Source: Chryseobacterium sp. OV279
GTDB lineage: Bacteria > Bacteroidota > Bacteroidia > Flavobacteriales > Weeksellaceae
NCBI RefSeq assembly: GCF_900128945.1
Contig: NZ_FQUD01000001.1
Coordinates: forward strand, 868,001 to 932,000
Direction: 5' to 3'
DNA length: 64,000 nucleotides
Part shown: piece after piece, positions 1 to 64,000 of the stretch
How the letters are laid out: the number at the start of each line of letters is the position of its first letter
How positions within the stretch are numbered: the stretch's first letter is position 1
Notes under the pieces: model-generated
Databases searched by the model: none
What the model saw: only the letters and a program-made list of their open reading frames with translations
Told to the model about the DNA's origin: nothing
Position numbers and translations under genes: made by a program

Positions 1-1062
1 TAAAATTTCTTCATTTCCTTTTTTAATGATCTTATCGCCTTCGGTGAGTTCCCCGAAAACTTCAATCATATCATTCAGGACTCTTCCTTTTTTTACAGGA
101 ACAAACCTGGTTTTGCCACCTTCATTCCTGATGATGTAAATTCCCATATTACTTTCCACCAAAGCTGATCTCGGAATAAAGAAAGTAGCTTCCTGATTTT
201 GCAGGGGAATGACGGATTCTGCGATCATAAACGGCTTTAATTCCCGTGAATGATTAATAAAATCAGCCTCAATTTTCTCCGAGCGAAGCTTTACATCCAA
301 TGAACCCGACTTCCTTGAAATCCGGGCTTTAAAACTTTTCTCAGGCATCGCATTGATCCTGAATGAAATGGTATCTCCCGTTTTCAGGTATTGAACACTT
401 GCTTCAGGAACAGAAAGGCTCAGGCGAAGTTTGGACGTATTTTGAATGACCATCAATGGAGCGCCGCCGTTCGGACCTACATAAGCGCCGAGGTCTACAC
501 TTCTTTCCGTAATAATTCCGCTGAAAGGAGCACGGATCACCAAATATTGATTGATGTCCTGCAGTTCCCGGTAGGCTGACTTTGCGGCATTAACCTGCGC
601 CTGATCTGACAGTTTTCGGGCAGTGATCTGATCCAAGGCATCTTTAGCAATAGCTCCTTTCGTTTCATTCGCCCGGTACATTCTGTCGTAATTGGATCTT
701 GTAGCAGCATAAATCGCTTCCTGCGCCTGCCATTTAGATTTGGCATTGGCGGCCTGTGACTGGATCTCAGGAGCATCCAGAACCATTAAAACCTGTCCTG
801 CGCTCACATATGAACCAATGTCCGCATTGATCTTTTTCACATATCCGGGTATTTTGGCAAATAAAGCGGTTTCCTGATCCGGAATCAGTTCGCCGGCCAA
901 TTTTAATTCAACTTTCGGATTGCTCTTTTTGATCTCCACAGTTTCCATGCTGTGCATCATGGGTTTGGCTTCTTTGGACATATCCATCGGCTTTTCCTCT
1001 TTACAGGAAGCCGGAATACTCATAAGTCCTATTGTAATGGCTGTATATATAATGTTTTTCAT
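1..1062 (-). CDS. RND efflux periplasmic adaptor (MFP), C-terminus outside window
   Basis: Membrane-fusion protein linking an inner-membrane RND pump to an outer-membrane TolC channel. The first 354 codons are present; the 3' end runs off the window. The N-terminus is a lipoprotein signal (hydrophobic stretch, then ASC with Cys at residue 20), followed by a Lys/Met-rich linker with two HSME/MDMS-type Met clusters, a biotinyl-lipoyl-like half (IPGYVKKINADIGSYVSAGQ), a helical hairpin rich in Ala/Gln/Lys, the second lipoyl half (IRAPFSGIITERSVDLGAYV) and beta-barrel strands. It starts 11 bp after the RND gene, so it is the last gene of the efflux operon. The substrate cannot be read from the sequence; Met-rich N-termini are common in metal-efflux adaptors, which is only suggestive. 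Confidence 0.9.
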   Translation of the reverse strand, partial: MKNIIYTAITIGLMSIPASCKEEKPMDMSKEAKPMMHSMETVEIKKSNPKVELKLAGELIPDQETALFAKIPGYVKKINADIGSYVSAGQVLMVLDAPEIQSQAANAKSKWQAQEAIYAATRSNYDRMYRANETKGAIAKDALDQITARKLSDQAQVNAAKSAYRELQDINQYLVIRAPFSGIITERSVDLGAYVGPNGGAPLMVIQNTSKLRLSLSVPEASVQYLKTGDTISFRINAMPEKSFKARISRKSGSLDVKLRSEKIEADFINHSRELKPFMIAESVIPLQNQEATFFIPRSALVESNMGIYIIRNEGGKTRFVPVKKGRVLNDMIEVFGELTEGDKIIKKGNEEIL

Positions 1063-1073
1063 TGAAGTAAAAA

Positions 1074-4000
1074 TTAAGAGTTGGGATTTAAATAATGAAT
1101 GCTTTCTTCGTCTTCAGGATCCAGTGATGGCGAAATAATTCCCGCATTTTTCTGCATCCACCCGAAAACCAGCGGAAGGATAACGAGAACAGAGAATGTG
1201 GAGAAAATCAGTCCTCCGATAACGGCTCTGCCCAAAGGCGAAACCTGGTCGCTTCCTTCTCCGAAACCGATAGCCATCGGAAGCATTCCTGCCGCCATAG
1301 CCAGTGTCGTCATGATGATAGGACGGATCCGGAGTTTGGCTGCTTCAAGTCCCGCTTCCAAGGCATTCCCTGTGGATTTTCTGATGGTCTCCGCATTACT
1401 GATCAATAAAACAGCATTGGCAATGGAAACTCCAATGGACATGATCAGCCCCATATAAGACTGTAGATTCAGCGTTGAGCCTGTCAGATTCAGCAGGGCT
1501 AATGAGCCAACGACTACAAACGGAACCGTCGTTAAAATAACAAGCGATACCCGGAAAGACTGGAACGTAGCAGACAGCATCAGAAAGATCACCACAATAG
1601 CAATCAGAAGTCCGGAAGCCAGGCTGCTTAACGTCTCATCCAGTACCGGAGCCATTCCGGCCACTTCGATATTGACTCCTTTCGGAAGTTCGCCCAATGA
1701 TTCAATAGCTTTTTTTACATCTTTGGAAGCCTGTTCCAGGTCTGTTTTGTGTGTATTGGCGGTCACTGTTGTATAGCCCATCGTTCCAAGGTTATAACTT
1801 TCTCCCAACTCTTTTGTTGAGGTGATGGAAGCGACATCTCCCAAAACCGGACGGTCTGAATTCTTAGACAGAGGAAGATTGGCCAGTTCCTCTTTGCTGT
1901 TCAGGATATTTTGAGGAGTCTGCACCTGTACATCATAGGCAATGCCCATCATACCGCCAACCCAGAAATTTTTATTGGTATACCTGGTTGAAGCTGTGGC
2001 TGCTACCAATGATTTTGCGATATCCTGAGCATCCAGTCCCAATTGCGCCGCACGAACCCTGTCTATATTGATTTGCAGGGCAGGATAGTTCATGGATTGC
2101 GGAATCTGCTGATCGCGCAGGTATTTGATTTCTTTCAGTTTGACTAAAAGTTTTTCGGCATACATCCGGTTCATCTTTTTCATCATTCCCGAAACCCTTA
2201 CTTCAATAGGATTATTGGCTCCCTGGCTGAGAATTTTTTCAGTCAGTTCGATAGGTTCAAAAGAAATCTGCAGATCGGGCATTTTTTCTTTGTAATACAC
2301 CCGAAGTTCATCTTTCATTTCGTCTGAATTTCCTTTAAACTCTTTTAAAGCAACCTGCATTAATGCTTCATGCGGCCCGGCGTTGTATAAATAAATAGGA
2401 CTCACCGCAAACGTCGATGGATGCTGACCTATGAATACGGAAGAGATCGCAATATTATCTTTTCCTACCTTATTTTTAAGATGTTCAAGAAATTTTTTCA
2501 CCTTTATTTCGGTGACTTCAATCCGGGTTCCCTCAGCAGCTTTTATTCGCACCTGAAACTGTCGCGAATTGACTGATGGAAGGACATCTTTCCCGGTAAT
2601 CTGATAAAGCCCGAATCCTGCACATAAAGCAGCAGCAAGACTTATACTGACAATGATTTTCCTGCTTTTCATCAATGAAGATAGAAACCTGACAAAGCGG
2701 TCACGGAAACCGCTGAACCAGTCCGGCTTGTGATTTTCACAGGTTTTTGGATCGTGTTTCATCATCCAGTTGGCCATCACCGGAACAAACGTCTGCGAAA
2801 GGACAAACGATGCAATCATCGAGAAACCAATCGCCATCGCTAAAGGCATAAATAAAGATCCCGGAATTCCACTCATCATCAATGCCGGAGCAAATACCGC
2901 CAGAATACAGAGCATGATCAGCAATTTTGGAAAAGCAATCTCTTTACACGCATCCCAAATTGCCTGAGTTCTGGTTTTACCCATCGCAAAATGCTGGTGA
3001 ATATTTTCGATAGTAACCGTACTTTCGTCAACCAGAATTCCAATGGCCAGTGCAAGACCTGACAATGACATGATATTGATCGATTGTCCGAATAGTTTTA
3101 AAAACAGGACGCCTGAAATAATGGAGATCGGAATGGTCAGAATAACGATCAGGGCTGCACGTCTGTCTTTAAGGAATAACATCACCATCAATCCTGTGAG
3201 CAAAGCACCCAGAACGCCTTCAATGATGAGACTTTTTAAAGCATTGGAAATATAAACCGACTGGTCAAATTCATAGGAAATTTGTACACCTTCTGGCATA
3301 TTTCTCTGAATTTTTGGGAGTGCTTCCTTCAGTTTGTTCACTACTTCCAGTGTGGAAGCATTGCTGGCTTTTGCAATATTGATATAAACGGAGCGTTTTC
3401 CATCAATTAAGGCATATCCCGTAGCAATATCGGCACCGTCTTTTACTGTGGCCACATCCCGGATATACACATTGTCTGCTGTTCCTTTAAAGAGAGGAAT
3501 ATCTCCAAGCTCTTCCACCTTTTTTACCGTATTATTCGTTGGGGTTAAATAATTGGTATCACCGATGTACACATTTCCGGAAGGAGACGTAATATTGTTT
3601 CGGCTAATGGCTTCTACCACCTGTTCAGGCGATAAGCTGTGCGCACGGAGTTTGTAAGGATCCACATTGATCTCTATCGTCCGCGGACTTCCTCCAAACG
3701 GGGGAGCAGTAGTAAGCCCCGGAATTTTAATTAAGAAAGGTCTCGCGTTGAAATTCGCAATATCCTGCAGCTGGTTATTGGTCTGCGTACTGCTTCGGAA
3801 AACCAGTTGTCCCACGGGTTGTGAAGACGAGTCGAAACGGATGATAAAAGGAGGCGGTGCTCCCGGTGGCAGAAATACCTGGGAACGGGTGGAAAGGGCA
3901 TTGATCTGGGCAATGGCTTCTCCCATATTCGTTCCTTCATAAAAATTAACTTTCATCAGGGTCAATCCCTGTGTGTTTTTAGATTCTATACTTCTGATTC

Positions 4001-4226
4001 CGTTCGTGAACAAAAGCATATTAACATACATTTTGGTGAAATAGCCTTCCATCTGCTGCGGAGTATATCCGTTAAAGGAATGGGCTACATACACTACCGG
4101 AAGGTCCATTTCCGGAAGAATATCTACTTTTACATCTTTGGCCGCCTTGATTCCGAAGAACAGCAGGCCGAGTACCAATACCATTACAGATATCGGTCTG
4201 CGCAATGCAAACTTTATAAGATTCAT
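1074..4226 (-). CDS. RND efflux transporter, inner-membrane permease subunit
   Basis: 1050-residue proton-driven inner-membrane pump of the AcrB/MexB type, the usual family length. TM1 is near residues 10-28 (NLIKFALRRPISVMVLVLG), a large periplasmic porter domain follows, then a TM2-6 block with the motif GILVDESTVTIENI in TM4 where classical pumps have VDDAIV, a second periplasmic domain and TM8-12. It lies between the TolC gene (15 bp upstream) and the adaptor (11 bp downstream), completing the tripartite system. It resembles the Bacteroidota HAE-like branch rather than CusA, whose VDAAIVMIEN motif is absent, so drug, detergent or metal substrate is left open. Confidence 0.93.
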   Translation of the reverse strand: MNLIKFALRRPISVMVLVLGLLFFGIKAAKDVKVDILPEMDLPVVYVAHSFNGYTPQQMEGYFTKMYVNMLLFTNGIRSIESKNTQGLTLMKVNFYEGTNMGEAIAQINALSTRSQVFLPPGAPPPFIIRFDSSSQPVGQLVFRSSTQTNNQLQDIANFNARPFLIKIPGLTTAPPFGGSPRTIEINVDPYKLRAHSLSPEQVVEAISRNNITSPSGNVYIGDTNYLTPTNNTVKKVEELGDIPLFKGTADNVYIRDVATVKDGADIATGYALIDGKRSVYINIAKASNASTLEVVNKLKEALPKIQRNMPEGVQISYEFDQSVYISNALKSLIIEGVLGALLTGLMVMLFLKDRRAALIVILTIPISIISGVLFLKLFGQSINIMSLSGLALAIGILVDESTVTIENIHQHFAMGKTRTQAIWDACKEIAFPKLLIMLCILAVFAPALMMSGIPGSLFMPLAMAIGFSMIASFVLSQTFVPVMANWMMKHDPKTCENHKPDWFSGFRDRFVRFLSSLMKSRKIIVSISLAAALCAGFGLYQITGKDVLPSVNSRQFQVRIKAAEGTRIEVTEIKVKKFLEHLKNKVGKDNIAISSVFIGQHPSTFAVSPIYLYNAGPHEALMQVALKEFKGNSDEMKDELRVYYKEKMPDLQISFEPIELTEKILSQGANNPIEVRVSGMMKKMNRMYAEKLLVKLKEIKYLRDQQIPQSMNYPALQINIDRVRAAQLGLDAQDIAKSLVAATASTRYTNKNFWVGGMMGIAYDVQVQTPQNILNSKEELANLPLSKNSDRPVLGDVASITSTKELGESYNLGTMGYTTVTANTHKTDLEQASKDVKKAIESLGELPKGVNIEVAGMAPVLDETLSSLASGLLIAIVVIFLMLSATFQSFRVSLVILTTVPFVVVGSLALLNLTGSTLNLQSYMGLIMSIGVSIANAVLLISNAETIRKSTGNALEAGLEAAKLRIRPIIMTTLAMAAGMLPMAIGFGEGSDQVSPLGRAVIGGLIFSTFSVLVILPLVFGWMQKNAGIISPSLDPEDEESIHYLNPNS

Positions 4227-4241
4227 GTTTCTGTTTTTGGG

Positions 4242-5627
4242 TTAGTGAATAATGGCTTTGGTGATGATCGAAATGTCACCTTTTGAAGCAGCAATGAGTA
4301 CGGTGGCCTGCCATGAATTGTTTTTAGCAATTTCATAATTGATCTCAGCACGGTTCAGCAGGTATAAAGCCTGCGTAAAATCCACAATGGTGGTGAGTCC
4401 GTTCTCATATAAAGCTTTCTGCTGGTGGTAGGCATCTGTTGCGGCTTCCATCTGTACTTTGGCTTCCGTTACTTTAGCCAAAGCATTTTTGAATTTCGAT
4501 TCTGCGAGACTCTGTTGATTGGTCAGCTCCTGTTGAAGCACCTGGTGGTCAAAATCCAGAGTCTTAGTCATCAGTTTTTGTTCATTAACCTTAGAACTGT
4601 TCCTGTAAAAATCGGTAAGATTCCAGCTTACATTCAATCCGAAGATATAATTCATCCGGTCTACGCCGGCTCCTTTTAAATACGATGGAGAATAGGCGGT
4701 ATTATCCTGAACATAATTCCATCCAAAGCCTGATCCGCGTCCCTGAAAAACCCCGAAAAGAGAAAGAGATGGAAGTCCTGTAGTCAACAAATGAGCTTCC
4801 TGAATCTTGCTTTTATTCAATTTTTGGGTGATGAAGAGCATATTCGGATGTTGTTCCAAAGAAGAATTTTCAGAGGTTGTTAAAGGAATATTTTCACTGA
4901 AATAATGGTCCAGCTGATACTCTGTGAAATTTTCAGCTAAAAGATCTGCCAATTTTTTATTGTACTCCAGAACATGATCATCGGCATTAATAATCGCGGT
5001 CCGGGCATTAGACATTTCCGCTTTTGCAAGTGAGGCATCCACTTCCGGAATTAATCCGCTTTCTGCCCTCGCTTTGGCAATGGTATAGATTACTTCGGTG
5101 CGTTTATGATTTTCCAGCTGTACATTTTCCAGCCGCTGGCTTACCAAAAGATTAAAATAGGCACCGGCTGCTTTGATCTGGTGCTGAAAAATTTCCTGGC
5201 TGAGATCAGATTTCTGAACTTCCACATCGGCTGTTTCCAGCTGTTCTTTGGTTTTCAGACGTCCGAAGGTGTAGACATTCCAGTTGACATTAGCCAAATA
5301 TAAACTTCCAAATGCAGCATTCCAGTTCTGTTCTGCCAGAGGCATTGAGGTAGAAGCTACCCCGAGACCGCCCTGGCTGTACATTGGGCCGTTCTGTGCA
5401 TTGATGGTTCCGAAGTTTTGTTGTGCCATCAGGGTAACCTCAGGCAGGTAATAGGTTTTCTGAAGATTGAGCCGTTCATGGGAAGCTGCGATATTCACTT
5501 CCTTTTTTTTGATAGACTGGTAGTTTTTCCCGGCTTTCATCAGTACATCCTCTAAGCCGGTCTGCTGTCCAAAGAACATGGCGGGGCAGCCCAGCAGTAT
5601 GATGAGGGCATTATATTTTGAATTCAT
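4242..5627 (-). CDS. TolC-family outer-membrane efflux channel
   Basis: 461-residue outer-membrane channel of the tripartite efflux pump. It has an N-terminal signal peptide (residues about 1-20, ending near FFGQQ), then two repeats of long amphipathic helices rich in Ala, Gln, Glu and Lys, separated by aromatic-rich strands, for example around NAAFGSLYLANVNWNVYTFG and the later MNYIFGLNVSWNLTDF. This helix-strand-helix duplication is the TolC fold. Family length is normal. Its stop is 15 bp from the RND start and its own start follows the small HYC_CC_PP-type gene, so it belongs to the same minus-strand operon. Confidence 0.92.
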   Translation of the reverse strand: MNSKYNALIILLGCPAMFFGQQTGLEDVLMKAGKNYQSIKKKEVNIAASHERLNLQKTYYLPEVTLMAQQNFGTINAQNGPMYSQGGLGVASTSMPLAEQNWNAAFGSLYLANVNWNVYTFGRLKTKEQLETADVEVQKSDLSQEIFQHQIKAAGAYFNLLVSQRLENVQLENHKRTEVIYTIAKARAESGLIPEVDASLAKAEMSNARTAIINADDHVLEYNKKLADLLAENFTEYQLDHYFSENIPLTTSENSSLEQHPNMLFITQKLNKSKIQEAHLLTTGLPSLSLFGVFQGRGSGFGWNYVQDNTAYSPSYLKGAGVDRMNYIFGLNVSWNLTDFYRNSSKVNEQKLMTKTLDFDHQVLQQELTNQQSLAESKFKNALAKVTEAKVQMEAATDAYHQQKALYENGLTTIVDFTQALYLLNRAEINYEIAKNNSWQATVLIAASKGDISIITKAIIH

Positions 5628-5659
5628 AAGATTGATTTAGAATGAATATTGAAAATAGG

Positions 5660-5675
5660 ATCCCGCATTCGGGAT
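5660..5675. repeat. short palindrome in the efflux operon spacer
   Basis: ATCCCG-CATT-CGGGAT forms a perfect 6-bp stem between the HYC_CC_PP-type gene and the TolC gene. No T-run follows on the minus strand, so it is not a clear terminator. A similar CCCGAATCCCG string appears in the spacer near 11907, so it may belong to the dispersed intergenic repeat family seen elsewhere in the window, or moderate read-through or mRNA stability inside the operon. Confidence 0.35.
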
Positions 5676-5694
5676 GACAAAATTCAATACGATT

Positions 5695-6099
5695 CTAAAT
5701 TCTGTAAACGCAATGGAGAATGTAGAGGGAAGGATAATTAAAGTGATCTTCGGCGAAATCAAAGAGGGTGGAAGTCTTTTCTGAGTATAATGCTGAAACT
5801 TCGAATACCGTTCCCAAATTATGATAGGGAATAGAAGCCGCGAGAAATTTAACCGGTAAGTTTTTGTGGGAAGAGGTCAGGTTATCTGCTCGGTACACCT
5901 TTTTGACTTCTAATTTGCAGCATTTTCCGTGGTTTTTCTCTTTGTTGCTACTGCATTTTGGACAGTCCATATCGGACAGGTTTTTTAGTCCTACGTGGAG
6001 TTCACTTGAATTTCCCTTACATACATGCTTACTCGTAGTAAATCCCGAAGAAATTATTACGTAAAGAAGCAGGAAAAACAGGTGGAATACTCTTTTCAT
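5695..6099 (-). CDS. HYC_CC_PP-type small exported protein
   Basis: 134-residue protein with a signal peptide (residues about 1-22) followed by a Cys/His-rich segment: HVC near residue 25, CPKC near 48 and HGKCC near 60. The spacing resembles a Bacteroidota family named for its HYC and CC motifs (here HVC and CC); the C-terminal PP motif is not obvious. Function is unknown; the clustered Cys/His suggests metal or redox binding in the periplasm. It is the first gene of the efflux operon, which favours an accessory or sensing role for the pump. Family assignment is from memory of the motif pattern, not a search. Confidence 0.6.
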   Translation of the reverse strand: MKRVFHLFFLLLYVIISSGFTTSKHVCKGNSSELHVGLKNLSDMDCPKCSSNKEKNHGKCCKLEVKKVYRADNLTSSHKNLPVKFLAASIPYHNLGTVFEVSALYSEKTSTLFDFAEDHFNYPSLYILHCVYRI

Positions 6100-6269
6100 T
6101 TCGCGGGATAAAATTAGAGGTAATCCAGGATGTGGTGTTATAGAATTCTGGCGGAAGTTTATACTTTTACGGATTTTTCAAGGGATGAAATCAATAAAGC
6201 CCGGATTATAAATCCAAGCTTTAAGTTTTTAACTGAAAAAGTATATATGATTGCTGCTTTACGGCATCA

Positions 6270-7655
6270 TTAATTTTTCATCAGCTTTTTTGTTATTATT
6301 TTTCCGCTAACAAATTCTGTTTTCAGGAAGTAAATGCCTTTCGTGAGAGATGAAATGTCAGAATTATTTTCGCTTAAAGTTTTTAGCAGTTTTCCGTCTG
6401 AAGAGTACAGTTCGATTTTTCTTATTTTCTCTTTTGAAGAATACACCAGATTCGATTTGGCTGGATTTTCAAACGAAACAGAGCTTTCATTTTGGACTTC
6501 ATGCGCTGATAAAACAGATGCAGATGCATTGTATTTTGCGACTACATAATGCCATGTATTGGTGGCGGGGTCTTTTTTGTCACCTCCTACATAAACGGTA
6601 TTATCTTCTGCCAAAACGGAAGTATAATTTCCTTGAGTGAGGGCTGTTTCTTTATAGGAGTTTTGAGAATTTAGAGGGATTATATTCCCTGAATAATCAT
6701 AGCTTACGATGAATGGAGTGTCTGTAGAAGATGTTCCTACAAAATATATTCTATTTCCCGCAAAGCCAAAGTTCGTGTACACATCAAGCGTATTATTGTC
6801 ATGAGTCAGTGAAGTGATATTAGACATAGTTCCATTAGGATTAATGTTGTAGAAAACATCGCTGTCTAAATCCAAGGTGCGGATATTGCTGCCCGGAGCC
6901 TGTTTTGAAAAGTAATTTCCTGAATCCGGGTAGGTAAAGGTTCCATTGGTCCCAAAAGTACTAACAGGCGTTGAAGTGGTACTTATTTTATCAATTTTAT
7001 TGTCGTAAAAGGCAAGTATATCAGAATTCGACAGTTGAATATTTCCACTGTTAGACTGGCTGATACTTCCATTATTGCCGTAGGAACTATCGATACTTCC
7101 ATTCGAAGATAGCTTAATGAACCTGCTTCCTGTCGTGAGAATGATTGAGTGATCAGCAAGAACGACCGTATTGTTATACCTGAAGCCGTTCATTCCGTCA
7201 TGAGAGGTTTTAAATTCGCCATTATTTCCAAAACTGGTATCTAAAACACCATTAAGATCATATCTCAGAATACTTGTTTCAGAAGAAGCATCATTGGATG
7301 TTTTTTGAAAAGTTACCAGAATTTTATCATTTCCCTGGGATATGACATTAAAATCACTTATATAATCCGGGAGTGTTAATACTCCGCTATTTCCAAATCC
7401 TGTGTTTAAAGTGCCATCAAGATTTAATTTGTAAATTTTATTGGTAGTCATTAATCCTGATGAGGCAATGTCTTTTCCATAAGCAAATATTTTATTGTCG
7501 GAACTCAATGAAATTTGAAGATCATCTGCTTCACCAATCAATGGAAACGAAACAATACCTCCATTTCCGAAACTGGAGTCTAAATGAATGGTCTGAGCAT
7601 TGATGTTCATGTAAAAAACAGACATCAGGGCTAAACTCGTAAAAATTTTATTCAT
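6270..7655 (-). CDS. delta-60 repeat protein with T9SS sorting domain
   Basis: 461-residue secreted protein. Signal peptide at residues 1-20 (ends NINAQ). The body holds several delta-60 repeats marked by the D-x-S/T-F/Y-G-N-x-G motif: LDSSFGNGGIV, LNTGFGNSGVL, LDTSFGNNGEF, IDSSYGNNGSI and a shorter STFGTNGTF; these are beta-propeller-like units of unknown function. The last 65 or so residues (from about ENPAKSNLVY, with KIELYSSDGKLLKTL and GIYFLKTE) form a type A T9SS C-terminal domain, so the protein should cross the outer membrane by the type IX system. It stands alone. A TACCTTCG element about 16 nt upstream of its ATG may be the -7 box. Ligand or role is not visible. Confidence 0.88.
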   Translation of the reverse strand: MNKIFTSLALMSVFYMNINAQTIHLDSSFGNGGIVSFPLIGEADDLQISLSSDNKIFAYGKDIASSGLMTTNKIYKLNLDGTLNTGFGNSGVLTLPDYISDFNVISQGNDKILVTFQKTSNDASSETSILRYDLNGVLDTSFGNNGEFKTSHDGMNGFRYNNTVVLADHSIILTTGSRFIKLSSNGSIDSSYGNNGSISQSNSGNIQLSNSDILAFYDNKIDKISTTSTPVSTFGTNGTFTYPDSGNYFSKQAPGSNIRTLDLDSDVFYNINPNGTMSNITSLTHDNNTLDVYTNFGFAGNRIYFVGTSSTDTPFIVSYDYSGNIIPLNSQNSYKETALTQGNYTSVLAEDNTVYVGGDKKDPATNTWHYVVAKYNASASVLSAHEVQNESSVSFENPAKSNLVYSSKEKIRKIELYSSDGKLLKTLSENNSDISSLTKGIYFLKTEFVSGKIITKKLMKN

Positions 7656-7792
7656 AGTTATAGTAAAGCCGCGAAGGTATTGAAAAATTATCCCCTTTGA
7701 AAGGACTTTAGAGCGTTTTCAGATAAATAAAAATGGCTTTTTTTAAACCATACAAATCGATATTCTATAGGTCTGTTTTATGCCGTTTTTTA

Positions 7793-7824
7793 TTGGTTTT
7801 ATTGATTTTTTTTAATTATATTTG
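7793..7824 (+). promoter_or_regulatory. Bacteroidota-type promoter for the OB-fold/flotillin pair
   Basis: TTG at 7793-7795, a 21-bp spacer and TATATTTG at 7817-7824 match the flavobacterial TTG-N17-23-TAnnTTTG promoter. The predicted start point falls near 7831, leaving a leader of about 10 nt before the ATG at 7840. Confidence 0.7.
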
Positions 7825-7839
7825 TGAAAAACGCATCTT

Positions 7840-8406
7840 ATGTTTGAATTTCTGCAAAATCTAGAACCGCTTCAGCAGGGGTTCTGGTATACGGCCATCG
7901 CAGCCAGCTTTATCTTTCTGATTCAAACGGTTCTTACTTTTGTCGGAGGCAGCCACGGAGATGTGGTTCACGCTGATTTTAGCGGTGACAGTCATGCTGA
8001 CAGTCCTTTTCAGTTATTTTCTTTCAGAAACCTTATTAATTTTCTTTTAGGGTTCGGATGGAGCGGCGTGGCATTCTATGGATCCATAGGAAATAAGTCG
8101 CTGCTGATTTTTGTTTCTGCGCTTGTAGGGGCTGGATTTATCTTTTTATTCTTTATCCTTATCCTTCAGATTATGAAACTCACGGAAGACAATACCTTTA
8201 AAATGGAAAATCTTATCGGTAGAGCAGGAGAAGTCTACCTTACGATTCCGGGAGATATGAGCGGCAAAGGAAAGATCACGATCTCTGTGAACGGAACCAG
8301 CCATGAACTTCCCGCTATGACTGAAGAAAAGGAAAATATTCCGTCCGGTGGTTCTGTGAGAGTCACTTACATCTATGACAAGATCCTTGTCGTTTCAAAA
8401 ATTTAA
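7840..8406 (+). CDS. NfeD-like membrane OB-fold protein, flotillin partner
   Basis: 188-residue membrane protein with TM segments near residues 14-36, 70-90 and 92-116, and a C-terminal soluble OB-fold (residues about 125-188, from LIGRAGEVYLTIPGDMSGKG) as in YqiJ/YuaF-type proteins. These proteins pair with flotillins in membrane microdomains. The flotillin gene starts 31 bp downstream, giving the canonical two-gene operon. A His/Asp-rich loop (SGDSHADS near residues 50-57) between TM1 and TM2 is unusual but not diagnostic. Confidence 0.85.
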   Translation: MFEFLQNLEPLQQGFWYTAIAASFIFLIQTVLTFVGGSHGDVVHADFSGDSHADSPFQLFSFRNLINFLLGFGWSGVAFYGSIGNKSLLIFVSALVGAGFIFLFFILILQIMKLTEDNTFKMENLIGRAGEVYLTIPGDMSGKGKITISVNGTSHELPAMTEEKENIPSGGSVRVTYIYDKILVVSKI

Positions 8407-8437
8407 TTCATTATCAACCATTATATAAAAACTATTT

Positions 8438-10006
8438 ATGGCAATACCAGGAAGTCTTATTTTAACATTAGTCATTGTACTTGTACTATTCGTCACATTT
8501 TTAGCCCTTATTTCGAGGTATAAAAGATGTCCGTCGGATAAAATTTTGGTTATTTACGGTAAAACGGGCGGCACCTCAGCAAAATGTATCCATGGAGGCG
8601 GTGCTTTCGTATGGCCGGTTATCCAGGATTTTGCTTATCTTGATCTGAAACCTATTTCTATCGAGGCTAATCTTACCAATGCTTTATCCAGGCAGAATAT
8701 CCGTGTAGATGTACCGTGTAGATTTACCATCGCCATTTCTACGGAACCGGATTCTATGGGAAATGCAGCAGAGAGATTATTGGGATTGGCTCAGGAGCAG
8801 ATTCAGGAACTTTCCAAAGATATCCTTTTCGGTCAGCTTCGTTTGGTGATTGCTACGATGACCATTGAAGAGATCAACTCAGACAGAGATAAATTCTTAG
8901 ACAATATTTCTAAAAACGTAGATACGGAATTAAAGAAAATCGGTTTAAAGCTGATCAACGTGAACGTTACGGATATCAGAGATGAATCCGGATATATTGA
9001 AGCTTTGGGTAAAGAAGCGGCTGCAAAAGCGATTAACGAAGCCATCATCAGTGTAGCTGAGCAAACGAAGATCGGGGAAACCGGAAAAGCAATTGCCGAC
9101 AGAGAAAAGGATACGCAGATTGCCGAAACACAAAGAGACAGAGATGTAAAAATTGCCATCACGCAAAAAGATAAAGAGATCAGTATTGCCTCTGCCATAA
9201 AAGATGAATCCATCGGTAAGGCAGAAGCTGCAAAAGAGTCAAGAATTGCAACCTCTCTGGCGAACTCTATCGCTGTAAAAGGGGAAAACGAAGCCAAAAT
9301 TACCATCGCGAATTCTGATGCCGAAAGAAGAGAAAAAGAAGCAGAGGCATTAAGAATTGCAACCGCTGCAGAAAAAGTACAGGCTGCACGATCTTTGGAG
9401 GAATCTTACCTTGCTGAACAGAAAGCGGAAGTTGCGAGGGGAGAAAGAGAACGTTCTACCCAACAGGCGAATATTGTAGTACATGCAGAAATCGCAAAAC
9501 AAAAAGCCATCATTGATGCACAGGCAGAAGCTGAGAAAATCAGACTACAGGCAAAAGGGGAAGCAGATGCTATTTTCGCTAAAATGGAAGCGGAAGCAAA
9601 AGGTCTTTATGAAATCCTGACCAAACAGGCTCAAGGTTACGATAAAATTGTACAAGCTGCCGGTGGTGATACCAACAGTGCCTTCCAGTTGCTGTTAATT
9701 GAAAAACTTCCTGAATTGGTTAAGACCCAGGTGGAAGCTGTTAAAAATATTAAAATCGATAAAATTACGGTTTGGGACAGCGGAAACGGCCAGGACGGAA
9801 ACGGTTCTACCGCTAATTTTGTTTCAGGAATGATGAAAACAGTACCACCATTGAACGATCTTTTCAATATGGCAGGTCTTAATTTACCGGAATATTTAAA
9901 AGGAAGACCGGAAGAAATTCAGAAGGAAATTGTCATGGTTCCGGAAAAGAAAGAGAAAAAGAATTTTGATGATATGAATCCGGAAGCTGAAGCTCCTAAG
10001 GCATAA
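8438..10006 (+). CDS. flotillin family protein (YqiK-like)
   Basis: 522-residue flotillin. One N-terminal membrane helix (residues about 4-25) is followed by an SPFH/Band-7 domain (about 30-200) and a long Ala/Glu/Lys-rich coiled coil (about 200-420) with the flotillin-style EAEKIRLQAKGEADAI repeats, then a short C-terminal region rich in Pro/Lys. Flotillins scaffold ordered membrane domains and affect membrane fluidity and protein complexes. It follows its OB-fold partner in one operon, ended by a perfect hairpin terminator. Family length is usual. The physiological role here cannot be read from sequence. Confidence 0.93.
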   Translation: MAIPGSLILTLVIVLVLFVTFLALISRYKRCPSDKILVIYGKTGGTSAKCIHGGGAFVWPVIQDFAYLDLKPISIEANLTNALSRQNIRVDVPCRFTIAISTEPDSMGNAAERLLGLAQEQIQELSKDILFGQLRLVIATMTIEEINSDRDKFLDNISKNVDTELKKIGLKLINVNVTDIRDESGYIEALGKEAAAKAINEAIISVAEQTKIGETGKAIADREKDTQIAETQRDRDVKIAITQKDKEISIASAIKDESIGKAEAAKESRIATSLANSIAVKGENEAKITIANSDAERREKEAEALRIATAAEKVQAARSLEESYLAEQKAEVARGERERSTQQANIVVHAEIAKQKAIIDAQAEAEKIRLQAKGEADAIFAKMEAEAKGLYEILTKQAQGYDKIVQAAGGDTNSAFQLLLIEKLPELVKTQVEAVKNIKIDKITVWDSGNGQDGNGSTANFVSGMMKTVPPLNDLFNMAGLNLPEYLKGRPEEIQKEIVMVPEKKEKKNFDDMNPEAEAPKA

Positions 10007-10028
10007 TTGAAATATTGAAATAGACTTG

Positions 10029-10068
10029 GACTCAGGCGGAAAGCGAAGCTTTCCGCCTGAGTCTTTTT
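10029..10068 (+). terminator. strong intrinsic terminator after flotillin
   Basis: A perfect 16-bp stem, 10029-10044 paired with 10048-10063, with a GAA loop, followed by TTTTT. It separates the flotillin operon from the convergent barstar-domain gene, whose stop codon is at 10067, and can serve both strands only partly because no comparable T-run follows on the minus strand. Confidence 0.9.
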
Positions 10069-10786
10069 ATTCCAGAATAACTTTTACATTATGATCTGCA
10101 AAAACCTGAAGTATTTCATCAAATTTAGTTTTAAATAATTTTTTGCTTCTCTTATGATTTAGCCATTTTAATTCTGATATAGAGTTTACCCCAAAATCAC
10201 CACGCAGGCAGTCAAACAAGGCATAAATCCCTCTTCCAAAGTATCCTCCTATACCATTAACTTCTTCTCCTAAAGCACAGAAGAAGCTGTCCAAATTGTG
10301 AAATTTATTTCCATCGATCTCAATACTGATATTTTCTTTCACTTCATCTATTTTCATTGTGTGAAGTGCATAGACAAGCCAGCCTTGTAATTCTTCTTTC
10401 CTGAAATTTTTCCAGATATTTTTTTCTGTAATTTCATTATTTAATCTCATCTTCATTGCTTTGTGGTAGCCTGGAGGATTGCTCCATACCCGCCCCATTA
10501 GAGTAATATTGTTCTTTTTTGATTTTATTACTTTGATATTACCGATAAAAGTTCTGGTTACAATAGATGTATCATCAAGAAAACATATGAAACCGTTGTT
10601 TTCATAGATCCTTTCAGCATTTTCTATTGCTGATACTAAATTAGGAACATTGTCTACATTAATAAGTCGTAGGGTACGGTAAATAATACCTGCTTTATGT
10701 TCAATATTTTTGACATCATCCATATAAGCAATAATCTCAGGTTCTGTTTCAGTATCAAAGGCAAATCCAAACATTTTAATGGGCAA
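10067..10786 (-). CDS. two-domain protein with C-terminal barstar-like domain
   Basis: 239 residues. The C-terminal part (about 155-239) looks like barstar, the intracellular inhibitor of barnase-type RNases: IEIDGNKFHNLDSFF, then YFGRGIYALFDCLRG, aligning with barstar's YYGENLDALWDCLTG, and a closing strand VKVILE. The Asp of barstar's DALWD pair that faces the RNase active site first is Tyr here, the second Asp is kept. The N-terminal 150 residues are an unrecognised alpha/beta region. The gene overlaps the end of the sirtuin gene by 11 bp, so the two are translationally coupled. No barnase-like toxin is visible nearby. Barstar call is from motif reading. Confidence 0.7.
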   Translation of the reverse strand: MPIKMFGFAFDTETEPEIIAYMDDVKNIEHKAGIIYRTLRLINVDNVPNLVSAIENAERIYENNGFICFLDDTSIVTRTFIGNIKVIKSKKNNITLMGRVWSNPPGYHKAMKMRLNNEITEKNIWKNFRKEELQGWLVYALHTMKIDEVKENISIEIDGNKFHNLDSFFCALGEEVNGIGGYFGRGIYALFDCLRGDFGVNSISELKWLNHKRSKKLFKTKFDEILQVFADHNVKVILE

Positions 10787-11603
10787 TATTTTTAATAATC
10801 TCCTTAATGGTTTTTAAAACATCAGTAGACCTTTCTCTGATGATCACTGCGTTTTTTTTATCCCTGATCAGATCCGTGAAATTATTGTCTTCAGTATTGA
10901 TGTCCACAATAAAAGCTCCATATTTCAAAGCTGTTTCAGCAATAGCTATGGGAAGACTGGTTGCGCCGGAAGTTCCTACAATAAAAAGAATACCGCTGTT
11001 TTTGGCCACTTTCAGGGAGCCGAATCTCTTATTTGTTTTTTCATCATAATATTCATCAAACCACAGAATATTGGGACGCATCCAATGGCCACAGGTTTTG
11101 CAGGTCAGAAGAGAAATATCATTTTCTGTGAGATCTTCTTCAAGGTTTTTGCCTTTTATTTCTTCAGGAAGAGCTATAATTTCCTTACAACCATTTGAGC
11201 ACTTGATTTCTCTGTTATTTCCATGGATTTCATGAATCCTTTGATTTCCGGCACGACGGTGAAGATTATCAATATTTTGAGTAATCAGATGAAAACGGTC
11301 CTGTAGGATATTCTCAATTTCAGATAATTCAAAATGACTTTCATTAGGCGTTGCACTTTCAAACATTTTCTTTCGGAAAAGAGAATACTGTAGAACCTCT
11401 TCAGGATGTTCTTTAAAATACCTGAGTGTTCCGAATTCTTCAGGCTTGTGAAACTGAGTTCCTTTCACCCAGATTCCATCAATTCCCCGATAGGTAGGAA
11501 TTCCACTGTCGGATGAAATTCCGGCACCGGTAAGAAAAGTAAAAAGATTTCTTCTTTCTTTGTGATAAACTTCTCCGATAATGCTTTCCAGTTGTTGTGT
11601 CAT
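10776..11603 (-). CDS. Sir2-family NAD-dependent protein deacylase
   Basis: 275 residues from the ATG at 11603; a longer frame reaches 11684 but adds a segment unlike sirtuins and crosses a terminator hairpin. The Rossmann GAGISSDSGIPTYRG motif is at about residues 26-40, TQNIDNLHRRAG near 108-119 and the catalytic His in HEIHG near 125. Two Cys pairs (CSNGC and CKTC) form the zinc site, and FIVGTSG and a VDIN strand close the NAD fold. It would remove acyl groups from lysines, or otherwise consume NAD. Coupling to a barstar-domain gene by an 11-bp overlap is unusual for a housekeeping CobB. Confidence 0.88.
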   Translation of the reverse strand: MTQQLESIIGEVYHKERRNLFTFLTGAGISSDSGIPTYRGIDGIWVKGTQFHKPEEFGTLRYFKEHPEEVLQYSLFRKKMFESATPNESHFELSEIENILQDRFHLITQNIDNLHRRAGNQRIHEIHGNNREIKCSNGCKEIIALPEEIKGKNLEEDLTENDISLLTCKTCGHWMRPNILWFDEYYDEKTNKRFGSLKVAKNSGILFIVGTSGATSLPIAIAETALKYGAFIVDINTEDNNFTDLIRDKKNAVIIRERSTDVLKTIKEIIKNIAH

Positions 11604-11650
11604 GAAGATGATTAAAAGCCTAAATCTACTGAATTTACAGTTCAAAAAAC

Positions 11651-11675
11651 AAAAAAAGCCCCGGAAAATCCGGGA
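11651..11675 (-). terminator. minus-strand intrinsic terminator
   Basis: On the minus strand CCCGGA-TTT-TCCGGG (11660-11674) is followed by GGCTTTTTTT. It sits downstream of the large T9SS gene (stop at 11928) and upstream of the sirtuin ATG at 11603, so it insulates the sirtuin-barstar operon. Confidence 0.8.
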
Positions 11676-11709
11676 CCTCATCAACTGAATTATATATAAA
11701 GTATTTCTA

Positions 11710-11925
11710 TTGGTATATCAAGATGTCAGATGTCAGACACGAGACATGAGACTTTAGGTTAAGGCTGAGATTGAGAAACGTCAATGGTCAATTTTGCTAT
11801 GCTAGTGAATAGTGAATTATAGATTCAATAAATAAGAACCAAGTTTTCAGACTGACAAAGTTCAAAACTTTCAAACCCTCAAACGCTCCGACTCTCAAAC
11901 TCGTATCCCGAATCCCGCAACCTCT
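11710..11925. repeat. degenerate dispersed intergenic repeat, copy A
   Basis: This 325-bp spacer holds no gene. It contains runs such as GTCAGATGTCAGACACGAGA, TCAATTTTGCTATGCTAGTG, and stacked CTCAAAC/CTCTCA words. The block 11779-11818 matches, inverted and with a few differences, the block 50966-51006 in the spacer after the nucleoid-associated protein gene. It is part of a dispersed degenerate family of unknown origin. Confidence 0.6.
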
Positions 11926-11927
11926 CA

Positions 11928-14900
11928 CTATTTCACAATCACCCTCTTCACATGTCCTTCCGAAGTTTTCACAAGATAAACACCCGCAGAAAGTTTTGAA
12001 GTATCTATGGTTAAAGCATTTTTCTCTTTTCCAAGCATTTTTCCTGACATGTCATACAGTTCATAATCCTGCGCTCTGTTAAAGTATAGAACATTTCCTT
12101 TCGTGACAGGATTAGGGAATACATTGAAGGTTGCTTTTTCAGTTTTCACTTCACCAGTTCCCAATGTTGGAGTAGACACCACTTCATACATGGATAATGT
12201 TCCGCTGATCTCGTTGGCAACAATGACATAGCCTTTTCCGTTTGTTGTATTTCCCGGAGCGATGTATGTAATCCCTTCAGGACCGTTGTCACCACCATAA
12301 GCTGAGGTAGAACGTGAATGTTTATAGTCTGTAAACGTAGGGTTGTTAGGGTCTGCAATATTATAAACCATTACCCCTCCGGTTCTTTCCAGAGTGATGA
12401 ACGCATAAGTCTGTCCATTGATGGTCGCTAAAGCTACTCCTTCGGGTTCAGGACCTTTCGCACGGCTTCTGTTTTTGGCACCGTTGGCTTCATTGTCTGC
12501 ATTAAAGATCAGGGGATGTTTGGCTGCGATATATCTTTCAAACCGGTCACCGCTGTCGTAAACCAATTGTTTGGTATCGGCATTAAAAATAGAGAATGAA
12601 CGTGCTCCCAAAGCTGCAATTTCTTCAAAATCTGTATCCGCATCAGTATTTCCTGTTGCACTGGACACTCTGAATCTGCCTAAATTATGAGATGCTTTTA
12701 AAACGGATGCCTGTGGGAATAGAGCAGGATCTAGAGTATAGGTATTTGCTCCCACAGTAGTTCTTTCGCTGTATCCTGAAAGATCTTTTTCATCACCTTC
12801 ATTAGCCGTTACGATATAATTGGTGTTTCCTATTTTGTAATTCTGAACGGCATCCGGAATATAGTAGGCTTTCACCGGCCAGTTAGCGATAAGTATTTCA
12901 CCATTGTTATCCGAAGCATCAAAACCGTTACCCGGAAGACTCATGTCTTTTTTGCCTAATCCCCAGATTCCGGAAATTGTTTTTGTGGCTAGATTAATTT
13001 CTGCTACAGCATTGTTTTCCTGAAGTGTTACCCAGGCTTTCTGACTGTCTGAGCTTATTGTCACATATTCAGGTTCAAGATCCTGAGAAAGCGTATTGTT
13101 GGTTCTTACTTTTCTCAGTCCTGTGGCCACTAAAGCAGTGGTCTGAGAATCGAAACTATTAAAATTAAGCGTTGTGACATTACTTTGTGGCAGATTTGCG
13201 ATACCGCCTGAAATATCAATAATGCTGATGGTTCCCTCAGGATCTACAGTATAAGCATCATTAGGCTCACCTTCATTGGCTGTGATCACTTTTGTTCCGT
13301 CCGGAGTGAACGCCACCATATCAGGAAGTGCTCCCACAGTCACTTGTTTCAGGAAGTTTCCGTTAATGTCAAAAAAGACTACAGAGCCATTCTGCTGTGG
13401 ATCAGCATTCGGGGAAGCCGTTGCAATGATCCCGTTTTTAACGGCGATACTTGTAATCCCGCCATACGGTGCCATGTTCACTGTTTTGACTACAGAAAGA
13501 GCATTTGGATTAGTGAAATCAATGATGTCAAATACATCCGTGATGGAACTGATGGTAAATAACTTCTGGCTGGCCGGATCATGAACTACAATTTCTGTAG
13601 AACTGTTGTTGTTTCCGGAGGGATCAAAACTTGCAACATAGTTCAGCTGAATCTGTCCTGAAGGAACCGGTGCAGGTTTATCATTGTCCACAATATAAAC
13701 AGTAGCCGTATTATCTCCGGAAATAGTTGTCCCGGTAGGATTTTCAAGGCTTACCACAAAATATTCTGCCTGCTGCTCTTCCAGTGTATCATCGATGATC
13801 GGAATATTGACCGTATAACTTGTTGTAGAAGGAGTGATATTGATGGTCTGATTGGCTAATGTAAAATCATTGCTGTCGGCAGTACTGAACGGTGCCGGTT
13901 TTACTACAAGATTAACTGTAGCAGCCGAAGGATTGGTAACATTGATCTTGAAGGCCAGGCTTCCTGCATTTTCATTTACTTTAATGAAGTTTTTATCAAG
14001 AGAAACCGTGGTTCCGGCCGTTGTAAAGGTGCTTGATGTCAATGCTGTAACTCCATTATCACTTAAATCTTCAACCGTATTGGGTTTAAGAGCCAGATAA
14101 TACGTCTGTCCGGGAATAAGTGCAGCCGTAGGAATGACTGTGATTTTATTATTACTGAAAGTCGTTGTGAAGGGAACTGAAGTACCTGAAGCATTTCCTA
14201 CACGGAAATCTACAAGGCTTTGTGCATTAGAATCGGTGATCGCGGAATTGTCTGTAAGTCTTACATTTTCATTGAAAGAAATTGTTGGATTTACAGTGGT
14301 AGAAGCATTATTTGTGTTTTGAGCGGGAAGATAAGTGGTTGTAGGAGGGGTTGTGTCGGCACCTCCGGATGCTGTGGCATCCATTGTAAAATTATCAAAA
14401 CGGTTATTCCCTCCCGTTCCGCCTCCTGTAGCGGAGAATTCTACCTTTAATTTAAAATTCGGGTTATTGGAAACGCCTGAAACTGAAGAAAAATCAAAAG
14501 TCATAAGCTGAGGATTGGCATCCTGTGGATTGATGGTCTGATAAGGAACAAAAGTACTTCCATCCGTTGAATAAGACCATGATTGAGTTCCCGCGCCCTG
14601 TCCGGATCTTCTTGTCGTAAATTTAACAACAGCATTCTGATACCCTGTCGTAGGAAGATTGAACTGTAAAGTGCCCCCAATGGGATTATTGAATCTTAAA
14701 TGGGTTCCGGCCGGATCGCCGTTTCTTGTATTTAAATTATCAATACTGAAATTCTGTCCGGTACCGCCTGCAAAATCTATTTCGCTGGTTCCTCCGGCTA
14801 TGGCAGCTAGAGATCCGCTTACCAAAGTGGAAGAGGGAGTCGTGATGGATGCTGAAGATGTATTGTTGTTAAAATTCCAGTAATGGATCAGTGTCTGTCC

Positions 14901-14966
14901 GAAAAGCCCTCCCTGAAGGAAGAATGCGGCAATGACAGATCCTTTTAATAGATAGTTGTTGGTCAT
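11928..14966 (-). CDS. choice-of-anchor I family T9SS protein with Calx-beta domain
   Basis: 1012-residue secreted mosaic. Signal peptide at 1-23 (ends GLFGQ). Residues about 25-195 form a lamin/carbohydrate-type beta domain (LIHYWNFNN...NRFDNFTMDA), followed by a bacterial Ig-like domain (about 200-315), a Calx-beta domain (about 320-430, with DDTLEEQQAEYFVVSLENPTG split across strands), and a choice-of-anchor I beta-propeller (about 440-920, with VAFTPDGTKVITANEGEP and the later GPEPEGVA and GPEGITYI motifs). The last 75 residues are a T9SS sorting domain. Related proteins are cell-surface, often Ca-binding or phosphatase/esterase-like, but no catalytic site is evident. It is a single-gene unit ended by the terminator at 11651. 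Confidence 0.87.
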   Translation of the reverse strand: MTNNYLLKGSVIAAFFLQGGLFGQTLIHYWNFNNNTSSASITTPSSTLVSGSLAAIAGGTSEIDFAGGTGQNFSIDNLNTRNGDPAGTHLRFNNPIGGTLQFNLPTTGYQNAVVKFTTRRSGQGAGTQSWSYSTDGSTFVPYQTINPQDANPQLMTFDFSSVSGVSNNPNFKLKVEFSATGGGTGGNNRFDNFTMDATASGGADTTPPTTTYLPAQNTNNASTTVNPTISFNENVRLTDNSAITDSNAQSLVDFRVGNASGTSVPFTTTFSNNKITVIPTAALIPGQTYYLALKPNTVEDLSDNGVTALTSSTFTTAGTTVSLDKNFIKVNENAGSLAFKINVTNPSAATVNLVVKPAPFSTADSNDFTLANQTINITPSTTSYTVNIPIIDDTLEEQQAEYFVVSLENPTGTTISGDNTATVYIVDNDKPAPVPSGQIQLNYVASFDPSGNNNSSTEIVVHDPASQKLFTISSITDVFDIIDFTNPNALSVVKTVNMAPYGGITSIAVKNGIIATASPNADPQQNGSVVFFDINGNFLKQVTVGALPDMVAFTPDGTKVITANEGEPNDAYTVDPEGTISIIDISGGIANLPQSNVTTLNFNSFDSQTTALVATGLRKVRTNNTLSQDLEPEYVTISSDSQKAWVTLQENNAVAEINLATKTISGIWGLGKKDMSLPGNGFDASDNNGEILIANWPVKAYYIPDAVQNYKIGNTNYIVTANEGDEKDLSGYSERTTVGANTYTLDPALFPQASVLKASHNLGRFRVSSATGNTDADTDFEEIAALGARSFSIFNADTKQLVYDSGDRFERYIAAKHPLIFNADNEANGAKNRSRAKGPEPEGVALATINGQTYAFITLERTGGVMVYNIADPNNPTFTDYKHSRSTSAYGGDNGPEGITYIAPGNTTNGKGYVIVANEISGTLSMYEVVSTPTLGTGEVKTEKATFNVFPNPVTKGNVLYFNRAQDYELYDMSGKMLGKEKNALTIDTSKLSAGVYLVKTSEGHVKRVIVK

Positions 14967-15108
14967 TTTTTACTTGCATTAGATTTATGCAAAAATGAAC
15001 TTTATACCGCGCAAGTATTTTAATGGAATTTTAATAAATGTTTAACAAACAGGTAACGGTTGCTGTTGAAATGAAATATAAAACAGCAAAACTCTTCGTT
15101 TTGTTAAT

Positions 15109-15264
15109 TTACTTGCTGACTTTGCTTCCTGTAATATTCATGGTTTTATTCACAGATGCTTTTTCATCCAGCGGATGTTTCTGCATATAAAAATAGCCTG
15201 AAACTGCTGTCAGGACTAGAAGAACAAAAATGACCAGAACAATTCTTTTTACCATATCTCTCAT
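15109..15264 (-). CDS. 51-aa single-pass membrane peptide coupled to the SDR gene
   Basis: Small gene starting MRDMVKRIVLVIFVLLVL. Its ATG overlaps the TGA of the upstream SDR gene (ATGA at 15261-15264), a strong sign of translational coupling. Residues about 6-25 form a membrane helix; the tail (MQKHPLDEKASVNKTM) is polar. No family is recognised. The ATG at 15255 is an alternative start giving 48 residues. Role could be a membrane anchor or partner for the SDR protein; that is inference from coupling only. Confidence 0.6.
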   Translation of the reverse strand: MRDMVKRIVLVIFVLLVLTAVSGYFYMQKHPLDEKASVNKTMNITGSKVSK

Positions 15265-15914
15265 ATTGCTAAATTTTTAATGTCCCTGATTTCCAAAACT
15301 GATGTGGGGTAACCTTTGCGCACGCCATTGATCATTGCTTTGCCCACTTCGTGTAAAGTTAATGATTTTGACGGTAAAAAAACAGGAAAAATCCAAATAA
15401 TAGGTTTAAAGAACCATTTTACATGTATTTGACCATCAACGGGTTTCATGAATCCCGGACGGAAATTGAATGCATTTCTAAAACCTAATTTTTTCAATGC
15501 ATTTTCAGTTCTGCCTTTTACCCTTGCCCACATCTGCTTTCCGCTTTCTGTGCTGTCTGTATGAGCTCCTGATACATAATTGAAAACCATGTCCGGATTT
15601 TGGTTCAGAGCAACCTTTGCAAAATGAACGGTGGTATCGTATGTGATCTTTGTATACTCTTCCTCATTCATTCCCACGCTGCTGATTCCTGCACAGAAAA
15701 AGCAGGCATCATATCCTTTCAGGTTTTCGTCGTTGAGATCTATGGCCAGGAAATCCGGAACTAAATATTCTTTAAGCTTTGGATGTGTTTTTCCGGAAGG
15801 TTTTCTGCTTACGCTTAGTATTTCTGAAACATTAGGATTTTCAAGGCATTCCATTAAAACACCTTCGCCTACCATACCGGTTGCACCTGTAAGAATTATT
15901 TTGATCGGATTCAT
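15261..15914 (-). CDS. atypical SDR, NAD(P)-binding epimerase-like protein
   Basis: 217-residue Rossmann protein. The dinucleotide motif TGATGMVGEGV is at residues 9-19, the acidic strand DFLAIDLND near 55-63, and the CFFCAGISSVG strand near 72-82. A YVSGAHTDS strand follows, then an NFRPGFMKP loop; the usual YxxxK dyad is not evident, so it fits the atypical SDR group (HTATIP2/YwnB-like) used for binding or quinone reduction rather than classical dehydrogenation. It forms a two-gene unit with the overlapping 51-aa membrane peptide. Substrate unknown. Confidence 0.82.
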   Translation of the reverse strand: MNPIKIILTGATGMVGEGVLMECLENPNVSEILSVSRKPSGKTHPKLKEYLVPDFLAIDLNDENLKGYDACFFCAGISSVGMNEEEYTKITYDTTVHFAKVALNQNPDMVFNYVSGAHTDSTESGKQMWARVKGRTENALKKLGFRNAFNFRPGFMKPVDGQIHVKWFFKPIIWIFPVFLPSKSLTLHEVGKAMINGVRKGYPTSVLEIRDIKNLAI

Positions 15915-16026
15915 TTTTTTCTGTTGATATTATGCATGACGTACTAAGATATAGTATTACTTTAAATGTACAGTAAAAAAATTACATTTCTGAAGAAATT
16001 ATGAATGAGGAGCGCTTACATAACAC

Positions 16027-16055
16027 AAAAACCGGCCAAAAGATGACCGGTTTTT
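16027..16055 (-). terminator. terminator after ppx
   Basis: AAAAACCGG (16027-16035) pairs with CCGGTTTTT (16047-16055) around an 11-nt loop. T-runs exist on both strands, so it can end the ppk-ppx operon on the minus strand; the gene on the other side also reads away from it on the minus strand. Confidence 0.85.
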
Positions 16056-16076
16056 GAAATATACTGTGTAAGAAAT

Positions 16077-16961
16077 TTATTTTTTTTCGTGCAGCTGACT
16101 GAAAATATTATGGATCAGTCCGTCTGCCACGGAGATTTTAGGAACGAATATCCTGTTGATATCTGACCATGACATCACATTATTAAAAATCCTCAAAGCA
16201 TGAACAAGAACGTCCGCTCTGTCTTCTCTTAGGTTATGTTTCGTCATTCTTTCCTCTACAGAAAGCTCGTTGAATTCTTTATATACCTTTTTAAGATGGG
16301 CAAGCGTCATCGGTTTTCCGTCTTTGGTTTTGCTCATCGAGAATACCTTATTGATATTTCCCCCAGAACCGATAGCGACGATGGGTCTTTTGCTGACGAT
16401 ATTATCTTTAATCTCATCCTTCATCTCCTGCCAGTTTTCAGGAGTTACGAGGTTATTCAGAAGGCGGATAGTTCCGATGTTGAACGATTTTTCGTACACC
16501 ATTTTTCCGTTTTCGTAAAAAGTAAGCTCTGTAGAACCTCCTCCCACGTCAATGTATAAATAGGCGAATTCTTTGTCAAGGCCTTCTGCTACATGGTTTT
16601 CATAGATCAGTGTTGCTTCTTCGTCACCGGAGATAATCTCTATATTGATGCCCGAAGTTTCCTTCACCTGTCTGATGATTTCATTTCCATTCGAGGCATC
16701 ACGCATCGCACTGGTGGCACAGGCGCGGTAATGCTCCACTTTGTAGATCTTCATAAGGTCACTGAAAATTTTCATCGAGTCGATGACCATTTTTTCTCTT
16801 TCCTCGCCGATCATGCCCATGGTGAACACGTCCATTCCCAGTCTCAGAGGGATTCTTAAAAGATTAAGTTTTATAAATTCAGGTTTTCTGTTGCTGATCT
16901 TTACTTCATTGATCAGAAGTCTGGCGGCGTTGCTTCCTATATCTATCGCTGCGATCTTCAT
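16077..16961 (-). CDS. ppx: exopolyphosphatase, Ppx/GppA family
   Basis: 294-residue ASKHA-fold phosphatase that hydrolyses terminal phosphates of polyphosphate or pppGpp. Visible motifs: phosphate-1 loop IDIGSNAARLLI (residues 5-16), CATSAMRDASNG near 81, ISGDEEATLIYEN near 113, DVGGGSTELTFYENG near 138 and VAIGSGGNINKV near 196. At about 300 residues it has only the core domains, the common form in Bacteroidota. It overlaps the end of ppk by 4 bp (ATGA), so polyphosphate synthesis and degradation are coupled. The downstream hairpin ends the operon. Confidence 0.9.
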   Translation of the reverse strand: MKIAAIDIGSNAARLLINEVKISNRKPEFIKLNLLRIPLRLGMDVFTMGMIGEEREKMVIDSMKIFSDLMKIYKVEHYRACATSAMRDASNGNEIIRQVKETSGINIEIISGDEEATLIYENHVAEGLDKEFAYLYIDVGGGSTELTFYENGKMVYEKSFNIGTIRLLNNLVTPENWQEMKDEIKDNIVSKRPIVAIGSGGNINKVFSMSKTKDGKPMTLAHLKKVYKEFNELSVEERMTKHNLREDRADVLVHALRIFNNVMSWSDINRIFVPKISVADGLIHNIFSQLHEKK

Positions 16962-19030
16962 TTTTTGCTTGTTTTAGCTTTTAAATATTTGTAGGTTTCT
17001 ATTTGAGAACGGCATTCCTTTTTATCATTCCTGACATACTCGTTGCTCAATTTTTTGTCTAAAATACGAGCTTTTACGTTATCTCTCAACTGAATGTCCA
17101 GAATATCTTTCAATTCCTTCTTCAGTTCCTTGTCTGTGATCTTCGCGGCGGCCTCAATTCTGTAGTCCAGATTTCGCGTCATCCAGTCGGCAGATGAGAT
17201 GTAGATGTCTTCTGCACCTTTATTATAGAAATACATGACCCTGGCGTGTTCCAGGTATTCGTCTACGATACTGATCGCTTTTATTTTCTCTTTAAATTCC
17301 TTTTGATTTACCGGACAATAGATTCCTCTTACGATGGTTTTTGTGACCACTCCGGCATAGGCTGCTTCATAGAGCTTTTCTATCAGAGCTCTGTCACTCA
17401 TGGAATTGGCCTTGATGATGATCTCTGCTTTTCTTCCTGCTTTGGCTTCCTCAATTTCCTTATCGATATGATGAACAATCTTTTCACGCATATACTGCGG
17501 GCAAATCATCAGATTTTTACACGTTTTCAGGACTGGTAGGAAATCATCTTTTGGTTTTTTCAGAACATTAAACACCTTATTGATATCTGCCATGATGCCG
17601 CGGTCAGCAGTCATCAGTAAATGGTCACCGTAGATTCTTGCCGTTTTCTCATTGAAATTTCCGGTACTTACAAAGCCATATTGGAGTGTTTTATTGTGGG
17701 ATCTTTTTTTAATGATACAAAGCTTGGCGTGTACTTTTTTGTTCGGAAGACCTACAAGAACATTGATTCCTTCTGGCTCAAACATTTCTTTCCACTTCAG
17801 ATTGGATTCTTCATCAAATCTTGCCTGAAGTTCAAGCATAACCGTCACTTCTTTACCATTTCTTGCTGCGTAGATCAGGGCATTACTGATCTTTGAGTTG
17901 CCGGCAAGACGGTACGCTGTAATTTGTATGGATTTTACATCAGGATCCATGGCCGCTTCACGAAGAAGATCAATTACAGGATTGTATTTGTGGTAAGGGA
18001 AGGAGAGAAGAACGTCTTGTTTTAAGATAACATCAGTCACTCTTTCACCATGTTCAAAAGCCTGGTGCGTAAAAGAAGATCTTTCCACCGGTCTTGCGTA
18101 GGTTTCAAAAACATCCGGAAAATCCATAAAGTGTTTGAAATTGTGAATTTTTCCACCGGGAATGATACTGTCTTTTTTCGTTAAATTTAATTTTCGGATA
18201 AGGAGCTCCAGCAGGGCTTTATCCATATCTTTATCAAAAACAAAACGGGTAGGTTTTCCTTTCCTTCTGTTTTTAAGTCCTTTTTCTATTTTTTCTGCGA
18301 AGTTGGTCCGGATGTCATTGTCCAGTTCCAGTTCGGCATCTTTCGTTACCTTGAAAGCATTGGCGGCAAATTCGTCATAGCCGAAATAGGAGAAAATATG
18401 CGGAAGGTTGAACGTGATAACATCTTCCAGCAGCATCACATTTTTTTCTTCCGGATCTTCCGTTGGCAACAGGACAAATCTTCCCACAAAACGGGACGGA
18501 ATTTCAATAATCGCATAATTACTGGAATACTGCCAGTCCTTTTTTCTCATCGCCACCCCCAGATAGAGACTTTTATCCCTTAAGTAAGGCATCGGCGTGT
18601 TTTCGTGAAGAAGGATAGGGATCACATTGGATTCCACCACTTCGTCAAAATATTCTCTTACGAATTCTTTCTGCTTAGCTGTGAGGTTTTTGGCATTTTT
18701 AATAGAAACCTTAAGGCCTGCCATTTCAGTCTGAATGTGTTTCCAGGTCTTATCAAAATTCTGCTGCTGTCTGATCACAATTTCATTGATCCTCTGAAGA
18801 ATCTTTGAAGGAGGCTGATAGAAAGATTCAGCAATCACTTTTTCTTTAAAATCCATCGCCCGCTTTAATCCGGCTACACGTACTCTGAAAAACTCATCTA
18901 AATTATTGGAGAAAATTCCAAGGAAACGTATTCTTAAATGTAAAGGAACATTTTCGTCCATGGCTTCCTGTAAAACCCTTTCATTGAAAGCAAGCCATGT
19001 AATATCTCGCGGATTAAAGTGTACTGACAT
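16958..19030 (-). CDS. ppk1: polyphosphate kinase 1
   Basis: 690-residue enzyme that polymerises ATP gamma-phosphate into polyphosphate reversibly. N-terminal helical domain (NPRDITWLAFNERVLQEA near residues 6-23), head domain, and two PLD-like catalytic domains. Core motifs include ITAYRLAGNSKISNALIYAA, the ELQARFDEESN loop, KKVHAKLCIIKKR with the phosphoacceptor His near residue 434, and TGNFNEKTA. Length is typical. It is the first gene of the ppk1-ppx operon, divergent from dnaK. On the minus strand a TATTTTTG box at 19050-19057 may be its -7 element. Confidence 0.96.
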   Translation of the reverse strand: MSVHFNPRDITWLAFNERVLQEAMDENVPLHLRIRFLGIFSNNLDEFFRVRVAGLKRAMDFKEKVIAESFYQPPSKILQRINEIVIRQQQNFDKTWKHIQTEMAGLKVSIKNAKNLTAKQKEFVREYFDEVVESNVIPILLHENTPMPYLRDKSLYLGVAMRKKDWQYSSNYAIIEIPSRFVGRFVLLPTEDPEEKNVMLLEDVITFNLPHIFSYFGYDEFAANAFKVTKDAELELDNDIRTNFAEKIEKGLKNRRKGKPTRFVFDKDMDKALLELLIRKLNLTKKDSIIPGGKIHNFKHFMDFPDVFETYARPVERSSFTHQAFEHGERVTDVILKQDVLLSFPYHKYNPVIDLLREAAMDPDVKSIQITAYRLAGNSKISNALIYAARNGKEVTVMLELQARFDEESNLKWKEMFEPEGINVLVGLPNKKVHAKLCIIKKRSHNKTLQYGFVSTGNFNEKTARIYGDHLLMTADRGIMADINKVFNVLKKPKDDFLPVLKTCKNLMICPQYMREKIVHHIDKEIEEAKAGRKAEIIIKANSMSDRALIEKLYEAAYAGVVTKTIVRGIYCPVNQKEFKEKIKAISIVDEYLEHARVMYFYNKGAEDIYISSADWMTRNLDYRIEAAAKITDKELKKELKDILDIQLRDNVKARILDKKLSNEYVRNDKKECRSQIETYKYLKAKTSKK

Positions 19031-19285
19031 TCTAAAGTGTATATTTTATCAAAAATACTAATTCGTTAAGTTTAATTCATACTTCTAAAGTTAAACTTTG
19101 ATTAATTTTTAAATATGTCCGATGTTCAAACTGTCTTGAATAGTACAATTTAACATAATCTGAAGGACATTATTATCTGTAGAAATTTCCGGTTCTGTCA
19201 TTTTGTCACAAAATAGGAGATGGTACAGATATTGAGAAATTGAGAATGTAAATTAAATATAAAAATTAGAAAAAATATAAATATT

Positions 19286-21169
19286 ATGAGTAAAATAATT
19301 GGAATTGACTTAGGAACAACCAACTCTTGTGTTGCTGTAATGGAGGGGAAAGACCCTGTTGTTATCCCTAACGCTGAAGGTAAAAGAACGACTCCATCTA
19401 TCGTAGCATTTACAGAAGATGGTGAGAGAAAAGTAGGGGATCCTGCAAAAAGACAGGCTGTAACGAATCCAAAGAAAACTGTATACTCTATCAAGAGATT
19501 TATCGGTACTCATTTTAAGGAAGATGCTAAAGAAATTTCAAGAGTACCTTATGAAGTAGTAGCAGGACCTAATGATACTGTAAAAGTAAAAATCGACGAC
19601 AGAGAATATACACCACAGGAAATTTCTGCAATGACACTTCAGAAAATGAAGAAAACTGCTGAAGATTATCTTGGTCAGGAAGTAACAAGAGCAGTAATCA
19701 CTGTTCCGGCTTATTTCAACGATGCACAGAGACAGGCTACTAAAGAAGCTGGAGAAATCGCAGGTCTTAAAGTAGAAAGAATCATCAACGAGCCTACCGC
19801 TGCTGCATTAGCTTACGGTTTGGATAAGAGCCACAAAGATCAGAAGATCGCTGTATATGACCTTGGAGGAGGTACTTTCGATATCTCTATCCTTGATTTA
19901 GGAGACGGTGTATTCGAAGTATTGTCTACAAACGGTGATACTCACTTAGGAGGTGATGACTTTGATGATGTGATCATCAACTGGATGGCAGACGAATTCA
20001 AAGCTGAGGAAGGTGTAGAATTAAAAACTGACGCTATCGCTCTTCAAAGATTAAAAGAAGCTGCTGAAAAAGCAAAAATCGAGTTATCTTCTTCTGCACA
20101 GACTGAGATCAACTTACCATATATCACGGCTACAGCTACAGGTCCTAAACACTTAGTGAAGTCTTTAACTAAAGCTAAATTCGAGCAGTTAGCTTCTGAT
20201 CTTGTAAGAAGATCTATGGAGCCGGTAGCAAAAGCGTTGAAAGATGCAGGTTTATCCACTTCTGATATCGATGAAGTACTATTGGTAGGAGGTTCTACAA
20301 GAATCCCGATCATTCAGGAAGAAGTAGAAAAATTCTTCGGTAAAAAACCTTCAAAAGGAGTTAACCCGGATGAGGTAGTTGCTGTTGGAGCTGCTATTCA
20401 GGGAGGAGTATTGACAGGAGACGTTACAGATGTATTGCTTCTTGACGTTACACCACTTTCTCTAGGTATCGAAACTATGGGTTCTGTGTTCACTAAATTA
20501 ATTGATGCGAACACAACGATCCCAACTAAAAAATCTGAAGTATTCTCTACAGCTTCTGACAACCAGCCGGCTGTAAGCATCAGAGTAGGACAGGGAGAAA
20601 GAGCAATGTTCAACGATAATAAAGAGATCGGAAGATTTGATCTTTCTGATATTCCACCTGCACCAAGAGGAGTTCCTCAGATCGAAGTAACTTTCGATAT
20701 TGATGCGAATGGTATCTTAAACGTTTCTGCTAAAGATAAAGGAACAGGAAAAGAGCAAACGATCAAAATCCAGGCTTCTTCAGGTCTTTCTGACGAAGAA
20801 ATCGAAAGAATGAAGAAAGAGGCTCAGGAAAACTCTGCAGCAGATGCTAAGAAAAAAGAGGAAGTTGAAATCTTCAACAAAGCTGACGGATTGATCTTCC
20901 AGACTGAAAAGCAGTTGAAAGAATTCGGTGACAAACTTTCTGCTGACAAAAAAGCAGCAGTAGAAGCAGCTCACACAGAATTGAAAGCAGCTTTCGAAAC
21001 TAAAAATGTTGACGAAGTAAAAGCTAAAACAGAAGCTTTAGATGCAGCATGGATGGCCGCTTCAGAAGAAATGTATGCAGCTGGACAACAAGCTCAGGGT
21101 GGAGACGCCGGAGCTAATGCAGGAGGTGCAGATGATGTACAGGATGCAGACTTCGAAGAAGTCAAGTAA
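19286..21169 (+). CDS. dnaK: molecular chaperone DnaK (Hsp70)
   Basis: 627-residue Hsp70. The N-terminal ATPase carries [16 protein letters not shown] (residues 5-20), the connect motif [20 protein letters not shown] (near 137), [25 protein letters not shown] and the GGSTRIP adenosine loop (near 337). The substrate-binding domain follows from about 385 ([13 protein letters not shown]) and the lid ends in a Gly/Ala-rich tail and the charged terminus DADFEEVK. Codon use is visibly biased to preferred codons, as expected of a highly expressed gene. It is monocistronic; no DnaJ or GrpE neighbour is present. No clear TAnnTTTG box is seen in the 255-bp spacer. Confidence 0.98.
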
Positions 21170-21211
21170 GTAGCAATTATCATCGATTAATATCGATCGA
21201 AATAAATTAGC

Positions 21212-21249
21212 AAATCGCTGTAAACGTAATGTTTACAGCGATTTTTTTT
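21212..21249 (+). terminator. dnaK intrinsic terminator
   Basis: A perfect 14-bp stem (21212-21225 with 21231-21244), loop GTAAT, followed by a run of T. It marks the end of native chromosome just before the mobile element. Confidence 0.92.
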
Positions 21250-21302
21250 GTTTTTGCATTTTTTAGTAATAGTTCATTTTAATCGATTTTTGTTGTAATT
21301 TT

Positions 21303-21318
21303 GTATCTCATTTGTACC
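21303..21318. repeat. candidate attL
   Basis: GTATCTCATTTGTACC lies 59 bp after the dnaK terminator and before the first element gene. A 14-of-16 match in the same orientation, GTATCCTATTTGTACC, occurs at 40849-40864. The position between terminator and integrase operon is what an attL would have; the match is short and A+T rich, so chance is possible. Confidence 0.4.
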
Positions 21319-21407
21319 GCGCGTTATTTGGATGTAATGTGCGTCTTATGCGTCTTATTTTATTTTAGAAGCCAAAAAACAGAGAATGTTCAGGATGTTA
21401 TTTCAGA

Positions 21408-21977
21408 ATGGGATTTAGTAAATTAAAAATACCAAGGGTATGCGAGCAGTGTTCAAAACCATTTGAAGCAAAGACAGTTACGACTCGTTTTTGTACTGTT
21501 TCCTGCGCTAATAAATCGGGAAAAGAGCGCAAAAAGCAGGAAAAAGAACGAGTGGAAAAAGAAACACTATTGAAAAAGTATGTGAATAAAATTGCAGAAG
21601 TTCAATCTCGTGAATTTTTATCCGTTGCTGAAGCAACTGTAATGTTTGGAATATCGAGAGATACCATTCACAGATTAATAAAACGTGGAATAATAAAGGG
21701 AGTTAATTTTGGAGTAAGATTAACTCGTGTTAAGCGATCAGATTTGGAAGATTTATTTTCAGCAGTTGAAATACCGGAAAAAAAGGAAATAATAATTGAG
21801 AAACCCAATTTTGAAGTTGGTAATTGTTATACAATTTCCGAAATTAGTTCAAAGTTCCACGCTGATCCAGGAACTGTAACAAACCTGATTAAAAGAAACA
21901 AAATTCCGACAAAGAAAGTTGGAAGTTTCGTGTATGTTCCTAAAAATTTAATTGATAAAATTTTTGACGGAAAATGA
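21408..21977 (+). CDS. DNA-binding protein with zinc knuckle and two excisionase-like HTHs
   Basis: 189 residues. The N-terminus has a treble-clef-like Cys pattern (CEQC near residue 13 and CTVSC near 32). Two MerR/excisionase-type helix-turn-helix units follow: FLSVAEATVMFGISRDTIHRL (split across helices, near 71-91) and CYTISEISSKFHADPGTVTNL (near 140-160), each with the wing that ends in KVGSFVYV-like strands. It overlaps the integrase by 4 bp and probably regulates or directs integration and excision. Such genes are common beside tyrosine integrases of Bacteroidota elements. Confidence 0.8.
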   Translation: MGFSKLKIPRVCEQCSKPFEAKTVTTRFCTVSCANKSGKERKKQEKERVEKETLLKKYVNKIAEVQSREFLSVAEATVMFGISRDTIHRLIKRGIIKGVNFGVRLTRVKRSDLEDLFSAVEIPEKKEIIIEKPNFEVGNCYTISEISSKFHADPGTVTNLIKRNKIPTKKVGSFVYVPKNLIDKIFDGK

Positions 21978-23215
21978 AAGAGTTATTAAAAACCAAAGTT
22001 ACCGTACGATTGCGAAAATCCGAATTCCGAAAAGAATGGTTTATTTATTTGGAAAGTTATCCTGTGATGATTCCTGGTAAAGATAAAGTTCAAAGAATCC
22101 GGGAATATTTGAACCGAAGCGTCACAACCGTAGATTTTGATAAGAAAAGACCTGCAAGAACAACCCAAGAATCCGTTTCATTTAAACCTAAAAGAGATGA
22201 CAATGGTATCATCGTTTGCAAAAGCGAAAATGATCGGGAAACAATGTTCTATGCAGATTCTATGCGTAAATTACGTCAGAGAGAATATGACAATATTGAA
22301 CTTTACAGCGAACTTGACAAAATTCAAGTAGAACAAAAAGAAAAATCGCAGAAGAATTTTGTGAGATATTTTGATCTGCTGGTTAGTAAGCGACATAGAA
22401 ACAATTCCGAATCTATTCAAATAAATTGGTATCGTTCGATAGAATTTCTAAAAGATTTTGGAGGTGAAAAAATTATGTTTTCTCAGATCAATACAAAATT
22501 CTGTGAAAACTTTAAATCATATTTGTTGACTGCAAAAAGTGGCAGCAATAAGCAAGAGATTATTTCTCAAAATACAGCTTCAACTTATTTTTCTGTTTTC
22601 AAAGCTGCATTAAAACAAGCTTTTATTGATGGATATTTTACGACTGATATTTCTGCTAAAATAAAAGCTATTCCGCACGAGGAATCAAGACGAGAATATT
22701 TAACACTTGATGAACTTAATACTTTAGTTGAAACGCCGTGCGAACTTGAAGTTCTTAAACGAGCAGCACTTTTTTCAGCCTTAACAGGTCTACGACATTC
22801 CGATATTCAGAAATTAACGTGGAAAGAAATAAGTATTGAAAACGATCAGGCAAAAATAAATTTTACACAAAAAAAGACAAAAGGTGTAGAATATATGCCG
22901 ATGTCTAAACAAGCATTACAACTTTGTGGTGAAGTAGGTCTTCCAGATGATTTGATATTTAAAAATTTGACTAATCCAGCTTGGATTTCCCGACCACTCA
23001 AGAAGTGGATTGAAAGTGCTGGAATTACTAAAAAAATAACTTTTCATAATTTTAGACACACTTTTGCAACGCTTCAACTTTCGAGTGGAACTGATATTTA
23101 CACAGTGAGTAAAATGCTTGGTCATACGAACGTAAAAACTACGCAGGTTTACGCAAAAGTTGTTGATGAAAAGAAAAATAAAGCTTCAACTGCTATTCAT
23201 CTAAAAAACTTATAA
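21974..23215 (+). CDS. tyrosine site-specific recombinase (integrase)
   Basis: 413 residues. N-terminal arm-binding region (about 1-100), SAM-like core-binding domain (about 115-215), and catalytic domain with the active-site residues in ALTGLRHSDIQKL (Arg), HNFRHTFATLQL (HxxR) and LGHTNVKTTQVYAKV (His and nucleophilic Tyr). It is the element's integrase: it cuts and rejoins att sites. The 4-bp overlap with the upstream HTH gene and the adjacency to the left boundary place it at the usual end of an integrated element. Confidence 0.95.
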   Translation: MKELLKTKVTVRLRKSEFRKEWFIYLESYPVMIPGKDKVQRIREYLNRSVTTVDFDKKRPARTTQESVSFKPKRDDNGIIVCKSENDRETMFYADSMRKLRQREYDNIELYSELDKIQVEQKEKSQKNFVRYFDLLVSKRHRNNSESIQINWYRSIEFLKDFGGEKIMFSQINTKFCENFKSYLLTAKSGSNKQEIISQNTASTYFSVFKAALKQAFIDGYFTTDISAKIKAIPHEESRREYLTLDELNTLVETPCELEVLKRAALFSALTGLRHSDIQKLTWKEISIENDQAKINFTQKKTKGVEYMPMSKQALQLCGEVGLPDDLIFKNLTNPAWISRPLKKWIESAGITKKITFHNFRHTFATLQLSSGTDIYTVSKMLGHTNVKTTQVYAKVVDEKKNKASTAIHLKNL

Positions 23216-23216
23216 A

Positions 23217-24008
23217 ATGCACTTGAAATTTTTCGAATATATTGTCATCTACCTTTCCGTTCTATTAGTATGTGTGATAGGGGGAGCGCTAGCAAGAATT
23301 TCTTTTCTTGGAAAAGGTGGTGACGAATATACCGCAAATATTGTATTTTGGTCAATCACAGCATTAAGTATATTATTTTATGCACTTATTATTTTATTTC
23401 TCGATGGTATAATTGTCTTATTCAGAAAGGTTTTCCCTAAAAAAGGCAGTTCTGAAAATTCTAATGAAGATTTTATTCCATCTGAAAATCTTGAGAATGT
23501 AGGAGAGAAGCAAAAGCAAATAATTGATGAAAATACACCAATCTATTTAGTTGAAAATTCGGAGGAAAACAGTGTGAATCAAACTACAGAATCCGTAAAT
23601 CTGGAATCTATAAGAAAAACTCAACTCCAGCAAAAGCATAAGAATGAAACTGTAAAACTACAAATCGCTCTGGATTATACTGGGAATCAATTTGCATTGT
23701 ATGTAACAGATGAAGATCTTAATGCACTTTGTAATGCCGTAAGTTTATACTCAAAAAAAGAAGGGATTCCTAATGGTATTTCTGTCCATACCAACGGACT
23801 AACTAATCTAGACCTTTATCATTTCGGTTGGAATATTTGGAATTATTTTAGACCAATAAAACAGGAAGAAATTTCAAAATTATTAAAAACTGTGTTTGTT
23901 TCGCTAGATGATATTGATTTAGATAGTATCAAGTCACATTTGAAAGATGAACCTCAAAAAGGTAATATCAAAATTCAAGAAGACTTGACAGACTACCAAA
24001 AAACATAA
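23217..24008 (+). CDS. membrane protein of unknown function in the integrase operon
   Basis: 263 residues. Two membrane helices near residues 8-28 and 42-65, then a Glu/Asn-rich linker (about 75-140) and a soluble C-terminal region (about 145-245) that does not match a domain I know. Its ATG lies one base after the integrase stop, so it is co-transcribed. It may be an element-maintenance or entry-exclusion type protein, but there is no motif to say so. Confidence 0.75.
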   Translation: MHLKFFEYIVIYLSVLLVCVIGGALARISFLGKGGDEYTANIVFWSITALSILFYALIILFLDGIIVLFRKVFPKKGSSENSNEDFIPSENLENVGEKQKQIIDENTPIYLVENSEENSVNQTTESVNLESIRKTQLQQKHKNETVKLQIALDYTGNQFALYVTDEDLNALCNAVSLYSKKEGIPNGISVHTNGLTNLDLYHFGWNIWNYFRPIKQEEISKLLKTVFVSLDDIDLDSIKSHLKDEPQKGNIKIQEDLTDYQKT

Positions 24009-24034
24009 AAAATCACAAAATGAAGTGTAAGTTT

Positions 24035-24090
24035 AGTGATTCCTCTGTGATTGCGTGTTTATAGCGATCACAGAGGAATCACTTTTTTTC
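24035..24090 (+). terminator. strong terminator of the integrase operon
   Basis: A perfect 17-bp stem (24035-24051 with 24067-24083) is followed by TTTTTTT. It closes the HTH-integrase-membrane protein operon before the replication genes. Confidence 0.93.
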
Positions 24091-24120
24091 TTTGCACCAT
24101 AACAATCAAAAACAATAGTT

Positions 24121-24498
24121 ATGGATAGCAATGACATTTCATTTGAAAATCTGCCAAGAGCAGTTGCACATCTGGTTAGCGAAATAGCCGAAATTAAATT
24201 TCTGGTAGAAAGGAAAGAACCTCCGATAATTCCCGTAAAAAGAATTCCGATTGATATTGCAGAAGCTTGCCTAATTATAGGTAAGGCTAAACCTACTGTT
24301 TATACTCTTGTGCGGAAAAGATTGATTCCTTGTTATAAAAATGGCAAGAAACTGTACTTTTTTGAAGACGAATTATTGGATTGGATCTCGAAAGGAAAGA
24401 AGAAAACCCTACAAGAAATCCAATCTGAAGCGGAAGCCAATTTTAGAAAAAATTCAAAAAAGGCAAATGTGGATTCTAACCAAAATCTACAAAGATGA
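24121..24498 (+). CDS. helix-turn-helix (excisionase-type) protein
   Basis: 125 residues with a central winged HTH of the MerR/excisionase kind: IDIAEACLIIGKAKPTVYTL (near residues 43-62) followed by LIPCYKNGKKLYFFEDELLDW. A short N-terminal helix may dimerise. It overlaps the following primase-helicase gene by 4 bp, as in many Bacteroidota mobilisable elements, where it probably acts as a replication or excision accessory or regulator. Confidence 0.82.
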   Translation: MDSNDISFENLPRAVAHLVSEIAEIKFLVERKEPPIIPVKRIPIDIAEACLIIGKAKPTVYTLVRKRLIPCYKNGKKLYFFEDELLDWISKGKKKTLQEIQSEAEANFRKNSKKANVDSNQNLQR

Positions 24499-25724
24499 GC
24501 CAAAAAATTCCCTACATCAGAGTTGGAACCACCTACTATAAGGTGATAGAAAAGCCATTAATTTCTGGCGATAAAACTTCAGTTTTGGTTCGCTGGAATC
24601 GTGAAACAATCGTGAGCGATCACGGAAAAACGTATGTTTCAACAGTGCCAAAATTTGATGGTTTCTGTTGTATTCCGGAACATCTAAATTATCAACAAAT
24701 CGTTCAAGGTTTCTATAATATTTACAATGAAATTCCATTTTCGCCATCATCAAAGAAGGAAAATTTAAAAAATAATATTTCATTTTCATTAAATTTTGTG
24801 AAACATATTTTCGGTGAACAACTGGAAATGGGTTTGGATTATTTGAAAATTCTCCTGCAATTTCCAACACAAATTTTACCTATTTTATGTTTGGTGTCCA
24901 AAGAAAGAGCAACCGGGAAATCAACTTTTATCAAGTGGCTGAGAGAGATTTTCGGATTGAATATGACTTACATCAAAGGAGATTCATTTGGAAGTCAATT
25001 CAACAGCGATTGGGCAGCAATGTTGTTGGTGGCAATCGATGAAGTTTTCTTTGATAAAAAAGAAATTACAGAAAGACTCAAATATCTGTCTACGACCAAT
25101 AAAGATAAGTTGGAAGCCAAAGGAAAAGACAGAGAAGAAATCGATTTTTTCGCCAAGTTTATTCTGTGTTCCAATAACGAAGAGAATTTTATTCAAATCG
25201 ATGAAAATGAAATTCGATTTTGGATTCTGAAAATCAATCCGATTAAAACGGAAAATACTGAGTTTTTGAATAACCTCATTTCCGAAATCCCTTACTTTCT
25301 TCGGTTTTTAATTGAAAGACCATTTTCAACGGAGAAGAAAACAAGAATGTGGTTTTCCGCCGATGAGATCAGAACAAAAGCACTTCAAAAATTAGTTTTT
25401 AAGAACAACAATAAGCTAGAATCTAAGATCATTGAATTGCTTTATGAGTTTTTTGAAAGCAACAGTGATGAAGAAATTAATGTCGTTCCGCAAGATTTGC
25501 TGAATATGATGAATAGGATGTTTCGCCCAACTTACTGGACAAGAAATGATATCCGAAATCTTTTAAAGGAAATTTGGAAATTGAATCCACAAAATAATGG
25601 TTTGACTTACATCAGATACGACCTTGATTTTGCAGGAATATTTTACCAAAACAATTCAGTTGGTCGCTATTTCACCATAAAAAAAGATTTTATTCTTAAT
25701 AAACGTGTTGAAATGTTGAATTAG
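24495..25724 (+). CDS. primase-helicase family replication protein
   Basis: 409 residues. A central P-loop ATPase of the phage/plasmid SF3-like kind: Walker A SKERATGKSTF near residues 135-145, Walker B LLVAIDEVFF near 177, and a sensor region LCSNNEENFIQID near 229. The C-terminal part is a winged-helix-like segment. Proteins of this kind (DUF5906-related) initiate replication of Bacteroidota elements. It is coupled to the upstream HTH gene and is followed by an iteron-like spacer. Confidence 0.85.
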   Translation: MSQKIPYIRVGTTYYKVIEKPLISGDKTSVLVRWNRETIVSDHGKTYVSTVPKFDGFCCIPEHLNYQQIVQGFYNIYNEIPFSPSSKKENLKNNISFSLNFVKHIFGEQLEMGLDYLKILLQFPTQILPILCLVSKERATGKSTFIKWLREIFGLNMTYIKGDSFGSQFNSDWAAMLLVAIDEVFFDKKEITERLKYLSTTNKDKLEAKGKDREEIDFFAKFILCSNNEENFIQIDENEIRFWILKINPIKTENTEFLNNLISEIPYFLRFLIERPFSTEKKTRMWFSADEIRTKALQKLVFKNNNKLESKIIELLYEFFESNSDEEINVVPQDLLNMMNRMFRPTYWTRNDIRNLLKEIWKLNPQNNGLTYIRYDLDFAGIFYQNNSVGRYFTIKKDFILNKRVEMLN

Positions 25725-25754
25725 TTGACAATGAAAACAAAATCAAATAATTAA

Positions 25755-25912
25755 CGCTCAACAAAATCCTCAACAAACTTTTAAACTTTGGTTTTTGTTG
25801 AATGTTTGTTGAGGATAAAACCTCCAGTATGTTGAATTGTTGAGCTTTTGTTGATGGGTTAAATATTATTAAATCAATAAGTTACAAGGTTTTCTCAACA
25901 ATTCAACAAAAA
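25755..25912. repeat. iteron-like TTGTTGA repeats, candidate origin
   Basis: The 220-bp spacer between the two replication genes holds many copies of TTGTTGA or its complement TCAACAA in both orientations, including a perfect 13-bp inverted repeat (25766-25778 with 25804-25816, GTTTGTTGAGGAT). The density of one 7-mer and its place between the helicase and primase genes suggest a replication origin or autoregulatory operator. Confidence 0.55.
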
Positions 25913-25945
25913 ACATCTCACTCAAAACACGCAAAATTTACAGCT

Positions 25946-26929
25946 ATGAATTGCAAACAATTTAATACAATCCCGTTGGAAGAAGTTCTCCTTTCTCTCG
26001 GACACCTTCCAGCGAAACATAATGAAAAAGAAGCTTGGTATCTCAATCCCTTTGCCAACGAATCCCAAGCCTCTTTTAAAATCAATAAAAGTCTAAACAA
26101 TTGGTACTTATTTTCAGAAGGAATCGGTGGAACGAATACCGACTTTATGAAAAAATATCTGAACACTTCGGTCAATGAAGTTCTGGACTGGGCGCAAAAA
26201 CAAAATTTTTCTTCTTTTCATCAGCAACAACAGATTAAAAAGTCAGAACCAAATTACAGAATCGATGAAATACTAAATCTCCAAAATCCAAATCTGAAAA
26301 GGTATTTGCAAGGACGTGGATTAAGTCCAAAAGTCTATGATCATATAAAAGAAGTACGATTTACCATCGGAAGTAAGAAACTCTACGCCATTGGTTTTGA
26401 GAACTTATCTGGCGGTTTCGAATTGCGTAATGCTTTTTACAAGGGTTCATTATTGAAAAAGGATGTTTCAATAATAAATCTCAGCAGCAATGGTCAGGAT
26501 AAATCAAATGTTCAAGATGAAAATATTAAAGGTGTAGCAGTTTTTGAAGGTTTTATGGATGCCTTGTCTTTTATCGAAATGCAGAGAGCATTTAAGGTGG
26601 ATATTCTTGTGATGAATTCCATTGCTCTTTTAAATAAATCCATACAACATTTGAAAAACTATTCTGATATTAATCTTTTTCTGGACAATGATAATGCAGG
26701 AATTAAATGTAAGTCTGAGATCATAAGATCTTTTCCGGAAGCAAAAGATCATTCCGTAATATATTCTAACCATAAAGATCTCAACGAATTTTTGATATAC
26801 AGAATGAAAAATAATGTATCCAATAAGGCAGGAAAACAATCTGATAAACTTCCAGAACAGGATAAACAACAAGTAAGAGATCAGGAGCCGAAAATCAAAA
26901 ATTCAAATGGTTTTAAAAGGAAACGTTGA
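25946..26929 (+). CDS. TOPRIM-domain DNA primase of a mobile element
   Basis: 327 residues. The N-terminus is a degenerate zinc-finger-primase-like domain (CHC2 region without the Cys set; NPFANESQASFKINKSLNNW near 31-50). A TOPRIM domain follows with GVAVFEGFMDALSF (catalytic Glu, near 195) and NLFLDNDNAGIKC (DxD, near 239). The lysine-rich tail may bind DNA. It would prime replication of the element together with the upstream helicase. Toprim-containing proteins of this size are frequent in Bacteroidota mobilisable elements. Confidence 0.87.
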   Translation: MNCKQFNTIPLEEVLLSLGHLPAKHNEKEAWYLNPFANESQASFKINKSLNNWYLFSEGIGGTNTDFMKKYLNTSVNEVLDWAQKQNFSSFHQQQQIKKSEPNYRIDEILNLQNPNLKRYLQGRGLSPKVYDHIKEVRFTIGSKKLYAIGFENLSGGFELRNAFYKGSLLKKDVSIINLSSNGQDKSNVQDENIKGVAVFEGFMDALSFIEMQRAFKVDILVMNSIALLNKSIQHLKNYSDINLFLDNDNAGIKCKSEIIRSFPEAKDHSVIYSNHKDLNEFLIYRMKNNVSNKAGKQSDKLPEQDKQQVRDQEPKIKNSNGFKRKR

Positions 26930-27074
26930 TAAGGCGTGCTGTATTTTTTATCAACTACCTGCAGAAGTTAGGAGCGCATTCGCAACTTTGAAGGTCGTGC
27001 CTCCCAACAAAGTTTCTAATACGCTCTGCGAGGCTTTTGATCTGGGTAAAATAATATCAGGTTAGCTTCTTGAA

Positions 27075-27139
27075 CCTGTGTAAAAAACACCAGGGCTACT
27101 TTTTATCTAAGGTGTGTAAAATAAACACAGGTAAAAAGT
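27075..27139. other. candidate oriT
   Basis: The 299-bp spacer upstream of the relaxase holds nested inverted repeats: CCTGTGT with ACACCAGG (27075-27094), and ACTTTTTA (27098-27105) paired with TAAAAAGT (27132-27139) enclosing GTGTG and ACAC. MobV relaxases nick at inverted repeats directly upstream of their own genes, which is the reason for the call. No nick site is assigned. Confidence 0.5.
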
Positions 27140-27228
27140 AATGCTGCGTAATATAACTACAGCAATCTTCAGCAAAAATTTAAAAGCATAAAACAATAAA
27201 AGTGTAAAACTTTAAAGATGTAAAAGCA

Positions 27229-28389
27229 ATGAAGACCTCTATTAATTTCAAAGTTGTTAAGTCCGATTCTGAAACCCATAATTTCAGGAAGAAAACTTTT
27301 GATTACATCCGTAAAGATCTGACGCCAAAAAATGAATATTGGATGGAACAGAAAATAGCTGATAGGATCCAAAAGATTGAAGCGTATTGCAAAGAAAAGT
27401 CCGGGAGGAAATTACAGAAGAATGCAATGCCTGTTCGGGAAGCTGTAGTTGTTATAAAAGAAGATACAACGATGCTGGAACTTCAAAACTTAGCAAAGAG
27501 ACTGGAAGAAGAATTGAATATCCGTGTTTTTCAGATCGCCATACACAAAGATGAAGGACATACCGATAAGGACACGAAAGAGTGGAAGCCAAATTACCAC
27601 GCTCATTTGGTAGCTGACTGGCAGGATCTGAAAACAGGAAAAACACTTAAACACCAATCCTTTCATTATTCAAAAATGCAGGATCTGACAGCGGAATGCC
27701 TCAATATGGAAAGAGGGATTTCTGGTTCCAGAGGAAGATTAGAAGCCATTGAGTTTAAGATTCAGCAAAAAGAAGAAGATCTCAAAGTTTTGGAAGAAAG
27801 ATATGATTTGATGAAGTCTGAAATGGGTTCGAAGAAATCGGAGGAGCTGGTTGTCAAGGAAAATGATTTTTTAGGTTTTAAAAAAATTAAGACTGATAAA
27901 ACCATCGAGAATTATGATAAAGCAATTCGAACTTATAAAAGCACAATTCTAAAAAATAAAACCGAATTGGAATCCAAATCAAAACAAATTACTGAGCTCA
28001 ATACAAAGGTTGTTGATTTACAAAAGCAAGTACATCTATTTAAAAACAAAAACGCTGTTCTATTGTCCAACACGACCGTTTTTGCTTCTGAAAAGAAAAA
28101 ATATCTAGATTCTGTTATTAATATTGTTGAGAGGGAAATCAAATTTTCAAGATTTAGAAATCCACACCTAGATAGAACAGATAGGCAAAAGTTGATATCA
28201 GAAATGGAAAAAATAGCACAAAAAATTTCACAAGAAAATACGGTTCCATTTTCAGCCTTCAATGAGATCTTTAAAGATAATGAGATGACAAATCAGCTTT
28301 TCTCTCTGTTGCAGTTCGGTAATGACAGTACAAATTATAAGGCTGAGGAGATTTCAATTGATAAGAAAAGGAAGAGAAAAAGATTGTAA
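27229..28389 (+). CDS. MobV-family relaxase / mobilisation protein
   Basis: 386 residues. The relaxase domain (about 1-165) has the N-terminal SINFKVVKSDSETHNFRK segment and the metal-binding His cluster IHKDEGH...NYHAHLVADW (near 105-130). Residues about 175-300 form a long coiled coil, and the tail is Lys/Arg rich. It would nick oriT and pilot the strand during conjugal mobilisation. The oriT-like inverted repeats lie just upstream. No coupling protein or type IV secretion genes are seen. Confidence 0.88.
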   Translation: MKTSINFKVVKSDSETHNFRKKTFDYIRKDLTPKNEYWMEQKIADRIQKIEAYCKEKSGRKLQKNAMPVREAVVVIKEDTTMLELQNLAKRLEEELNIRVFQIAIHKDEGHTDKDTKEWKPNYHAHLVADWQDLKTGKTLKHQSFHYSKMQDLTAECLNMERGISGSRGRLEAIEFKIQQKEEDLKVLEERYDLMKSEMGSKKSEELVVKENDFLGFKKIKTDKTIENYDKAIRTYKSTILKNKTELESKSKQITELNTKVVDLQKQVHLFKNKNAVLLSNTTVFASEKKKYLDSVINIVEREIKFSRFRNPHLDRTDRQKLISEMEKIAQKISQENTVPFSAFNEIFKDNEMTNQLFSLLQFGNDSTNYKAEEISIDKKRKRKRL

Positions 28390-28423
28390 TATTAATAAAA
28401 TCCAAAGAAAACTTAGAATAAAA

Positions 28424-28431
28424 TATATTTG
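28424..28431 (+). promoter_or_regulatory. TATATTTG box upstream of the OLD nuclease
   Basis: TATATTTG matches the flavobacterial -7 consensus TAnnTTTG, about 137 nt before the OLD-family ATG. No convincing -33 TTG is present at the usual distance, so the strength and use are uncertain. Confidence 0.4.
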
Positions 28432-28567
28432 TAAGTACTTAGCAATCAAAATAAACTTTATATTAGCAGCAGAAATAGCTGTACAGAAGTGGTAGAAATC
28501 AGATTGATGCAATGTGTAAATTTGGAAGTTACTCATAAGTGTAGCGAGATAAACAAAACAAGACATA

Positions 28568-30277
28568 ATGAAACTAATAGGATTTAGTGCTAAAAATTAC
28601 AGGTCTATATCGACAGCTTATAAACTACCTTTAGCAGATTATACAGTTATAGTCGGTCCAAATAATGAAGGGAAAAGTAATATTTTGAAAGGGCTTGGAC
28701 TTGCTTTGACATTATTGACGGGAAGCAAACAGCAAAGATTCAGAAGACCTGGTTTCATGTCTTATTCAAATAGAGGAATTGAAAGATTCGATTATGATTG
28801 GGAAAGAGACTATCCAATAAATCTTCAAACAATAGAGTTAGAAGGACGTTCGGAGTTCACTTGTGAATTTGAATTAACAGAAGCAGAACTTGAAGAGTTT
28901 AAGGCGAAAATAAAAGTCAACCTAAATAGTGTCTTAAAGGCAAAAATTTCAATCGGTAAAAGTGATGTTAAATTTGACTTTGTGATGAAAGGCAGGGGTA
29001 AAGAATCCCTAAATAAAAAAAGACTTGAAATATCTGAATTTGTCAATGAAAAGCTTCTTTTACAATATATTCCAGCCATTAGAACCTCAGATCTTGCTAT
29101 AAACATTGTTGAAAATTTATTGGAAAGAGAACTGTCAACACTTGAAGACAATCCTGAATTCAAGGAAGTGGTTAAAGTCATTACAAAATTACAACAACCA
29201 TTATTAAAAAAAATTGCTAAAAGTTTAAAGGAATCTATTTCTGGATTTATTCCTGATGTAAAAAATATTTCAATAAAAAATCGTGAAAATGTAGGGAGAT
29301 TAATTAGTTCATCTTGCAGGGTTTTTGTAGACGATGGTATTGAAACAGATTTACAATTTAAAGGAGATGGTGTTATAAGTTTGACTGCAATTTCTCTTTT
29401 GCAACATTTTAGTAAGCAAGGTTCATTAAATAAAGGTTTAGTCTTACTTCTTGAAGAGCCTGAAAGCCACTTACATCCAAAAGCAATTCACAGTTTAAAA
29501 AAAGTGCTTCTAGAGATTTCAAAAACTAATCAAGTAATTGTTACAACTCATTCTCCAATTATCATAGAAAGACTTCAAGTAAAACATAATGTCATAGTTG
29601 AAAACGGTAGGGCTATTCCAGCAAATAATGTGAATGAAATTCGGCAGTCACTTGGAATTACAATGTCGGACAATTTAGCAAGTGCTTATTTGGTATTATT
29701 AGTAGAAGGGGAAGAAGATATTGTTTTATTGAAACCATGGCTTGAAGAGAAGTCTTCAAAAATTAAATCTGCTTTTGCCAATGCGACCTTAATCATAGAC
29801 CACCTAGGTGGTGCTACAAACATTGGATATAAGACATCTCTTTATAAAAATAATCTTTGTAATGTAATTGCTTACCTAGACAATGATGAAGCAGGACGAA
29901 AAGGAGTATCAGACGCAGAAAATAAAGGGATTCTAAAGACGAATGAATATGTTTTGTCTTTTTGCAGAGGAATGCAAAATAGTGAACTTGAAGATTTAAT
30001 TGATTTGAATTCTTACAGACAATTAATTATTGACGAATATGCAGTTGACTTAAATATTCCTGCGTTCAAAACAAACAATAAGCAATGGTCGGATCGCGTC
30101 AGGGAATTATTCAGACTTAATGGGAAAATATGGAGCGACAAACTTGAAGGTGAAATTAAATATAAGGTCGCTAAAAAAGCAGCATCTTTAAAATTGACTT
30201 CATTAAACATTAACAAGATCAGTACTATTGATGCATTGGTTACAACAATTGAAAATGTATTAGGCAAACAAGGATGA
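28568..30277 (+). CDS. OLD-family ATP-dependent nuclease
   Basis: 569 residues. An ABC-type ATPase half with Walker A VGPNNEGKSNILKG (residues about 29-42), a Walker B LLLEEPESHLHP near 300 and the His switch TTHSPIIIERL near 325. A C-terminal TOPRIM nuclease half has LLVEGEEDIVLL (near 376) and VIAYLDNDEAGRKG (near 434). OLD proteins cut DNA and act in phage exclusion (P2 OLD) or with UvrD-like helicases in Gabija. No helicase follows, so this is a stand-alone form. Its downstream 440-bp spacer contains the candidate guide RNA of the opposite-strand locus. Confidence 0.92.
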   Translation: MKLIGFSAKNYRSISTAYKLPLADYTVIVGPNNEGKSNILKGLGLALTLLTGSKQQRFRRPGFMSYSNRGIERFDYDWERDYPINLQTIELEGRSEFTCEFELTEAELEEFKAKIKVNLNSVLKAKISIGKSDVKFDFVMKGRGKESLNKKRLEISEFVNEKLLLQYIPAIRTSDLAINIVENLLERELSTLEDNPEFKEVVKVITKLQQPLLKKIAKSLKESISGFIPDVKNISIKNRENVGRLISSSCRVFVDDGIETDLQFKGDGVISLTAISLLQHFSKQGSLNKGLVLLLEEPESHLHPKAIHSLKKVLLEISKTNQVIVTTHSPIIIERLQVKHNVIVENGRAIPANNVNEIRQSLGITMSDNLASAYLVLLVEGEEDIVLLKPWLEEKSSKIKSAFANATLIIDHLGGATNIGYKTSLYKNNLCNVIAYLDNDEAGRKGVSDAENKGILKTNEYVLSFCRGMQNSELEDLIDLNSYRQLIIDEYAVDLNIPAFKTNNKQWSDRVRELFRLNGKIWSDKLEGEIKYKVAKKAASLKLTSLNINKISTIDALVTTIENVLGKQG

Positions 30278-30622
30278 TAGACCTTCAAGTAACAGCCGTT
30301 TGGTAAAATGCTTTTCATTGATAATTTTAAGGGCAGTTGTTCGATTGAACTTTGCACTAAATCCTGCTTTCGGCAATTCTTAAAATTTTAAAAAGTGATT
30401 AAAAATCTCAAAGAAGATGGCTTTGTTGCAAGAGGAAAATTATTAGATTTTAATATTTATTGTTTAATAATACAATATAAATATGTGTCAAGTAAAGACA
30501 ATTTAAAAAATTATTGCTGTTTAACAGTCCGTAATATTCTTGTAATTTAATAGGTAAATTTAATCAACAGTTATTATCTGTACTCCATAGTCTAACCTGA
30601 TTTCCTGGCATCTAGTTCCCTA
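30278..30622. other. gene-free spacer with possible coding remnant
   Basis: No intact gene. On the plus strand a short open stretch near 30394-30460 reads VIKNLKEDGFVARGK, resembling the recognition helix region of a winged-HTH protein, but it has no start and is interrupted. It may be a decayed gene fragment. Otherwise A+T-rich sequence. Confidence 0.3.
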
Positions 30623-30719
30623 AGTAAAAAAGAACCCACGCCGTTGTATATACTATCTAGTATTTAGTGAGTGTTCATGACCTCACCCTGCGGGTGTACA
30701 AGCACCCTCATTTTTTTAG
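30623..30719 (-). ncRNA. candidate guide RNA of the dCas12f-sigma system
   Basis: Immediately after the dCas12f stop codon, on the same strand, lies a compact structured stretch. In RNA sense: GGGTG-CTTGTA-CACCC (30692-30707), GTGAG with CTCAC (30667-30686), ATACTA-GA-TAGTAT (30650-30663), then ATACAAC (30643-30649), which resembles the end of a Cas12f crRNA repeat. The candidate guide starts at 30642, GGCGTGGGTTC and on toward 30623. Position and layout match guide RNAs that follow TnpB/Cas12f-type genes. The boundaries, and the guide itself, are inferred. Confidence 0.5.
30692..30717 (+). terminator. possible plus-strand terminator overlapping the guide RNA scaffold
   Basis: Read on the plus strand, GGGTG-TACAAG-CACCC (30692-30707) is followed by TCA and seven T (30711-30717), an intrinsic-terminator layout that could end transcription coming from the OLD gene. 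The same hairpin is part of the proposed minus-strand guide RNA, so the two readings compete or coexist. Confidence 0.4.
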
Positions 30720-31820
30720 CTATCCGATGATCAATTCAATACCGGCTTTTTCAGCTTTATATTTTATTTTGGTCTGCAATTCATAGTAACTCCAGTTGCG
30801 AAGCACAAATTCCTGATCTTTTGCAATCCCGATTTTGTCTTCCTGATTTTTAAGAATCAATGTACCTGCCTGCTGTCGGATGCAGAAATCGATCAGCTTC
30901 CTGCTATACAAATGAAGCCGATGACTTACATACCGACTTTCCAAATTTTCTGTTTTATACAATGCCTTTTGTTTGCGTTTGGCTCCATTTCCTGAGTGGG
31001 CATATTCGACACCAGCTTGAATCCTTTTCTGACTTGCCTGTATCGCAAGCCTGCGGTATAAAAACTCTTCTTTCGAGCCAATATTGATTCGCACATTGTT
31101 GGCTTTTACAACTATAGGATGTTCCAGAGATAACGAAGCTTCTGCAATGATTTCGGGTTTTAAAACGTGCTCATCCTTTTCAAATTCAAATACGGCAAGC
31201 CAAAAGATTTTCCGGTCTTTCAGTTGGATCTGTGAGTTGCAGAGCTTTATCTCATCTTTTAAGAGACTTTCCATTATCAGACGTTTATCGGAAAAGTCTT
31301 TTCCTAAATACGTTTTAACCGGAATAGCAAACATATTGAAGCAAAACCCTTTTTGTTCTGAATCATATCTCATTTTACTGATGCATTTTACAGGAAGCGG
31401 AATTGGAATATCTCTCTTAAAGTTTCTCAGCGATTTTGTTCCCTGCCAATAGTCTGCTTTGTTTTTAGAAAAGGTGGATTGAATCGTATTGTTCAGACTT
31501 CCCAGAATATCAGTCGGAATCTCTCCTTTGAAACGGTTAAATACCATGCGGGCAGTTGTGTTTGTTTTGGAGCGTGTAAACATTCCCATTTCATCTTTGT
31601 TTGCATCAGCCAGCTTGTATTGGACTTCTTCTGTGAGATAAAAGAAATCCTTGATCATTTCTTGTACATACAAATGGGAAACAATGAAATTAGCAGCACG
31701 GAAACAGCGGTTTTGATAGCGGTAGAGTTTTTCCCACATTTCTTTTTTTTCGTCTACAGGAACATCGATTAGCAACTGAATTTTTCGGGTAAGTGTAATT
31801 GTCGATTTTTCCATTATCAA
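30720..31820 (-). CDS. nuclease-dead, truncated Cas12f/TnpB-like protein (dCas12f)
   Basis: 366 residues, starting at ATGA overlapping the sigma factor stop. The C-terminal 120 residues match the TnpB/Cas12f RuvC region: AKRKQKALYKTENLESRYVS, then SRKLIDFCIRQQAGTLILKN and NWSYYELQTKIKYKAEKAGI (near 342-361). The catalytic residues are gone: RuvC-I has INIG with Asn246 for Asp; the RuvC-II strand reads LILK with Lys324 for Glu; the protein stops before the zinc ribbon and RuvC-III Asp. It should bind RNA and DNA but not cut. The N-terminal 240 residues fit the REC/WED part. With the coupled sigma factor this fits RNA-guided recruitment of RNA polymerase. Confidence 0.85.
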   Translation of the reverse strand: MIMEKSTITLTRKIQLLIDVPVDEKKEMWEKLYRYQNRCFRAANFIVSHLYVQEMIKDFFYLTEEVQYKLADANKDEMGMFTRSKTNTTARMVFNRFKGEIPTDILGSLNNTIQSTFSKNKADYWQGTKSLRNFKRDIPIPLPVKCISKMRYDSEQKGFCFNMFAIPVKTYLGKDFSDKRLIMESLLKDEIKLCNSQIQLKDRKIFWLAVFEFEKDEHVLKPEIIAEASLSLEHPIVVKANNVRINIGSKEEFLYRRLAIQASQKRIQAGVEYAHSGNGAKRKQKALYKTENLESRYVSHRLHLYSRKLIDFCIRQQAGTLILKNQEDKIGIAKDQEFVLRNWSYYELQTKIKYKAEKAGIELIIG

Positions 31821-32632
31821 AGAGTTATTTCAGAAATGTTTTGATTTTGTAGATATTGATAGGCATACAGAAATTCCCGATGTACTTCCTTCTCAGGTAA
31901 TTTGAGTTCTTTGGCAATAACCGCAAATGAAGATTTCTGTTCGCATCTTCTTTTCATGATCTCTAGCTGTTGACTGCTAAGGATATTTAACTGCTCTTCA
32001 TTGTTGAATGCTTTTTTCTGTGGCGGTTCAAAAGAAGTTCTGTTGAGAATTTTCTTAAGATCGTCTATGGCTCTGCTCACCTCATTGCTGATGCTCGTCA
32101 CACTGCTTCCCATAGCTTCTGCTATGGGTTTGTATTGAAAGCCATATTCAAGACAAAGTTCAATAAGGTGTTTTCTTTTGGAATCCAGTACATTTAAAAT
32201 GTTTTTAACTTCATCAAAATCTTTTTGATCAGATTCCTGATTGAGAAGAATTTCTTTATCAATTAATGGATCGTAACCTGCGAGATAATCCTGATAGTTT
32301 TCAAAACTTTCAAGGGAAGCCATCAAGCGAGTGAATTTATTCTTCGGAGCGTTGAAATAGGAGATACAATCTCTTTTCATAACAAACCGTAAGAAACCAA
32401 GAATATGATTAGGGGTCTCAATTGAATCACGATTAACCCATAGTTTGAGAAAAACATCCTGAACAAGAGTTTCTACAACGAAATCATCATCAAGCTTTTG
32501 TTTTCCAAGCCAGAAAAGAAGCCTTTTGTAGCGCAAATGAATATGATTGAGAGCAATGGGATTGCCTTCTTTAAACAGTTTGTAAAGCTGAAAATCGGTT
32601 AACTTTCGGGGCGAAGTATTTGTTCTTTTCAT
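31817..32632 (-). CDS. ECF-like sigma factor with extra C-terminal HTH, partner of dCas12f
   Basis: 271 residues. Sigma region 2 spans about residues 14-100 (FLKLWVNRD and GFLRFVMKRDCISYF), region 4 about 145-195 (KRKHLIELCLEYGFQYKPIA, then SSVTSISNEVSRAIDDLKKI). A C-terminal extension, about 210-260, looks like a second region-4/HTH unit (SQQLEIMKRRCEQKSSFAVI, then ELKLPEKEVHREFL). Ordinary ECF factors end after region 4 at about 180-200 residues. There is no anti-sigma gene. The stop overlaps the dCas12f start (ATGA), so both proteins are made together and probably act as a complex. Confidence 0.85.
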   Translation of the reverse strand: MKRTNTSPRKLTDFQLYKLFKEGNPIALNHIHLRYKRLLFWLGKQKLDDDFVVETLVQDVFLKLWVNRDSIETPNHILGFLRFVMKRDCISYFNAPKNKFTRLMASLESFENYQDYLAGYDPLIDKEILLNQESDQKDFDEVKNILNVLDSKRKHLIELCLEYGFQYKPIAEAMGSSVTSISNEVSRAIDDLKKILNRTSFEPPQKKAFNNEEQLNILSSQQLEIMKRRCEQKSSFAVIAKELKLPEKEVHREFLYAYQYLQNQNISEITL

Positions 32633-32735
32633 AAGCAGTGTGTTTAGTAATCATTGCTGGAAGGAACTGCTTATATCTAAAGAGGAATTCTACCGATTAA
32701 TCGTATCCTATTTATTTAGTTTTACGCAAAATAAA

Positions 32736-32862
32736 CGGCGTGGAACTCAACTTATAGCATTAGAGGCACTGGTATACCCGTGTACGATAAGTGAGCCCAC
32801 GCCGAAGTCGTGGGCAATTTACTTATCTTCTCGTACACATAAAATTACCAGTTTTCTAATGC
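32736..32862. repeat. long structured inverted repeat with competing pairings upstream of the sigma-dCas12f operon
   Basis: Five nested arms pair across 32757-32862: GCATTAGA/TCTAATGC (32757-32764, 32855-32862), CTGGTA/TACCAG (32769, 32846), GTGTACG/CGTACAC (32780, 32832), ATAAGT/ACTTAT (32787, 32821) and GCCCACG/CGTGGGC (32795, 32809), 34 bp in all. An alternative fold pairs CGGCGTGG and ACTTAT (32736-32743, 32750-32755) with ATAAGT and CCACGCCG (32787-32792, 32797-32804). It lies in the 385-bp divergent spacer between the sigma and XRE genes: an operator, leader switch or structured RNA. CGGCGTGG also begins the candidate guide. Confidence 0.7.
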
Positions 32863-33017
32863 GAGAATCTAAGCAATAGCTTCTATATTTCTTTGAACTA
32901 TCGCAAAGTTACACTCTTGTAACCTGTATTGCAAATATAGCAAAATATTTAATACTTGGGATATATCCCAATAGAATTTTTTCAAATTTATTGCATTTTG
33001 CTATAAATAAAGAAGTA

Positions 33018-33269
33018 ATGGACATTTTGAATGATCTAACAATTGGTATCGGAAAAAGAATTAAAGTAATTAGAAAGGAAAAGGCTTTGACTCAAGAAAC
33101 CTTAGGATTAATAACGGGAATTGATAGCGCAGACATTAGCAAATATGAGTCAGGCAAAATTAACTTAACTTTAAAGACAATTTCGAAGTTTGCTATTGCA
33201 CTAAATGTACACCCTAAAGAATTATATAATTTCGATCTTGATATTACGAAATATAAAATTGAAGAGTAA
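33018..33269 (+). CDS. XRE-family helix-turn-helix regulator
   Basis: 83 residues from the ATG at 33018 (an in-frame TTG at 32991 is less likely; AAAGAAG precedes the ATG). Five-helix Cro/CI fold: IGKRIKVIRKEKALTQETLG (residues about 10-29), then SADISKYESGKINLTLKTI (recognition helix region). It is divergent from the sigma-dCas12f operon and faces the structured inverted repeat, so it is a plausible repressor of that operon. Such proteins also control other mobile-element genes. Confidence 0.85.
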   Translation: MDILNDLTIGIGKRIKVIRKEKALTQETLGLITGIDSADISKYESGKINLTLKTISKFAIALNVHPKELYNFDLDITKYKIEE

Positions 33270-33669
33270 ATATTACCGCGCTAAAGTTCGGATTTTGCTT
33301 TTATAGAAAATTTATTGGAACTAAATAATTACATCTTGATAAATAGTTTAGTAAAATTTATTAGCATTTTGAAAAACTAAAAAGATTATTAACAGTTCTT
33401 TGGTTTTATTGTAATTTATGTTGTCCCGCAATTTGTTAATAACTAAAATATTTTTTTTAATTATCCTTGTCAGATAGAAAAAGTTATTTATTTAAAGCTA
33501 ATATCAGTTAATATATATTACCATTAAAATGTAATTATTATGAGGAAATATTTAGATCTGATATTCTTAATGATTTGAAATAATGGCAGAAATACATTTA
33601 CTAAATTTTCCAAATCATATAGAAGCAGTGCATACAATTAAAAGTTAACAGAAATTATACACCTCCCAG
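33270..33669. other. gene-free A+T-rich spacer
   Basis: No open frame with coding character is seen. A TACCGCGC string at 33274-33281 also occurs at 21315-21322 inside the left boundary region, which could mark an internal junction, but eight bases are not enough. Otherwise featureless. Confidence 0.4.
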
Positions 33670-34638
33670 ATGATAGAAGCGACAATTATAGTAGGCATTC
33701 ACAATCTAAGATTATCTCAAAAAACAATTTTCCCACTTAATGAGATTGCAACTTTAAGTAATGATCTCACATTAATCCAAGACATTATTGACGATGAAAA
33801 TGTAAGAAAGTTAATTGGTTTGAATGAGATCAATTTCATGATTGAGAATAAAACTTATATACTACTAAAGCAGTCTCTAAACGTAAGTTTGGAAGACTTT
33901 AATGAAAAAGAAGTACTTTCAAAAATATTAAGTAGCGTACAAATTCTTTGTCAGTGTTTTTGGATAATCAAGGATAATGCTATTAGAAGTGAACTAGGGC
34001 ACTTAATTTATTATTCTGGCGAGAGTAAAAGAACATTCTTACATACGAACCTTTGGAGTTTTGCTCTTACTAATTGCCTAGGAAACAATTTGGAAAGTAT
34101 TGAGTTTAATTTAGAAGAGATGGTTTTGAGCAATTCTGCTTTTACTGTACTCACAGAAAATCTGGATTATAATTCTACCATAAATAAAAATGCAAAACTA
34201 ACAAATAAGCAAAATAGACTTAATCGTGCATTTTATTTTCTACAGTCAGCGAGACAAAGTGAAGATATAGGTATTAAAATTGCACATTACTGCTCAGTTT
34301 TAGAAAGTTTATTTTCGGTTTCAAATTCTGAGTTAAAACATAGGTTATCAGAAACTGTTTCATTTTTTCTAGGAGATAATAAAGACAAAAGAATCGAGAT
34401 TTATAAAAAAGTTCAACTAGCTTATGACGTTAGATCATCAGTTGTTCATGGCGATGGTATTGCAGATAAATTTGTAAAAAATAATTACAAATTACTTTAT
34501 GATGTATCAAAAAATACTGATGAAATTATAAGAAAATGCTTCGATAAAATTTTTAGAGATGAAAATTTAACTTTATTATTTACTAGAAATTCTAAAGAGG
34601 AAATTAATACATTTAATCAGGATTTAATCTTTGAATAA
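33670..34638 (+). CDS. ApeA-like HEPN-domain protein, putative RNase
   Basis: 322 residues. The C-terminal HEPN domain (about 175-300) has LNRAFYFLQSARQSEDIGIK, YCSVLESLFSV and the catalytic-type motif DVRSSVVHGDG (R-x4-H, near 257). HEPN proteins with this motif are metal-independent RNases in anti-phage and toxin systems. The N-terminal 170 residues are an unrecognised sensor-like region. It stands alone between the XRE regulator and the RT gene. Whether it belongs with a neighbour cannot be judged. Confidence 0.75.
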   Translation: MIEATIIVGIHNLRLSQKTIFPLNEIATLSNDLTLIQDIIDDENVRKLIGLNEINFMIENKTYILLKQSLNVSLEDFNEKEVLSKILSSVQILCQCFWIIKDNAIRSELGHLIYYSGESKRTFLHTNLWSFALTNCLGNNLESIEFNLEEMVLSNSAFTVLTENLDYNSTINKNAKLTNKQNRLNRAFYFLQSARQSEDIGIKIAHYCSVLESLFSVSNSELKHRLSETVSFFLGDNKDKRIEIYKKVQLAYDVRSSVVHGDGIADKFVKNNYKLLYDVSKNTDEIIRKCFDKIFRDENLTLLFTRNSKEEINTFNQDLIFE

Positions 34639-34742
34639 ATTATCTGTAAGCAGTCTTCCCGAATTTTGAATTTAAAATAAATTATACTTTGGAAACACAA
34701 TCTTTACAATTGATTGATACAAGGTTGCCAATATCCAAATTA

Positions 34743-36518
34743 TTAGTTGGGTTTGTTTTTTGATCTTTCCAAAATTTGATAATAATAACTAAATGGCTTA
34801 TTATATTTTATAGTTTCACGTTCAGGAATGTCAATATTTAAATCTTCAACCTTTTTTACATCCTTTAATAATTTGTAATACTCTTTGCTTCTGTTTCTGT
34901 CAAATTGCTTAATCTGCCTTAGAGAATGTTTATTGATTGTGAGTAATCTAAAACCATTTTTCCAGCATAAATCCGTTGAAACCTCTTCAAAATTTTCAAT
35001 TCCTACTCTGCCAACAGACATTCCAATAAGTCTGTTGATTGCTGACTCAGTTACTGTACCTTTTGGCTTTCTCATACCAACAGCCACTGCATTTTTAATT
35101 TCTGTAACGATTACTTTTTGCTTTTTTAGTTCTTTTTTAAATGATTTTTTTCTAATTCTAATTTCACCATTGTAATTAATTTCATAACCTACAAAACCTA
35201 TCCACGGAAAATTCAGATTTTCAACTTCACCCCACTGAAAAGGACCTTTCGATTTCCCTTTCCAAAATTCATTATAATAAATATTGTCATCTGAATCAAA
35301 ATTAATTAGTTGTAGATCATCTTTGAAAGGATGAGGAAATAGTTTCAATTCATTTAAAGTTGCCATATATTGGTCTTTAGATTTACAGCACTCTTTTACA
35401 GAATTTCCAATAATAATCATATCATCACAAAATCTCGAATAGAAAATATCGTAATTTTTCATCTGAATATCAGTATCGTTTAAAACAATATTAGCTATCA
35501 GACCAGAAAGTGCACCACCTTGAGGAATACCAATTCTGTGCTTTGTAAAATCATCATAATGCTTACTTAGGTCATTATTTCCTATCCATCCAAAAAAACC
35601 ATTGGGTATTCTATATGAGTTCCAATAATGATTATCTGTTTTTTTTGGACAATCGTAATTAAAACAATAAATATCTAAATAATCGTTGAAAATAGTCTTT
35701 GCAAAATTTAAATTTATTTCAGGAAATTGTTTCTGAGATAATATTATTAAGTCGTTGAACTTGGATTTAACAATTTCGTGGCTAATTGTATCAAAAAATT
35801 TCATCATGTCGCATTCAACAACGAAAAGTTTTTTACCGTTGTTATTTTTTTTATATTCTAATATATCTTCAATACAGTGATGGTGAGATATAATGCTTTT
35901 TTCACGTTTCTTTACTCTAAAAGCATATGAACTATCTTGAAATTTATCATCAAAAAGTTGTGTTAAAAATTTATTTGTTAAGCTTAAAATAATTCTGTCT
36001 TTAAAACTAAATAAACAAATTGGTCTACATTCGTTGTCTTTGTTTAGCAATAAACTGCCTTTTAATTCTGGAAATAATATCGGCTTAGATAATCTATAAT
36101 TATTTTCAGAAACCGTATTTTGAATTTCAGTAATTAGAGATTTTAAGTTCAGAAACCAAGAGTCTTGCGATTTATTTCTTTCATAAAGTTTAATAGTTTT
36201 TAATAAGGAATAGAAATTTTTGTCATTAGAGGTTAGAAACTCATTGTTACTGCTGTTTTTTCTTCTTGACTTTTCTCCCAGACTAACCCACTTTTTTCTG
36301 GGGGGCAAAATATTATTTAGTTCTTGAATAAGATTTGCTTGATACATTATTAATTCGCTTCCACCCTGACTTTTTCTGTTATGATAATTATAACCAGGGT
36401 TTGATGTAAGAAGATGTAGCGAATGCTTTTTTGATCGATTTCTAGCCAATTTGATTCGCATTTTACAAATTTGTCTAATAATTTCAGATGTTCTAAAATA
36501 AAAATTAATTTGATTCAT
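34743..36518 (-). CDS. reverse transcriptase, defence-associated (UG/Abi-like)
   Basis: RT with motif A ECDMMKFFDT, motif B RIGIPQGGALSGLIAN, and the catalytic box FSRFCDDM-type (FCDD in place of YADD), followed by a thumb-like region and a 150-residue C-terminal extension. About 590 residues from the ATG at 36518; GTG at 36557 and ATG at 36347 are other possible starts, and the RT core begins only after the last. No group II intron maturase or endonuclease domain is seen. It is in the same frame as the PrimPol gene just upstream, with one stop between them. RTs of this kind serve phage defence, which is the likely but unproven role. Confidence 0.82.
   Translation of the reverse strand: MNQINFYFRTSEIIRQICKMRIKLARNRSKKHSLHLLTSNPGYNYHNRKSQGGSELIMYQANLIQELNNILPPRKKWVSLGEKSRRKNSSNNEFLTSNDKNFYSLLKTIKLYERNKSQDSWFLNLKSLITEIQNTVSENNYRLSKPILFPELKGSLLLNKDNECRPICLFSFKDRIILSLTNKFLTQLFDDKFQDSSYAFRVKKREKSIISHHHCIEDILEYKKNNNGKKLFVVECDMMKFFDTISHEIVKSKFNDLIILSQKQFPEINLNFAKTIFNDYLDIYCFNYDCPKKTDNHYWNSYRIPNGFFGWIGNNDLSKHYDDFTKHRIGIPQGGALSGLIANIVLNDTDIQMKNYDIFYSRFCDDMIIIGNSVKECCKSKDQYMATLNELKLFPHPFKDDLQLINFDSDDNIYYNEFWKGKSKGPFQWGEVENLNFPWIGFVGYEINYNGEIRIRKKSFKKELKKQKVIVTEIKNAVAVGMRKPKGTVTESAINRLIGMSVGRVGIENFEEVSTDLCWKNGFRLLTINKHSLRQIKQFDRNRSKEYYKLLKDVKKVEDLNIDIPERETIKYNKPFSYYYQILERSKNKPN
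36363..36400 (-). ncRNA. possible structured RNA in the RT 5' region
   Basis: ACCCTG (36363-36368) pairs with CAGGGT (36395-36400) and GTTAT (36378-36382) with ATAAC (36390-36394), giving a continuous stem on one side. It lies inside the RT reading frame between ATG 36518 and ATG 36347. If the true RT start is 36347, this segment would be upstream noncoding RNA, as in several RT-based defence systems where a template RNA precedes the RT gene. Only a hint. Confidence 0.3.
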
Positions 36519-36647
36519 GTCATAAAATATGGGGTTCCGAGTAAAGTGTTTACACACGTATTGACAAAGATGCTGAGATATAATTTTTTCCCCTTTTAAA
36601 CTCTTTGGCAGGGTTTTACCGTTGATAAGAGTGATACTTGCGAGAGA

Positions 36648-37682
36648 TTACTCTTCCGCCTTCAGAACCCCATTTTTTTGATATTTAGTTTGAAATCCCT
36701 GCTGATTTGCTAAAAATATGATTGTTGCGAAATTAATTTCTCCTTTTCGCGTTTCATAACAATTTATAAGAAAATTTGTGCAAACAATTTCATTGTATTT
36801 TTCTTTGTCTAATATACTTATTTTTTTGAAATATTTCAATCCAATATCAAATGTGAAGGTATTTGCTATTGCCATAGCAACTTGACACCAACTGTTATAA
36901 TCATTGGTTAAGCTTTTATCTTTTTTATACAAAAATCTAATAATATCAGACATAAACTTTCTATTAGAAGGTTTGTTTTTGTTTGCAGGATTATATAATG
37001 CATCTCTAGTATTAGAAAACTTTAATATTTGCTTATATTCTTTGCTGTTTTTCTGAAGTATTATATCATCATTATTAATTTCAAAAGCAGAATGATTTTC
37101 TTTTAAAACCATCTCTTTATCTGATGAAAGAAAACATAAACGTGTAATGTCACTTCCACTTTTATCAAGTTCAATACTAAAATTTTCCAAAAAATATTCT
37201 GACAGTTTTCTAAATGCACATTTGTGAAGATAGTCAATAGTTAAATCTTCCCTATTATCAATATTATACGAGATTGGAACAATCCCTTTAAAGCCATTAT
37301 TTGAAGGTGATTTCCAAAAAGAAAGTACAAAATCAATTGATAACAAATTCGATTTTATTTTTATCATTGAATCATTATCTAGTTTATCAATATCAATTGT
37401 AATTAATGGAATGTAGTGGGTTAAATTTGATAATAGTCTTTTTTTCTCAAATCTTCCACTAAAAGTGACAGCTGGTAACTTTTTTTTATTGTTATCATAG
37501 TACTCTTTATTTCCTGCTTGCAGTTGAGTTCGTAAATCCTCTATCTTGAAGTTAAGTTTTTGGCTTTTAATATATTGCAATATATTAATTATAGATACTT
37601 CAGATGTAATTTCCGACCAAGTATTTTCTTGTAAAGAAATTTTTGAACTAAGAAGATTTGTAATTGTTGGTATATTATTCAT
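36648..37682 (-). CDS. VirE N-terminal/BT4734-like PrimPol
   Basis: 344 residues. Archaeo-eukaryotic-primase-like domain with IPLITIDIDKLD (DxD, near residue 95), KSPSNNGFKGIVPI (near 124) and SGSDITRLCFLSSD (near 187), followed by a PriCT-2-like helical module (YNSWCQVAMAIANTFTF, near 275). Such proteins prime or extend DNA in Bacteroidota mobile elements. Its TAA stop (36648-36650) is exactly in frame with the downstream RT, with 30 open codons up to a GTG. Together they form an RT-PrimPol pair. It is divergent from the ParB-AAA gene. Confidence 0.8.
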   Translation of the reverse strand: MNNIPTITNLLSSKISLQENTWSEITSEVSIINILQYIKSQKLNFKIEDLRTQLQAGNKEYYDNNKKKLPAVTFSGRFEKKRLLSNLTHYIPLITIDIDKLDNDSMIKIKSNLLSIDFVLSFWKSPSNNGFKGIVPISYNIDNREDLTIDYLHKCAFRKLSEYFLENFSIELDKSGSDITRLCFLSSDKEMVLKENHSAFEINNDDIILQKNSKEYKQILKFSNTRDALYNPANKNKPSNRKFMSDIIRFLYKKDKSLTNDYNSWCQVAMAIANTFTFDIGLKYFKKISILDKEKYNEIVCTNFLINCYETRKGEINFATIIFLANQQGFQTKYQKNGVLKAEE

Positions 37683-37852
37683 AAAATAATCACTATTACA
37701 AATATAATCACTTTAGATTAAAAATTTTTTCCCTAATAATTTTGATGCTATCTTTGATCTACAAATAATTAAAATAACAAAACAATCATACTGTTCTTGC
37801 AATTGTATTGTTTGTACATACTTTAAATAGTTAAATTTAAAAAAAAACTTGA

Positions 37853-39976
37853 ATGGATAAATATATAAGCAAGCATATAGACAGATTAATGCTGGATCCA
37901 AATAATTATCGATTTATTGATAATAAGGATTATGTTCACGTATCAGACGATCAAATAAGTGAGAAAAGAATACAGGATAGATCTTTGAGTTTTTTGATAG
38001 GTAAAAATGAAGATAACATTTCTGATTTAGTTACCAGTTTTAAATCAAATGGAATTTTAAAATTAGATCCAATTCAGGTTAAGGAATTGCCTGATAATAA
38101 TTATTTAGTAATCGAGGGAAATAGAAGAACAGCGGCTTTAAAATATTTGTATGAACAGTACAAAAAGTCAAACGATGTAGGTAAGTTAACAGAGAGTGAT
38201 TTTAAAAGCGTGGAATTAGTGTTGATTTCAGAAGAGAGTCCCATACAGCATCTAATAACTATGGGATTACATCATATTAGTGGTAAAAAAAAATGGAGCC
38301 CTGTCAATCAAGCTCAACTAATTCAGGATCTGAAAATCAAACACAAACTAACAGAAGAAGAAATTTGTAATTCATTAGCGATTAATAAACATAATTTGAG
38401 AAGGAGTCTGCGTATTCTATCACTTATTGAAGGGTATAAACGTAGTGATTATGGTGACCAGTTTCAAACAAATATGTTTTCGGTTTTTGAAGAAGTTATT
38501 AAGAATGTGAAAATGAAAGCTTGGTTAGAATGGAACGATACAGAAATGCGTCCTACAAATTTAGAGAATGAAGAAAAATTATTTTCTTGGATATCTAAAG
38601 ATGAAAGTATAGAAGAAGATGAATTAGGAAATGAGCAACAAATCACTTTAGAGCCAATTATAACAAAAAGTCATGAAATCAGAGAACTTTCTAAATTCAT
38701 AAATGAGCCTAAAGCTGTCGAGCAAATGGAAGAGGCAAGAAGTATTGCTTTCGGTTTTGTTTTCAGTGATGCAGTAGGTGAGTCAAGGCTTCGCAATGCT
38801 TTGGAAACAATTCAAAAAGAAGTTAATTCTGCTTTTCAATTTAGTGAATTTATGAATCAATCCGATTATACAATAATTAGTAAACTCAGAAATAAACTAG
38901 ATAAATTACTACCGACTAATTCAAATATTGAATTAACAGAATCTCCTGCATCTATTTATTTTAATTCAGTTGAATCACATTTTAACTCAGTTAATATAAT
39001 TCAATATAGAAAATTACATAACATTCAAATAAGTAACTTAAGTAGAGTAAATATTTTTGCAGGTGGAAATAATACTGGGAAGACCTCACTGCTCGAGATT
39101 TTTTTCTTATTTACAAGACTTAATAGTTTTAAATCAGTTATCGATTTAGAAAGGTTCAGAGGAAGATTTTATCAAGATTTTCCAACAAAATGGTTTAACA
39201 AAATTTTTGTGGACAGCATAAATATACAAGCAGAATTTAACGATATTATGTGTTCTGTAAACATTATTAAAAAGGAAACCAATGAAGATATAGATAAAAG
39301 TCATTATCTAACTAGTATAGTTACAGATGCCAATGTAAATGGAGACAATTTCTCAAGTACAATTCATTTATTTGATAATAAAGATCCTGAATTTTATTAT
39401 GAAAAAAGCCAATTTTTATGTCAAGCCACATTCAGCAGCCCTTATAGATATGATGGACAACTCTTGAAGAGAGCTCACGCAAAGGCAGTACAAGAAAAAT
39501 ATTTTGATGAAATTATGCTTTTTATCAATGAAAATTTAGATAAAAATATTGAAAAAATTGAAATGATCAGTATAGATAACGAAAGCCGATTCATGGTAAG
39601 TTCTACAAATAACGACGTGGCTATTGATATCACAAAATATGGGGAAGGATTGCAGAGAGTATTTGAGATTGCTTTGCTAATGGGATATAGTAGAAATGGT
39701 GTAATCTGTATTGATGAATTAGATAGTGCAATACATAAAAACTTATTGGTTAAATTTACAGAGTTTATACAAAAATTAGCACAAAAATTTAATGTTCAGG
39801 TCTTTTTGTCGACTCATAGTAAGGAATGCATTGATGCATTTGTAGAAAACGGTTATCCTGATAATGAATTAATGGCTTATGCAATTACGGAAGAGGATGG
39901 TAAATTAGTTGCTAAATTTCTAGAAGGAAATAAATTAAAGCATTTAGTAGAAAGTATAAATATTGATATCAGGTAA
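37853..39976 (+). CDS. ParB-like domain fused to AAA ATPase
   Basis: 707 residues. The N-terminal ParB/Srx-like domain (about 1-200) carries LVIEGNRRTAALKYL (near 84-98), the ParB CTP-binding-type motif, and an HTH-like region (LTEEEICNSLAINKHNLRRS). After a helical middle, an ABC-type ATPase starts near 395: Walker A AGGNNTGKTSLLEIF (near 403-417), Walker B VICIDELDSAIHKN (near 617) and H-switch VFLSTHSKECIDAF. It lacks a nuclease domain, which the next gene supplies. The pair resembles a split OLD nuclease. Confidence 0.8.
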   Translation: MDKYISKHIDRLMLDPNNYRFIDNKDYVHVSDDQISEKRIQDRSLSFLIGKNEDNISDLVTSFKSNGILKLDPIQVKELPDNNYLVIEGNRRTAALKYLYEQYKKSNDVGKLTESDFKSVELVLISEESPIQHLITMGLHHISGKKKWSPVNQAQLIQDLKIKHKLTEEEICNSLAINKHNLRRSLRILSLIEGYKRSDYGDQFQTNMFSVFEEVIKNVKMKAWLEWNDTEMRPTNLENEEKLFSWISKDESIEEDELGNEQQITLEPIITKSHEIRELSKFINEPKAVEQMEEARSIAFGFVFSDAVGESRLRNALETIQKEVNSAFQFSEFMNQSDYTIISKLRNKLDKLLPTNSNIELTESPASIYFNSVESHFNSVNIIQYRKLHNIQISNLSRVNIFAGGNNTGKTSLLEIFFLFTRLNSFKSVIDLERFRGRFYQDFPTKWFNKIFVDSINIQAEFNDIMCSVNIIKKETNEDIDKSHYLTSIVTDANVNGDNFSSTIHLFDNKDPEFYYEKSQFLCQATFSSPYRYDGQLLKRAHAKAVQEKYFDEIMLFINENLDKNIEKIEMISIDNESRFMVSSTNNDVAIDITKYGEGLQRVFEIALLMGYSRNGVICIDELDSAIHKNLLVKFTEFIQKLAQKFNVQVFLSTHSKECIDAFVENGYPDNELMAYAITEEDGKLVAKFLEGNKLKHLVESINIDIR

Positions 39977-39977
39977 T

Positions 39978-40793
39978 ATGGCAACGCAAATACTAGCGAT
40001 ACTTTGTGAAGGTGTTCATGATGTTGAATTTTTATCGAAAATTTTAAGATTTAATGGTTTTAGTAGTAATGATAGTTCCAAGATAAAAGACTATCCCGCC
40101 CCGATTGCTCAATTACTTAAAACTGAAGCGACAAAAAGTAATGTTGACGACTTAAATTTGATGACTGTAAGACAGGTGCTTCTGCCTGGTAGCACAGTTA
40201 GAAAGGATAATAACTATCTTCTTATTTATGCGATGGGAGGTGATGAAAAAAAAACTATAAGGAAACAGTTATTATCAGACTTCCACATGCTTATTCCAAA
40301 GAAAGATGAAATAAGTTCTTTACCTAAAGATACAAATTTAGGGATTATTTATTTTTTAGATTCTGATGATAAAGGTATCTCTGAAAGAATTTCTAATTTA
40401 AATACCGAAATTAATGAGATTATAAATATTCAGCCGTTCAAGTCACATAAGGAAATCTATAATCATAACGGATTAAAATTAGGCGCTTTTATATTTACTG
40501 GTGCTGATAATGATACTGGAAAGTTAGAAGATATTTTAATGCCCTTGATGAAAAAAGATAATGAAGATATCTTTGAAAATGCAAACTCATATTTGAAAGA
40601 TCATTATAACGATGGTCGAAAAGTGCAAAAATATGATAATGATAAGTCAATTATAGGAGTTGTTGGACAACTTCAAATTTCGGGAGCCTCAAATACGGTC
40701 TGTATAAAAAAATCCGATTATCTCAATGATGTAAAGATTAAAGCTGATATAAAATGTATCGAAATAGTTGATTATATAAATTCTCTTTGCTAA
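39978..40793 (+). CDS. TOPRIM-like nuclease partner of the ParB-AAA protein
   Basis: 271 residues from the ATG at 39978, one base after the ParB-AAA stop. The N-terminus ILAILCEGVHDVEFLSKILR has the TOPRIM Glu and helix; LGIIYFLDSDDKG (near 110-122) supplies the D-x-D motif. This matches small TOPRIM/DUF3226-like proteins paired with AAA ATPases in anti-phage modules such as PARIS, where the ATPase holds or activates the nuclease. The tight coupling supports a complex. The exact family is not certain. Confidence 0.72.
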   Translation: MATQILAILCEGVHDVEFLSKILRFNGFSSNDSSKIKDYPAPIAQLLKTEATKSNVDDLNLMTVRQVLLPGSTVRKDNNYLLIYAMGGDEKKTIRKQLLSDFHMLIPKKDEISSLPKDTNLGIIYFLDSDDKGISERISNLNTEINEIINIQPFKSHKEIYNHNGLKLGAFIFTGADNDTGKLEDILMPLMKKDNEDIFENANSYLKDHYNDGRKVQKYDNDKSIIGVVGQLQISGASNTVCIKKSDYLNDVKIKADIKCIEIVDYINSLC

Positions 40794-40848
40794 ACGATAA
40801 AAAGTAAATTTTCACTATATATTTTTCGAAAATTATATTTATAAATCA

Positions 40849-40864
40849 GTATCCTATTTGTACC
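40849..40864. repeat. candidate attR
   Basis: GTATCCTATTTGTACC, 14 of 16 identical and same orientation as 21303-21318. It lies 55 bp after the last element gene. Confidence 0.4.
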
Positions 40865-40953
40865 ATAATTTTATAATTAATTGATTATCAAGTATAGTTA
40901 TTTTTGAAGAAGTTAAAATAAATAAGTGTAAGTAACTTTTACCTTTAATATAC

Positions 40954-40986
40954 AACCGCAGTAGACCTAGTTTACTGCGGTTTTTT
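40954..40986 (+). terminator. intrinsic terminator after the ParB-AAA/TOPRIM operon
   Basis: AACCGCAGTA (40954-40963) pairs with TACTGCGGTT (40973-40982), loop 9 nt, with a T-run overlapping its end. It closes the last element operon or, lying just outside the candidate attR, protects the chromosomal gene. Confidence 0.88.
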
Positions 40987-41110
40987 GTTGTGAATTATAT
41001 TCGTTATTTAAGGTAGATATATAGGATGCAACAGGATGATACTTTGATTATTGTTAAAAAATAGTCATGATAATTTAAGAATGAATAAATTATAATTTAG
41101 TTTTAATATG

Positions 41111-41118
41111 TATCTTTG
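41111..41118 (+). promoter_or_regulatory. TATCTTTG promoter box
   Basis: Matches TAnnTTTG and lies 127 nt before the ATG at 41245. A -33 TTG is not clear, so it is a candidate only. Confidence 0.4.
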
Positions 41119-41244
41119 TTTTTATTTAGAATAAATAAATATTGAAATAAAAAATAAAATGTATACCCTGTAAAACGGATATTGTATAATCTCAATCAAT
41201 TAATCCACGATACGTTTTGCAGCCTTATTAAAACTAAAAAAACT

Positions 41245-42357
41245 ATGGAAAAGCAAAGCAAAAGAATTGCAGCACTGGATTTAATCAAAGGGATGAGTGT
41301 CATCGGCATGATTATCATCCACACCTTACTTATTTACGCGAATGTGAAGTCGCAGTCGGAGACCGTTATCGGGAGTTTCATTGTCTTTCTCGGCAGAGGA
41401 ACTTCTATTTTCCTGATCTGTATGGGGATCACCTTTATGACGTCCAGTCATCAGAGTCTTAAAAGCTCAATAAAACGGAGCGGTTTACTTTTATTAGCTG
41501 CTTTTTTCATGAACTTTATGAAGTTCATTGTTCCGGCAGTTTTAGGTTTTGCTCCTGATCATTTTATTCAGAAATACGGATGGCACGGCCCGATAGAACA
41601 GCAGTATATGTATCTGGTCATGCTGGGAGATATTTTACAGTTAGCAGGGATTTCTTTACTGTTTGTCGGCTTTATCCGGGAGTATGTAAAAAATAAATAT
41701 GCTATTCTGGCGATAGGATTACTGATCGCACTGGTATCCAGAGAAGTTAGCGGAACTATTATTGATTATCCGGTGATCAATTATATCACAGATCTTTTTT
41801 TCAGCAATGATTATCCTGCTTATATCTATTTTCCGGTATTTCCCTGGATGTCTTTTATTATCATCGGAATGTTTTTTGGGAAATGGTTTCTGGAACTGAA
41901 CCACGACAGCAAGAAGTTATTCAGGAATATGCTGTATGTAGGATTGGTGTTCGTCGCTATTGGAGCTCCTTTGGTTTTCGGATTTGATGCCTATAATTAT
42001 AATGGTTTTTATCACATGGGACCCGGAGGTGTTATTTACTTTGCCGGATGGACACTGATTTTCCTGTGGATTATTTTCAGGCTCACCTTAAAAATGAAAG
42101 AAAATAAATTCACCAGCCTTTTAAAATACTGTAGCAGGAACCTGACTTCGATGTATATGATTCAATGGATTCTGATTTCCTGGGGAAAAGGAATTTTTGG
42201 ATACAGACAACACAGCATTGGATCCGTATTACTGTTGATCTTGCTTTACATGATTCTGACATTTTCAGTTCAAAAATTACTGGATCTCTTGAAAAAGAAA
42301 AAGCCGGTGATTGTTCTTGAACAGCCCATTTCAGTAGATGAAACCGTCCTGAAGTGA
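41245..42357 (+). CDS. heparan-alpha-glucosaminide N-acetyltransferase-like membrane protein
   Basis: 370 residues from the ATG at 41245 (the frame extends to a TTG at 41182 but that part is unlike the family). About ten TM helices. The N-terminus KRIAALDLIKGMSVIGMIIIH is the family signature; the His in this first helix is the acetyl acceptor in HGSNAT-type transporters/acetylases. It would transfer acetyl groups across the inner membrane to a glycan or similar. Substrate unknown. Single gene. Confidence 0.82.
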   Translation: MEKQSKRIAALDLIKGMSVIGMIIIHTLLIYANVKSQSETVIGSFIVFLGRGTSIFLICMGITFMTSSHQSLKSSIKRSGLLLLAAFFMNFMKFIVPAVLGFAPDHFIQKYGWHGPIEQQYMYLVMLGDILQLAGISLLFVGFIREYVKNKYAILAIGLLIALVSREVSGTIIDYPVINYITDLFFSNDYPAYIYFPVFPWMSFIIIGMFFGKWFLELNHDSKKLFRNMLYVGLVFVAIGAPLVFGFDAYNYNGFYHMGPGGVIYFAGWTLIFLWIIFRLTLKMKENKFTSLLKYCSRNLTSMYMIQWILISWGKGIFGYRQHSIGSVLLLILLYMILTFSVQKLLDLLKKKKPVIVLEQPISVDETVLK

Positions 42358-42487
42358 TCATTTAAAGAAAGCATAGAAGGAAAATGACGGTTATTGTTTT
42401 TTTTAATTGAATTAAATTATTTTCATATCATACAGGTTTGGCTTGTTTTATGTTATATTGATCAAACTAACTTAAAAAAAAGACAAT

Positions 42488-42820
42488 ATGAAAAAGAATG
42501 TATTGACCTTATTAGCGTTCGGTTTATTTGCAACAGCTGTTCATGCCCAGGAAACGGTAAAACAGGAAGCGAAAAATGTAGGCACTGCCATTGAAAAAGG
42601 GGCAAAAGCCACAGAAAAAGGAGTTAAAGATGGCGCTGACTGGGTTGGAGACAAAGCTAAAAAAGGAGCAACCGCTACAAAAAAAGGCGTTAAAAAAAGC
42701 ACCAAATGGGTAGGGAAAACAGCCACCAAAGGTGCGAAAAGCGTTAAAAAGACCGCTGTAAAAGGGGCAGATGCAGTTGCAGATGGTTATAAAGATGTAA
42801 AAGCAGATTTGAAAAAATAA
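42488..42820 (+). CDS. small secreted protein with three 22-residue Lys/Gly repeats
   Basis: 110 residues: signal peptide 1-20 (ends AVHAQ), then three 22-residue units at about 37-58, 59-80 and 81-102, starting KGAKATEK, KGATATKK and KGAKSVKK, with a Trp-Val-Gly in the first two. The 11-residue periodicity and Lys/Ala composition suggest an amphipathic helix as in LEA- or apolipoprotein-like proteins. Strongly basic. No named family recognised; possible roles are membrane or nucleic-acid binding in the periplasm. Confidence 0.78.
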   Translation: MKKNVLTLLAFGLFATAVHAQETVKQEAKNVGTAIEKGAKATEKGVKDGADWVGDKAKKGATATKKGVKKSTKWVGKTATKGAKSVKKTAVKGADAVADGYKDVKADLKK

Positions 42821-42840
42821 TTTTTCAGAAAATTATAATA

Positions 42841-42870
42841 AACGACTTCAATAATAGAGGTCGTTTTTTT
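42841..42870 (+). terminator. intrinsic terminator
   Basis: AACGACTTC (42841-42849) pairs with GAGGTCGTT (42857-42865), one G-T wobble, followed by T-run. Confidence 0.8.
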
Positions 42871-42926
42871 GTGTAAAGTTTCAACGTATTGATATTAAAA
42901 ACTTTGTATTGTGGTAGTAGGTCACA

Positions 42927-43277
42927 TTAATTAATCAGATGCTCCCAAACGTATCCTGTTTTCTTTTGGTACCGAACTTTTACCCAACTGCCTTTTCTAT
43001 TATCTATCGTATCATTTTGTACTTTTCGCTGAATGATTTCTATTTCCGAATGTAGAGGTGCAATGATTAGGATCTTTCCATTTTTAGAAGGGCTCTCTCT
43101 AATTGAAGCTCCACTTTTAGCTATTATTTTTGCCCGCACAGATAGGTTGTCCTTCGGCGGATTACTGCCAAGAAAACGGAATGCTACTATCAATATAACA
43201 AACGTAAGACCTGTAATCACCCAGTTCAATATTTTTAAATGAGTTCTGAGTGGTTTTAAACTTTCCCAATCTGCCAT
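42927..43277 (-). CDS. membrane-anchored SH3-like protein
   Basis: 116 residues. One TM helix (about 16-36) and a C-terminal bacterial SH3-like domain (about 45-115): AKIIAKSGASIRESPSKNGK, a strand around IAPLHSEIEII, and GSWVKVRYQKKTGYVWEHLI, the usual GWV-type ending. Such domains often bind cell wall or partners. It forms a two-gene unit with the zinc-ribbon protein upstream on the minus strand (1 nt gap). Confidence 0.78.
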   Translation of the reverse strand: MADWESLKPLRTHLKILNWVITGLTFVILIVAFRFLGSNPPKDNLSVRAKIIAKSGASIRESPSKNGKILIIAPLHSEIEIIQRKVQNDTIDNRKGSWVKVRYQKKTGYVWEHLIN

Positions 43278-43278
43278 T

Positions 43279-43503
43279 TTACTTTAAGAAAAAATAAATT
43301 AAACCAATTAAAAACAGGATGATCATATATTTTTTTGAAATCCTGTTTTTAAGCGCTGTCTTTTCCATGTCCAATGCACAGTCATTGCAAAGGAATCTTG
43401 GACCTGTATAGGTAACATCTGTATACCTGGATGACGAGTGGCCGGTGACGACATTTCTACGATGATAAGCTCCTGAACAACCACAATGATAACAATATGC
43501 CAT
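43279..43503 (-). CDS. small zinc-ribbon membrane protein
   Basis: 74 residues: CYHCGC at residues 4-9 and CNDC at about 39-42 give a zinc-ribbon-like pair, followed by a C-terminal TM helix (about 58-73). No known family. Its stop is one base from the start of the SH3-like gene, so they are co-expressed. Confidence 0.68.
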   Translation of the reverse strand: MAYCYHCGCSGAYHRRNVVTGHSSSRYTDVTYTGPRFLCNDCALDMEKTALKNRISKKYMIILFLIGLIYFFLK

Positions 43504-43683
43504 TGAATTTATTTTTTATTCAACAAATGATGAGTTAATTTCAAATATACATTTTTCTCCATCAATTATGGATAGAATGACATGAGATTTATATCTTTTG
43601 GAAGTAAGACATTGCAGCATAAGTAAAACATATCACAAGAAAAATTTCTAACTTCGTACAGGTAAACCTAAAACAAAATTTAA

Positions 43684-44202
43684 ATGAAATTTTTTAAAGT
43701 GATCCTTGTTGCCTCTTTATTCCTATCTCAGCTGAATGCTGCACAGGAAAAGGCAGATATAGAATTGAACAAAGCGCTTACTGAAGCTAAAGCTCAGAAG
43801 AAAAATGTTCTGCTTGTATTCCATGCTTCATGGTGCGGCTGGTGTAAACTGATGGAGAAAAATATGAACCTTCCCGAAACCAAACCCATCTTTGATAAGA
43901 AATTTGTAACCACTTACATCGATGTTCAGGAAAGAGGAGAAAAGAAAAAACTTGAAAATCCCGGAGGACAGGAGCTAATGAACAAGTACAAAGGAGAAAA
44001 TGCAGGACTTCCTTTCTGGCTGATCCTGAATCCAAAAGGAGAGGTACTTGCCGATTCTTTTGACAGTAAAGGAGACAATTTAGGATCTCCCGCAACGCCT
44101 GAAGAAGTTTCCACATTTATGGCTAAGCTGGAAAAAAGCTCAAAAATGAATAAAGAAGAACTTCTGACCATTCAGAAAGTATTTGTGAAAAAAGATAAAT
44201 AA
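43684..44202 (+). CDS. periplasmic thioredoxin-fold protein (CxxC)
   Basis: 172 residues with a signal peptide (1-19) and a thioredoxin-like domain: NVLLVFHASWCGWCKLMEKN with the CGWC active site near residue 56, and the cis-Pro in GLPFWLILNPKGE (near 109). It is of the DUF255/YyaL-type or thioredoxin-like periplasmic class and should handle disulfides. Single gene with its own terminator. Confidence 0.88.
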   Translation: MKFFKVILVASLFLSQLNAAQEKADIELNKALTEAKAQKKNVLLVFHASWCGWCKLMEKNMNLPETKPIFDKKFVTTYIDVQERGEKKKLENPGGQELMNKYKGENAGLPFWLILNPKGEVLADSFDSKGDNLGSPATPEEVSTFMAKLEKSSKMNKEELLTIQKVFVKKDK

Positions 44203-44206
44203 AAGA

Positions 44207-44241
44207 AACTCCCCGGATTGTATTGTCCGGGGAGTTTTTTA
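44207..44241 (+). terminator. thioredoxin-gene terminator
   Basis: AACTCCCCGGA (44207-44217) pairs with TCCGGGGAGTT (44226-44236), then T-run. Confidence 0.9.
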
Positions 44242-44244
44242 TTC

Positions 44245-44345
44245 AGATGAAAAGGTTAAAAGATTGGAAGCTGGAGGATGAAGTTACTATCGGCCAATAA
44301 TTATTCGTTTTAACTTCAATAACTTTCCTCTTCGAGCTTCTGACT
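44245..44345. repeat. degenerate intergenic repeat, copy C
   Basis: GATTGGAAGCTGGAGGATGAAG and, inverted, CTTCGAGCTTCTGACTTCC resemble the words found in the spacers at 11710 and 50820. No gene. Confidence 0.4.
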
Positions 44346-44398
44346 TCCTTCCATAATGATAAAATTGGAATGTCTTATCCCGAACCTAGGTTATCTTA

Positions 44399-45871
44399 TT
44401 AATCGATCACAAGATAATTGTACTTGTCACTTGGTGCTATGCTGTATTCCACATCTTCTGTGTAAATGGGTACCACTTCACACCCGAATCTTCCCCTTGG
44501 CATACAGGGCCCGTTCTCACGGGACAATACCTGATTGGGAATGCTCATATTAATATTCATTCCGGCATTTTGAAGAATGATAGGTTCATTCGTAGTAGTG
44601 TAAGTCCAGGCTCCATTCATACCGCTATTTTTTCTCCCTACTTTTGATATTTTGTTGATCACAAAGCGGATGCTCGGATGAGCAATCGTGTTGGTCTGGC
44701 TCTTACTGGAATAGAAATACAGTTTTAAGTCCACATTTCTGTTACGGCCGCTGGTGATATTTTCTTTCACCAGTTTTACATAAACCGGTGGGTTTTTAAT
44801 GTCAAATTTAAAGGTAGTTTTCACCGGGGAATTATCCTTTAAATAAGAGTATGTACAGAAAATCGGAACACCCGGCTGGCTTTTTGAGAAAGTTCCCTTA
44901 GAAATATGGTTCACAAAAGCTTCATATCCTTTGAAAGACTGTGCAGCGGTAACGCCGCTTCCGCCTATCAGATAAAGATTGAAATCCGCTCCGTTTAGGA
45001 AGTTTTTTTCCTCCTGAGTCAGATAACTTTCACCCTTTACAAACAGCTTGCTGAATGATTCATTGATCGTCGTTCTTGCCGTCTCCGTCAGTTCATTGGT
45101 TTCAATCGTTAAAACACCCATTCTTCCGTAAGAAATAGAATTCACATACACCGGTTCTACACCGCCGCTGTCAAAATTGTTGTCATTCACAAGTGATCCG
45201 GCAGGAATATCCATATCCAGCGTGAAAGAAGTCTGGTAAAATTTCACATAGAATCCCGTTCTTTTTGCAATCATCCCTTCTTCAATATTCGTAGATGAAG
45301 AGTTTTTACCAAATAAAGATCTTGTATTCACATTTGACCCAAAGGCCACTTTCAGCTCATCATAAGACGTGAACTGTTCCACACTGTAGCTCAGCGTTCC
45401 GTTCTGTGTAAAATCAGCAGACTGGATATAATCCTGTACCAACTGTCTGGTCTTGGATAAAGAAGGCTGATCAATGGTGAATGCTGTCTTTTTATTCAAA
45501 GCCGGAATAGACATCGAAACGGTAACAGGCTTTACTGAAGCCGTAATGGGCTTAAAATTCATATCCTGTATGGAATTGCCTTTCAGAAGAGATCCCGGGA
45601 AAATATACATCTGAAGGTGTGGCAGCACGATGGATTCCGAAGATTCAAATTCTTTTGTTTCTGTAAATTCTTCCGCATTGCCCCCTTTAGCAAGCATACT
45701 TGTATTCTTACCTGACAATGCTGAAGGATAGGTTCCGAATGAAGTTACATTCACCACCTGTTGGGGAGTGCGGACCATTTCCTGAGCTTCTGCGGATCTT
45801 TCAAGCTCATTCGTACAACTTTCTAAGGCAGCTATAGAGATAGCTGCCATTAGGAATATTAATTTTTTCAT
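44399..45871 (-). CDS. long cholesterol-dependent-cytolysin-like pore former (CDCL-L)
   Basis: 490 residues. Lipoprotein-like signal with SC at residue 19. The body has CDC/MACPF hallmarks: KVAFGSNVNTRSLFG (near 173), FYQTSFTLDMDIPAGS, the strand VYVNSISYGRMGVLTIET (near 243), and LYLIGGSGVTAAQ (near 304), with an extra C-terminal region of about 100 residues that takes the place of CDC domain 4; the CDC undecapeptide is absent. It is the long partner of a two-component CDCL, where a short protein joins to make the pore. It directly follows the short gene (2-nt gap). Confidence 0.85.
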   Translation of the reverse strand: MKKLIFLMAAISIAALESCTNELERSAEAQEMVRTPQQVVNVTSFGTYPSALSGKNTSMLAKGGNAEEFTETKEFESSESIVLPHLQMYIFPGSLLKGNSIQDMNFKPITASVKPVTVSMSIPALNKKTAFTIDQPSLSKTRQLVQDYIQSADFTQNGTLSYSVEQFTSYDELKVAFGSNVNTRSLFGKNSSSTNIEEGMIAKRTGFYVKFYQTSFTLDMDIPAGSLVNDNNFDSGGVEPVYVNSISYGRMGVLTIETNELTETARTTINESFSKLFVKGESYLTQEEKNFLNGADFNLYLIGGSGVTAAQSFKGYEAFVNHISKGTFSKSQPGVPIFCTYSYLKDNSPVKTTFKFDIKNPPVYVKLVKENITSGRNRNVDLKLYFYSSKSQTNTIAHPSIRFVINKISKVGRKNSGMNGAWTYTTTNEPIILQNAGMNINMSIPNQVLSRENGPCMPRGRFGCEVVPIYTEDVEYSIAPSDKYNYLVID

Positions 45872-45873
45872 GC

Positions 45874-46941
45874 TTATTTTTCTACAGTGAATGTGGTGTA
45901 GTAGACAGAATTGTCACCTGCATGAGCTGCGGTAAAGTTGATAGGAACTCCCGGAGCATTAGCCGTAAACTGACCGCCATTCACGATGAAGTTGATAAAG
46001 CCGGTGTAACCCTGTACCACCTGTACTGCATCAGATCCGATACCTCCCAGAATGTACACTTTCAGGTCAGACTCTTCAAGGATTTTTTTACTCTGAACAT
46101 CAATGCTGATGGATCCGTTCACCATTTTAGCATTTAAGGCTGCTTTTAAAGCAAAAGCCGTTTCGTTGTAAGAATAATCAGATTCAAGAGAGATGATTCC
46201 CAGTCTTCCGTACGTGATAGAGTTGATGTAAACCGGATTTTTAGACGCTGCCAAATTCAGGTCAGATTCATTTTTGAAGATATTTCCGTTATCCGGAATA
46301 TCCATATCGATGGTGAAATTTTTCTGCGTGAACTTAGCAAAGATCCCCGTATTTTTTTTCACTTTATTGTTGCTTCCGCTGATATCGATACTGAAAATAC
46401 TTCCGATATTAACGTTAGCGCCGAAAGCAATTTTAAGTTCGCTGTAATAAGAGAACTGCTTGATGTTATAATCAAAAGCAAGCGACTGCTGACCGCTGAA
46501 ATTGGCACTCTGCATCGCTTTGAAGATAGAAGATCTCATGCTCGAAAGGGTAGGCTTTTCAATCGTGTCAACAATAAAGTCAGACGGGAAGGAATAGGAA
46601 ACCGTGATCGGCTTTACAGGATAAGAGATCGGGGTATACGAAAGATTGTCCAGCGTAGTGGAATTATAAACACCTCCGATAAACGTTTTGTTGGGAGAAG
46701 TTACCACCATCTGATCACTGTTTAGAGTCACTGTAGTAGTTTTGGAAGCCAGTTCTTTTCCGCCTACAGATACTTCGTCATAATTTAAATACTTCGAAGG
46801 TAAAGCCACAACAGGATTTAGTTTTGAAGCTTTTGCTCCTTCTACAACAGTTTGTGCTTCCTCATTCATATCCTGACGGCAGGAGATTGAAGTAATACTG
46901 GCTACAACCAGTAATGCAATGGGTAAAATGATTCTTTTCAT
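45874..46941 (-). CDS. short cholesterol-dependent-cytolysin-like component (CDCL-S)
   Basis: 355 residues with a lipoprotein-like signal (SITSISC, Cys near 21). It shares the CDC core with the long gene: KIAFGANVNIGSIFS, the KNFTIDMDIPDNG strand, VYINSITYGRLGIISLES, and VYILGGIGSDAVQVV, but ends after the MACPF-CDC fold, without the C-terminal extension. Short and long CDCLs are known to act as pairs in Elizabethkingia and Alistipes. It is the first gene of the operon and has a promoter element shared with the gene at 47219. Confidence 0.83.
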   Translation of the reverse strand: MKRIILPIALLVVASITSISCRQDMNEEAQTVVEGAKASKLNPVVALPSKYLNYDEVSVGGKELASKTTTVTLNSDQMVVTSPNKTFIGGVYNSTTLDNLSYTPISYPVKPITVSYSFPSDFIVDTIEKPTLSSMRSSIFKAMQSANFSGQQSLAFDYNIKQFSYYSELKIAFGANVNIGSIFSIDISGSNNKVKKNTGIFAKFTQKNFTIDMDIPDNGNIFKNESDLNLAASKNPVYINSITYGRLGIISLESDYSYNETAFALKAALNAKMVNGSISIDVQSKKILEESDLKVYILGGIGSDAVQVVQGYTGFINFIVNGGQFTANAPGVPINFTAAHAGDNSVYYTTFTVEK

Positions 46942-46961
46942 AAATTTAATTTGAGGCCCTA

Positions 46962-46994
46962 AAAGTATAGTTTTTACACAACTGTGTGAAATAT
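46962..46994 (-). promoter_or_regulatory. shared promoter/operator, copy 1 (CDCL operon)
   Basis: AAAGTATA-N2-TTTTACAC-N6-GTGAAATAT on the plus strand. On the minus strand this reads ATATTTCAC-N6-GTGTAAAA-N2-TATACTTT, with TACTTTTA as -7 box, about 20 nt upstream of the ATG at 46941. The same geometry recurs at 47834-47866. The TTTCAC/GTGTAAA palindrome looks like a regulator site. Confidence 0.6.
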
Positions 46995-47116
46995 ATAACC
47001 ATTAAATCTTTGTTAACTGCTATTAACAAAAGATTAACTAATCGTAACTGTTTGACTATAATTTAAATACTTCTCTGTATAGTGATAAATATCATGTAAT
47101 TTGAAAAATAAAACGA

Positions 47117-47149
47117 TAAAAAAACTCCCCTGACGATTAGTCAGGGGAG
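47117..47149 (-). terminator. minus-strand terminator
   Basis: CTCCCCTGAC (47125-47134) pairs with GTCAGGGGAG (47140-47149), loop 5; on the minus strand a T-run follows. It ends the transcript of the gene at 47219. Confidence 0.88.
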
Positions 47150-47218
47150 GCTGTTCTCAGATCAAATAAATGTATGAAAGGATATTTCTAGGATCTGATT
47201 ACACATCGTGAAAATTTG

Positions 47219-47818
47219 TTATAAGTTTTTGTAATGATAATCAATATTGGTCCACACAATATCATCTCCGGTGGCAGTCATTGCTGCTGGATTGTCGAAA
47301 ACACTTTTCCCGAAAATATCCTGATAAGCGGTAATTCCGAAAACAGCTTTCTGGGAAATAGTTAAAGCGTTCATATTTTCTCTCGGCATCCTTTTCACAT
47401 ACCGGAATGATCTTTTAAGCGTAAATGAAGATTCACTTCTGTTAAAGATCCCGATAAAATTCTGTTCGTTATTTTCCGTAATGAATACTGAATCTTGATT
47501 AATCTTCACACTATAGGTAAGATCTGCTGAAGTTCCGGAGATCAGTTGAAGAGAATTATTTTTCAGGTCAAGACTTATTTTTTTCCAGGCCGGTTCCTGA
47601 TACGTACTCCAGTAGCTGTTCAGATAAGATTCTGAAACATCAGTTTTCTGACCGGAAGGACCTTTGTACACTGAAATATTCTGTACTGCGTAATTTTTGT
47701 ACTCAAATTGAAAAACCCTCTTTTCCGCAGGCTTAGGAGTTTCGATCGTGCTGTCATCATTTCCGCTGCATGACATCATAGGTAAAGCCGCAAGAATAAA
47801 TAAAAAAGAGTATTTCAT
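47219..47818 (-). CDS. lipoprotein of unknown function
   Basis: 199 residues. Lipoprotein signal with MMSC, Cys at 17, followed by an acidic linker. The rest is a beta-rich domain with no family I recognise, ending with ITAYQDIFGKSVF and a Tyr-rich tail. Its promoter shares a 33-bp element with the CDCL operon, so they may be co-regulated; a part in toxin action, immunity or surface function is possible. Terminator downstream. Confidence 0.72.
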   Translation of the reverse strand: MKYSFLFILAALPMMSCSGNDDSTIETPKPAEKRVFQFEYKNYAVQNISVYKGPSGQKTDVSESYLNSYWSTYQEPAWKKISLDLKNNSLQLISGTSADLTYSVKINQDSVFITENNEQNFIGIFNRSESSFTLKRSFRYVKRMPRENMNALTISQKAVFGITAYQDIFGKSVFDNPAAMTATGDDIVWTNIDYHYKNL

Positions 47819-47833
47819 CAGATAATTTTTGCA

Positions 47834-47866
47834 AAAGTATATATTTTACACCATGTAGTGAAATAT
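47834..47866 (-). promoter_or_regulatory. shared promoter/operator, copy 2 (lipoprotein gene)
   Basis: AAAGTATA-N2-TTTTACAC-N6-GTGAAATAT, same order and spacing as 46962-46994. On the minus strand TACTTTTG is the -7 box and lies about 10-20 nt before the start of the gene at 47818. Confidence 0.6.
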
Positions 47867-48102
47867 TATTTAATAAAATATCTGCTAAGCATAATAAAGA
47901 ACTTTTAAAACAAAAATTTCAAATAATATCTAATATGATTGATAATATTTCCGTCATCAACTAAATAGGATCATCATGTTGGCCTCGGAAACTTTATTTT
48001 TAGCGGAATATTCCAGCCTTGAATTTTTCGTTCTTAAAAGGGTATAAAAATATACTTAATAAAATATTCTTATCAATTCCTTGACTTTAAAAAATTCAAA
48101 AC
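47867..48102. other. gene-free spacer
   Basis: A+T-rich, no frame with coding character and no clear structure. The terminator of the neighbouring minus-strand gene follows at 48103. Confidence 0.4.
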
Positions 48103-48136
48103 AAAAAAACTCCCCAGACAAAAATGCCTGAGGAGC
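48103..48136 (-). terminator. minus-strand terminator
   Basis: On the minus strand GGCTCCTCAGGCA and TGTCTGGGGAGTTTTTTT form an imperfect stem with a T-run after the gene at 48161. Confidence 0.8.
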
Positions 48137-48160
48137 CCTATTTACAAATTAAATTATTTC

Positions 48161-48556
48161 TTACTTACCGAAAAAGATCTCGTCCTGTTTCTGCTGCTCA
48201 TTATAAATAAGCTGAAAATTATCAGGCATATTCTGATAAAGAAGCTTCCACTGCTGGATTTTTGAATGTTTTTTAAAGCTTTCCAGCGATCTTACAAACA
48301 GGTTTTCGATCACGGTTCTCACATAAGAATCACCGTTTCTGTAGATCCAGTCCATCAGTTTGATATGATGGGCTACGATGTAGATTTTCGATTCCTGCAG
48401 CATATCCTTCAAATAGTTAATGGTAGCCTGAATCACACCGGCAAAGTTTTCCTGCACAGATAACTGAGTGATTTCACTTCGGAGTGGTGGATAGAAAAAT
48501 TTTAAGTATTCAACGGCTATTTTTTTATTAATAGCCTGCATTTGTACTTTCATCAT
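48161..48556 (-). CDS. DUF7674-like protein, copy 2
   Basis: 131 residues. Mainly helical, with LMDWIYRNGDSYVRTVIENL and LFVRSLESF (near residues 67-95) matching MDKIYTNGDLALKNAVEGV and FIYSLDNF of the protein at 48818, so the two are paralogues; the family resembles a DUF7674-type helical domain. Function unknown. Preceded in the same direction by a 43-aa membrane peptide, part of a duplicated two-gene module. Confidence 0.72.
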   Translation of the reverse strand: MMKVQMQAINKKIAVEYLKFFYPPLRSEITQLSVQENFAGVIQATINYLKDMLQESKIYIVAHHIKLMDWIYRNGDSYVRTVIENLFVRSLESFKKHSKIQQWKLLYQNMPDNFQLIYNEQQKQDEIFFGK

Positions 48557-48604
48557 AATTAATATTTTTCAGTATTTATCTTGCAGCGAAATGTGTACCA
48601 AAAT

Positions 48605-48736
48605 TTACAGCATGGCAGCAAAAATAAAAACGCCTATAATCACAGCGATGTGAGTAACCAATAGTTCTGTATTGTGCCTGTTAGTCGTGGTTTTCCATGT
48701 TTTCCAGTCGGATATTCTTCTGATTTTTGTTTTCAT
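48605..48736 (-). CDS. 43-aa membrane peptide, module 2
   Basis: MKTKIRRISDWKTWKT, then a TM helix (about 25-42) ending AAML. Short gene between the two DUF7674-like genes, same strand. No family. Its twin at 49179 has the same layout: basic N-terminus with Trp, and one TM helix. Confidence 0.55.
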   Translation of the reverse strand: MKTKIRRISDWKTWKTTTNRHNTELLVTHIAVIIGVFIFAAML

Positions 48737-48817
48737 AATCTATTGAATTTGAGTGGTTTTGATTTTAAAGCAAAATCTGCTTTTGTAATGAAACAGACGA
48801 AAAATGTAACGAAAATT

Positions 48818-49174
48818 TTAAATTCCGTGATTGTAAATCTGTCTCGAATACGTTTGTTGCAGCTCTTTTGACATATGACTGAAGATCACTTTACGGTATT
48901 CTCCGCTACAAAAGGCCGTAAAATTGTCCAGAGAATAAATAAAAACACCCTCGACTGCATTTTTTAAAGCAAGATCTCCGTTTGTATAAATTTTGTCCAT
49001 TTTCTGAATGCTTTTAAATAAAACATTTCTGTCATTCTGGCGGACCATATTTTTGATACGTTCCGTGAACGTGCGGATGACACTGTACGGGGTCTGAGGC
49101 ATCGTTTTCGTAAGTTCGTTTTCAAAGTCAGGAATAACTTCTGTAATTTCCCGGACGGCTTCTGAATAGTTCAT
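48818..49174 (-). CDS. DUF7674-like protein, copy 1
   Basis: 118 residues, helical, with KMDKIYTNGDLALKNAVEG and VFIYSLDNFTAF near residues 58-90. Paralogue of the 48161 protein. It starts 4 nt after the stop of the 53-aa membrane peptide, so the two are surely co-translated. Function unknown. Confidence 0.75.
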   Translation of the reverse strand: MNYSEAVREITEVIPDFENELTKTMPQTPYSVIRTFTERIKNMVRQNDRNVLFKSIQKMDKIYTNGDLALKNAVEGVFIYSLDNFTAFCSGEYRKVIFSHMSKELQQTYSRQIYNHGI

Positions 49175-49178
49175 ATGA

Positions 49179-49340
49179 TTAATGATTTTGTTCTAAAAGT
49201 TTAATGATGGCTCCAAAGACGAAAACGGTCATAAAAGCCATGAGAAGCAGATGGTAAGGTTTCAGCCACTTTGGGGTTTCCGGTCCTCTGCTTTTTAATC
49301 TTCTTAACCTGTCAAGGCGGTTTAAAGTCTTTAAGTCCAT
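49179..49340 (-). CDS. 53-aa membrane peptide, module 1
   Basis: MDLKTLNRLDRLRRLKSRG, a basic N-terminus, then a TM helix (about 29-48). Its stop lies 4 nt before the DUF7674-like start. Same layout as the 43-aa peptide at 48605. Confidence 0.55.
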   Translation of the reverse strand: MDLKTLNRLDRLRRLKSRGPETPKWLKPYHLLLMAFMTVFVFGAIIKLLEQNH

Positions 49341-49733
49341 ATTGTATGTTTTGAAGATGATGAAGCCAACGGCGTACCTTTGAATGTGGTTTTAATGTAA
49401 TTTGCTTTTAATCAATCAATTGTATGGTTGTTTGTATGTGCCGGAATCGAAAAAAACATGTCAGAATGATAAGGTTTTTATCAAAACGAAATGAAGAGAA
49501 CCTATTTTTAAATTTTAAATCAATACGTTTTTAAGAATGTGAAGAAAGGCTGCTTTGTAATCTGGTCTCTTTAAAAAAATCATCAGATTTTACCTTAACG
49601 TTCCTTATCTCCTTCAATACTCTTAAGGATTTAAATCTACATTTGAAAGAAAATCCGCATGATCAGCCAGATCCGCGAGCGATAAAAAACATAGCCATTT
49701 ATTTTCTCCCAAACATTAGCCGACTTGTTTTAT
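49341..49733. other. spacer without a gene
   Basis: Divergent spacer between the DUF7674 modules and the nucleoid-associated protein gene. It is A+T-rich with no other recognised structure; the promoter of the latter gene follows. Confidence 0.4.
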
Positions 49734-49767
49734 TTGTATGATAGAAAGAATAGAATGAATATCTTTG
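49734..49767 (+). promoter_or_regulatory. promoter of the nucleoid-associated protein gene, decides its start
   Basis: TTG at 49734-49736, a 23-bp spacer and TATCTTTG at 49760-49767. Transcription should begin near 49774, after an in-frame ATG at 49755 but 14 nt before the ATG at 49788, so the latter is the real start. Confidence 0.65.
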
Positions 49768-49787
49768 CACTCCAAATTATTCAGGAC

Positions 49788-50801
49788 ATGTTTTCAAAAA
49801 TTATAGTACACAGAGTAGGAAATAAAATCAACGGAGAATCTTTAACGCTGTCTCAGGAAGAGCTGAAGCTGGAAGAAGGAATGGCAGAATTGCTTGAAGA
49901 TTACTTTTTAGGTTCTTTTAAATCGGAAGAGACCTTCAATTTTTACAGTGACACGTATTTGGTCAATAATCCGGTATACAGTTCCGTATCCGAGATCTTT
50001 GAAGACAAAGCGAAATTCCTTTGGGAGTCTGAGAATATTGCAAAACACCTTTTTGAAGCCGCTGAAAACCCTAGAGTTCAGGGTGGAGAACTGTTTATCG
50101 TACTTTTTGAAGAAGAAAGTGACCGTCCGGATAAAGTAGATAAAATCGGGATCTTTAAAACAGAAAAGAGAGAATCTTTCCTTAAAATTTCTCCTCAGGA
50201 AGAAACTTTTGACATTGAAAAAGATCAGGGAATTGGTTTGTCTAAAATTGACAAGGCTGCTTTAATTTACAACAATAATAAAGAAACGGGTTATGTACTT
50301 TCTGTGGTTGACAATAACAAAAACGGAGATATGTACTACTGGTTCGAGGATTTCCTGAAAGTAAAACAGCGTGACGATGAATATTTCCACACGCAGGAAG
50401 CTTTAATGGTGTACAAAGATTATATAACCAAACAGCTTCCACAGGAATTTGAAGTTTCAAAAGCAGACCAGGCCGATTTCTTAAATAAATCTATTAATTT
50501 CTTCAAAGAAAAAGAAGAATTTAAGCTGGACGAATTTGCAACCGAAGTATTGGGCGATGAGCATGTGATCGAAAGTTTTGTGAATTTCAAAACCGATTAC
50601 GAGCAGGATATGCAGGTGAATATTGCTGAAGAATTCCCGATCAGTGAAGCGGCTGTAAAGAAAACACAGCGTCACTTCAAAAGTATCATTAAACTGGATA
50701 AAAACTTCCACATCTACATCCACGGTGACAGACAGAAGCTGGAAATGGGCGAGGACGACAAAGGAAAATACTACAGACTTTACTTCGAAAAAGAAGTGTA
50801 A
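49788..50801 (+). CDS. nucleoid-associated protein, NdpA/YejK family
   Basis: 337 residues from ATG 49788, chosen because the promoter box overlaps the longer frame and because MFSKIIVHRVGNK matches the usual family N-terminus. Features: LFEAAENPRVQGGELFIVLFEE near 92, then a long acidic middle and a C-terminal beta region (HIYIHGDRQKLEMGEDDKGK). It binds DNA or the nucleoid; exact role poorly known in this phylum. Single gene. Confidence 0.87.
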   Translation: MFSKIIVHRVGNKINGESLTLSQEELKLEEGMAELLEDYFLGSFKSEETFNFYSDTYLVNNPVYSSVSEIFEDKAKFLWESENIAKHLFEAAENPRVQGGELFIVLFEEESDRPDKVDKIGIFKTEKRESFLKISPQEETFDIEKDQGIGLSKIDKAALIYNNNKETGYVLSVVDNNKNGDMYYWFEDFLKVKQRDDEYFHTQEALMVYKDYITKQLPQEFEVSKADQADFLNKSINFFKEKEEFKLDEFATEVLGDEHVIESFVNFKTDYEQDMQVNIAEEFPISEAAVKKTQRHFKSIIKLDKNFHIYIHGDRQKLEMGEDDKGKYYRLYFEKEV

Positions 50802-50819
50802 TCAACGAAAATAACCTGA

Positions 50820-51010
50820 GTTAGGGTTTGAGAGTGAGAGAGTCGGAGAGTGATAGGGTTTTAGAGTTTTGGACTGGTGGTCAGTTGCTGGTTGCTAGTT
50901 CGTAGTGATCAGGTTAATAGGATTATTGTCTGATATCTGGAGTCTGATATCTGAAATCTTGAATCTACCATTCACCATTCACTTGCGAAGCAAAATTCAC
51001 TATTGACATT
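50820..51010. repeat. degenerate dispersed intergenic repeat, copy B
   Basis: Words GGGTTTGAGAGTGAGAG, GGTCAGTTGCTGGTTGCTAG and TGATATCTGGAGTCTGATATC; the block 50966-51006 matches the inverse of 11779-11818. No gene. Confidence 0.6.
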
Positions 51011-51063
51011 CTAAATATAAAGAATCAAAGAGGGCTAATTTTTAAATTGGTCCTCTTTTCGTA

Positions 51064-51094
51064 TTGGGTAATTCACCCCTTTTTCCTTCCTTTG
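51064..51094 (+). promoter_or_regulatory. promoter of the cyclase-family gene, leaderless or nearly so
   Basis: TTG at 51064-51066, 20-bp spacer, TTCCTTTG at 51087-51094. The ATG is at 51099, so the expected start point coincides with the initiation codon. Confidence 0.5.
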
Positions 51095-51098
51095 TGAG

Positions 51099-51872
51099 AT
51101 GAAAACAACCATTATTGACCTGTCCAAACCGATTCAGTACAACGCCGGAGACCCTTGGTTTATGAGGGTTAAGATCAAACATAAGGCTCACAAAAAATCA
51201 CACTGGCTGATCCGTCTGGCATTGAATCTTCCGTTCAGACTTTTTCCGAAAAACTGGACAGGATGGGCAGATGATTCCATTAAAAATATGGGACTGCATG
51301 CGACAACACATATTGATGCACCATGGCATTACGGTCCGGTGGTTGAAGGAAAACCTGCCAAGACGATTGATCAGATTCCTCTTGAATGGTGTTATGGCGA
51401 CGGTATTGTCATTGACTGTACCCATAAAGAAGATTTTGTAGCCATCACCATTGATGACCTGAAAAAAGATCTCGATAAAAACGGAATCACGATTCAGGAA
51501 GGAAATATAGTACTGATCCGAACCGACCGTGATAAAATGATGGGGACCCCGGATTTTGTAGAAAAAGGAACCGGAATGAGTAAAGAAGCCACCGAGTGGC
51601 TGATCGACCAGGGCGTAAAAGTAATGGGAATCGATCAGTGGGGCTGGGATCTTCCATTAAAATTTATGGCTAAAAAAGCAAAAGAACTTAATGATCCAGA
51701 ATATTTCTGGGAAGGGCACCGTGTTGGCATAGAAAAAGAATATCTACACATCGAGCAGCTTACCAATCTCGCGGCATTGCCGTCTTCAGGATTTAAAATC
51801 AGCGTTTTTCCATTGAAAATTGTAGGGGGATCTGCGGCACCGGCCAGGGTGGTGGCGATTATCAATCCGTAG
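51099..51872 (+). CDS. cyclase-family metal-dependent hydrolase
   Basis: 257 residues of the kynurenine formamidase/cyclase type. The metal motif is ATTHIDAPWHYGP (near residue 68), the family's HxxDxPxH pattern; later motifs are GIDQWGWD (near 176) and the FWEGHRVG loop. It should hydrolyse an amide or lactone-type bond; a long N-terminal basic segment (KHKAHKKSHWLIRLAL) is unusual. Substrate unknown. Single gene with a short leader. Confidence 0.85.
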   Translation: MKTTIIDLSKPIQYNAGDPWFMRVKIKHKAHKKSHWLIRLALNLPFRLFPKNWTGWADDSIKNMGLHATTHIDAPWHYGPVVEGKPAKTIDQIPLEWCYGDGIVIDCTHKEDFVAITIDDLKKDLDKNGITIQEGNIVLIRTDRDKMMGTPDFVEKGTGMSKEATEWLIDQGVKVMGIDQWGWDLPLKFMAKKAKELNDPEYFWEGHRVGIEKEYLHIEQLTNLAALPSSGFKISVFPLKIVGGSAAPARVVAIINP

Positions 51873-52098
51873 CAAACAACTTTTTCTCAACCATTGAACT
51901 AACAGATAAAAAATAAAATCTTAATTAATGGGTTCTTATCGGCTTTTAGCATGAAGGAACGAAGTTTAAATTAAAAAAAATAATAGTAAACGGAAATAAG
52001 GTTAAATAGTTGATTTTTAAATATTTATAATTATTATTTTTTTCATTTGTTTTCTTTTTCTTTTTATATTTAGAGCTTAATCTTAAATATTTAACACA

Positions 52099-52389
52099 AT
52101 GAAAAAACTATTATTTCTATCTGCTTTTTTTATAGCAGGACTTGTAAGTGCTAAAGAAAATGTAAAAAAAAGAACAGATTCTGAAGAAAAAGCAAAGCCT
52201 GAATTAAAAAATGATTATGCAGCCATCGAAAGCGAAGAAACTTCCCAATTAAGTACGGCTAAAGCCTGTAGTCAATGGGTGGGTGTTACCGCCCCTTGTG
52301 GAGCCTCCTACTCATTATGTACAGATAATTACCAGACATGGGGTGATCTGGTGGAAGCTGCAGAATATTTTAATGATGTAAAATGCTAA
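52099..52389 (+). CDS. small secreted Cys-containing protein
   Basis: 96 residues with a signal peptide (1-18), a charged spacer and a Cys-rich C-terminus (Cys at about 57, 67, 74 and 96). No family recognised. Its end overlaps the start of the extended reading frame of the GLPGLI gene, and the two genes are close, so co-transcription is likely. A TATATTTA box about 35 nt upstream may be its promoter. Confidence 0.68.
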   Translation: MKKLLFLSAFFIAGLVSAKENVKKRTDSEEKAKPELKNDYAAIESEETSQLSTAKACSQWVGVTAPCGASYSLCTDNYQTWGDLVEAAEYFNDVKC

Positions 52390-52442
52390 ATGTAGTAAGT
52401 AAGAACCGTAATATTTGTGGTTCTTATTTCAATGCTGAAAAC

Positions 52443-53276
52443 ATGAAATTTTACTTTTCTCTATTTTTATTTATAGTTTCTTTTGCTAGAGCTCAGGTTT
52501 CTGTTACCGGAAATTTTTCAATGAAACCTGATTCGTATGAAGTAAAGGTGATAGATAAAAGCCTGCAAAATATATATTACAAATTAAAATTTGTCAGAGA
52601 TACTAAAAACTCAGGAAAGAAATTAGAGGCGGTCTGTATACTTCAATTAGGAGAACATTCTTCTAAGTTTTCTGATTTTAACAGTTTAAGAAAAGATTCT
52701 CTGATGGAAAAATTCAGCCATCTGGATCATTTAGGTTCTAAAGAACTGAATCAGACATTAAATTTATCTGAAAAATGGAAAAACGTTGTTGTCAAAAGTT
52801 TTTCAGAAGGTAAAATAATTGTACAGGATGTAGCCAAAAATACCTATCAATATGAAGAAAGGCAGCCCGTTCTTAATTGGGCACTTGAAACCGAAACAAA
52901 AAATATATTAGGGTACTCATGCAATAAGGCAATTGCTAAATACAGAGGAAGAAAATACACGGCCTGGTATTCTAAAGATATTCCTATTCATAATGGTCCC
53001 TATGTTTTTCAAGGACTTCCGGGACTTATTCTTGAGATTGAGGACAGTAAAAGTAACTTCCATTTTATGGCAGTAGGTATCGACAAAAAAGCAGCTGACA
53101 TATATCTGAGAAGCGAAAAAAGAATTCTTGTGATAACGAGAGAACAATTTAGAAAAATAGCACAAAATTATCATGATAATCCGGGATTCTTTCTTGGGAA
53201 ATCTTACGATATTAATGGAAATGCTATTATTGATGGTGGAAAAAAACGTCCATATAATCCTATTGAAATGGAGTGA
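52443..53276 (+). CDS. GLPGLI family secreted protein
   Basis: 277 residues from ATG 52443, where the signal peptide begins (MKFYFSLFLFIVSFARAQ); an in-frame ATG 60 nt upstream adds a segment with no signal. The family motif QGLPGLILEIEDSKSNFHF (near 196-214) is exact. Members are Bacteroidota periplasmic or secreted proteins of unknown function, often beside TonB-linked or small secreted peptides. Here the small Cys-containing protein precedes it. Confidence 0.9.
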   Translation: MKFYFSLFLFIVSFARAQVSVTGNFSMKPDSYEVKVIDKSLQNIYYKLKFVRDTKNSGKKLEAVCILQLGEHSSKFSDFNSLRKDSLMEKFSHLDHLGSKELNQTLNLSEKWKNVVVKSFSEGKIIVQDVAKNTYQYEERQPVLNWALETETKNILGYSCNKAIAKYRGRKYTAWYSKDIPIHNGPYVFQGLPGLILEIEDSKSNFHFMAVGIDKKAADIYLRSEKRILVITREQFRKIAQNYHDNPGFFLGKSYDINGNAIIDGGKKRPYNPIEME

Positions 53277-53284
53277 TATTAATT

Positions 53285-53320
53285 TAAAGAATCTGCCTCG
53301 GTTGCGAAGCAGATTCTTTA
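53285..53320. terminator. bidirectional terminator
   Basis: TAAAGAATCTGC (53285-53296) pairs with GCAGATTCTTTA (53309-53320) between the convergent GLPGLI and sdhB genes; weak T-runs on both sides. Confidence 0.78.
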
Positions 53321-53340
53321 TGTATGTTGTTAAGGTTTAA

Positions 53341-54090
53341 CTACTTTTTCCTGAAGAACAGCGCTCTTCCATACTCATAGTTCATTCTGGCAATATTCAG
53401 CACAGAAATTCCCTGAGGACATTCCACCTCACAGGCTTCCGTATTGGAGCAATGCCCGAAAAGTTCATGATCCATCTGGCTGACCATATTCAGAACACGG
53501 CCGCTTCTTTCTTCTTTACCCTGGGGAAGAAGAACCATATGAGTGATTTTTGCAGAAGTGAATAAGGCAGCACTTCCGTTTTTACAGGTAGCCACACACG
53601 CCCCACATCCGATACAGGCGGCAGAATCAAAAGCTTCCTCAGCAGTTTGATGAGTGACTGCAATTGCTGTAGCATCAGGGGCTTGCCCTGTATTGACGGA
53701 TACAAATCCACCTGAAGAAATAATTCTGTCAAAAGCAGACCGGTCTACTTTAAGGTCTTTTTTTACCGGAAAAGCTTCTGCCCGGAAAGGTTCAATTAAA
53801 ATCGTTTCACCATTTTTAAAAGACCGTAAGTGAAGCTGACAGGTCGTCGTATTTTTTAATGGTCCGTGGGCAATTCCGTTGATCATCATACCACATTGTC
53901 CGCAAATTCCTTCACGGCAATCGTGATCGAATTCTACAGGTTCGTCGCCTTCCGTAATGAGTTTTTCATTTAAAGTATCCAGCATTTCCAGGAAAGACAT
54001 GTGGGGATTCAGTTCTTTCAGATCATAACTGACCAGTTTCCCTTCGCTCTTTCTGTCTTTCTGTCTCCATATCTTAAGATGTAAATCCAT
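53341..54090 (-). CDS. sdhB: succinate dehydrogenase/fumarate reductase iron-sulfur subunit
   Basis: 249 residues. N-terminal ferredoxin domain with CREGICGQCGMMING (2Fe-2S) and a C-terminal domain with CIGCGACVATCKNGSA and CEVECPQGI (4Fe-4S, 3Fe-4S). It moves electrons from SdhA flavin to the membrane anchor. Length and motifs fit the type B (menaquinone) enzyme. Last gene of the porin-transporter-sdhCAB cluster; 12 bp from sdhA. Confidence 0.97.
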   Translation of the reverse strand: MDLHLKIWRQKDRKSEGKLVSYDLKELNPHMSFLEMLDTLNEKLITEGDEPVEFDHDCREGICGQCGMMINGIAHGPLKNTTTCQLHLRSFKNGETILIEPFRAEAFPVKKDLKVDRSAFDRIISSGGFVSVNTGQAPDATAIAVTHQTAEEAFDSAACIGCGACVATCKNGSAALFTSAKITHMVLLPQGKEERSGRVLNMVSQMDHELFGHCSNTEACEVECPQGISVLNIARMNYEYGRALFFRKK

Positions 54091-54102
54091 AATGTTTGTT
54101 TT

Positions 54103-56019
54103 TTATTTGTAGCTTCTTACCGTTGGCTGTATCTCTTCAAATATCAGCGGCTCTTTGATGAGCTCCGGTTCATTATTTTCACCAGCCCATGCCCACGCGG
54201 AGATAAACTGATATTCGGTATCATTCCTTAAAGCTTCTCCGTCCGGGGTTTGATATTCTTCCCGGAAGTGAGCACCGCAGGATTCATTTCGGGTTAAAGC
54301 ATCATAGCACATCAGCTCACCGATCTCGAAATAATCAGCGACGCGGCCGACTTTTTCAAGTTCAGTATTCATTGTGTCACCCTGTCCTGAAACCCGTACA
54401 TCTCTATAAAATTCCTGTTTTAATTTCCTGATTTCTCCGATGGCATATTTCAGACCTTCTTCATTTCTGGCCAGTCCGCAGTAATCATATAAAAGCTTTC
54501 CTAAAGTTTTGTGGAAATAATCAACGGTTTTGGTACCTCTGATACTGATGAAATCCAGAATCTGTTTTTTTACAGCATTTTCGGCGGCTTCAAACTCCGG
54601 AGCATCGGGTGAAATTTTTCCGGTATGAATCTCATCAGCCAGATAATTGGCAATCGTGTAAGGTGCGATAAAATAGCCGTCTACAGAAGCCTGAAGCAAT
54701 GAATTGGCTCCCAGTCTGTTCGCTCCGTGATCTGCAAAATTGGCTTCACCCAAAGCAAAAAGTCCTGGAATAGTAGTCATCAGTTCATAATCCACCCAAA
54801 GTCCGCCCATGGAAAAGTGAGCAGAAGGAGAGATCATCATCGGTTCATTATAAGCATTGTATCCTGTGATTTTAAGATACATGTCAAATAAATTTCCGTA
54901 CTTCTCCTGAATCTTTTCCTTTCCCTGTTCTCTTATCGCCTTGGAAAAATCAAGATACACTGCATTTTTCAAAGGTCCGATTCCAAAACCGGCATCAATT
55001 CTTTCTTTAGCAGCACGGGAAGAAATATCTCTCGGAGCCAGGTTTCCAAAAGCGGGATACCGGCGCTCCAGATAATAATCTCTTTCGTTTTCCGGAATAT
55101 CATTAGGAAGTCTTGTTTCATCAACCTTTGAAGGAACCCAGATTCTTCCGTCATTACGCAAAGATTCTGACATCAGGGTTAATTTAGACTGATAATCTCC
55201 CGATTGCGGAAGAGAAGTAGGATGCACCTGAATCCAGCTCGGGGAAGCCATCAAAGCTCCTTTTTTGTGAGCCCGCCAGATCGCAGAACCATTACAGCCC
55301 ATGGCTAAGGTTGAGAGGTAATAAATTTTTCCATAACCTCCGGTAGCCAGAATTACTGCATGGGCAGCATGTCTTTCAATTTCTCCGGTATCTAAATTCC
55401 TGACGATAATGCCTCTTGTTTTACCATCAATCATCACCAGATCAAGCATTTCATGTCTGGAATACAACTGCACGGTTCCTTTTCCAACCTGTCTCATCAG
55501 GGCCTGATAGGCTCCGAGAAGAAGTTGTTGCCCAGTTTGTCCCCTTGCATAAAAGGTCCGGCTCACCTGAACACCACCGAAAGAACGGTTGTTGAGGTAG
55601 CCACCATATTCACGTCCGAACGGAACGCCCTGCGCTACGGCCTGATCAATGAGGTTTAATGAACATTCAGCCATCCGGTAGACATTGGCTTCCCGGGCTC
55701 TGAAATCGCCTCCTTTTAAGGTGTCTACGAACATTCTGTAAACACTGTCTCCATCATTTTTATAATTTTTAGCGGCATTCACACCACCTTGCGCGGCTAC
55801 GGAGTGGGCTCTTCTCGGGCTGTCCTGGAAACAGAATGACTTGACATTGTAACCCATTTCGCCCAGAGAAGCAGCAACTGAGCTTCCTGCCAATCCGGTT
55901 CCAACGACAATAACGTCCAGCTTTTTACGGTTGGCAGGATTAACGAGCTTGGCTTTCTTTTTATAGTTGTCCCATTTTTGTTCTAACGGGCCTTGAGGTA
56001 TTTTTGAATTTAAGATCAT
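54103..56019 (-). CDS. sdhA: succinate dehydrogenase/fumarate reductase flavoprotein subunit
   Basis: 638 residues from the ATG at 56019; the frame extends upstream by 72 codons into sdhC but that part is unlike the family. [19 protein letters not shown] is the FAD-binding loop (near 37), [14 protein letters not shown] the covalent-flavin His region, HPTSLP and [11 protein letters not shown] (active site) follow, then the CGAHFREE capping region. It oxidises succinate to fumarate. Located between sdhC (11 bp) and sdhB. Confidence 0.97.
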
Positions 56020-56030
56020 AACTTTTCTGT

Positions 56031-56687
56031 TTAATGGGCAGTAAAGAATACGTAAACGGGCATCAGTGCAAAACCTATACTGATAATCACTGAATAGACA
56101 ATTCCGGCGGTTTTGAACCATTTCACAAACTTGGGGTGAAATAATCCCAGTGTTCTGGCCGCACTGTGAATTCCATGGATCAGATGATAGCATAAAGCAA
56201 CCATTGATAGTACGTAAATGATGACATACCACCATTCCTTGAAAACCGTTACGACAAGGATATACAGATCCTTATTCCCGTTTGCATCGAGAGGTGGGTT
56301 TCCGAATTTGTAGACATACCAGAAATTCTGAAAGTGAATCACCAGAAAGATCAGGATCAGCGTACCGAGGATTCCCATATTGCGGGAATACCATTTACTG
56401 GCTCTTCCGCGGTTTTCCGACTGATAGTTTCCACCCGATTTTTTATTTTTCAGGGTAATGAGCAGTCCATCCAGAGCATGCAGGATAATACTTGCATACA
56501 GAACGTAGGAAACCATTTTGATCAGAATATTTCCGGACAGAAAATGCGAATAGGCGTTAAACTGCAGGTGCGCCTGCTCAGGCGGAAGAAACAGCTGGAG
56601 ATTTCCCAAGAAATGGATCAACAGAAAGAAGCTCAGGAACAGTCCTGTAAGGCACATCAGCATTTTTCTTGACAAGGTTGACAGCAT
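56031..56687 (-). CDS. sdhC: succinate dehydrogenase cytochrome b subunit
   Basis: 218 residues with five TM helices, as in the single-anchor type B enzymes of Bacteroidota. His residues in the helices ([34 protein letters not shown]) are heme b ligands. It carries electrons to menaquinone. First of sdhCAB, directly after the dicarboxylate transporter (16 bp). Confidence 0.94.
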
Positions 56688-56703
56688 ATTTTTGATTTAA
56701 TGA

Positions 56704-58134
56704 TTAATAATATCCTAAAACTTTCATCCAAAGTCCTCCTACGACCATATAGATGATGAGTAAAACAATTCCGATCTCAAGACCTCTCAGCCACCAGGCT
56801 TTCAGCTCGACATAGCCACTTCCGTAAAATACCGGAGCAGGGCCGTGACCGTAATGGGTAAGAACTCCATAAATTGAACCTAAGAAACCAAGCATCATAG
56901 CTAATAGCATCGGAGGGATTCCTAAAGAAACACCAACACCCAATAATGCTGCATACATCGCAGCCACGTGAGCCGTTGCACTCGCGAAAATATAGTGGCT
57001 GAAAAAGTACACGACAATAATCACCGGAAAGGCAACCTGCCAGCTTAGTCCGCCTATTTTTACTTTGATCAGATCACTGAACCATCCGATGAAACCGAGC
57101 TCGTTTAAAGAACTGGCCATCATCACCAGAACCGCAAACCACACGATGGTATCCCAGGCACCTTTTTCCCCTTTGATATCTTCCCACGTCAGAACTGAAG
57201 TAAGAAGTAACATGGTAAGTCCTATGAAAGCTGTTGTGGTAGCATCAATAGACAGTGCTCCTCCAAATATCCAAAGGGCTAAAAGGATAAAGAAAGCCAG
57301 TAACATCAACCATTCATTTCTGGAAATAGGTCCCATTTCTTTTAATTTCTGAGCGGCCATTTTCGGGGCATCGCCAGTTTTTTTCAACTCAGGCGGATAT
57401 AATTTGTACAAAACCAACGGGACCACGAAGAATGCGACTAAGCCCGGAACGAAACCGGCTGCAGCCCATGACATCCAAGTAATATTGATTCCTAAATTCG
57501 CTGCAAATTTCTGACACATCGGGTTACTCGCAGTCCCGGTAAGGAACATGGATGAAGCGATGAGGTTCATATAATAACTGTTCAGGGTAAGGAAAGACCC
57601 CAGTTTTCTGTGGGTTTCCGGCTTTTCAGGAACGGAATCGAAGCTGATGGCCATAGATTTCATAATCGGGTAGATGATTCCGCCTCCTCTTGCGGTGTTA
57701 CTCGGAATAGCAGGAGCCAGACATACATCGGCCAGTCCAAGTCCGTAAGCCAGTCCCAATGAGCTTTTACCGAAAATTCGGATGAATAAAAAGGCAATCC
57801 TGTTTCCCAATCCGGTTTTGATAAATCCTCTGGCGATAAAGAATGAGATCCCGATCAGCCAGATCACTTTATCTCCAAATCCGGAAAGTGCTTTGGTGAT
57901 AGATTTTCCGGCATCTCCCGGTGCGACTACCTGAGTAAGCGCTGTAAATGCTATGGCCATCATACACATGGTGCCCATAGGTGCTGCTTTAAGGATGATT
58001 CCCAAGATGGTGGCCGCAAAAATAGCGAACAGATGCCAGGCGTTTTCAGCAACGCCTTCCGGAGCCGGAATAAACCATATAATCAGCGCAACGGCAAACG
58101 TTATCGCGATATTTCTGATATTAATTTCTTTCAT
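56704..58134 (-). CDS. DASS-family dicarboxylate transporter
   Basis: 476 residues with about 12 TM helices of the SLC13/DASS type: IPSNTARGGGIIYPIMKSMA and FLTGTASNPMCQKFAANL carry the SNT-like substrate/ion motifs. It takes up C4-dicarboxylates (malate, succinate, fumarate) by ion coupling or exchange. Placed between an outer-membrane porin and sdhCAB, so the cluster covers uptake and oxidation. Confidence 0.9.
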   Translation of the reverse strand: MKEINIRNIAITFAVALIIWFIPAPEGVAENAWHLFAIFAATILGIILKAAPMGTMCMMAIAFTALTQVVAPGDAGKSITKALSGFGDKVIWLIGISFFIARGFIKTGLGNRIAFLFIRIFGKSSLGLAYGLGLADVCLAPAIPSNTARGGGIIYPIMKSMAISFDSVPEKPETHRKLGSFLTLNSYYMNLIASSMFLTGTASNPMCQKFAANLGINITWMSWAAAGFVPGLVAFFVVPLVLYKLYPPELKKTGDAPKMAAQKLKEMGPISRNEWLMLLAFFILLALWIFGGALSIDATTTAFIGLTMLLLTSVLTWEDIKGEKGAWDTIVWFAVLVMMASSLNELGFIGWFSDLIKVKIGGLSWQVAFPVIIVVYFFSHYIFASATAHVAAMYAALLGVGVSLGIPPMLLAMMLGFLGSIYGVLTHYGHGPAPVFYGSGYVELKAWWLRGLEIGIVLLIIYMVVGGLWMKVLGYY

Positions 58135-58155
58135 GATCTATAAATATTTAAGCGG

Positions 58156-59316
58156 TTAAAATCTACTTTGCACCTGAACAATGAATAGATTGTTGTTGTA
58201 TTGTGATGTGTTGTCTACCTGATGTTTGTACCGGTCGAACTGCATACCCAGCTGGATTCTTGCTCCATAGTTTTTCAGGAATTCCAGCCCGAACATCGGC
58301 GTTATGGTCTGTCTTGGATTGGAGTTCAGCCTGAAATTGGTATCCAGATATTCGTATCGACAAGACAGTTCGAAAGCGCTGAGGTTTTTATGATTAATCT
58401 CGTACCGTACATTCGGAAGAAAATAAGCGCCACGGATCAGGTATTGATCAGGATTGGAAGGTCTCAACTCCGGATCCATCGTGTTGTAAAGAACATGATT
58501 GGTCGCCTGTTTCGCTTCCAGTTGCATATCCAGACTCCATTTCGGGTCAAACTGGATCAATGAGCTGAGGTCAATTCCTACGGCGTATACTTTTTTACTT
58601 AATACTTCACCGACACCTCCGTTCAGGCCGACGTTGAAATTATATTTTTTAGACAAACCGAAAACCAATCTCGTGGAATACTGCTTCCCGTCATCGTTGT
58701 CATTGATCTGATTTTTCCCGTTTCCATTGACGACTGACACCGCATACTGGAAAGGAATTTGACCCAGTTGAAGCTGCCCCGTTGCAGAAAGCCCGATCTG
58801 GAAGCTTGTCCAGCCCAGTTTTCCGAATTCCGTATACTGATTGGACCAATCCAGAGATTTGATGATGTCAATAGGATACGTTTCCTCAATTCCGAACCAG
58901 GGTCTGAATTGTCCGACTGTAAAGGCGAGCTTAGGATTGAAGGTGTATTTCAGATAAGCATTTTCAAGAACCCTGCTTTTGGGATCGTTTTTAAAGTCAG
59001 CGAGGTTCGCAAGTGCTACGACTTCCGTTCTTTTGCTGATCTGTGCGCGTACCTGAACCCTCATGTATTTCAGCATGAAATTGTTGCTGGTTCCAGACCC
59101 ATCCGCATGATGCAAACCGTTTACATCTACATCTTTGGTCATGCCTACGAGATAACGTGCCTGAAAAAGGCCTTTGATCTGAAGCACCGGATATTTCACA
59201 TGGTCTTCCTCCTGCTTGTTCTGCTGCAGAGAATCCTGGATCTGTGCACTGGCGGAAAAACCTGCCAACAGGGCACAAAAGATCAGACTTCTCTTTTTTG
59301 GTGAAAAAAGGGTCAT
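58156..59316 (-). CDS. outer-membrane porin (OprO/OprP-type)
   Basis: 386 residues, signal peptide 1-24 (ends ASAQ), then a beta-barrel: LQIKGLFQARYLVG, FTVGQFRPWFGIEETYP (near 136-152, the OprO/P-like signature) and strands to a terminal Phe (VQVQSRF). It probably lets dicarboxylates reach the inner-membrane transporter, since it is the first gene in that operon. Substrate choice is inference from context. Confidence 0.85.
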   Translation of the reverse strand: MTLFSPKKRSLIFCALLAGFSASAQIQDSLQQNKQEEDHVKYPVLQIKGLFQARYLVGMTKDVDVNGLHHADGSGTSNNFMLKYMRVQVRAQISKRTEVVALANLADFKNDPKSRVLENAYLKYTFNPKLAFTVGQFRPWFGIEETYPIDIIKSLDWSNQYTEFGKLGWTSFQIGLSATGQLQLGQIPFQYAVSVVNGNGKNQINDNDDGKQYSTRLVFGLSKKYNFNVGLNGGVGEVLSKKVYAVGIDLSSLIQFDPKWSLDMQLEAKQATNHVLYNTMDPELRPSNPDQYLIRGAYFLPNVRYEINHKNLSAFELSCRYEYLDTNFRLNSNPRQTITPMFGLEFLKNYGARIQLGMQFDRYKHQVDNTSQYNNNLFIVQVQSRF

Positions 59317-59338
59317 AGTATTTGTGTTTAAAAAATTA

Positions 59339-59506
59339 TTATTTAGTTGCCTGGAAATTGGAAATGGACTTCCTCCAATTCATGGAACTTAGCGTAGTAA
59401 TCGGGATTTCCGAATCTTTGTAGACTTTTCCACTATGGGTTTCGAAATGAATTCCGATTCCTGATATGGGGAAAGGGGTGAGGATAATTAAAGGGAACTT
59501 TTTCAT
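59339..59506 (-). CDS. possible small secreted peptide before the porin
   Basis: 55 residues from MKKFPLIILTPFPISGIGIH; the N-terminus looks like a short hydrophobic leader, the rest is polar. It lies 22 bp upstream of the porin start on the same strand and could be a leader peptide or a small exported protein. No family. An ATG at 59554 would add 16 residues. Coding status is uncertain. Confidence 0.35.
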   Translation of the reverse strand: MKKFPLIILTPFPISGIGIHFETHSGKVYKDSEIPITTLSSMNWRKSISNFQATK

Positions 59507-59554
59507 AGTCTGATTATTTGAATTTAAATGAGGATTTAATTGAAAATAATGCAA

Positions 59555-59862
59555 AAAAATTCAACAATTTTTAAACGTATTCATTATTTGGTGATATAAA
59601 TTTAATAAATTTTGTTTAATTAACATAATTATTTTAGGGGTTAATGTAAAATTCATGTGATGAATCATGATGGGAAAATTAAACTTGACCTGCTCTTAAA
59701 TTTTTAGTATATTATAAATTAAATGCCATTATCAGTATTGAAAAAGCAAGCGTATCAGGGCTGAAAATCAGAGGGATTCATGTCACGGATTGCAGGGATG
59801 ACGGTGTTTTAAGGACTTCCGTGATTTCGTACCACAAAGTAATATGTCGTTAAAAAAATCGT
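59555..59862. other. gene-free divergent spacer
   Basis: A+T-rich spacer between the porin operon and the phytochrome gene. No frame with coding character; GGATTGCAGGGATGACGG near 59784 resembles words of the dispersed repeats. Confidence 0.4.
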
Positions 59863-59870
59863 TATATTTG
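59863..59870 (+). promoter_or_regulatory. TATATTTG box before the phytochrome gene
   Basis: Perfect TAnnTTTG -7 box 17 nt before the ATG at 59888; the -33 TTG is not clear. Confidence 0.5.
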
Positions 59871-59887
59871 GTAGATCAAAGAAAGAT

Positions 59888-62077
59888 ATGAATTTTGTAG
59901 AGTGTCATGAGGAGCCCATCCATATTCCTGGGTATATACAAAGTTTTGGATACCTGATTGGCATTGATGCAGAATCTCATTCCATCACTTTTTTCAGCAG
60001 GAATATTTCGGATATATTCAGAATCGAAAATGCGGAAGAGCTTTTTGGGAGAAGTCTTATGGATTTTCCTGAAATTTTCCGTTCTGTGATGGATTCTGAT
60101 TTGTATTCTTCTCTGAAAGACTTTACAAAAAGAGAAAACGAAACGCATTTTGATAAGGTATTTATCAGCGGAAAGGAATATCATTTTTCCATTTTCAGAA
60201 GCGGGAAACATATTTTCCTGGAATTTGAAGCGGTACTGGAAAATCCGAATAAACGTATTTCCAATAAGTATGACAATTTTTACGTCATCGACAATGAAAA
60301 GGAGCTTTGGGAACAGTTGCTGAGTACGCTTTCCAAGATTGTAAATTATGACCGGATGATGGTGTATAAATTTATGATGGACGGTTCCGGAAAAGTGATT
60401 GCAGAAAGGAGAGATGAGGATATGGAAAGCTATCTGGGCCTTCATTATCCCGAATCCGATATTCCGAGACAAGCCAGAGAGCTTTATTTAAAGAAAAGGA
60501 AGAGAATTTTCAGCAATGTCTATGCAGATACGGTTCCGCTGATCAGCAGAACGGATGAGGTTATTGATCTTACTTTTGCGGCTTCTCGGGGAATGTCGCC
60601 GGTTCACGGGCAGTATGTCAAAAATTCCGGAGCTTCTTCCAGTTTCAGTGTGTCTATTATCATTGAGGATCATCTTTGGGGACTGGTAACGTGCCAGAAT
60701 TCGGAGGCTAAACATATTGACCTTGAAGACAGGGTGCAGGCCGGTATTTTTACGGCTTTGGCTTCTAATGCTTATTCTTCGTTTAAATCTAAAAATGAAT
60801 TAAATTATCGTCTTGAACTGAACGAAAAATCGTCACAGCTAAAAGCGGAGTTTTTAAAACATAATAATCTGTTCGACTCTTTGGCGGACAATAAAGCAAA
60901 AATAAGAAAACTGCCTGAGGCAGATGGTTTGGTTATTATTGCAGAGGGTGATATAGTGACTGTGGGAACGGTTCCTGAACGGGGAATCATTGATGCCATT
61001 GCCCATTGGGCCCTCGAAAATACCACGGAAAGTATTTTTGTCAGCAGAAGTTTCCTTAAAGATTACGGCGAGGAACTTGGACTGGATGAAAGTGCAGCCG
61101 GAATTATTATCTATTTTATCGAAAGAAGTAAAAAAGAAATGCTGATCTGGTTCCGTAAGGAATTTGATGAACATATCAGCTGGGCCGGAAATCCTGAGAA
61201 GAAAATTGGGGTGGTGGTTCAGGATGGACAGGAAAAACATATTGTTTCGCCAAGAACATCTTTTAACATATTTACAGAAAATATTAAAGGAAACTCCAGA
61301 AGATGGAATTCCAGAGATATCAGTTCGGTGCAGACTGTCCGGGATGTGATTCTTGAAACGTCACACAAACAGTATAATGCCATCAAAGCCCTGAACAATG
61401 AGCTGAGAAAGGTCAATGAGGAGCTTGACAGTTTTTCTTATACAATTTCACATGACCTGGGAACACCTTTGACCGTGATGAAGTTAAATGCTCAGATGCT
61501 GCTCGCCAATTTTGAAAAGACAGAAAAAAATAAAAATAAACTGACGTCTATTGTTGAAGAAATCGACAGTATGGCGGAAATGATGCATGATGTTCTCCAG
61601 CTCAGCCGTGCAAAACACAGCGAGATAGAATTGGAGCGCCTGCAACCTGCCAATACCATTCTTAAGATCTCAGAAAATGCAAAGATCACTTTTGAAAGCC
61701 CGAAAAGTGAGATCATTATTAAGGAATGTCCCGATGTACTCGCGGATAAAACGATGCTTCATCAGGTGTTTTTAAATATCATCAATAATGCGGTAAAATA
61801 CTCCTCTCATAAAGATGAGCCTAAAGTGGAAATCTGGGGAGCGGAAGAGGACGGACATATTGTGTACAGGATCTCAGACAATGGAATCGGGATTCCACAG
61901 GAAGAAAAGCATAAGATGTTTAAAATCTTCAACCGGATGGATAATGCGAAAAAATTTAAGGGAAATGGAGTAGGGCTGTCCATTGTGCACAGAATCATGA
62001 AAAGGATTGGTGGAAATGTGGATTATGATAACAATAAAGAGGGTACTTGTTTCATTTTAACGTTCAAAAAACCGTAA
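59888..62077 (+). CDS. bphP: bacteriophytochrome histidine kinase
   Basis: 729 residues. PAS-GAF-PHY photosensor followed by a kinase. Cys6 in the N-terminal ECHEEPIHIPGYIQ is the biliverdin attachment residue, as in other bacteriophytochromes; the GAF has YPESDIPRQARELY (PASDIP-type, near 186) and MSPVHGQYVKN (near 237). HisKA has SHDLGTPL (phosphoacceptor His near 526); HATPase has NIINNAVKYS, DNGIGIP and KGNGVGLSI. It senses red/far-red light and passes phosphate to a response regulator that is not encoded nearby. Followed by its heme oxygenase (27 bp). Confidence 0.93.
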   Translation: MNFVECHEEPIHIPGYIQSFGYLIGIDAESHSITFFSRNISDIFRIENAEELFGRSLMDFPEIFRSVMDSDLYSSLKDFTKRENETHFDKVFISGKEYHFSIFRSGKHIFLEFEAVLENPNKRISNKYDNFYVIDNEKELWEQLLSTLSKIVNYDRMMVYKFMMDGSGKVIAERRDEDMESYLGLHYPESDIPRQARELYLKKRKRIFSNVYADTVPLISRTDEVIDLTFAASRGMSPVHGQYVKNSGASSSFSVSIIIEDHLWGLVTCQNSEAKHIDLEDRVQAGIFTALASNAYSSFKSKNELNYRLELNEKSSQLKAEFLKHNNLFDSLADNKAKIRKLPEADGLVIIAEGDIVTVGTVPERGIIDAIAHWALENTTESIFVSRSFLKDYGEELGLDESAAGIIIYFIERSKKEMLIWFRKEFDEHISWAGNPEKKIGVVVQDGQEKHIVSPRTSFNIFTENIKGNSRRWNSRDISSVQTVRDVILETSHKQYNAIKALNNELRKVNEELDSFSYTISHDLGTPLTVMKLNAQMLLANFEKTEKNKNKLTSIVEEIDSMAEMMHDVLQLSRAKHSEIELERLQPANTILKISENAKITFESPKSEIIIKECPDVLADKTMLHQVFLNIINNAVKYSSHKDEPKVEIWGAEEDGHIVYRISDNGIGIPQEEKHKMFKIFNRMDNAKKFKGNGVGLSIVHRIMKRIGGNVDYDNNKEGTCFILTFKKP

Positions 62078-62104
62078 ATTTGGGAAAATTTAAAAACCTT
62101 ATTT

Positions 62105-62656
62105 ATGGTATCAGAGTATCTTAAGCAAAATACAGCGGAATATCACGATGCTGCAGAGAAACTTTTCAATTCTGAAAAAATTTTTAATAAAACTTTCACC
62201 CTTGAGGATTACAAAAAGATCATTCATACGAATTATCTGATGCTTCTTCACAGTGAAGATAAAATATTCGGAAGCCTTTCTGATAAATATTCGGAGAAGC
62301 TTCAACTTAACAACAGAAAGAAGCTTTCCCTTATCGAAAAGGATCTTGAAAGTCTTTCTCTGGAAAACCAAACTGTTTCCCATGATCTTGAATTTGACAA
62401 CGAGCATGAAGCTTTAGGAGCGATGTACGTGATCGAAGGTTCTACTTTGGGTGGAAACGTGATTGCAAAACAGCTTTCTAAAACAGAAGGTTTTGATAAT
62501 GTGACTTTCAATTTCTTCGGATGCTATCAGGAAAATACAGGCCCGATGTGGAAAAATTTCAAAGAGGTTCTGGACACTGAAGTGGCTGAAGACAACTACA
62601 ATGAAGTCCTTTCAGGAGCAAAAAAACTATATACGTTTTTACTGAACGTCAATTAA
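62105..62656 (+). CDS. bphO: biliverdin-producing heme oxygenase
   Basis: 183 residues, all helical. The proximal His in TAEYHDAAEKLF (near 14) and the distal GSTLGGNVIAKQL helix (near 115) are heme oxygenase features. It opens heme to biliverdin, the chromophore for the adjacent phytochrome. It is in the same operon, 27 bp after bphP. Confidence 0.88.
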   Translation: MVSEYLKQNTAEYHDAAEKLFNSEKIFNKTFTLEDYKKIIHTNYLMLLHSEDKIFGSLSDKYSEKLQLNNRKKLSLIEKDLESLSLENQTVSHDLEFDNEHEALGAMYVIEGSTLGGNVIAKQLSKTEGFDNVTFNFFGCYQENTGPMWKNFKEVLDTEVAEDNYNEVLSGAKKLYTFLLNVN

Positions 62657-62688
62657 TTTCATTGAACCCTAATTAAATTCCTGAAAAA

Positions 62689-62719
62689 TTGCCCACATTT
62701 TCAGGAATTGTTAAATTTG
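62689..62719 (+). promoter_or_regulatory. promoter of mdh
   Basis: TTG at 62689-62691, 20-bp spacer, TAAATTTG at 62712-62719: close to the ideal flavobacterial promoter. Leader of about 45 nt. Confidence 0.75.
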
Positions 62720-62772
62720 AGCGTTTCAATTTTTAGAGTAAACTAAAAAATAATTTAAAAAAAGTATACAAT

Positions 62773-63699
62773 ATGAAAGTAACTGTAGTTGGTGCAGGCG
62801 CTGTAGGTGCAAGCTGTGCAGAATACATCGCAATGAAAAACTTCTGTTCAGAAGTAGTTTTAGTAGACATTAAAGAAGGATTTGCGGAAGGTAAAGCAAT
62901 GGATTTGATGCAGACTGCATCGCTGAACGGATTCGATACAAAAATTACCGGAACAACAGGAGATTACAGCAAAACTGCAGGTTCTCATGTAGCAGTAATC
63001 ACTTCAGGTATTCCAAGAAAACCTGGAATGACGAGAGAAGAGCTGATCGGTATCAATGCAGGTATCGTGAAAGATGTTACTCAAAATCTGGTAAAACATT
63101 CTCCGGAAGTGATCATCATTGTGGTTTCTAATCCAATGGATACTATGGCTTATTTAGTACACAAAACCTCAGGTCTTCCTAAGCACAAAATCATCGGAAT
63201 GGGTGGTGCATTAGACTCTGCAAGATTCAAATACAGATTGGCTGAAGCTTTGGAAAGCCCGATCTCTGATGTAGACGGTATGGTAATCGCTGCACACAGT
63301 GATACAGGAATGCTTCCATTATTGAGCAAAGCGACAAGAAATGGTGTTCCGGTAACTGAATTCTTAGATGAGGAGCAACAAAAATACGTCATCGAAGAAA
63401 CTAAAGTAGGAGGTGCTACATTAACTAAATTATTAGGAACTTCAGCTTGGTACGCACCAGGTGCAGCAGTTTCTGTAATGGTTCAGGCTATCGCTTGCGA
63501 CCAGAAAAAAATGATCCCTTGTTCTTTAATGCTTGAAGGTGAATACGGACAAAATGATATCTGCTTAGGTGTTCCAGCTATTATCGGAGCAAACGGAGTA
63601 GAAAAAATCGTTAACGTAACACTTACTGCAGAGGAGCAGTTGAAGTTTTCTGAAGCAGCTAATGCTGTGAGAGAGGTGAACGGAGATCTTAAGTTTTAA
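62773..63699 (+). CDS. mdh: malate dehydrogenase
   Basis: 308 residues of the LDH-like MDH type. NAD loop VGAGAVGASCAEYIA (near residue 5-19), adenine-ring Asp in VVLVDIKEG, SGIPRKPGMTREEL substrate loop (near 78-91) with Arg81, and the catalytic His in VIAAHSDTGMLP (near 174). It interconverts malate and oxaloacetate in the TCA cycle. Strong preferred-codon use suggests high expression. Single gene with its own promoter and terminator. Confidence 0.96.
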   Translation: MKVTVVGAGAVGASCAEYIAMKNFCSEVVLVDIKEGFAEGKAMDLMQTASLNGFDTKITGTTGDYSKTAGSHVAVITSGIPRKPGMTREELIGINAGIVKDVTQNLVKHSPEVIIIVVSNPMDTMAYLVHKTSGLPKHKIIGMGGALDSARFKYRLAEALESPISDVDGMVIAAHSDTGMLPLLSKATRNGVPVTEFLDEEQQKYVIEETKVGGATLTKLLGTSAWYAPGAAVSVMVQAIACDQKKMIPCSLMLEGEYGQNDICLGVPAIIGANGVEKIVNVTLTAEEQLKFSEAANAVREVNGDLKF

Positions 63700-63722
63700 T
63701 TGATTTAAGCTTTATATAATAG

Positions 63723-63757
63723 CTCAGCGCGGCCTTTGGCCGCGCTGAGTTTTTTTA
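63723..63757 (+). terminator. mdh terminator
   Basis: CTCAGCGCGGCC (63723-63734) pairs with GGCCGCGCTGAG (63738-63749), loop TTT, followed by T-run. A related GGCCGCAGGCC string lies near 63799. Confidence 0.92.
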
Positions 63758-63845
63758 TCTGAATTCTTTGTCGGAATTTTATTTAGTTTCGGCGAGGCCG
63801 CAGGCCACTTTTATTATAAAAATGAATTTTATGAAGAGTGTAATT

Positions 63846-64000
63846 CTATTTGGACAATTCTGAGTAAACCAAATCAAGATCCTGAAATTTTAACTTACTA
63901 AAATTATCACTAGGAGTCTGAATCTCATCTAAGCTAACAAAAAGAATTGAATAATCTTTAGTATCAAACTCCTTTTGCATAATTTGATCAGCTCTATCTC
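63846..64000 (-). CDS. C-terminal end of an unidentified gene (partial)
   Basis: 51 codons before the TAG at 63846-63848, open to the window edge: ADQIMQKEFDTKDYSILFVS and then KLKFQDLDLVYSEL. No family recognised; the 5' part is outside the window. Confidence 0.55.
   Translation of the reverse strand, partial: DRADQIMQKEFDTKDYSILFVSLDEIQTPSDNFSKLKFQDLDLVYSELSK

What the first reader, a model, noticed from the sequence alone, without database searches (positions are those of the whole stretch)
30623..32862. Sigma factor coupled to a nuclease-dead Cas12f-like protein: candidate RNA-guided transcription-activation system
Seen: an ECF-like sigma gene (31817-32632) and a Cas12f/TnpB-like gene (30720-31820) overlap by ATGA; the RuvC region is recognisable but Asn246 replaces Asp, Lys324 replaces Glu, and the protein ends before RuvC-III and the zinc ribbon. 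Known: TnpB/Cas12f are RNA-guided nucleases; to my knowledge dCas12f-sigma pairs from Bacteroidota were recently reported to drive RNA-guided transcription with a minimal 5'-G target-adjacent motif; I have not checked this. Inference: here the complex would recruit RNA polymerase to a site picked by a guide RNA, and the system rides on a mobilisable element.
Basis: partly seen in the sequence, partly recalled or inferred. Interest (0 to 1): 0.97.

Follow-up and report, generated by a model that had tools for sequence, protein, structure and literature searches.

The report
RNA-guided sigma factor for leader-tagged operons
A likely mobile stretch of DNA in a Chryseobacterium-group bacterium carries a sigma factor gene beside a Cas12f gene that has lost its cutting residues and a guide-RNA-like sequence whose predicted guide matches a shared leader in front of its own genes and of a nutrient-uptake operon elsewhere in the genome, so the complex is predicted to switch those operons on.

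Summary
New here is the guide. A guide-RNA-like scaffold 3' of dcas12f is followed by GGCGTGGG in 59 of 60 loci, and the scaffold is in exactly the 31 of 118 genus genomes with dcas12f (intact or broken). The predicted guide matches a covarying structured leader (A; no Rfam match) upstream of the sigma gene and, in this genome, of a SusC-SusD-S9-peptidase operon on another contig, with the 5'-G expected beside targets. In Flavobacteriaceae relatives guide and leader change together (16/17 match in one; a different leader with matching guides in another). Best reading: a mobile-element-borne sigma-dCas12f complex using one conserved guide to transcribe its own and other A-led operons. Binding, start site and activation are inferred. 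Against: A is in 105 of 118 genomes with or without the system, 22 of 55 loci lack an intact self-site, and 20 of 53 systems fail a shuffle test.

The parts
30720..31814 (-). nuclease-dead Cas12f (dCas12f), 364 aa from the ATG
   Evidence: PDB 9n9c/9n9m/9n9o/9n9q E 6.5e-159; PADLOC Cas12f E 3.8e-51; Asp->Ser and Glu->Lys, truncated before RuvC-III; start site
31817..32632 (-). ECF-type sigma factor with a C-terminal extension, 271 aa
   Evidence: PDB 9n9q chain C 'RpoE' E 1.6e-81 over residues 17-262; Pfam sigma regions 2 and 4
30643..30710 (-). guide-RNA-like scaffold 'B' just 3' of dcas12f, ending ATATACAAC
   Evidence: found downstream of dcas12f in 59 of 59 related loci, disrupted in L029; model R1 hits exactly the 31 of 118 genus genomes that hold dcas12f, intact or broken
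30626..30642 (-). predicted guide, GGCGTGGGTTC followed by a T run
   Evidence: directly follows the scaffold; GGCGTGGG after the scaffold in 59 of 60 loci
32736..32873 (-). structured leader element 'A' upstream of the sigma gene
   Evidence: 33 leader sequences aligned; covariation; model R2 hits 105 of 118 genus genomes
32793..32803 (-). guide-matching site in leader A: 5'-G (32803), then GCGTGGGCTC
   Evidence: 10 of 11 seed bases identical to the guide, the other a C opposite guide T
32755..32760 (-). predicted start region of RNA-guided transcription, about 46 nt after the G (distance recalled, not measured here)
   Evidence: inference; lies after the A hairpin and before the GAG tail, which starts 53-58 nt after the G in the 60 distinct leaders measured
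32932..32939 (-). TATATTTG, -7-like element of an ordinary Bacteroidota promoter (motif recalled)
   Evidence: sequence
32908..32923 (-). GTTACAAGAGTGTAAC inverted repeat, candidate operator
   Evidence: sequence; function inferred
33018..33269 (+). divergent small Cro/CI-type (XRE) regulator gene
   Evidence: Pfam HTH_3 E 8.9e-11 (on the longer TTG-start ORF 32991-33269)
21974..23215 (+). tyrosine integrase of the carrier element
   Evidence: Pfam Phage_integrase E 1.4e-25
27229..28389 (+). MobA/VirD2-like relaxase of the carrier element (weak match)
   Evidence: Pfam Relaxase E 0.0012, below the curated cut-off; relatives near 15 of 59 loci

Best explanation
This is a sigma-dCas12f pair of the known RNA-guided transcription family whose predicted guide matches a structured leader upstream of its own operon and of a SusCD operon, and it would therefore recruit RNA polymerase to transcribe those leader-tagged operons. 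Shown by sequence: the protein pair, the scaffold and guide sequence, the leader family, and the matching sites with a 5'-G in the orientation of the gene. Inferred: the guide RNA is made and loaded on dCas12f, dCas12f binds the leader DNA, sigma recruits polymerase, and transcription starts about 46 nt after the G, that is, downstream of the XRE-type operator and of the leader hairpin. RNA-guided transcription would thus bypass each operon's own repressor.
For: Family. Scaffold in 59 of 59 loci, and in exactly the 31 of 118 genus genomes with dcas12f (intact or broken). Guide matches own leader: 33 of 53 scored systems have a guide whose match is reached by at most 1 of 100 shuffles (weights mine). 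Independent change of guide and leader: in the 77%-to-9n9c relative (L284) guide GCGTGGGCTCTCTTATT against leader G|GCGTGGGCTCACTTATT, 16/17; L285 carries GGCGTGGGCTTA in both; L286 has another leader type, and two of its three guides match it 11/11 (the third 9/11) but six other leaders only 7-9/11. 5'-G before the seed: 41 of 41 A leaders examined, chosen from the best-scoring. Second A in this genome leads SusC (TIGR04056 E 8.7e-200), SusD and an S9 peptidase. In genome G119 an extra guide, GGGGCGGTTTTC, has one exact non-self site, in a structured leader upstream of a thioredoxin-like, SusC, SusD operon. 25 of the 31 genomes hold more A elements than dCas12f matches.
Against: Leader A occurs in 29 of 31 genomes with dcas12f and 76 of 87 without, so conservation of the trans sites is not evidence of use. 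22 of 55 loci lack an intact self-site (6 mutated, 4 truncated, 12 without A). 20 of 53 systems fail the shuffle test. The guides of L287 and L288 match their own leader no better than some other leaders. Most guides match only 10-12 bases before a T run. The 11-mer also lies inside two unrelated genes of this genome. No relative of the A-type SusC or SusD lies in the fetched flanks (up to 10 kb) of any of the 59 loci. Other extra guides have no convincing target: of 17 exact matches to a degenerate pattern for three of them in G118/G119, 14 were looked at and 13 are inside ORFs; extra guides of L285, L287, L288 and L297 were not searched genome-wide.
Confidence: 0.72

Rival explanations
1. 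The guide acts on RNA, not DNA: the guide of B pairs with the complementary arms of the leader transcript (GCTCACG upstream, CCCATGCC-like tail downstream) and changes leader folding or termination.
For: Leader RNA carries two segments complementary to the guide. The motif-tail helix is 99.1% paired. The A' leader of G119 likewise has complementary arms on both sides of its motif (sequence; fold).
Against: It would not need a sigma factor or the 5'-G. Solved family members include a dCas12f-gRNA-DNA complex. The minimum-energy fold does not form the motif-tail helix, and its covariation is modest (score 0.160 against 0.142 shuffled, 2 of 500 as high).
Confidence: 0.12
2. The shared GGCGTGGG is not a guide-target pair: B has a fixed 3' end made of the same structural motif as the leader, and the true guides act elsewhere or are lost.
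For: Near-invariant guide in 59 of 60 loci, unusual for a programmable guide; a T run follows after 10-12 bases.
Against: Guides differ in arrays (L047, L049, L285-L288, L297) and change together with the leader in L284, L285 and L286.
Confidence: 0.1
3. It represses instead of activating, like TldR proteins that block promoters.
For: A nuclease-dead TnpB relative alone can act as a repressor (TldR; abstract and passages of PMC13418256).
Against: A dedicated sigma gene lies directly upstream on the same strand; an RpoE chain is in the same PDB entry, 9n9q, as dCas12f.
Confidence: 0.04
4. A defence or CRISPR remnant inside a defence island.
For: Neighbours include OLD/AriA-like, DRT-type reverse transcriptase UG39 and PDC-M38 proteins.
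Against: The catalytic Asp and Glu are replaced in all 11 sequences aligned. The guide matches the bacterium's own leaders, and 27 of 31 genomes hold a full-length match without stops.
Confidence: 0.02

Closest known systems
dCas12f-sigmaE RNA-guided transcription (PDB 9n9c, 9n9m, 9n9o, 9n9q; titles seen: 'dCas12f-gRNA complex' and 'dCas12f-gRNA-DNA complex (partial R-Loop)'; Hoffmann et al. and Xiao et al. 2025 preprints, recalled, not read)
   Same: Both proteins homologous over most of their length; nuclease-dead and truncated; 5'-G next to the matching site; SusC-type operon downstream of a site
   Different: Here one near-invariant guide is shared by 59 of 60 loci and matches a structured leader family, including the system's own leader; the locus sits on a mobile-type element away from SusCD. 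I could not check whether the papers describe any of this.
TldR (TnpB-like nuclease-dead repressors)
   Same: RNA-guided DNA binding by an inactivated TnpB relative on mobile DNA, acting on host genes
   Different: No sigma partner is mentioned in what I saw; represses a host flagellin gene (PMC13418256, abstract and passages)
Cas12f nucleases (Al3Cas12f 9nzo/9nzr, AsCas12f, Un1Cas12f1)
   Different: Catalytic Asp and Glu replaced; no RuvC-III or zinc ribbon; no repeat array seen at 30270-33000

Membership tests
sigma-dCas12f RNA-guided transcription systems | Cas12f homologue with inactivated RuvC | tested here: met
sigma-dCas12f RNA-guided transcription systems | genetically linked ECF sigma factor homologous to the solved RpoE | tested here: met
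   (E 1.6e-81); sigma relative found at 56 of 59 loci
sigma-dCas12f RNA-guided transcription systems | guide RNA encoded beside the pair | tested here: met
   conserved scaffold and guide as DNA sequence; its expression was not tested
sigma-dCas12f RNA-guided transcription systems | target with a 5'-G adjacent motif upstream of a gene | tested here: met
   41 of 41 leaders examined (best-scoring ones) have G before GCGTG(G/A)G(C/T)T; the G rule itself is recalled and stated in the finding
sigma-dCas12f RNA-guided transcription systems | guide-dependent recruitment of RNA polymerase and start about 46 nt from the motif | not testable with these tools
   needs ChIP-seq, reporter and 5'-end mapping
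Cas12f nuclease / type V-F CRISPR | intact catalytic Asp-Glu-Asp | tested here: not met
TldR repressor | acts without a sigma partner | tested here: not met
   sigma gene directly upstream
TldR repressor | blocks a promoter | not tested
   needs a reporter assay
Any Rfam family (leader A) | match to a curated RNA family | tested here: not met
   no gathering match in the window; no relevant match on L084 and L167 at E up to 5

The most novel reading that the evidence does not exclude
A one-guide RNA-guided regulon: a mobile element carries a sigma-dCas12f complex whose fixed guide reads the DNA of a new family of structured leader RNAs, switching on its own operon and, in trans, the host's silent SusCD and other operons. 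It starts transcription downstream of each operon's private XRE repressor site and between the two arms of the leader's competing hairpins, so it overrides both repression and leader control at once. Extra guides arise by duplication of the dcas12f 3' end together with the scaffold.
Probability: 0.35. Interest if true: 0.87.

Novelty: new variant of a known kind. Interest (0 to 1): 0.68.

Why it matters
The protein pair is a known kind, but what natural guides aim at is the open question. Here guide, own leader and a genomic SusCD target can be read from sequence, and guide and leader change together in relatives. If true, it shows how an RNA-guided activator can run a whole regulon with one guide by reading a shared leader, and how mobile DNA could take control of a host's outer-membrane uptake systems. 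It also uncovers a widespread structured leader (105 of 118 genomes sampled) for which no Rfam family was found.

Tried and rejected
First guess, that the leader A was the guide RNA with a variable guide after CCACGCC: rejected because the following sequence is similar between loci, and the search with that stretch found only itself exactly.

AlphaFold model of dCas12f from 11 sequences: mean pLDDT 50.5, so only the RuvC half (residues about 209-364) is informative.

Attachment-site repeats around the integrase: one 14-base match, nothing longer, in an exact-repeat script of one limited region, so the element's ends are unknown.

Terminator scan of the A' leader: no terminator called at the motif-tail stem; the attenuation idea stays weak.

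Plasmid and phage collections: 8 and 2 records, all matches under 30% identity.

Literature: seven searches of the PMC library listed no paper that I could recognise as about sigma-dCas12f; bioRxiv as such is not held, so nothing here shows that the leader or guide findings are unpublished. Papers seen: PMC13418256 (abstract and passages), PMC13186708 (passages); all others as search listings only. The ~46-nt start distance and the TATATTTG promoter motif are recalled; the 5'-G is recalled and also stated in the finding.

Target conservation test: A instead of G at seed position 7 is in 2 of 9 fetched trans leaders from genomes with the system and 5 of 31 from genomes without it (read by eye), so this gave no support for use in trans.
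Full report
OBSERVATION. On the minus strand, a 271-aa sigma gene (31817-32632) is followed by a 364-aa Cas12f-like gene. The ATG of the latter (31814) lies two bases after the sigma stop. The Cas12f-like protein matches a chain in four PDB entries named 'Nuclease-deactivated Cas12f' at E 6.5e-159, and the sigma factor matches 'RpoE' of entry 9n9q at E 1.6e-81. Entry titles seen: 9n9c 'dCas12f-gRNA complex', 9n9m 'dCas12f-gRNA-DNA complex (partial R-Loop)'. In the alignment to a Cas12f effector (9nzo) the position I know as the RuvC Asp falls on Ser229 and the Glu on Lys324 (TTG numbering). The Ser is nearly invariant, and the Glu position is non-acidic in all 11 sequences aligned.

RELATIVES. 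One scan of GTDB genome contigs gave 59 distinct loci, mostly named Chryseobacterium, with Epilithonimonas, Kaistella, Elizabethkingia and others, most at 85-93% identity, up to four in one genome (ISL-6). A sigma relative is at 56 of 59; L076 starts at a contig end, and L078 and L079 hold only part of dcas12f. In a sample of 118 genomes of the window's genus, 31 hold dcas12f; in 27 of these at least one match is full-length without stops. That the genus is Chryseobacterium is my inference: the gRNA hit of sample genome G090 has the same contig number and coordinates as L038, Chryseobacterium sp. Leaf201.

GUIDE ELEMENT B. Directly 3' of dcas12f a scaffold of about 68 nt is conserved in 59 of 59 loci (GAGGGTGCTTGTACACCC..GGGTGAGG..ACACTCACTAAATACT..AGTATATACAAC), disrupted at its end in L029. 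It is followed by GGCGTGGG and then a C/T- and T-rich tail. GGCGTGGG follows the scaffold in 59 of 60 loci counting the window. A covariance model of B hits exactly the same 31 of 118 genomes as the protein search. The element alone folds no better than shuffles (z -0.9). Some loci have arrays of two or three scaffolds with different guides: L047, L049, L285-L288, L297. Between units of L047 and L285 lie decayed copies of the dcas12f 3' end (tblastn E 1.4e-6 and 0.004; not significant in the others), so guides may multiply by duplication of the gene's end with its scaffold.

LEADER A. Between a TATATTTG promoter-like motif and the sigma start lies a structured element of about 140 nt. On 39 distinct sequences, 97.0% of pair cells are standard; 93 cells show changes on both sides (shuffled mean 30.1); covariation score 0.205 (shuffled 0.067, sd 0.005; 0 of 500; slid structures at most 0.043). 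Those rows were fitted to the model, which favours it; a separate RNAalifold run on 33 sequences gave 9 of 38 pairs with double changes. No Rfam family matches. The model hits 105 of 118 genomes, up to 8 per genome: 29 of 31 with dcas12f and 76 of 87 without. I fetched 40 of these elements, chosen by me from the best-scoring part of a capped list, not at random. Counting the window's own, 41 rows were classified by first downstream gene: SusC 15, a 174-aa unknown family 21, a 430-aa protein followed by SusC 2, sigma 1, other 2. 38 of 40 have a small divergent ORF about 275 nt upstream; I verified it as Cro/CI-type HTH only for the window and L084. These ORFs differ widely in sequence while A stays the same.

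GUIDE MEETS LEADER. The site GGCGTG(G/A)G(C/T)T, whose first G would be the target-adjacent motif, is in 41 of 41 leaders examined; these are best-scoring leaders, and the model itself contains the site. In this genome the site occurs in the leader of the sigma operon and in a second A on contig C3. The second A is followed by SusC (TIGR04056 E 8.7e-200), SusD and an S9 peptidase. A third, weak A (38 bits) at C2:1246630 carries GGGCGTGGGCT. The 11-mer GGCGTGGG(C/T)TC has five places in the genome (guide, two A leaders, two inside unrelated genes); the pattern read backwards has none. Against own leaders, 33 of 53 scored systems have a guide match that at most 1 of 100 shuffled guides reaches; 20 do not; 7 of 60 systems were not scored because my pattern missed the guide or it is lost. 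Of the 55 loci (window included) where my script found the sigma frame, the self-site is intact in 33, mutated in 6, truncated in 4 and absent in 12.

CO-VARIATION. An order-wide search with the 9n9c chain found 22 of 395 genomes, five of them in another family. L284: guide 16/17 to its own leader with the 5'-G. L285: second guide and leader share GGCGTGGGCTTA. L286: a different leader (AAAGCCTTCCC); two of its three guides match 11/11, the third 9/11, while six other leaders give 7-9. L287 and L288 match weakly, and no better than they match some other leaders. In genome G119 an extra guide, GGGGCGGTTTTC, has one exact non-self site, in a structured intergenic leader (z -4.4) with a divergent XRE-like gene (by eye) and a downstream thioredoxin-like, SusC, SusD operon that starts 2.7 kb away. 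By my arithmetic about 0.3 such matches are expected by chance in that genome, and at up to two mismatches the count is hardly above the tool's control. For a degenerate pattern of three extra guides, 17 exact places were found in G118 and G119. I looked at 14: 13 lie inside ORFs, one (L240) is intergenic and was not followed. In G118 the guide GGGGCGGTTTTC has only its own array as an exact match.

MECHANISM. Shown: sequence parts and matches. Inferred: expression, loading, binding and activation. With the recalled start distance of about 46 nt, transcription would begin after the A hairpin and before the guide-complementary tail, which starts 53-58 nt after the G (60 distinct leaders). That is downstream of the inverted repeat next to the TATATTTG motif, so the complex would bypass the XRE-type repressor. 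A competing motif-tail helix exists in sequence (99.1% paired) but has modest covariation and is not the minimum-energy fold; leader attenuation is therefore only an idea.

MOBILE SETTING. Upstream lie an integrase, a VapE-like protein, a primase and a weakly matching relaxase. Relatives were found near the 59 loci as follows: integrase 10, VapE-like 12, primase 22, relaxase 15; 29 of 59 have at least one of these or of the HTH protein beside the integrase. None has a relative of the A-type SusC or (partial) SusD query in the fetched flanks of up to 10 kb. The element's ends were not found.

CONTRARY RESULTS. A is about as common in genomes without dcas12f, so its conservation must have another cause. 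Many loci have lost the self-site. Matches are short. No expression data were available.

NOVELTY. The pair is a known kind. The fixed guide, the structured leader family and the paired changes look new to me, but the two 2025 preprints could not be read here.

Noticed in passing
L157-L196; window 32736-32873: Leader A is a widespread structured RNA element (105 of 118 genus genomes) without an Rfam match, placed between many different divergent XRE-like genes and SusCD or other operons.
   Followed up: partly
L165, L171, L178, L196 and others: A 174-aa protein family, one member of which has no Pfam match, is the first gene after A in 21 of 41 rows.
   Followed up: no
window 34743-36557: Reverse transcriptase matching PADLOC RT_UG39 (E 4.7e-201), a candidate DRT-type defence protein.
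   Followed up: no
window 28568-30277 and 37853-40793: OLD/AriA-like ATPase-Toprim protein and a PDC-M38A/B pair beside the sigma-dCas12f locus: the carrier looks like a defence island.
   Followed up: no
window 44399-46941: Two neighbouring genes match Pfam Thiol_cytolysin (E 1.5e-19 and 8.8e-23).
   Followed up: no
L246:2640-2960: A second leader type (A') in genome G119 has its motif flanked by complementary arms on both sides, as in A, 2.7 kb before a SusCD operon.
   Followed up: partly
L047:11092-11790; L285: Decayed copies of the dcas12f 3' end lie between guide units, suggesting guide arrays grow by duplication.
   Followed up: partly
L240 (G118:C14:115994-116005): An intergenic exact match to the extra guide TGAGCGGTTTTC of L047.
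   Followed up: no
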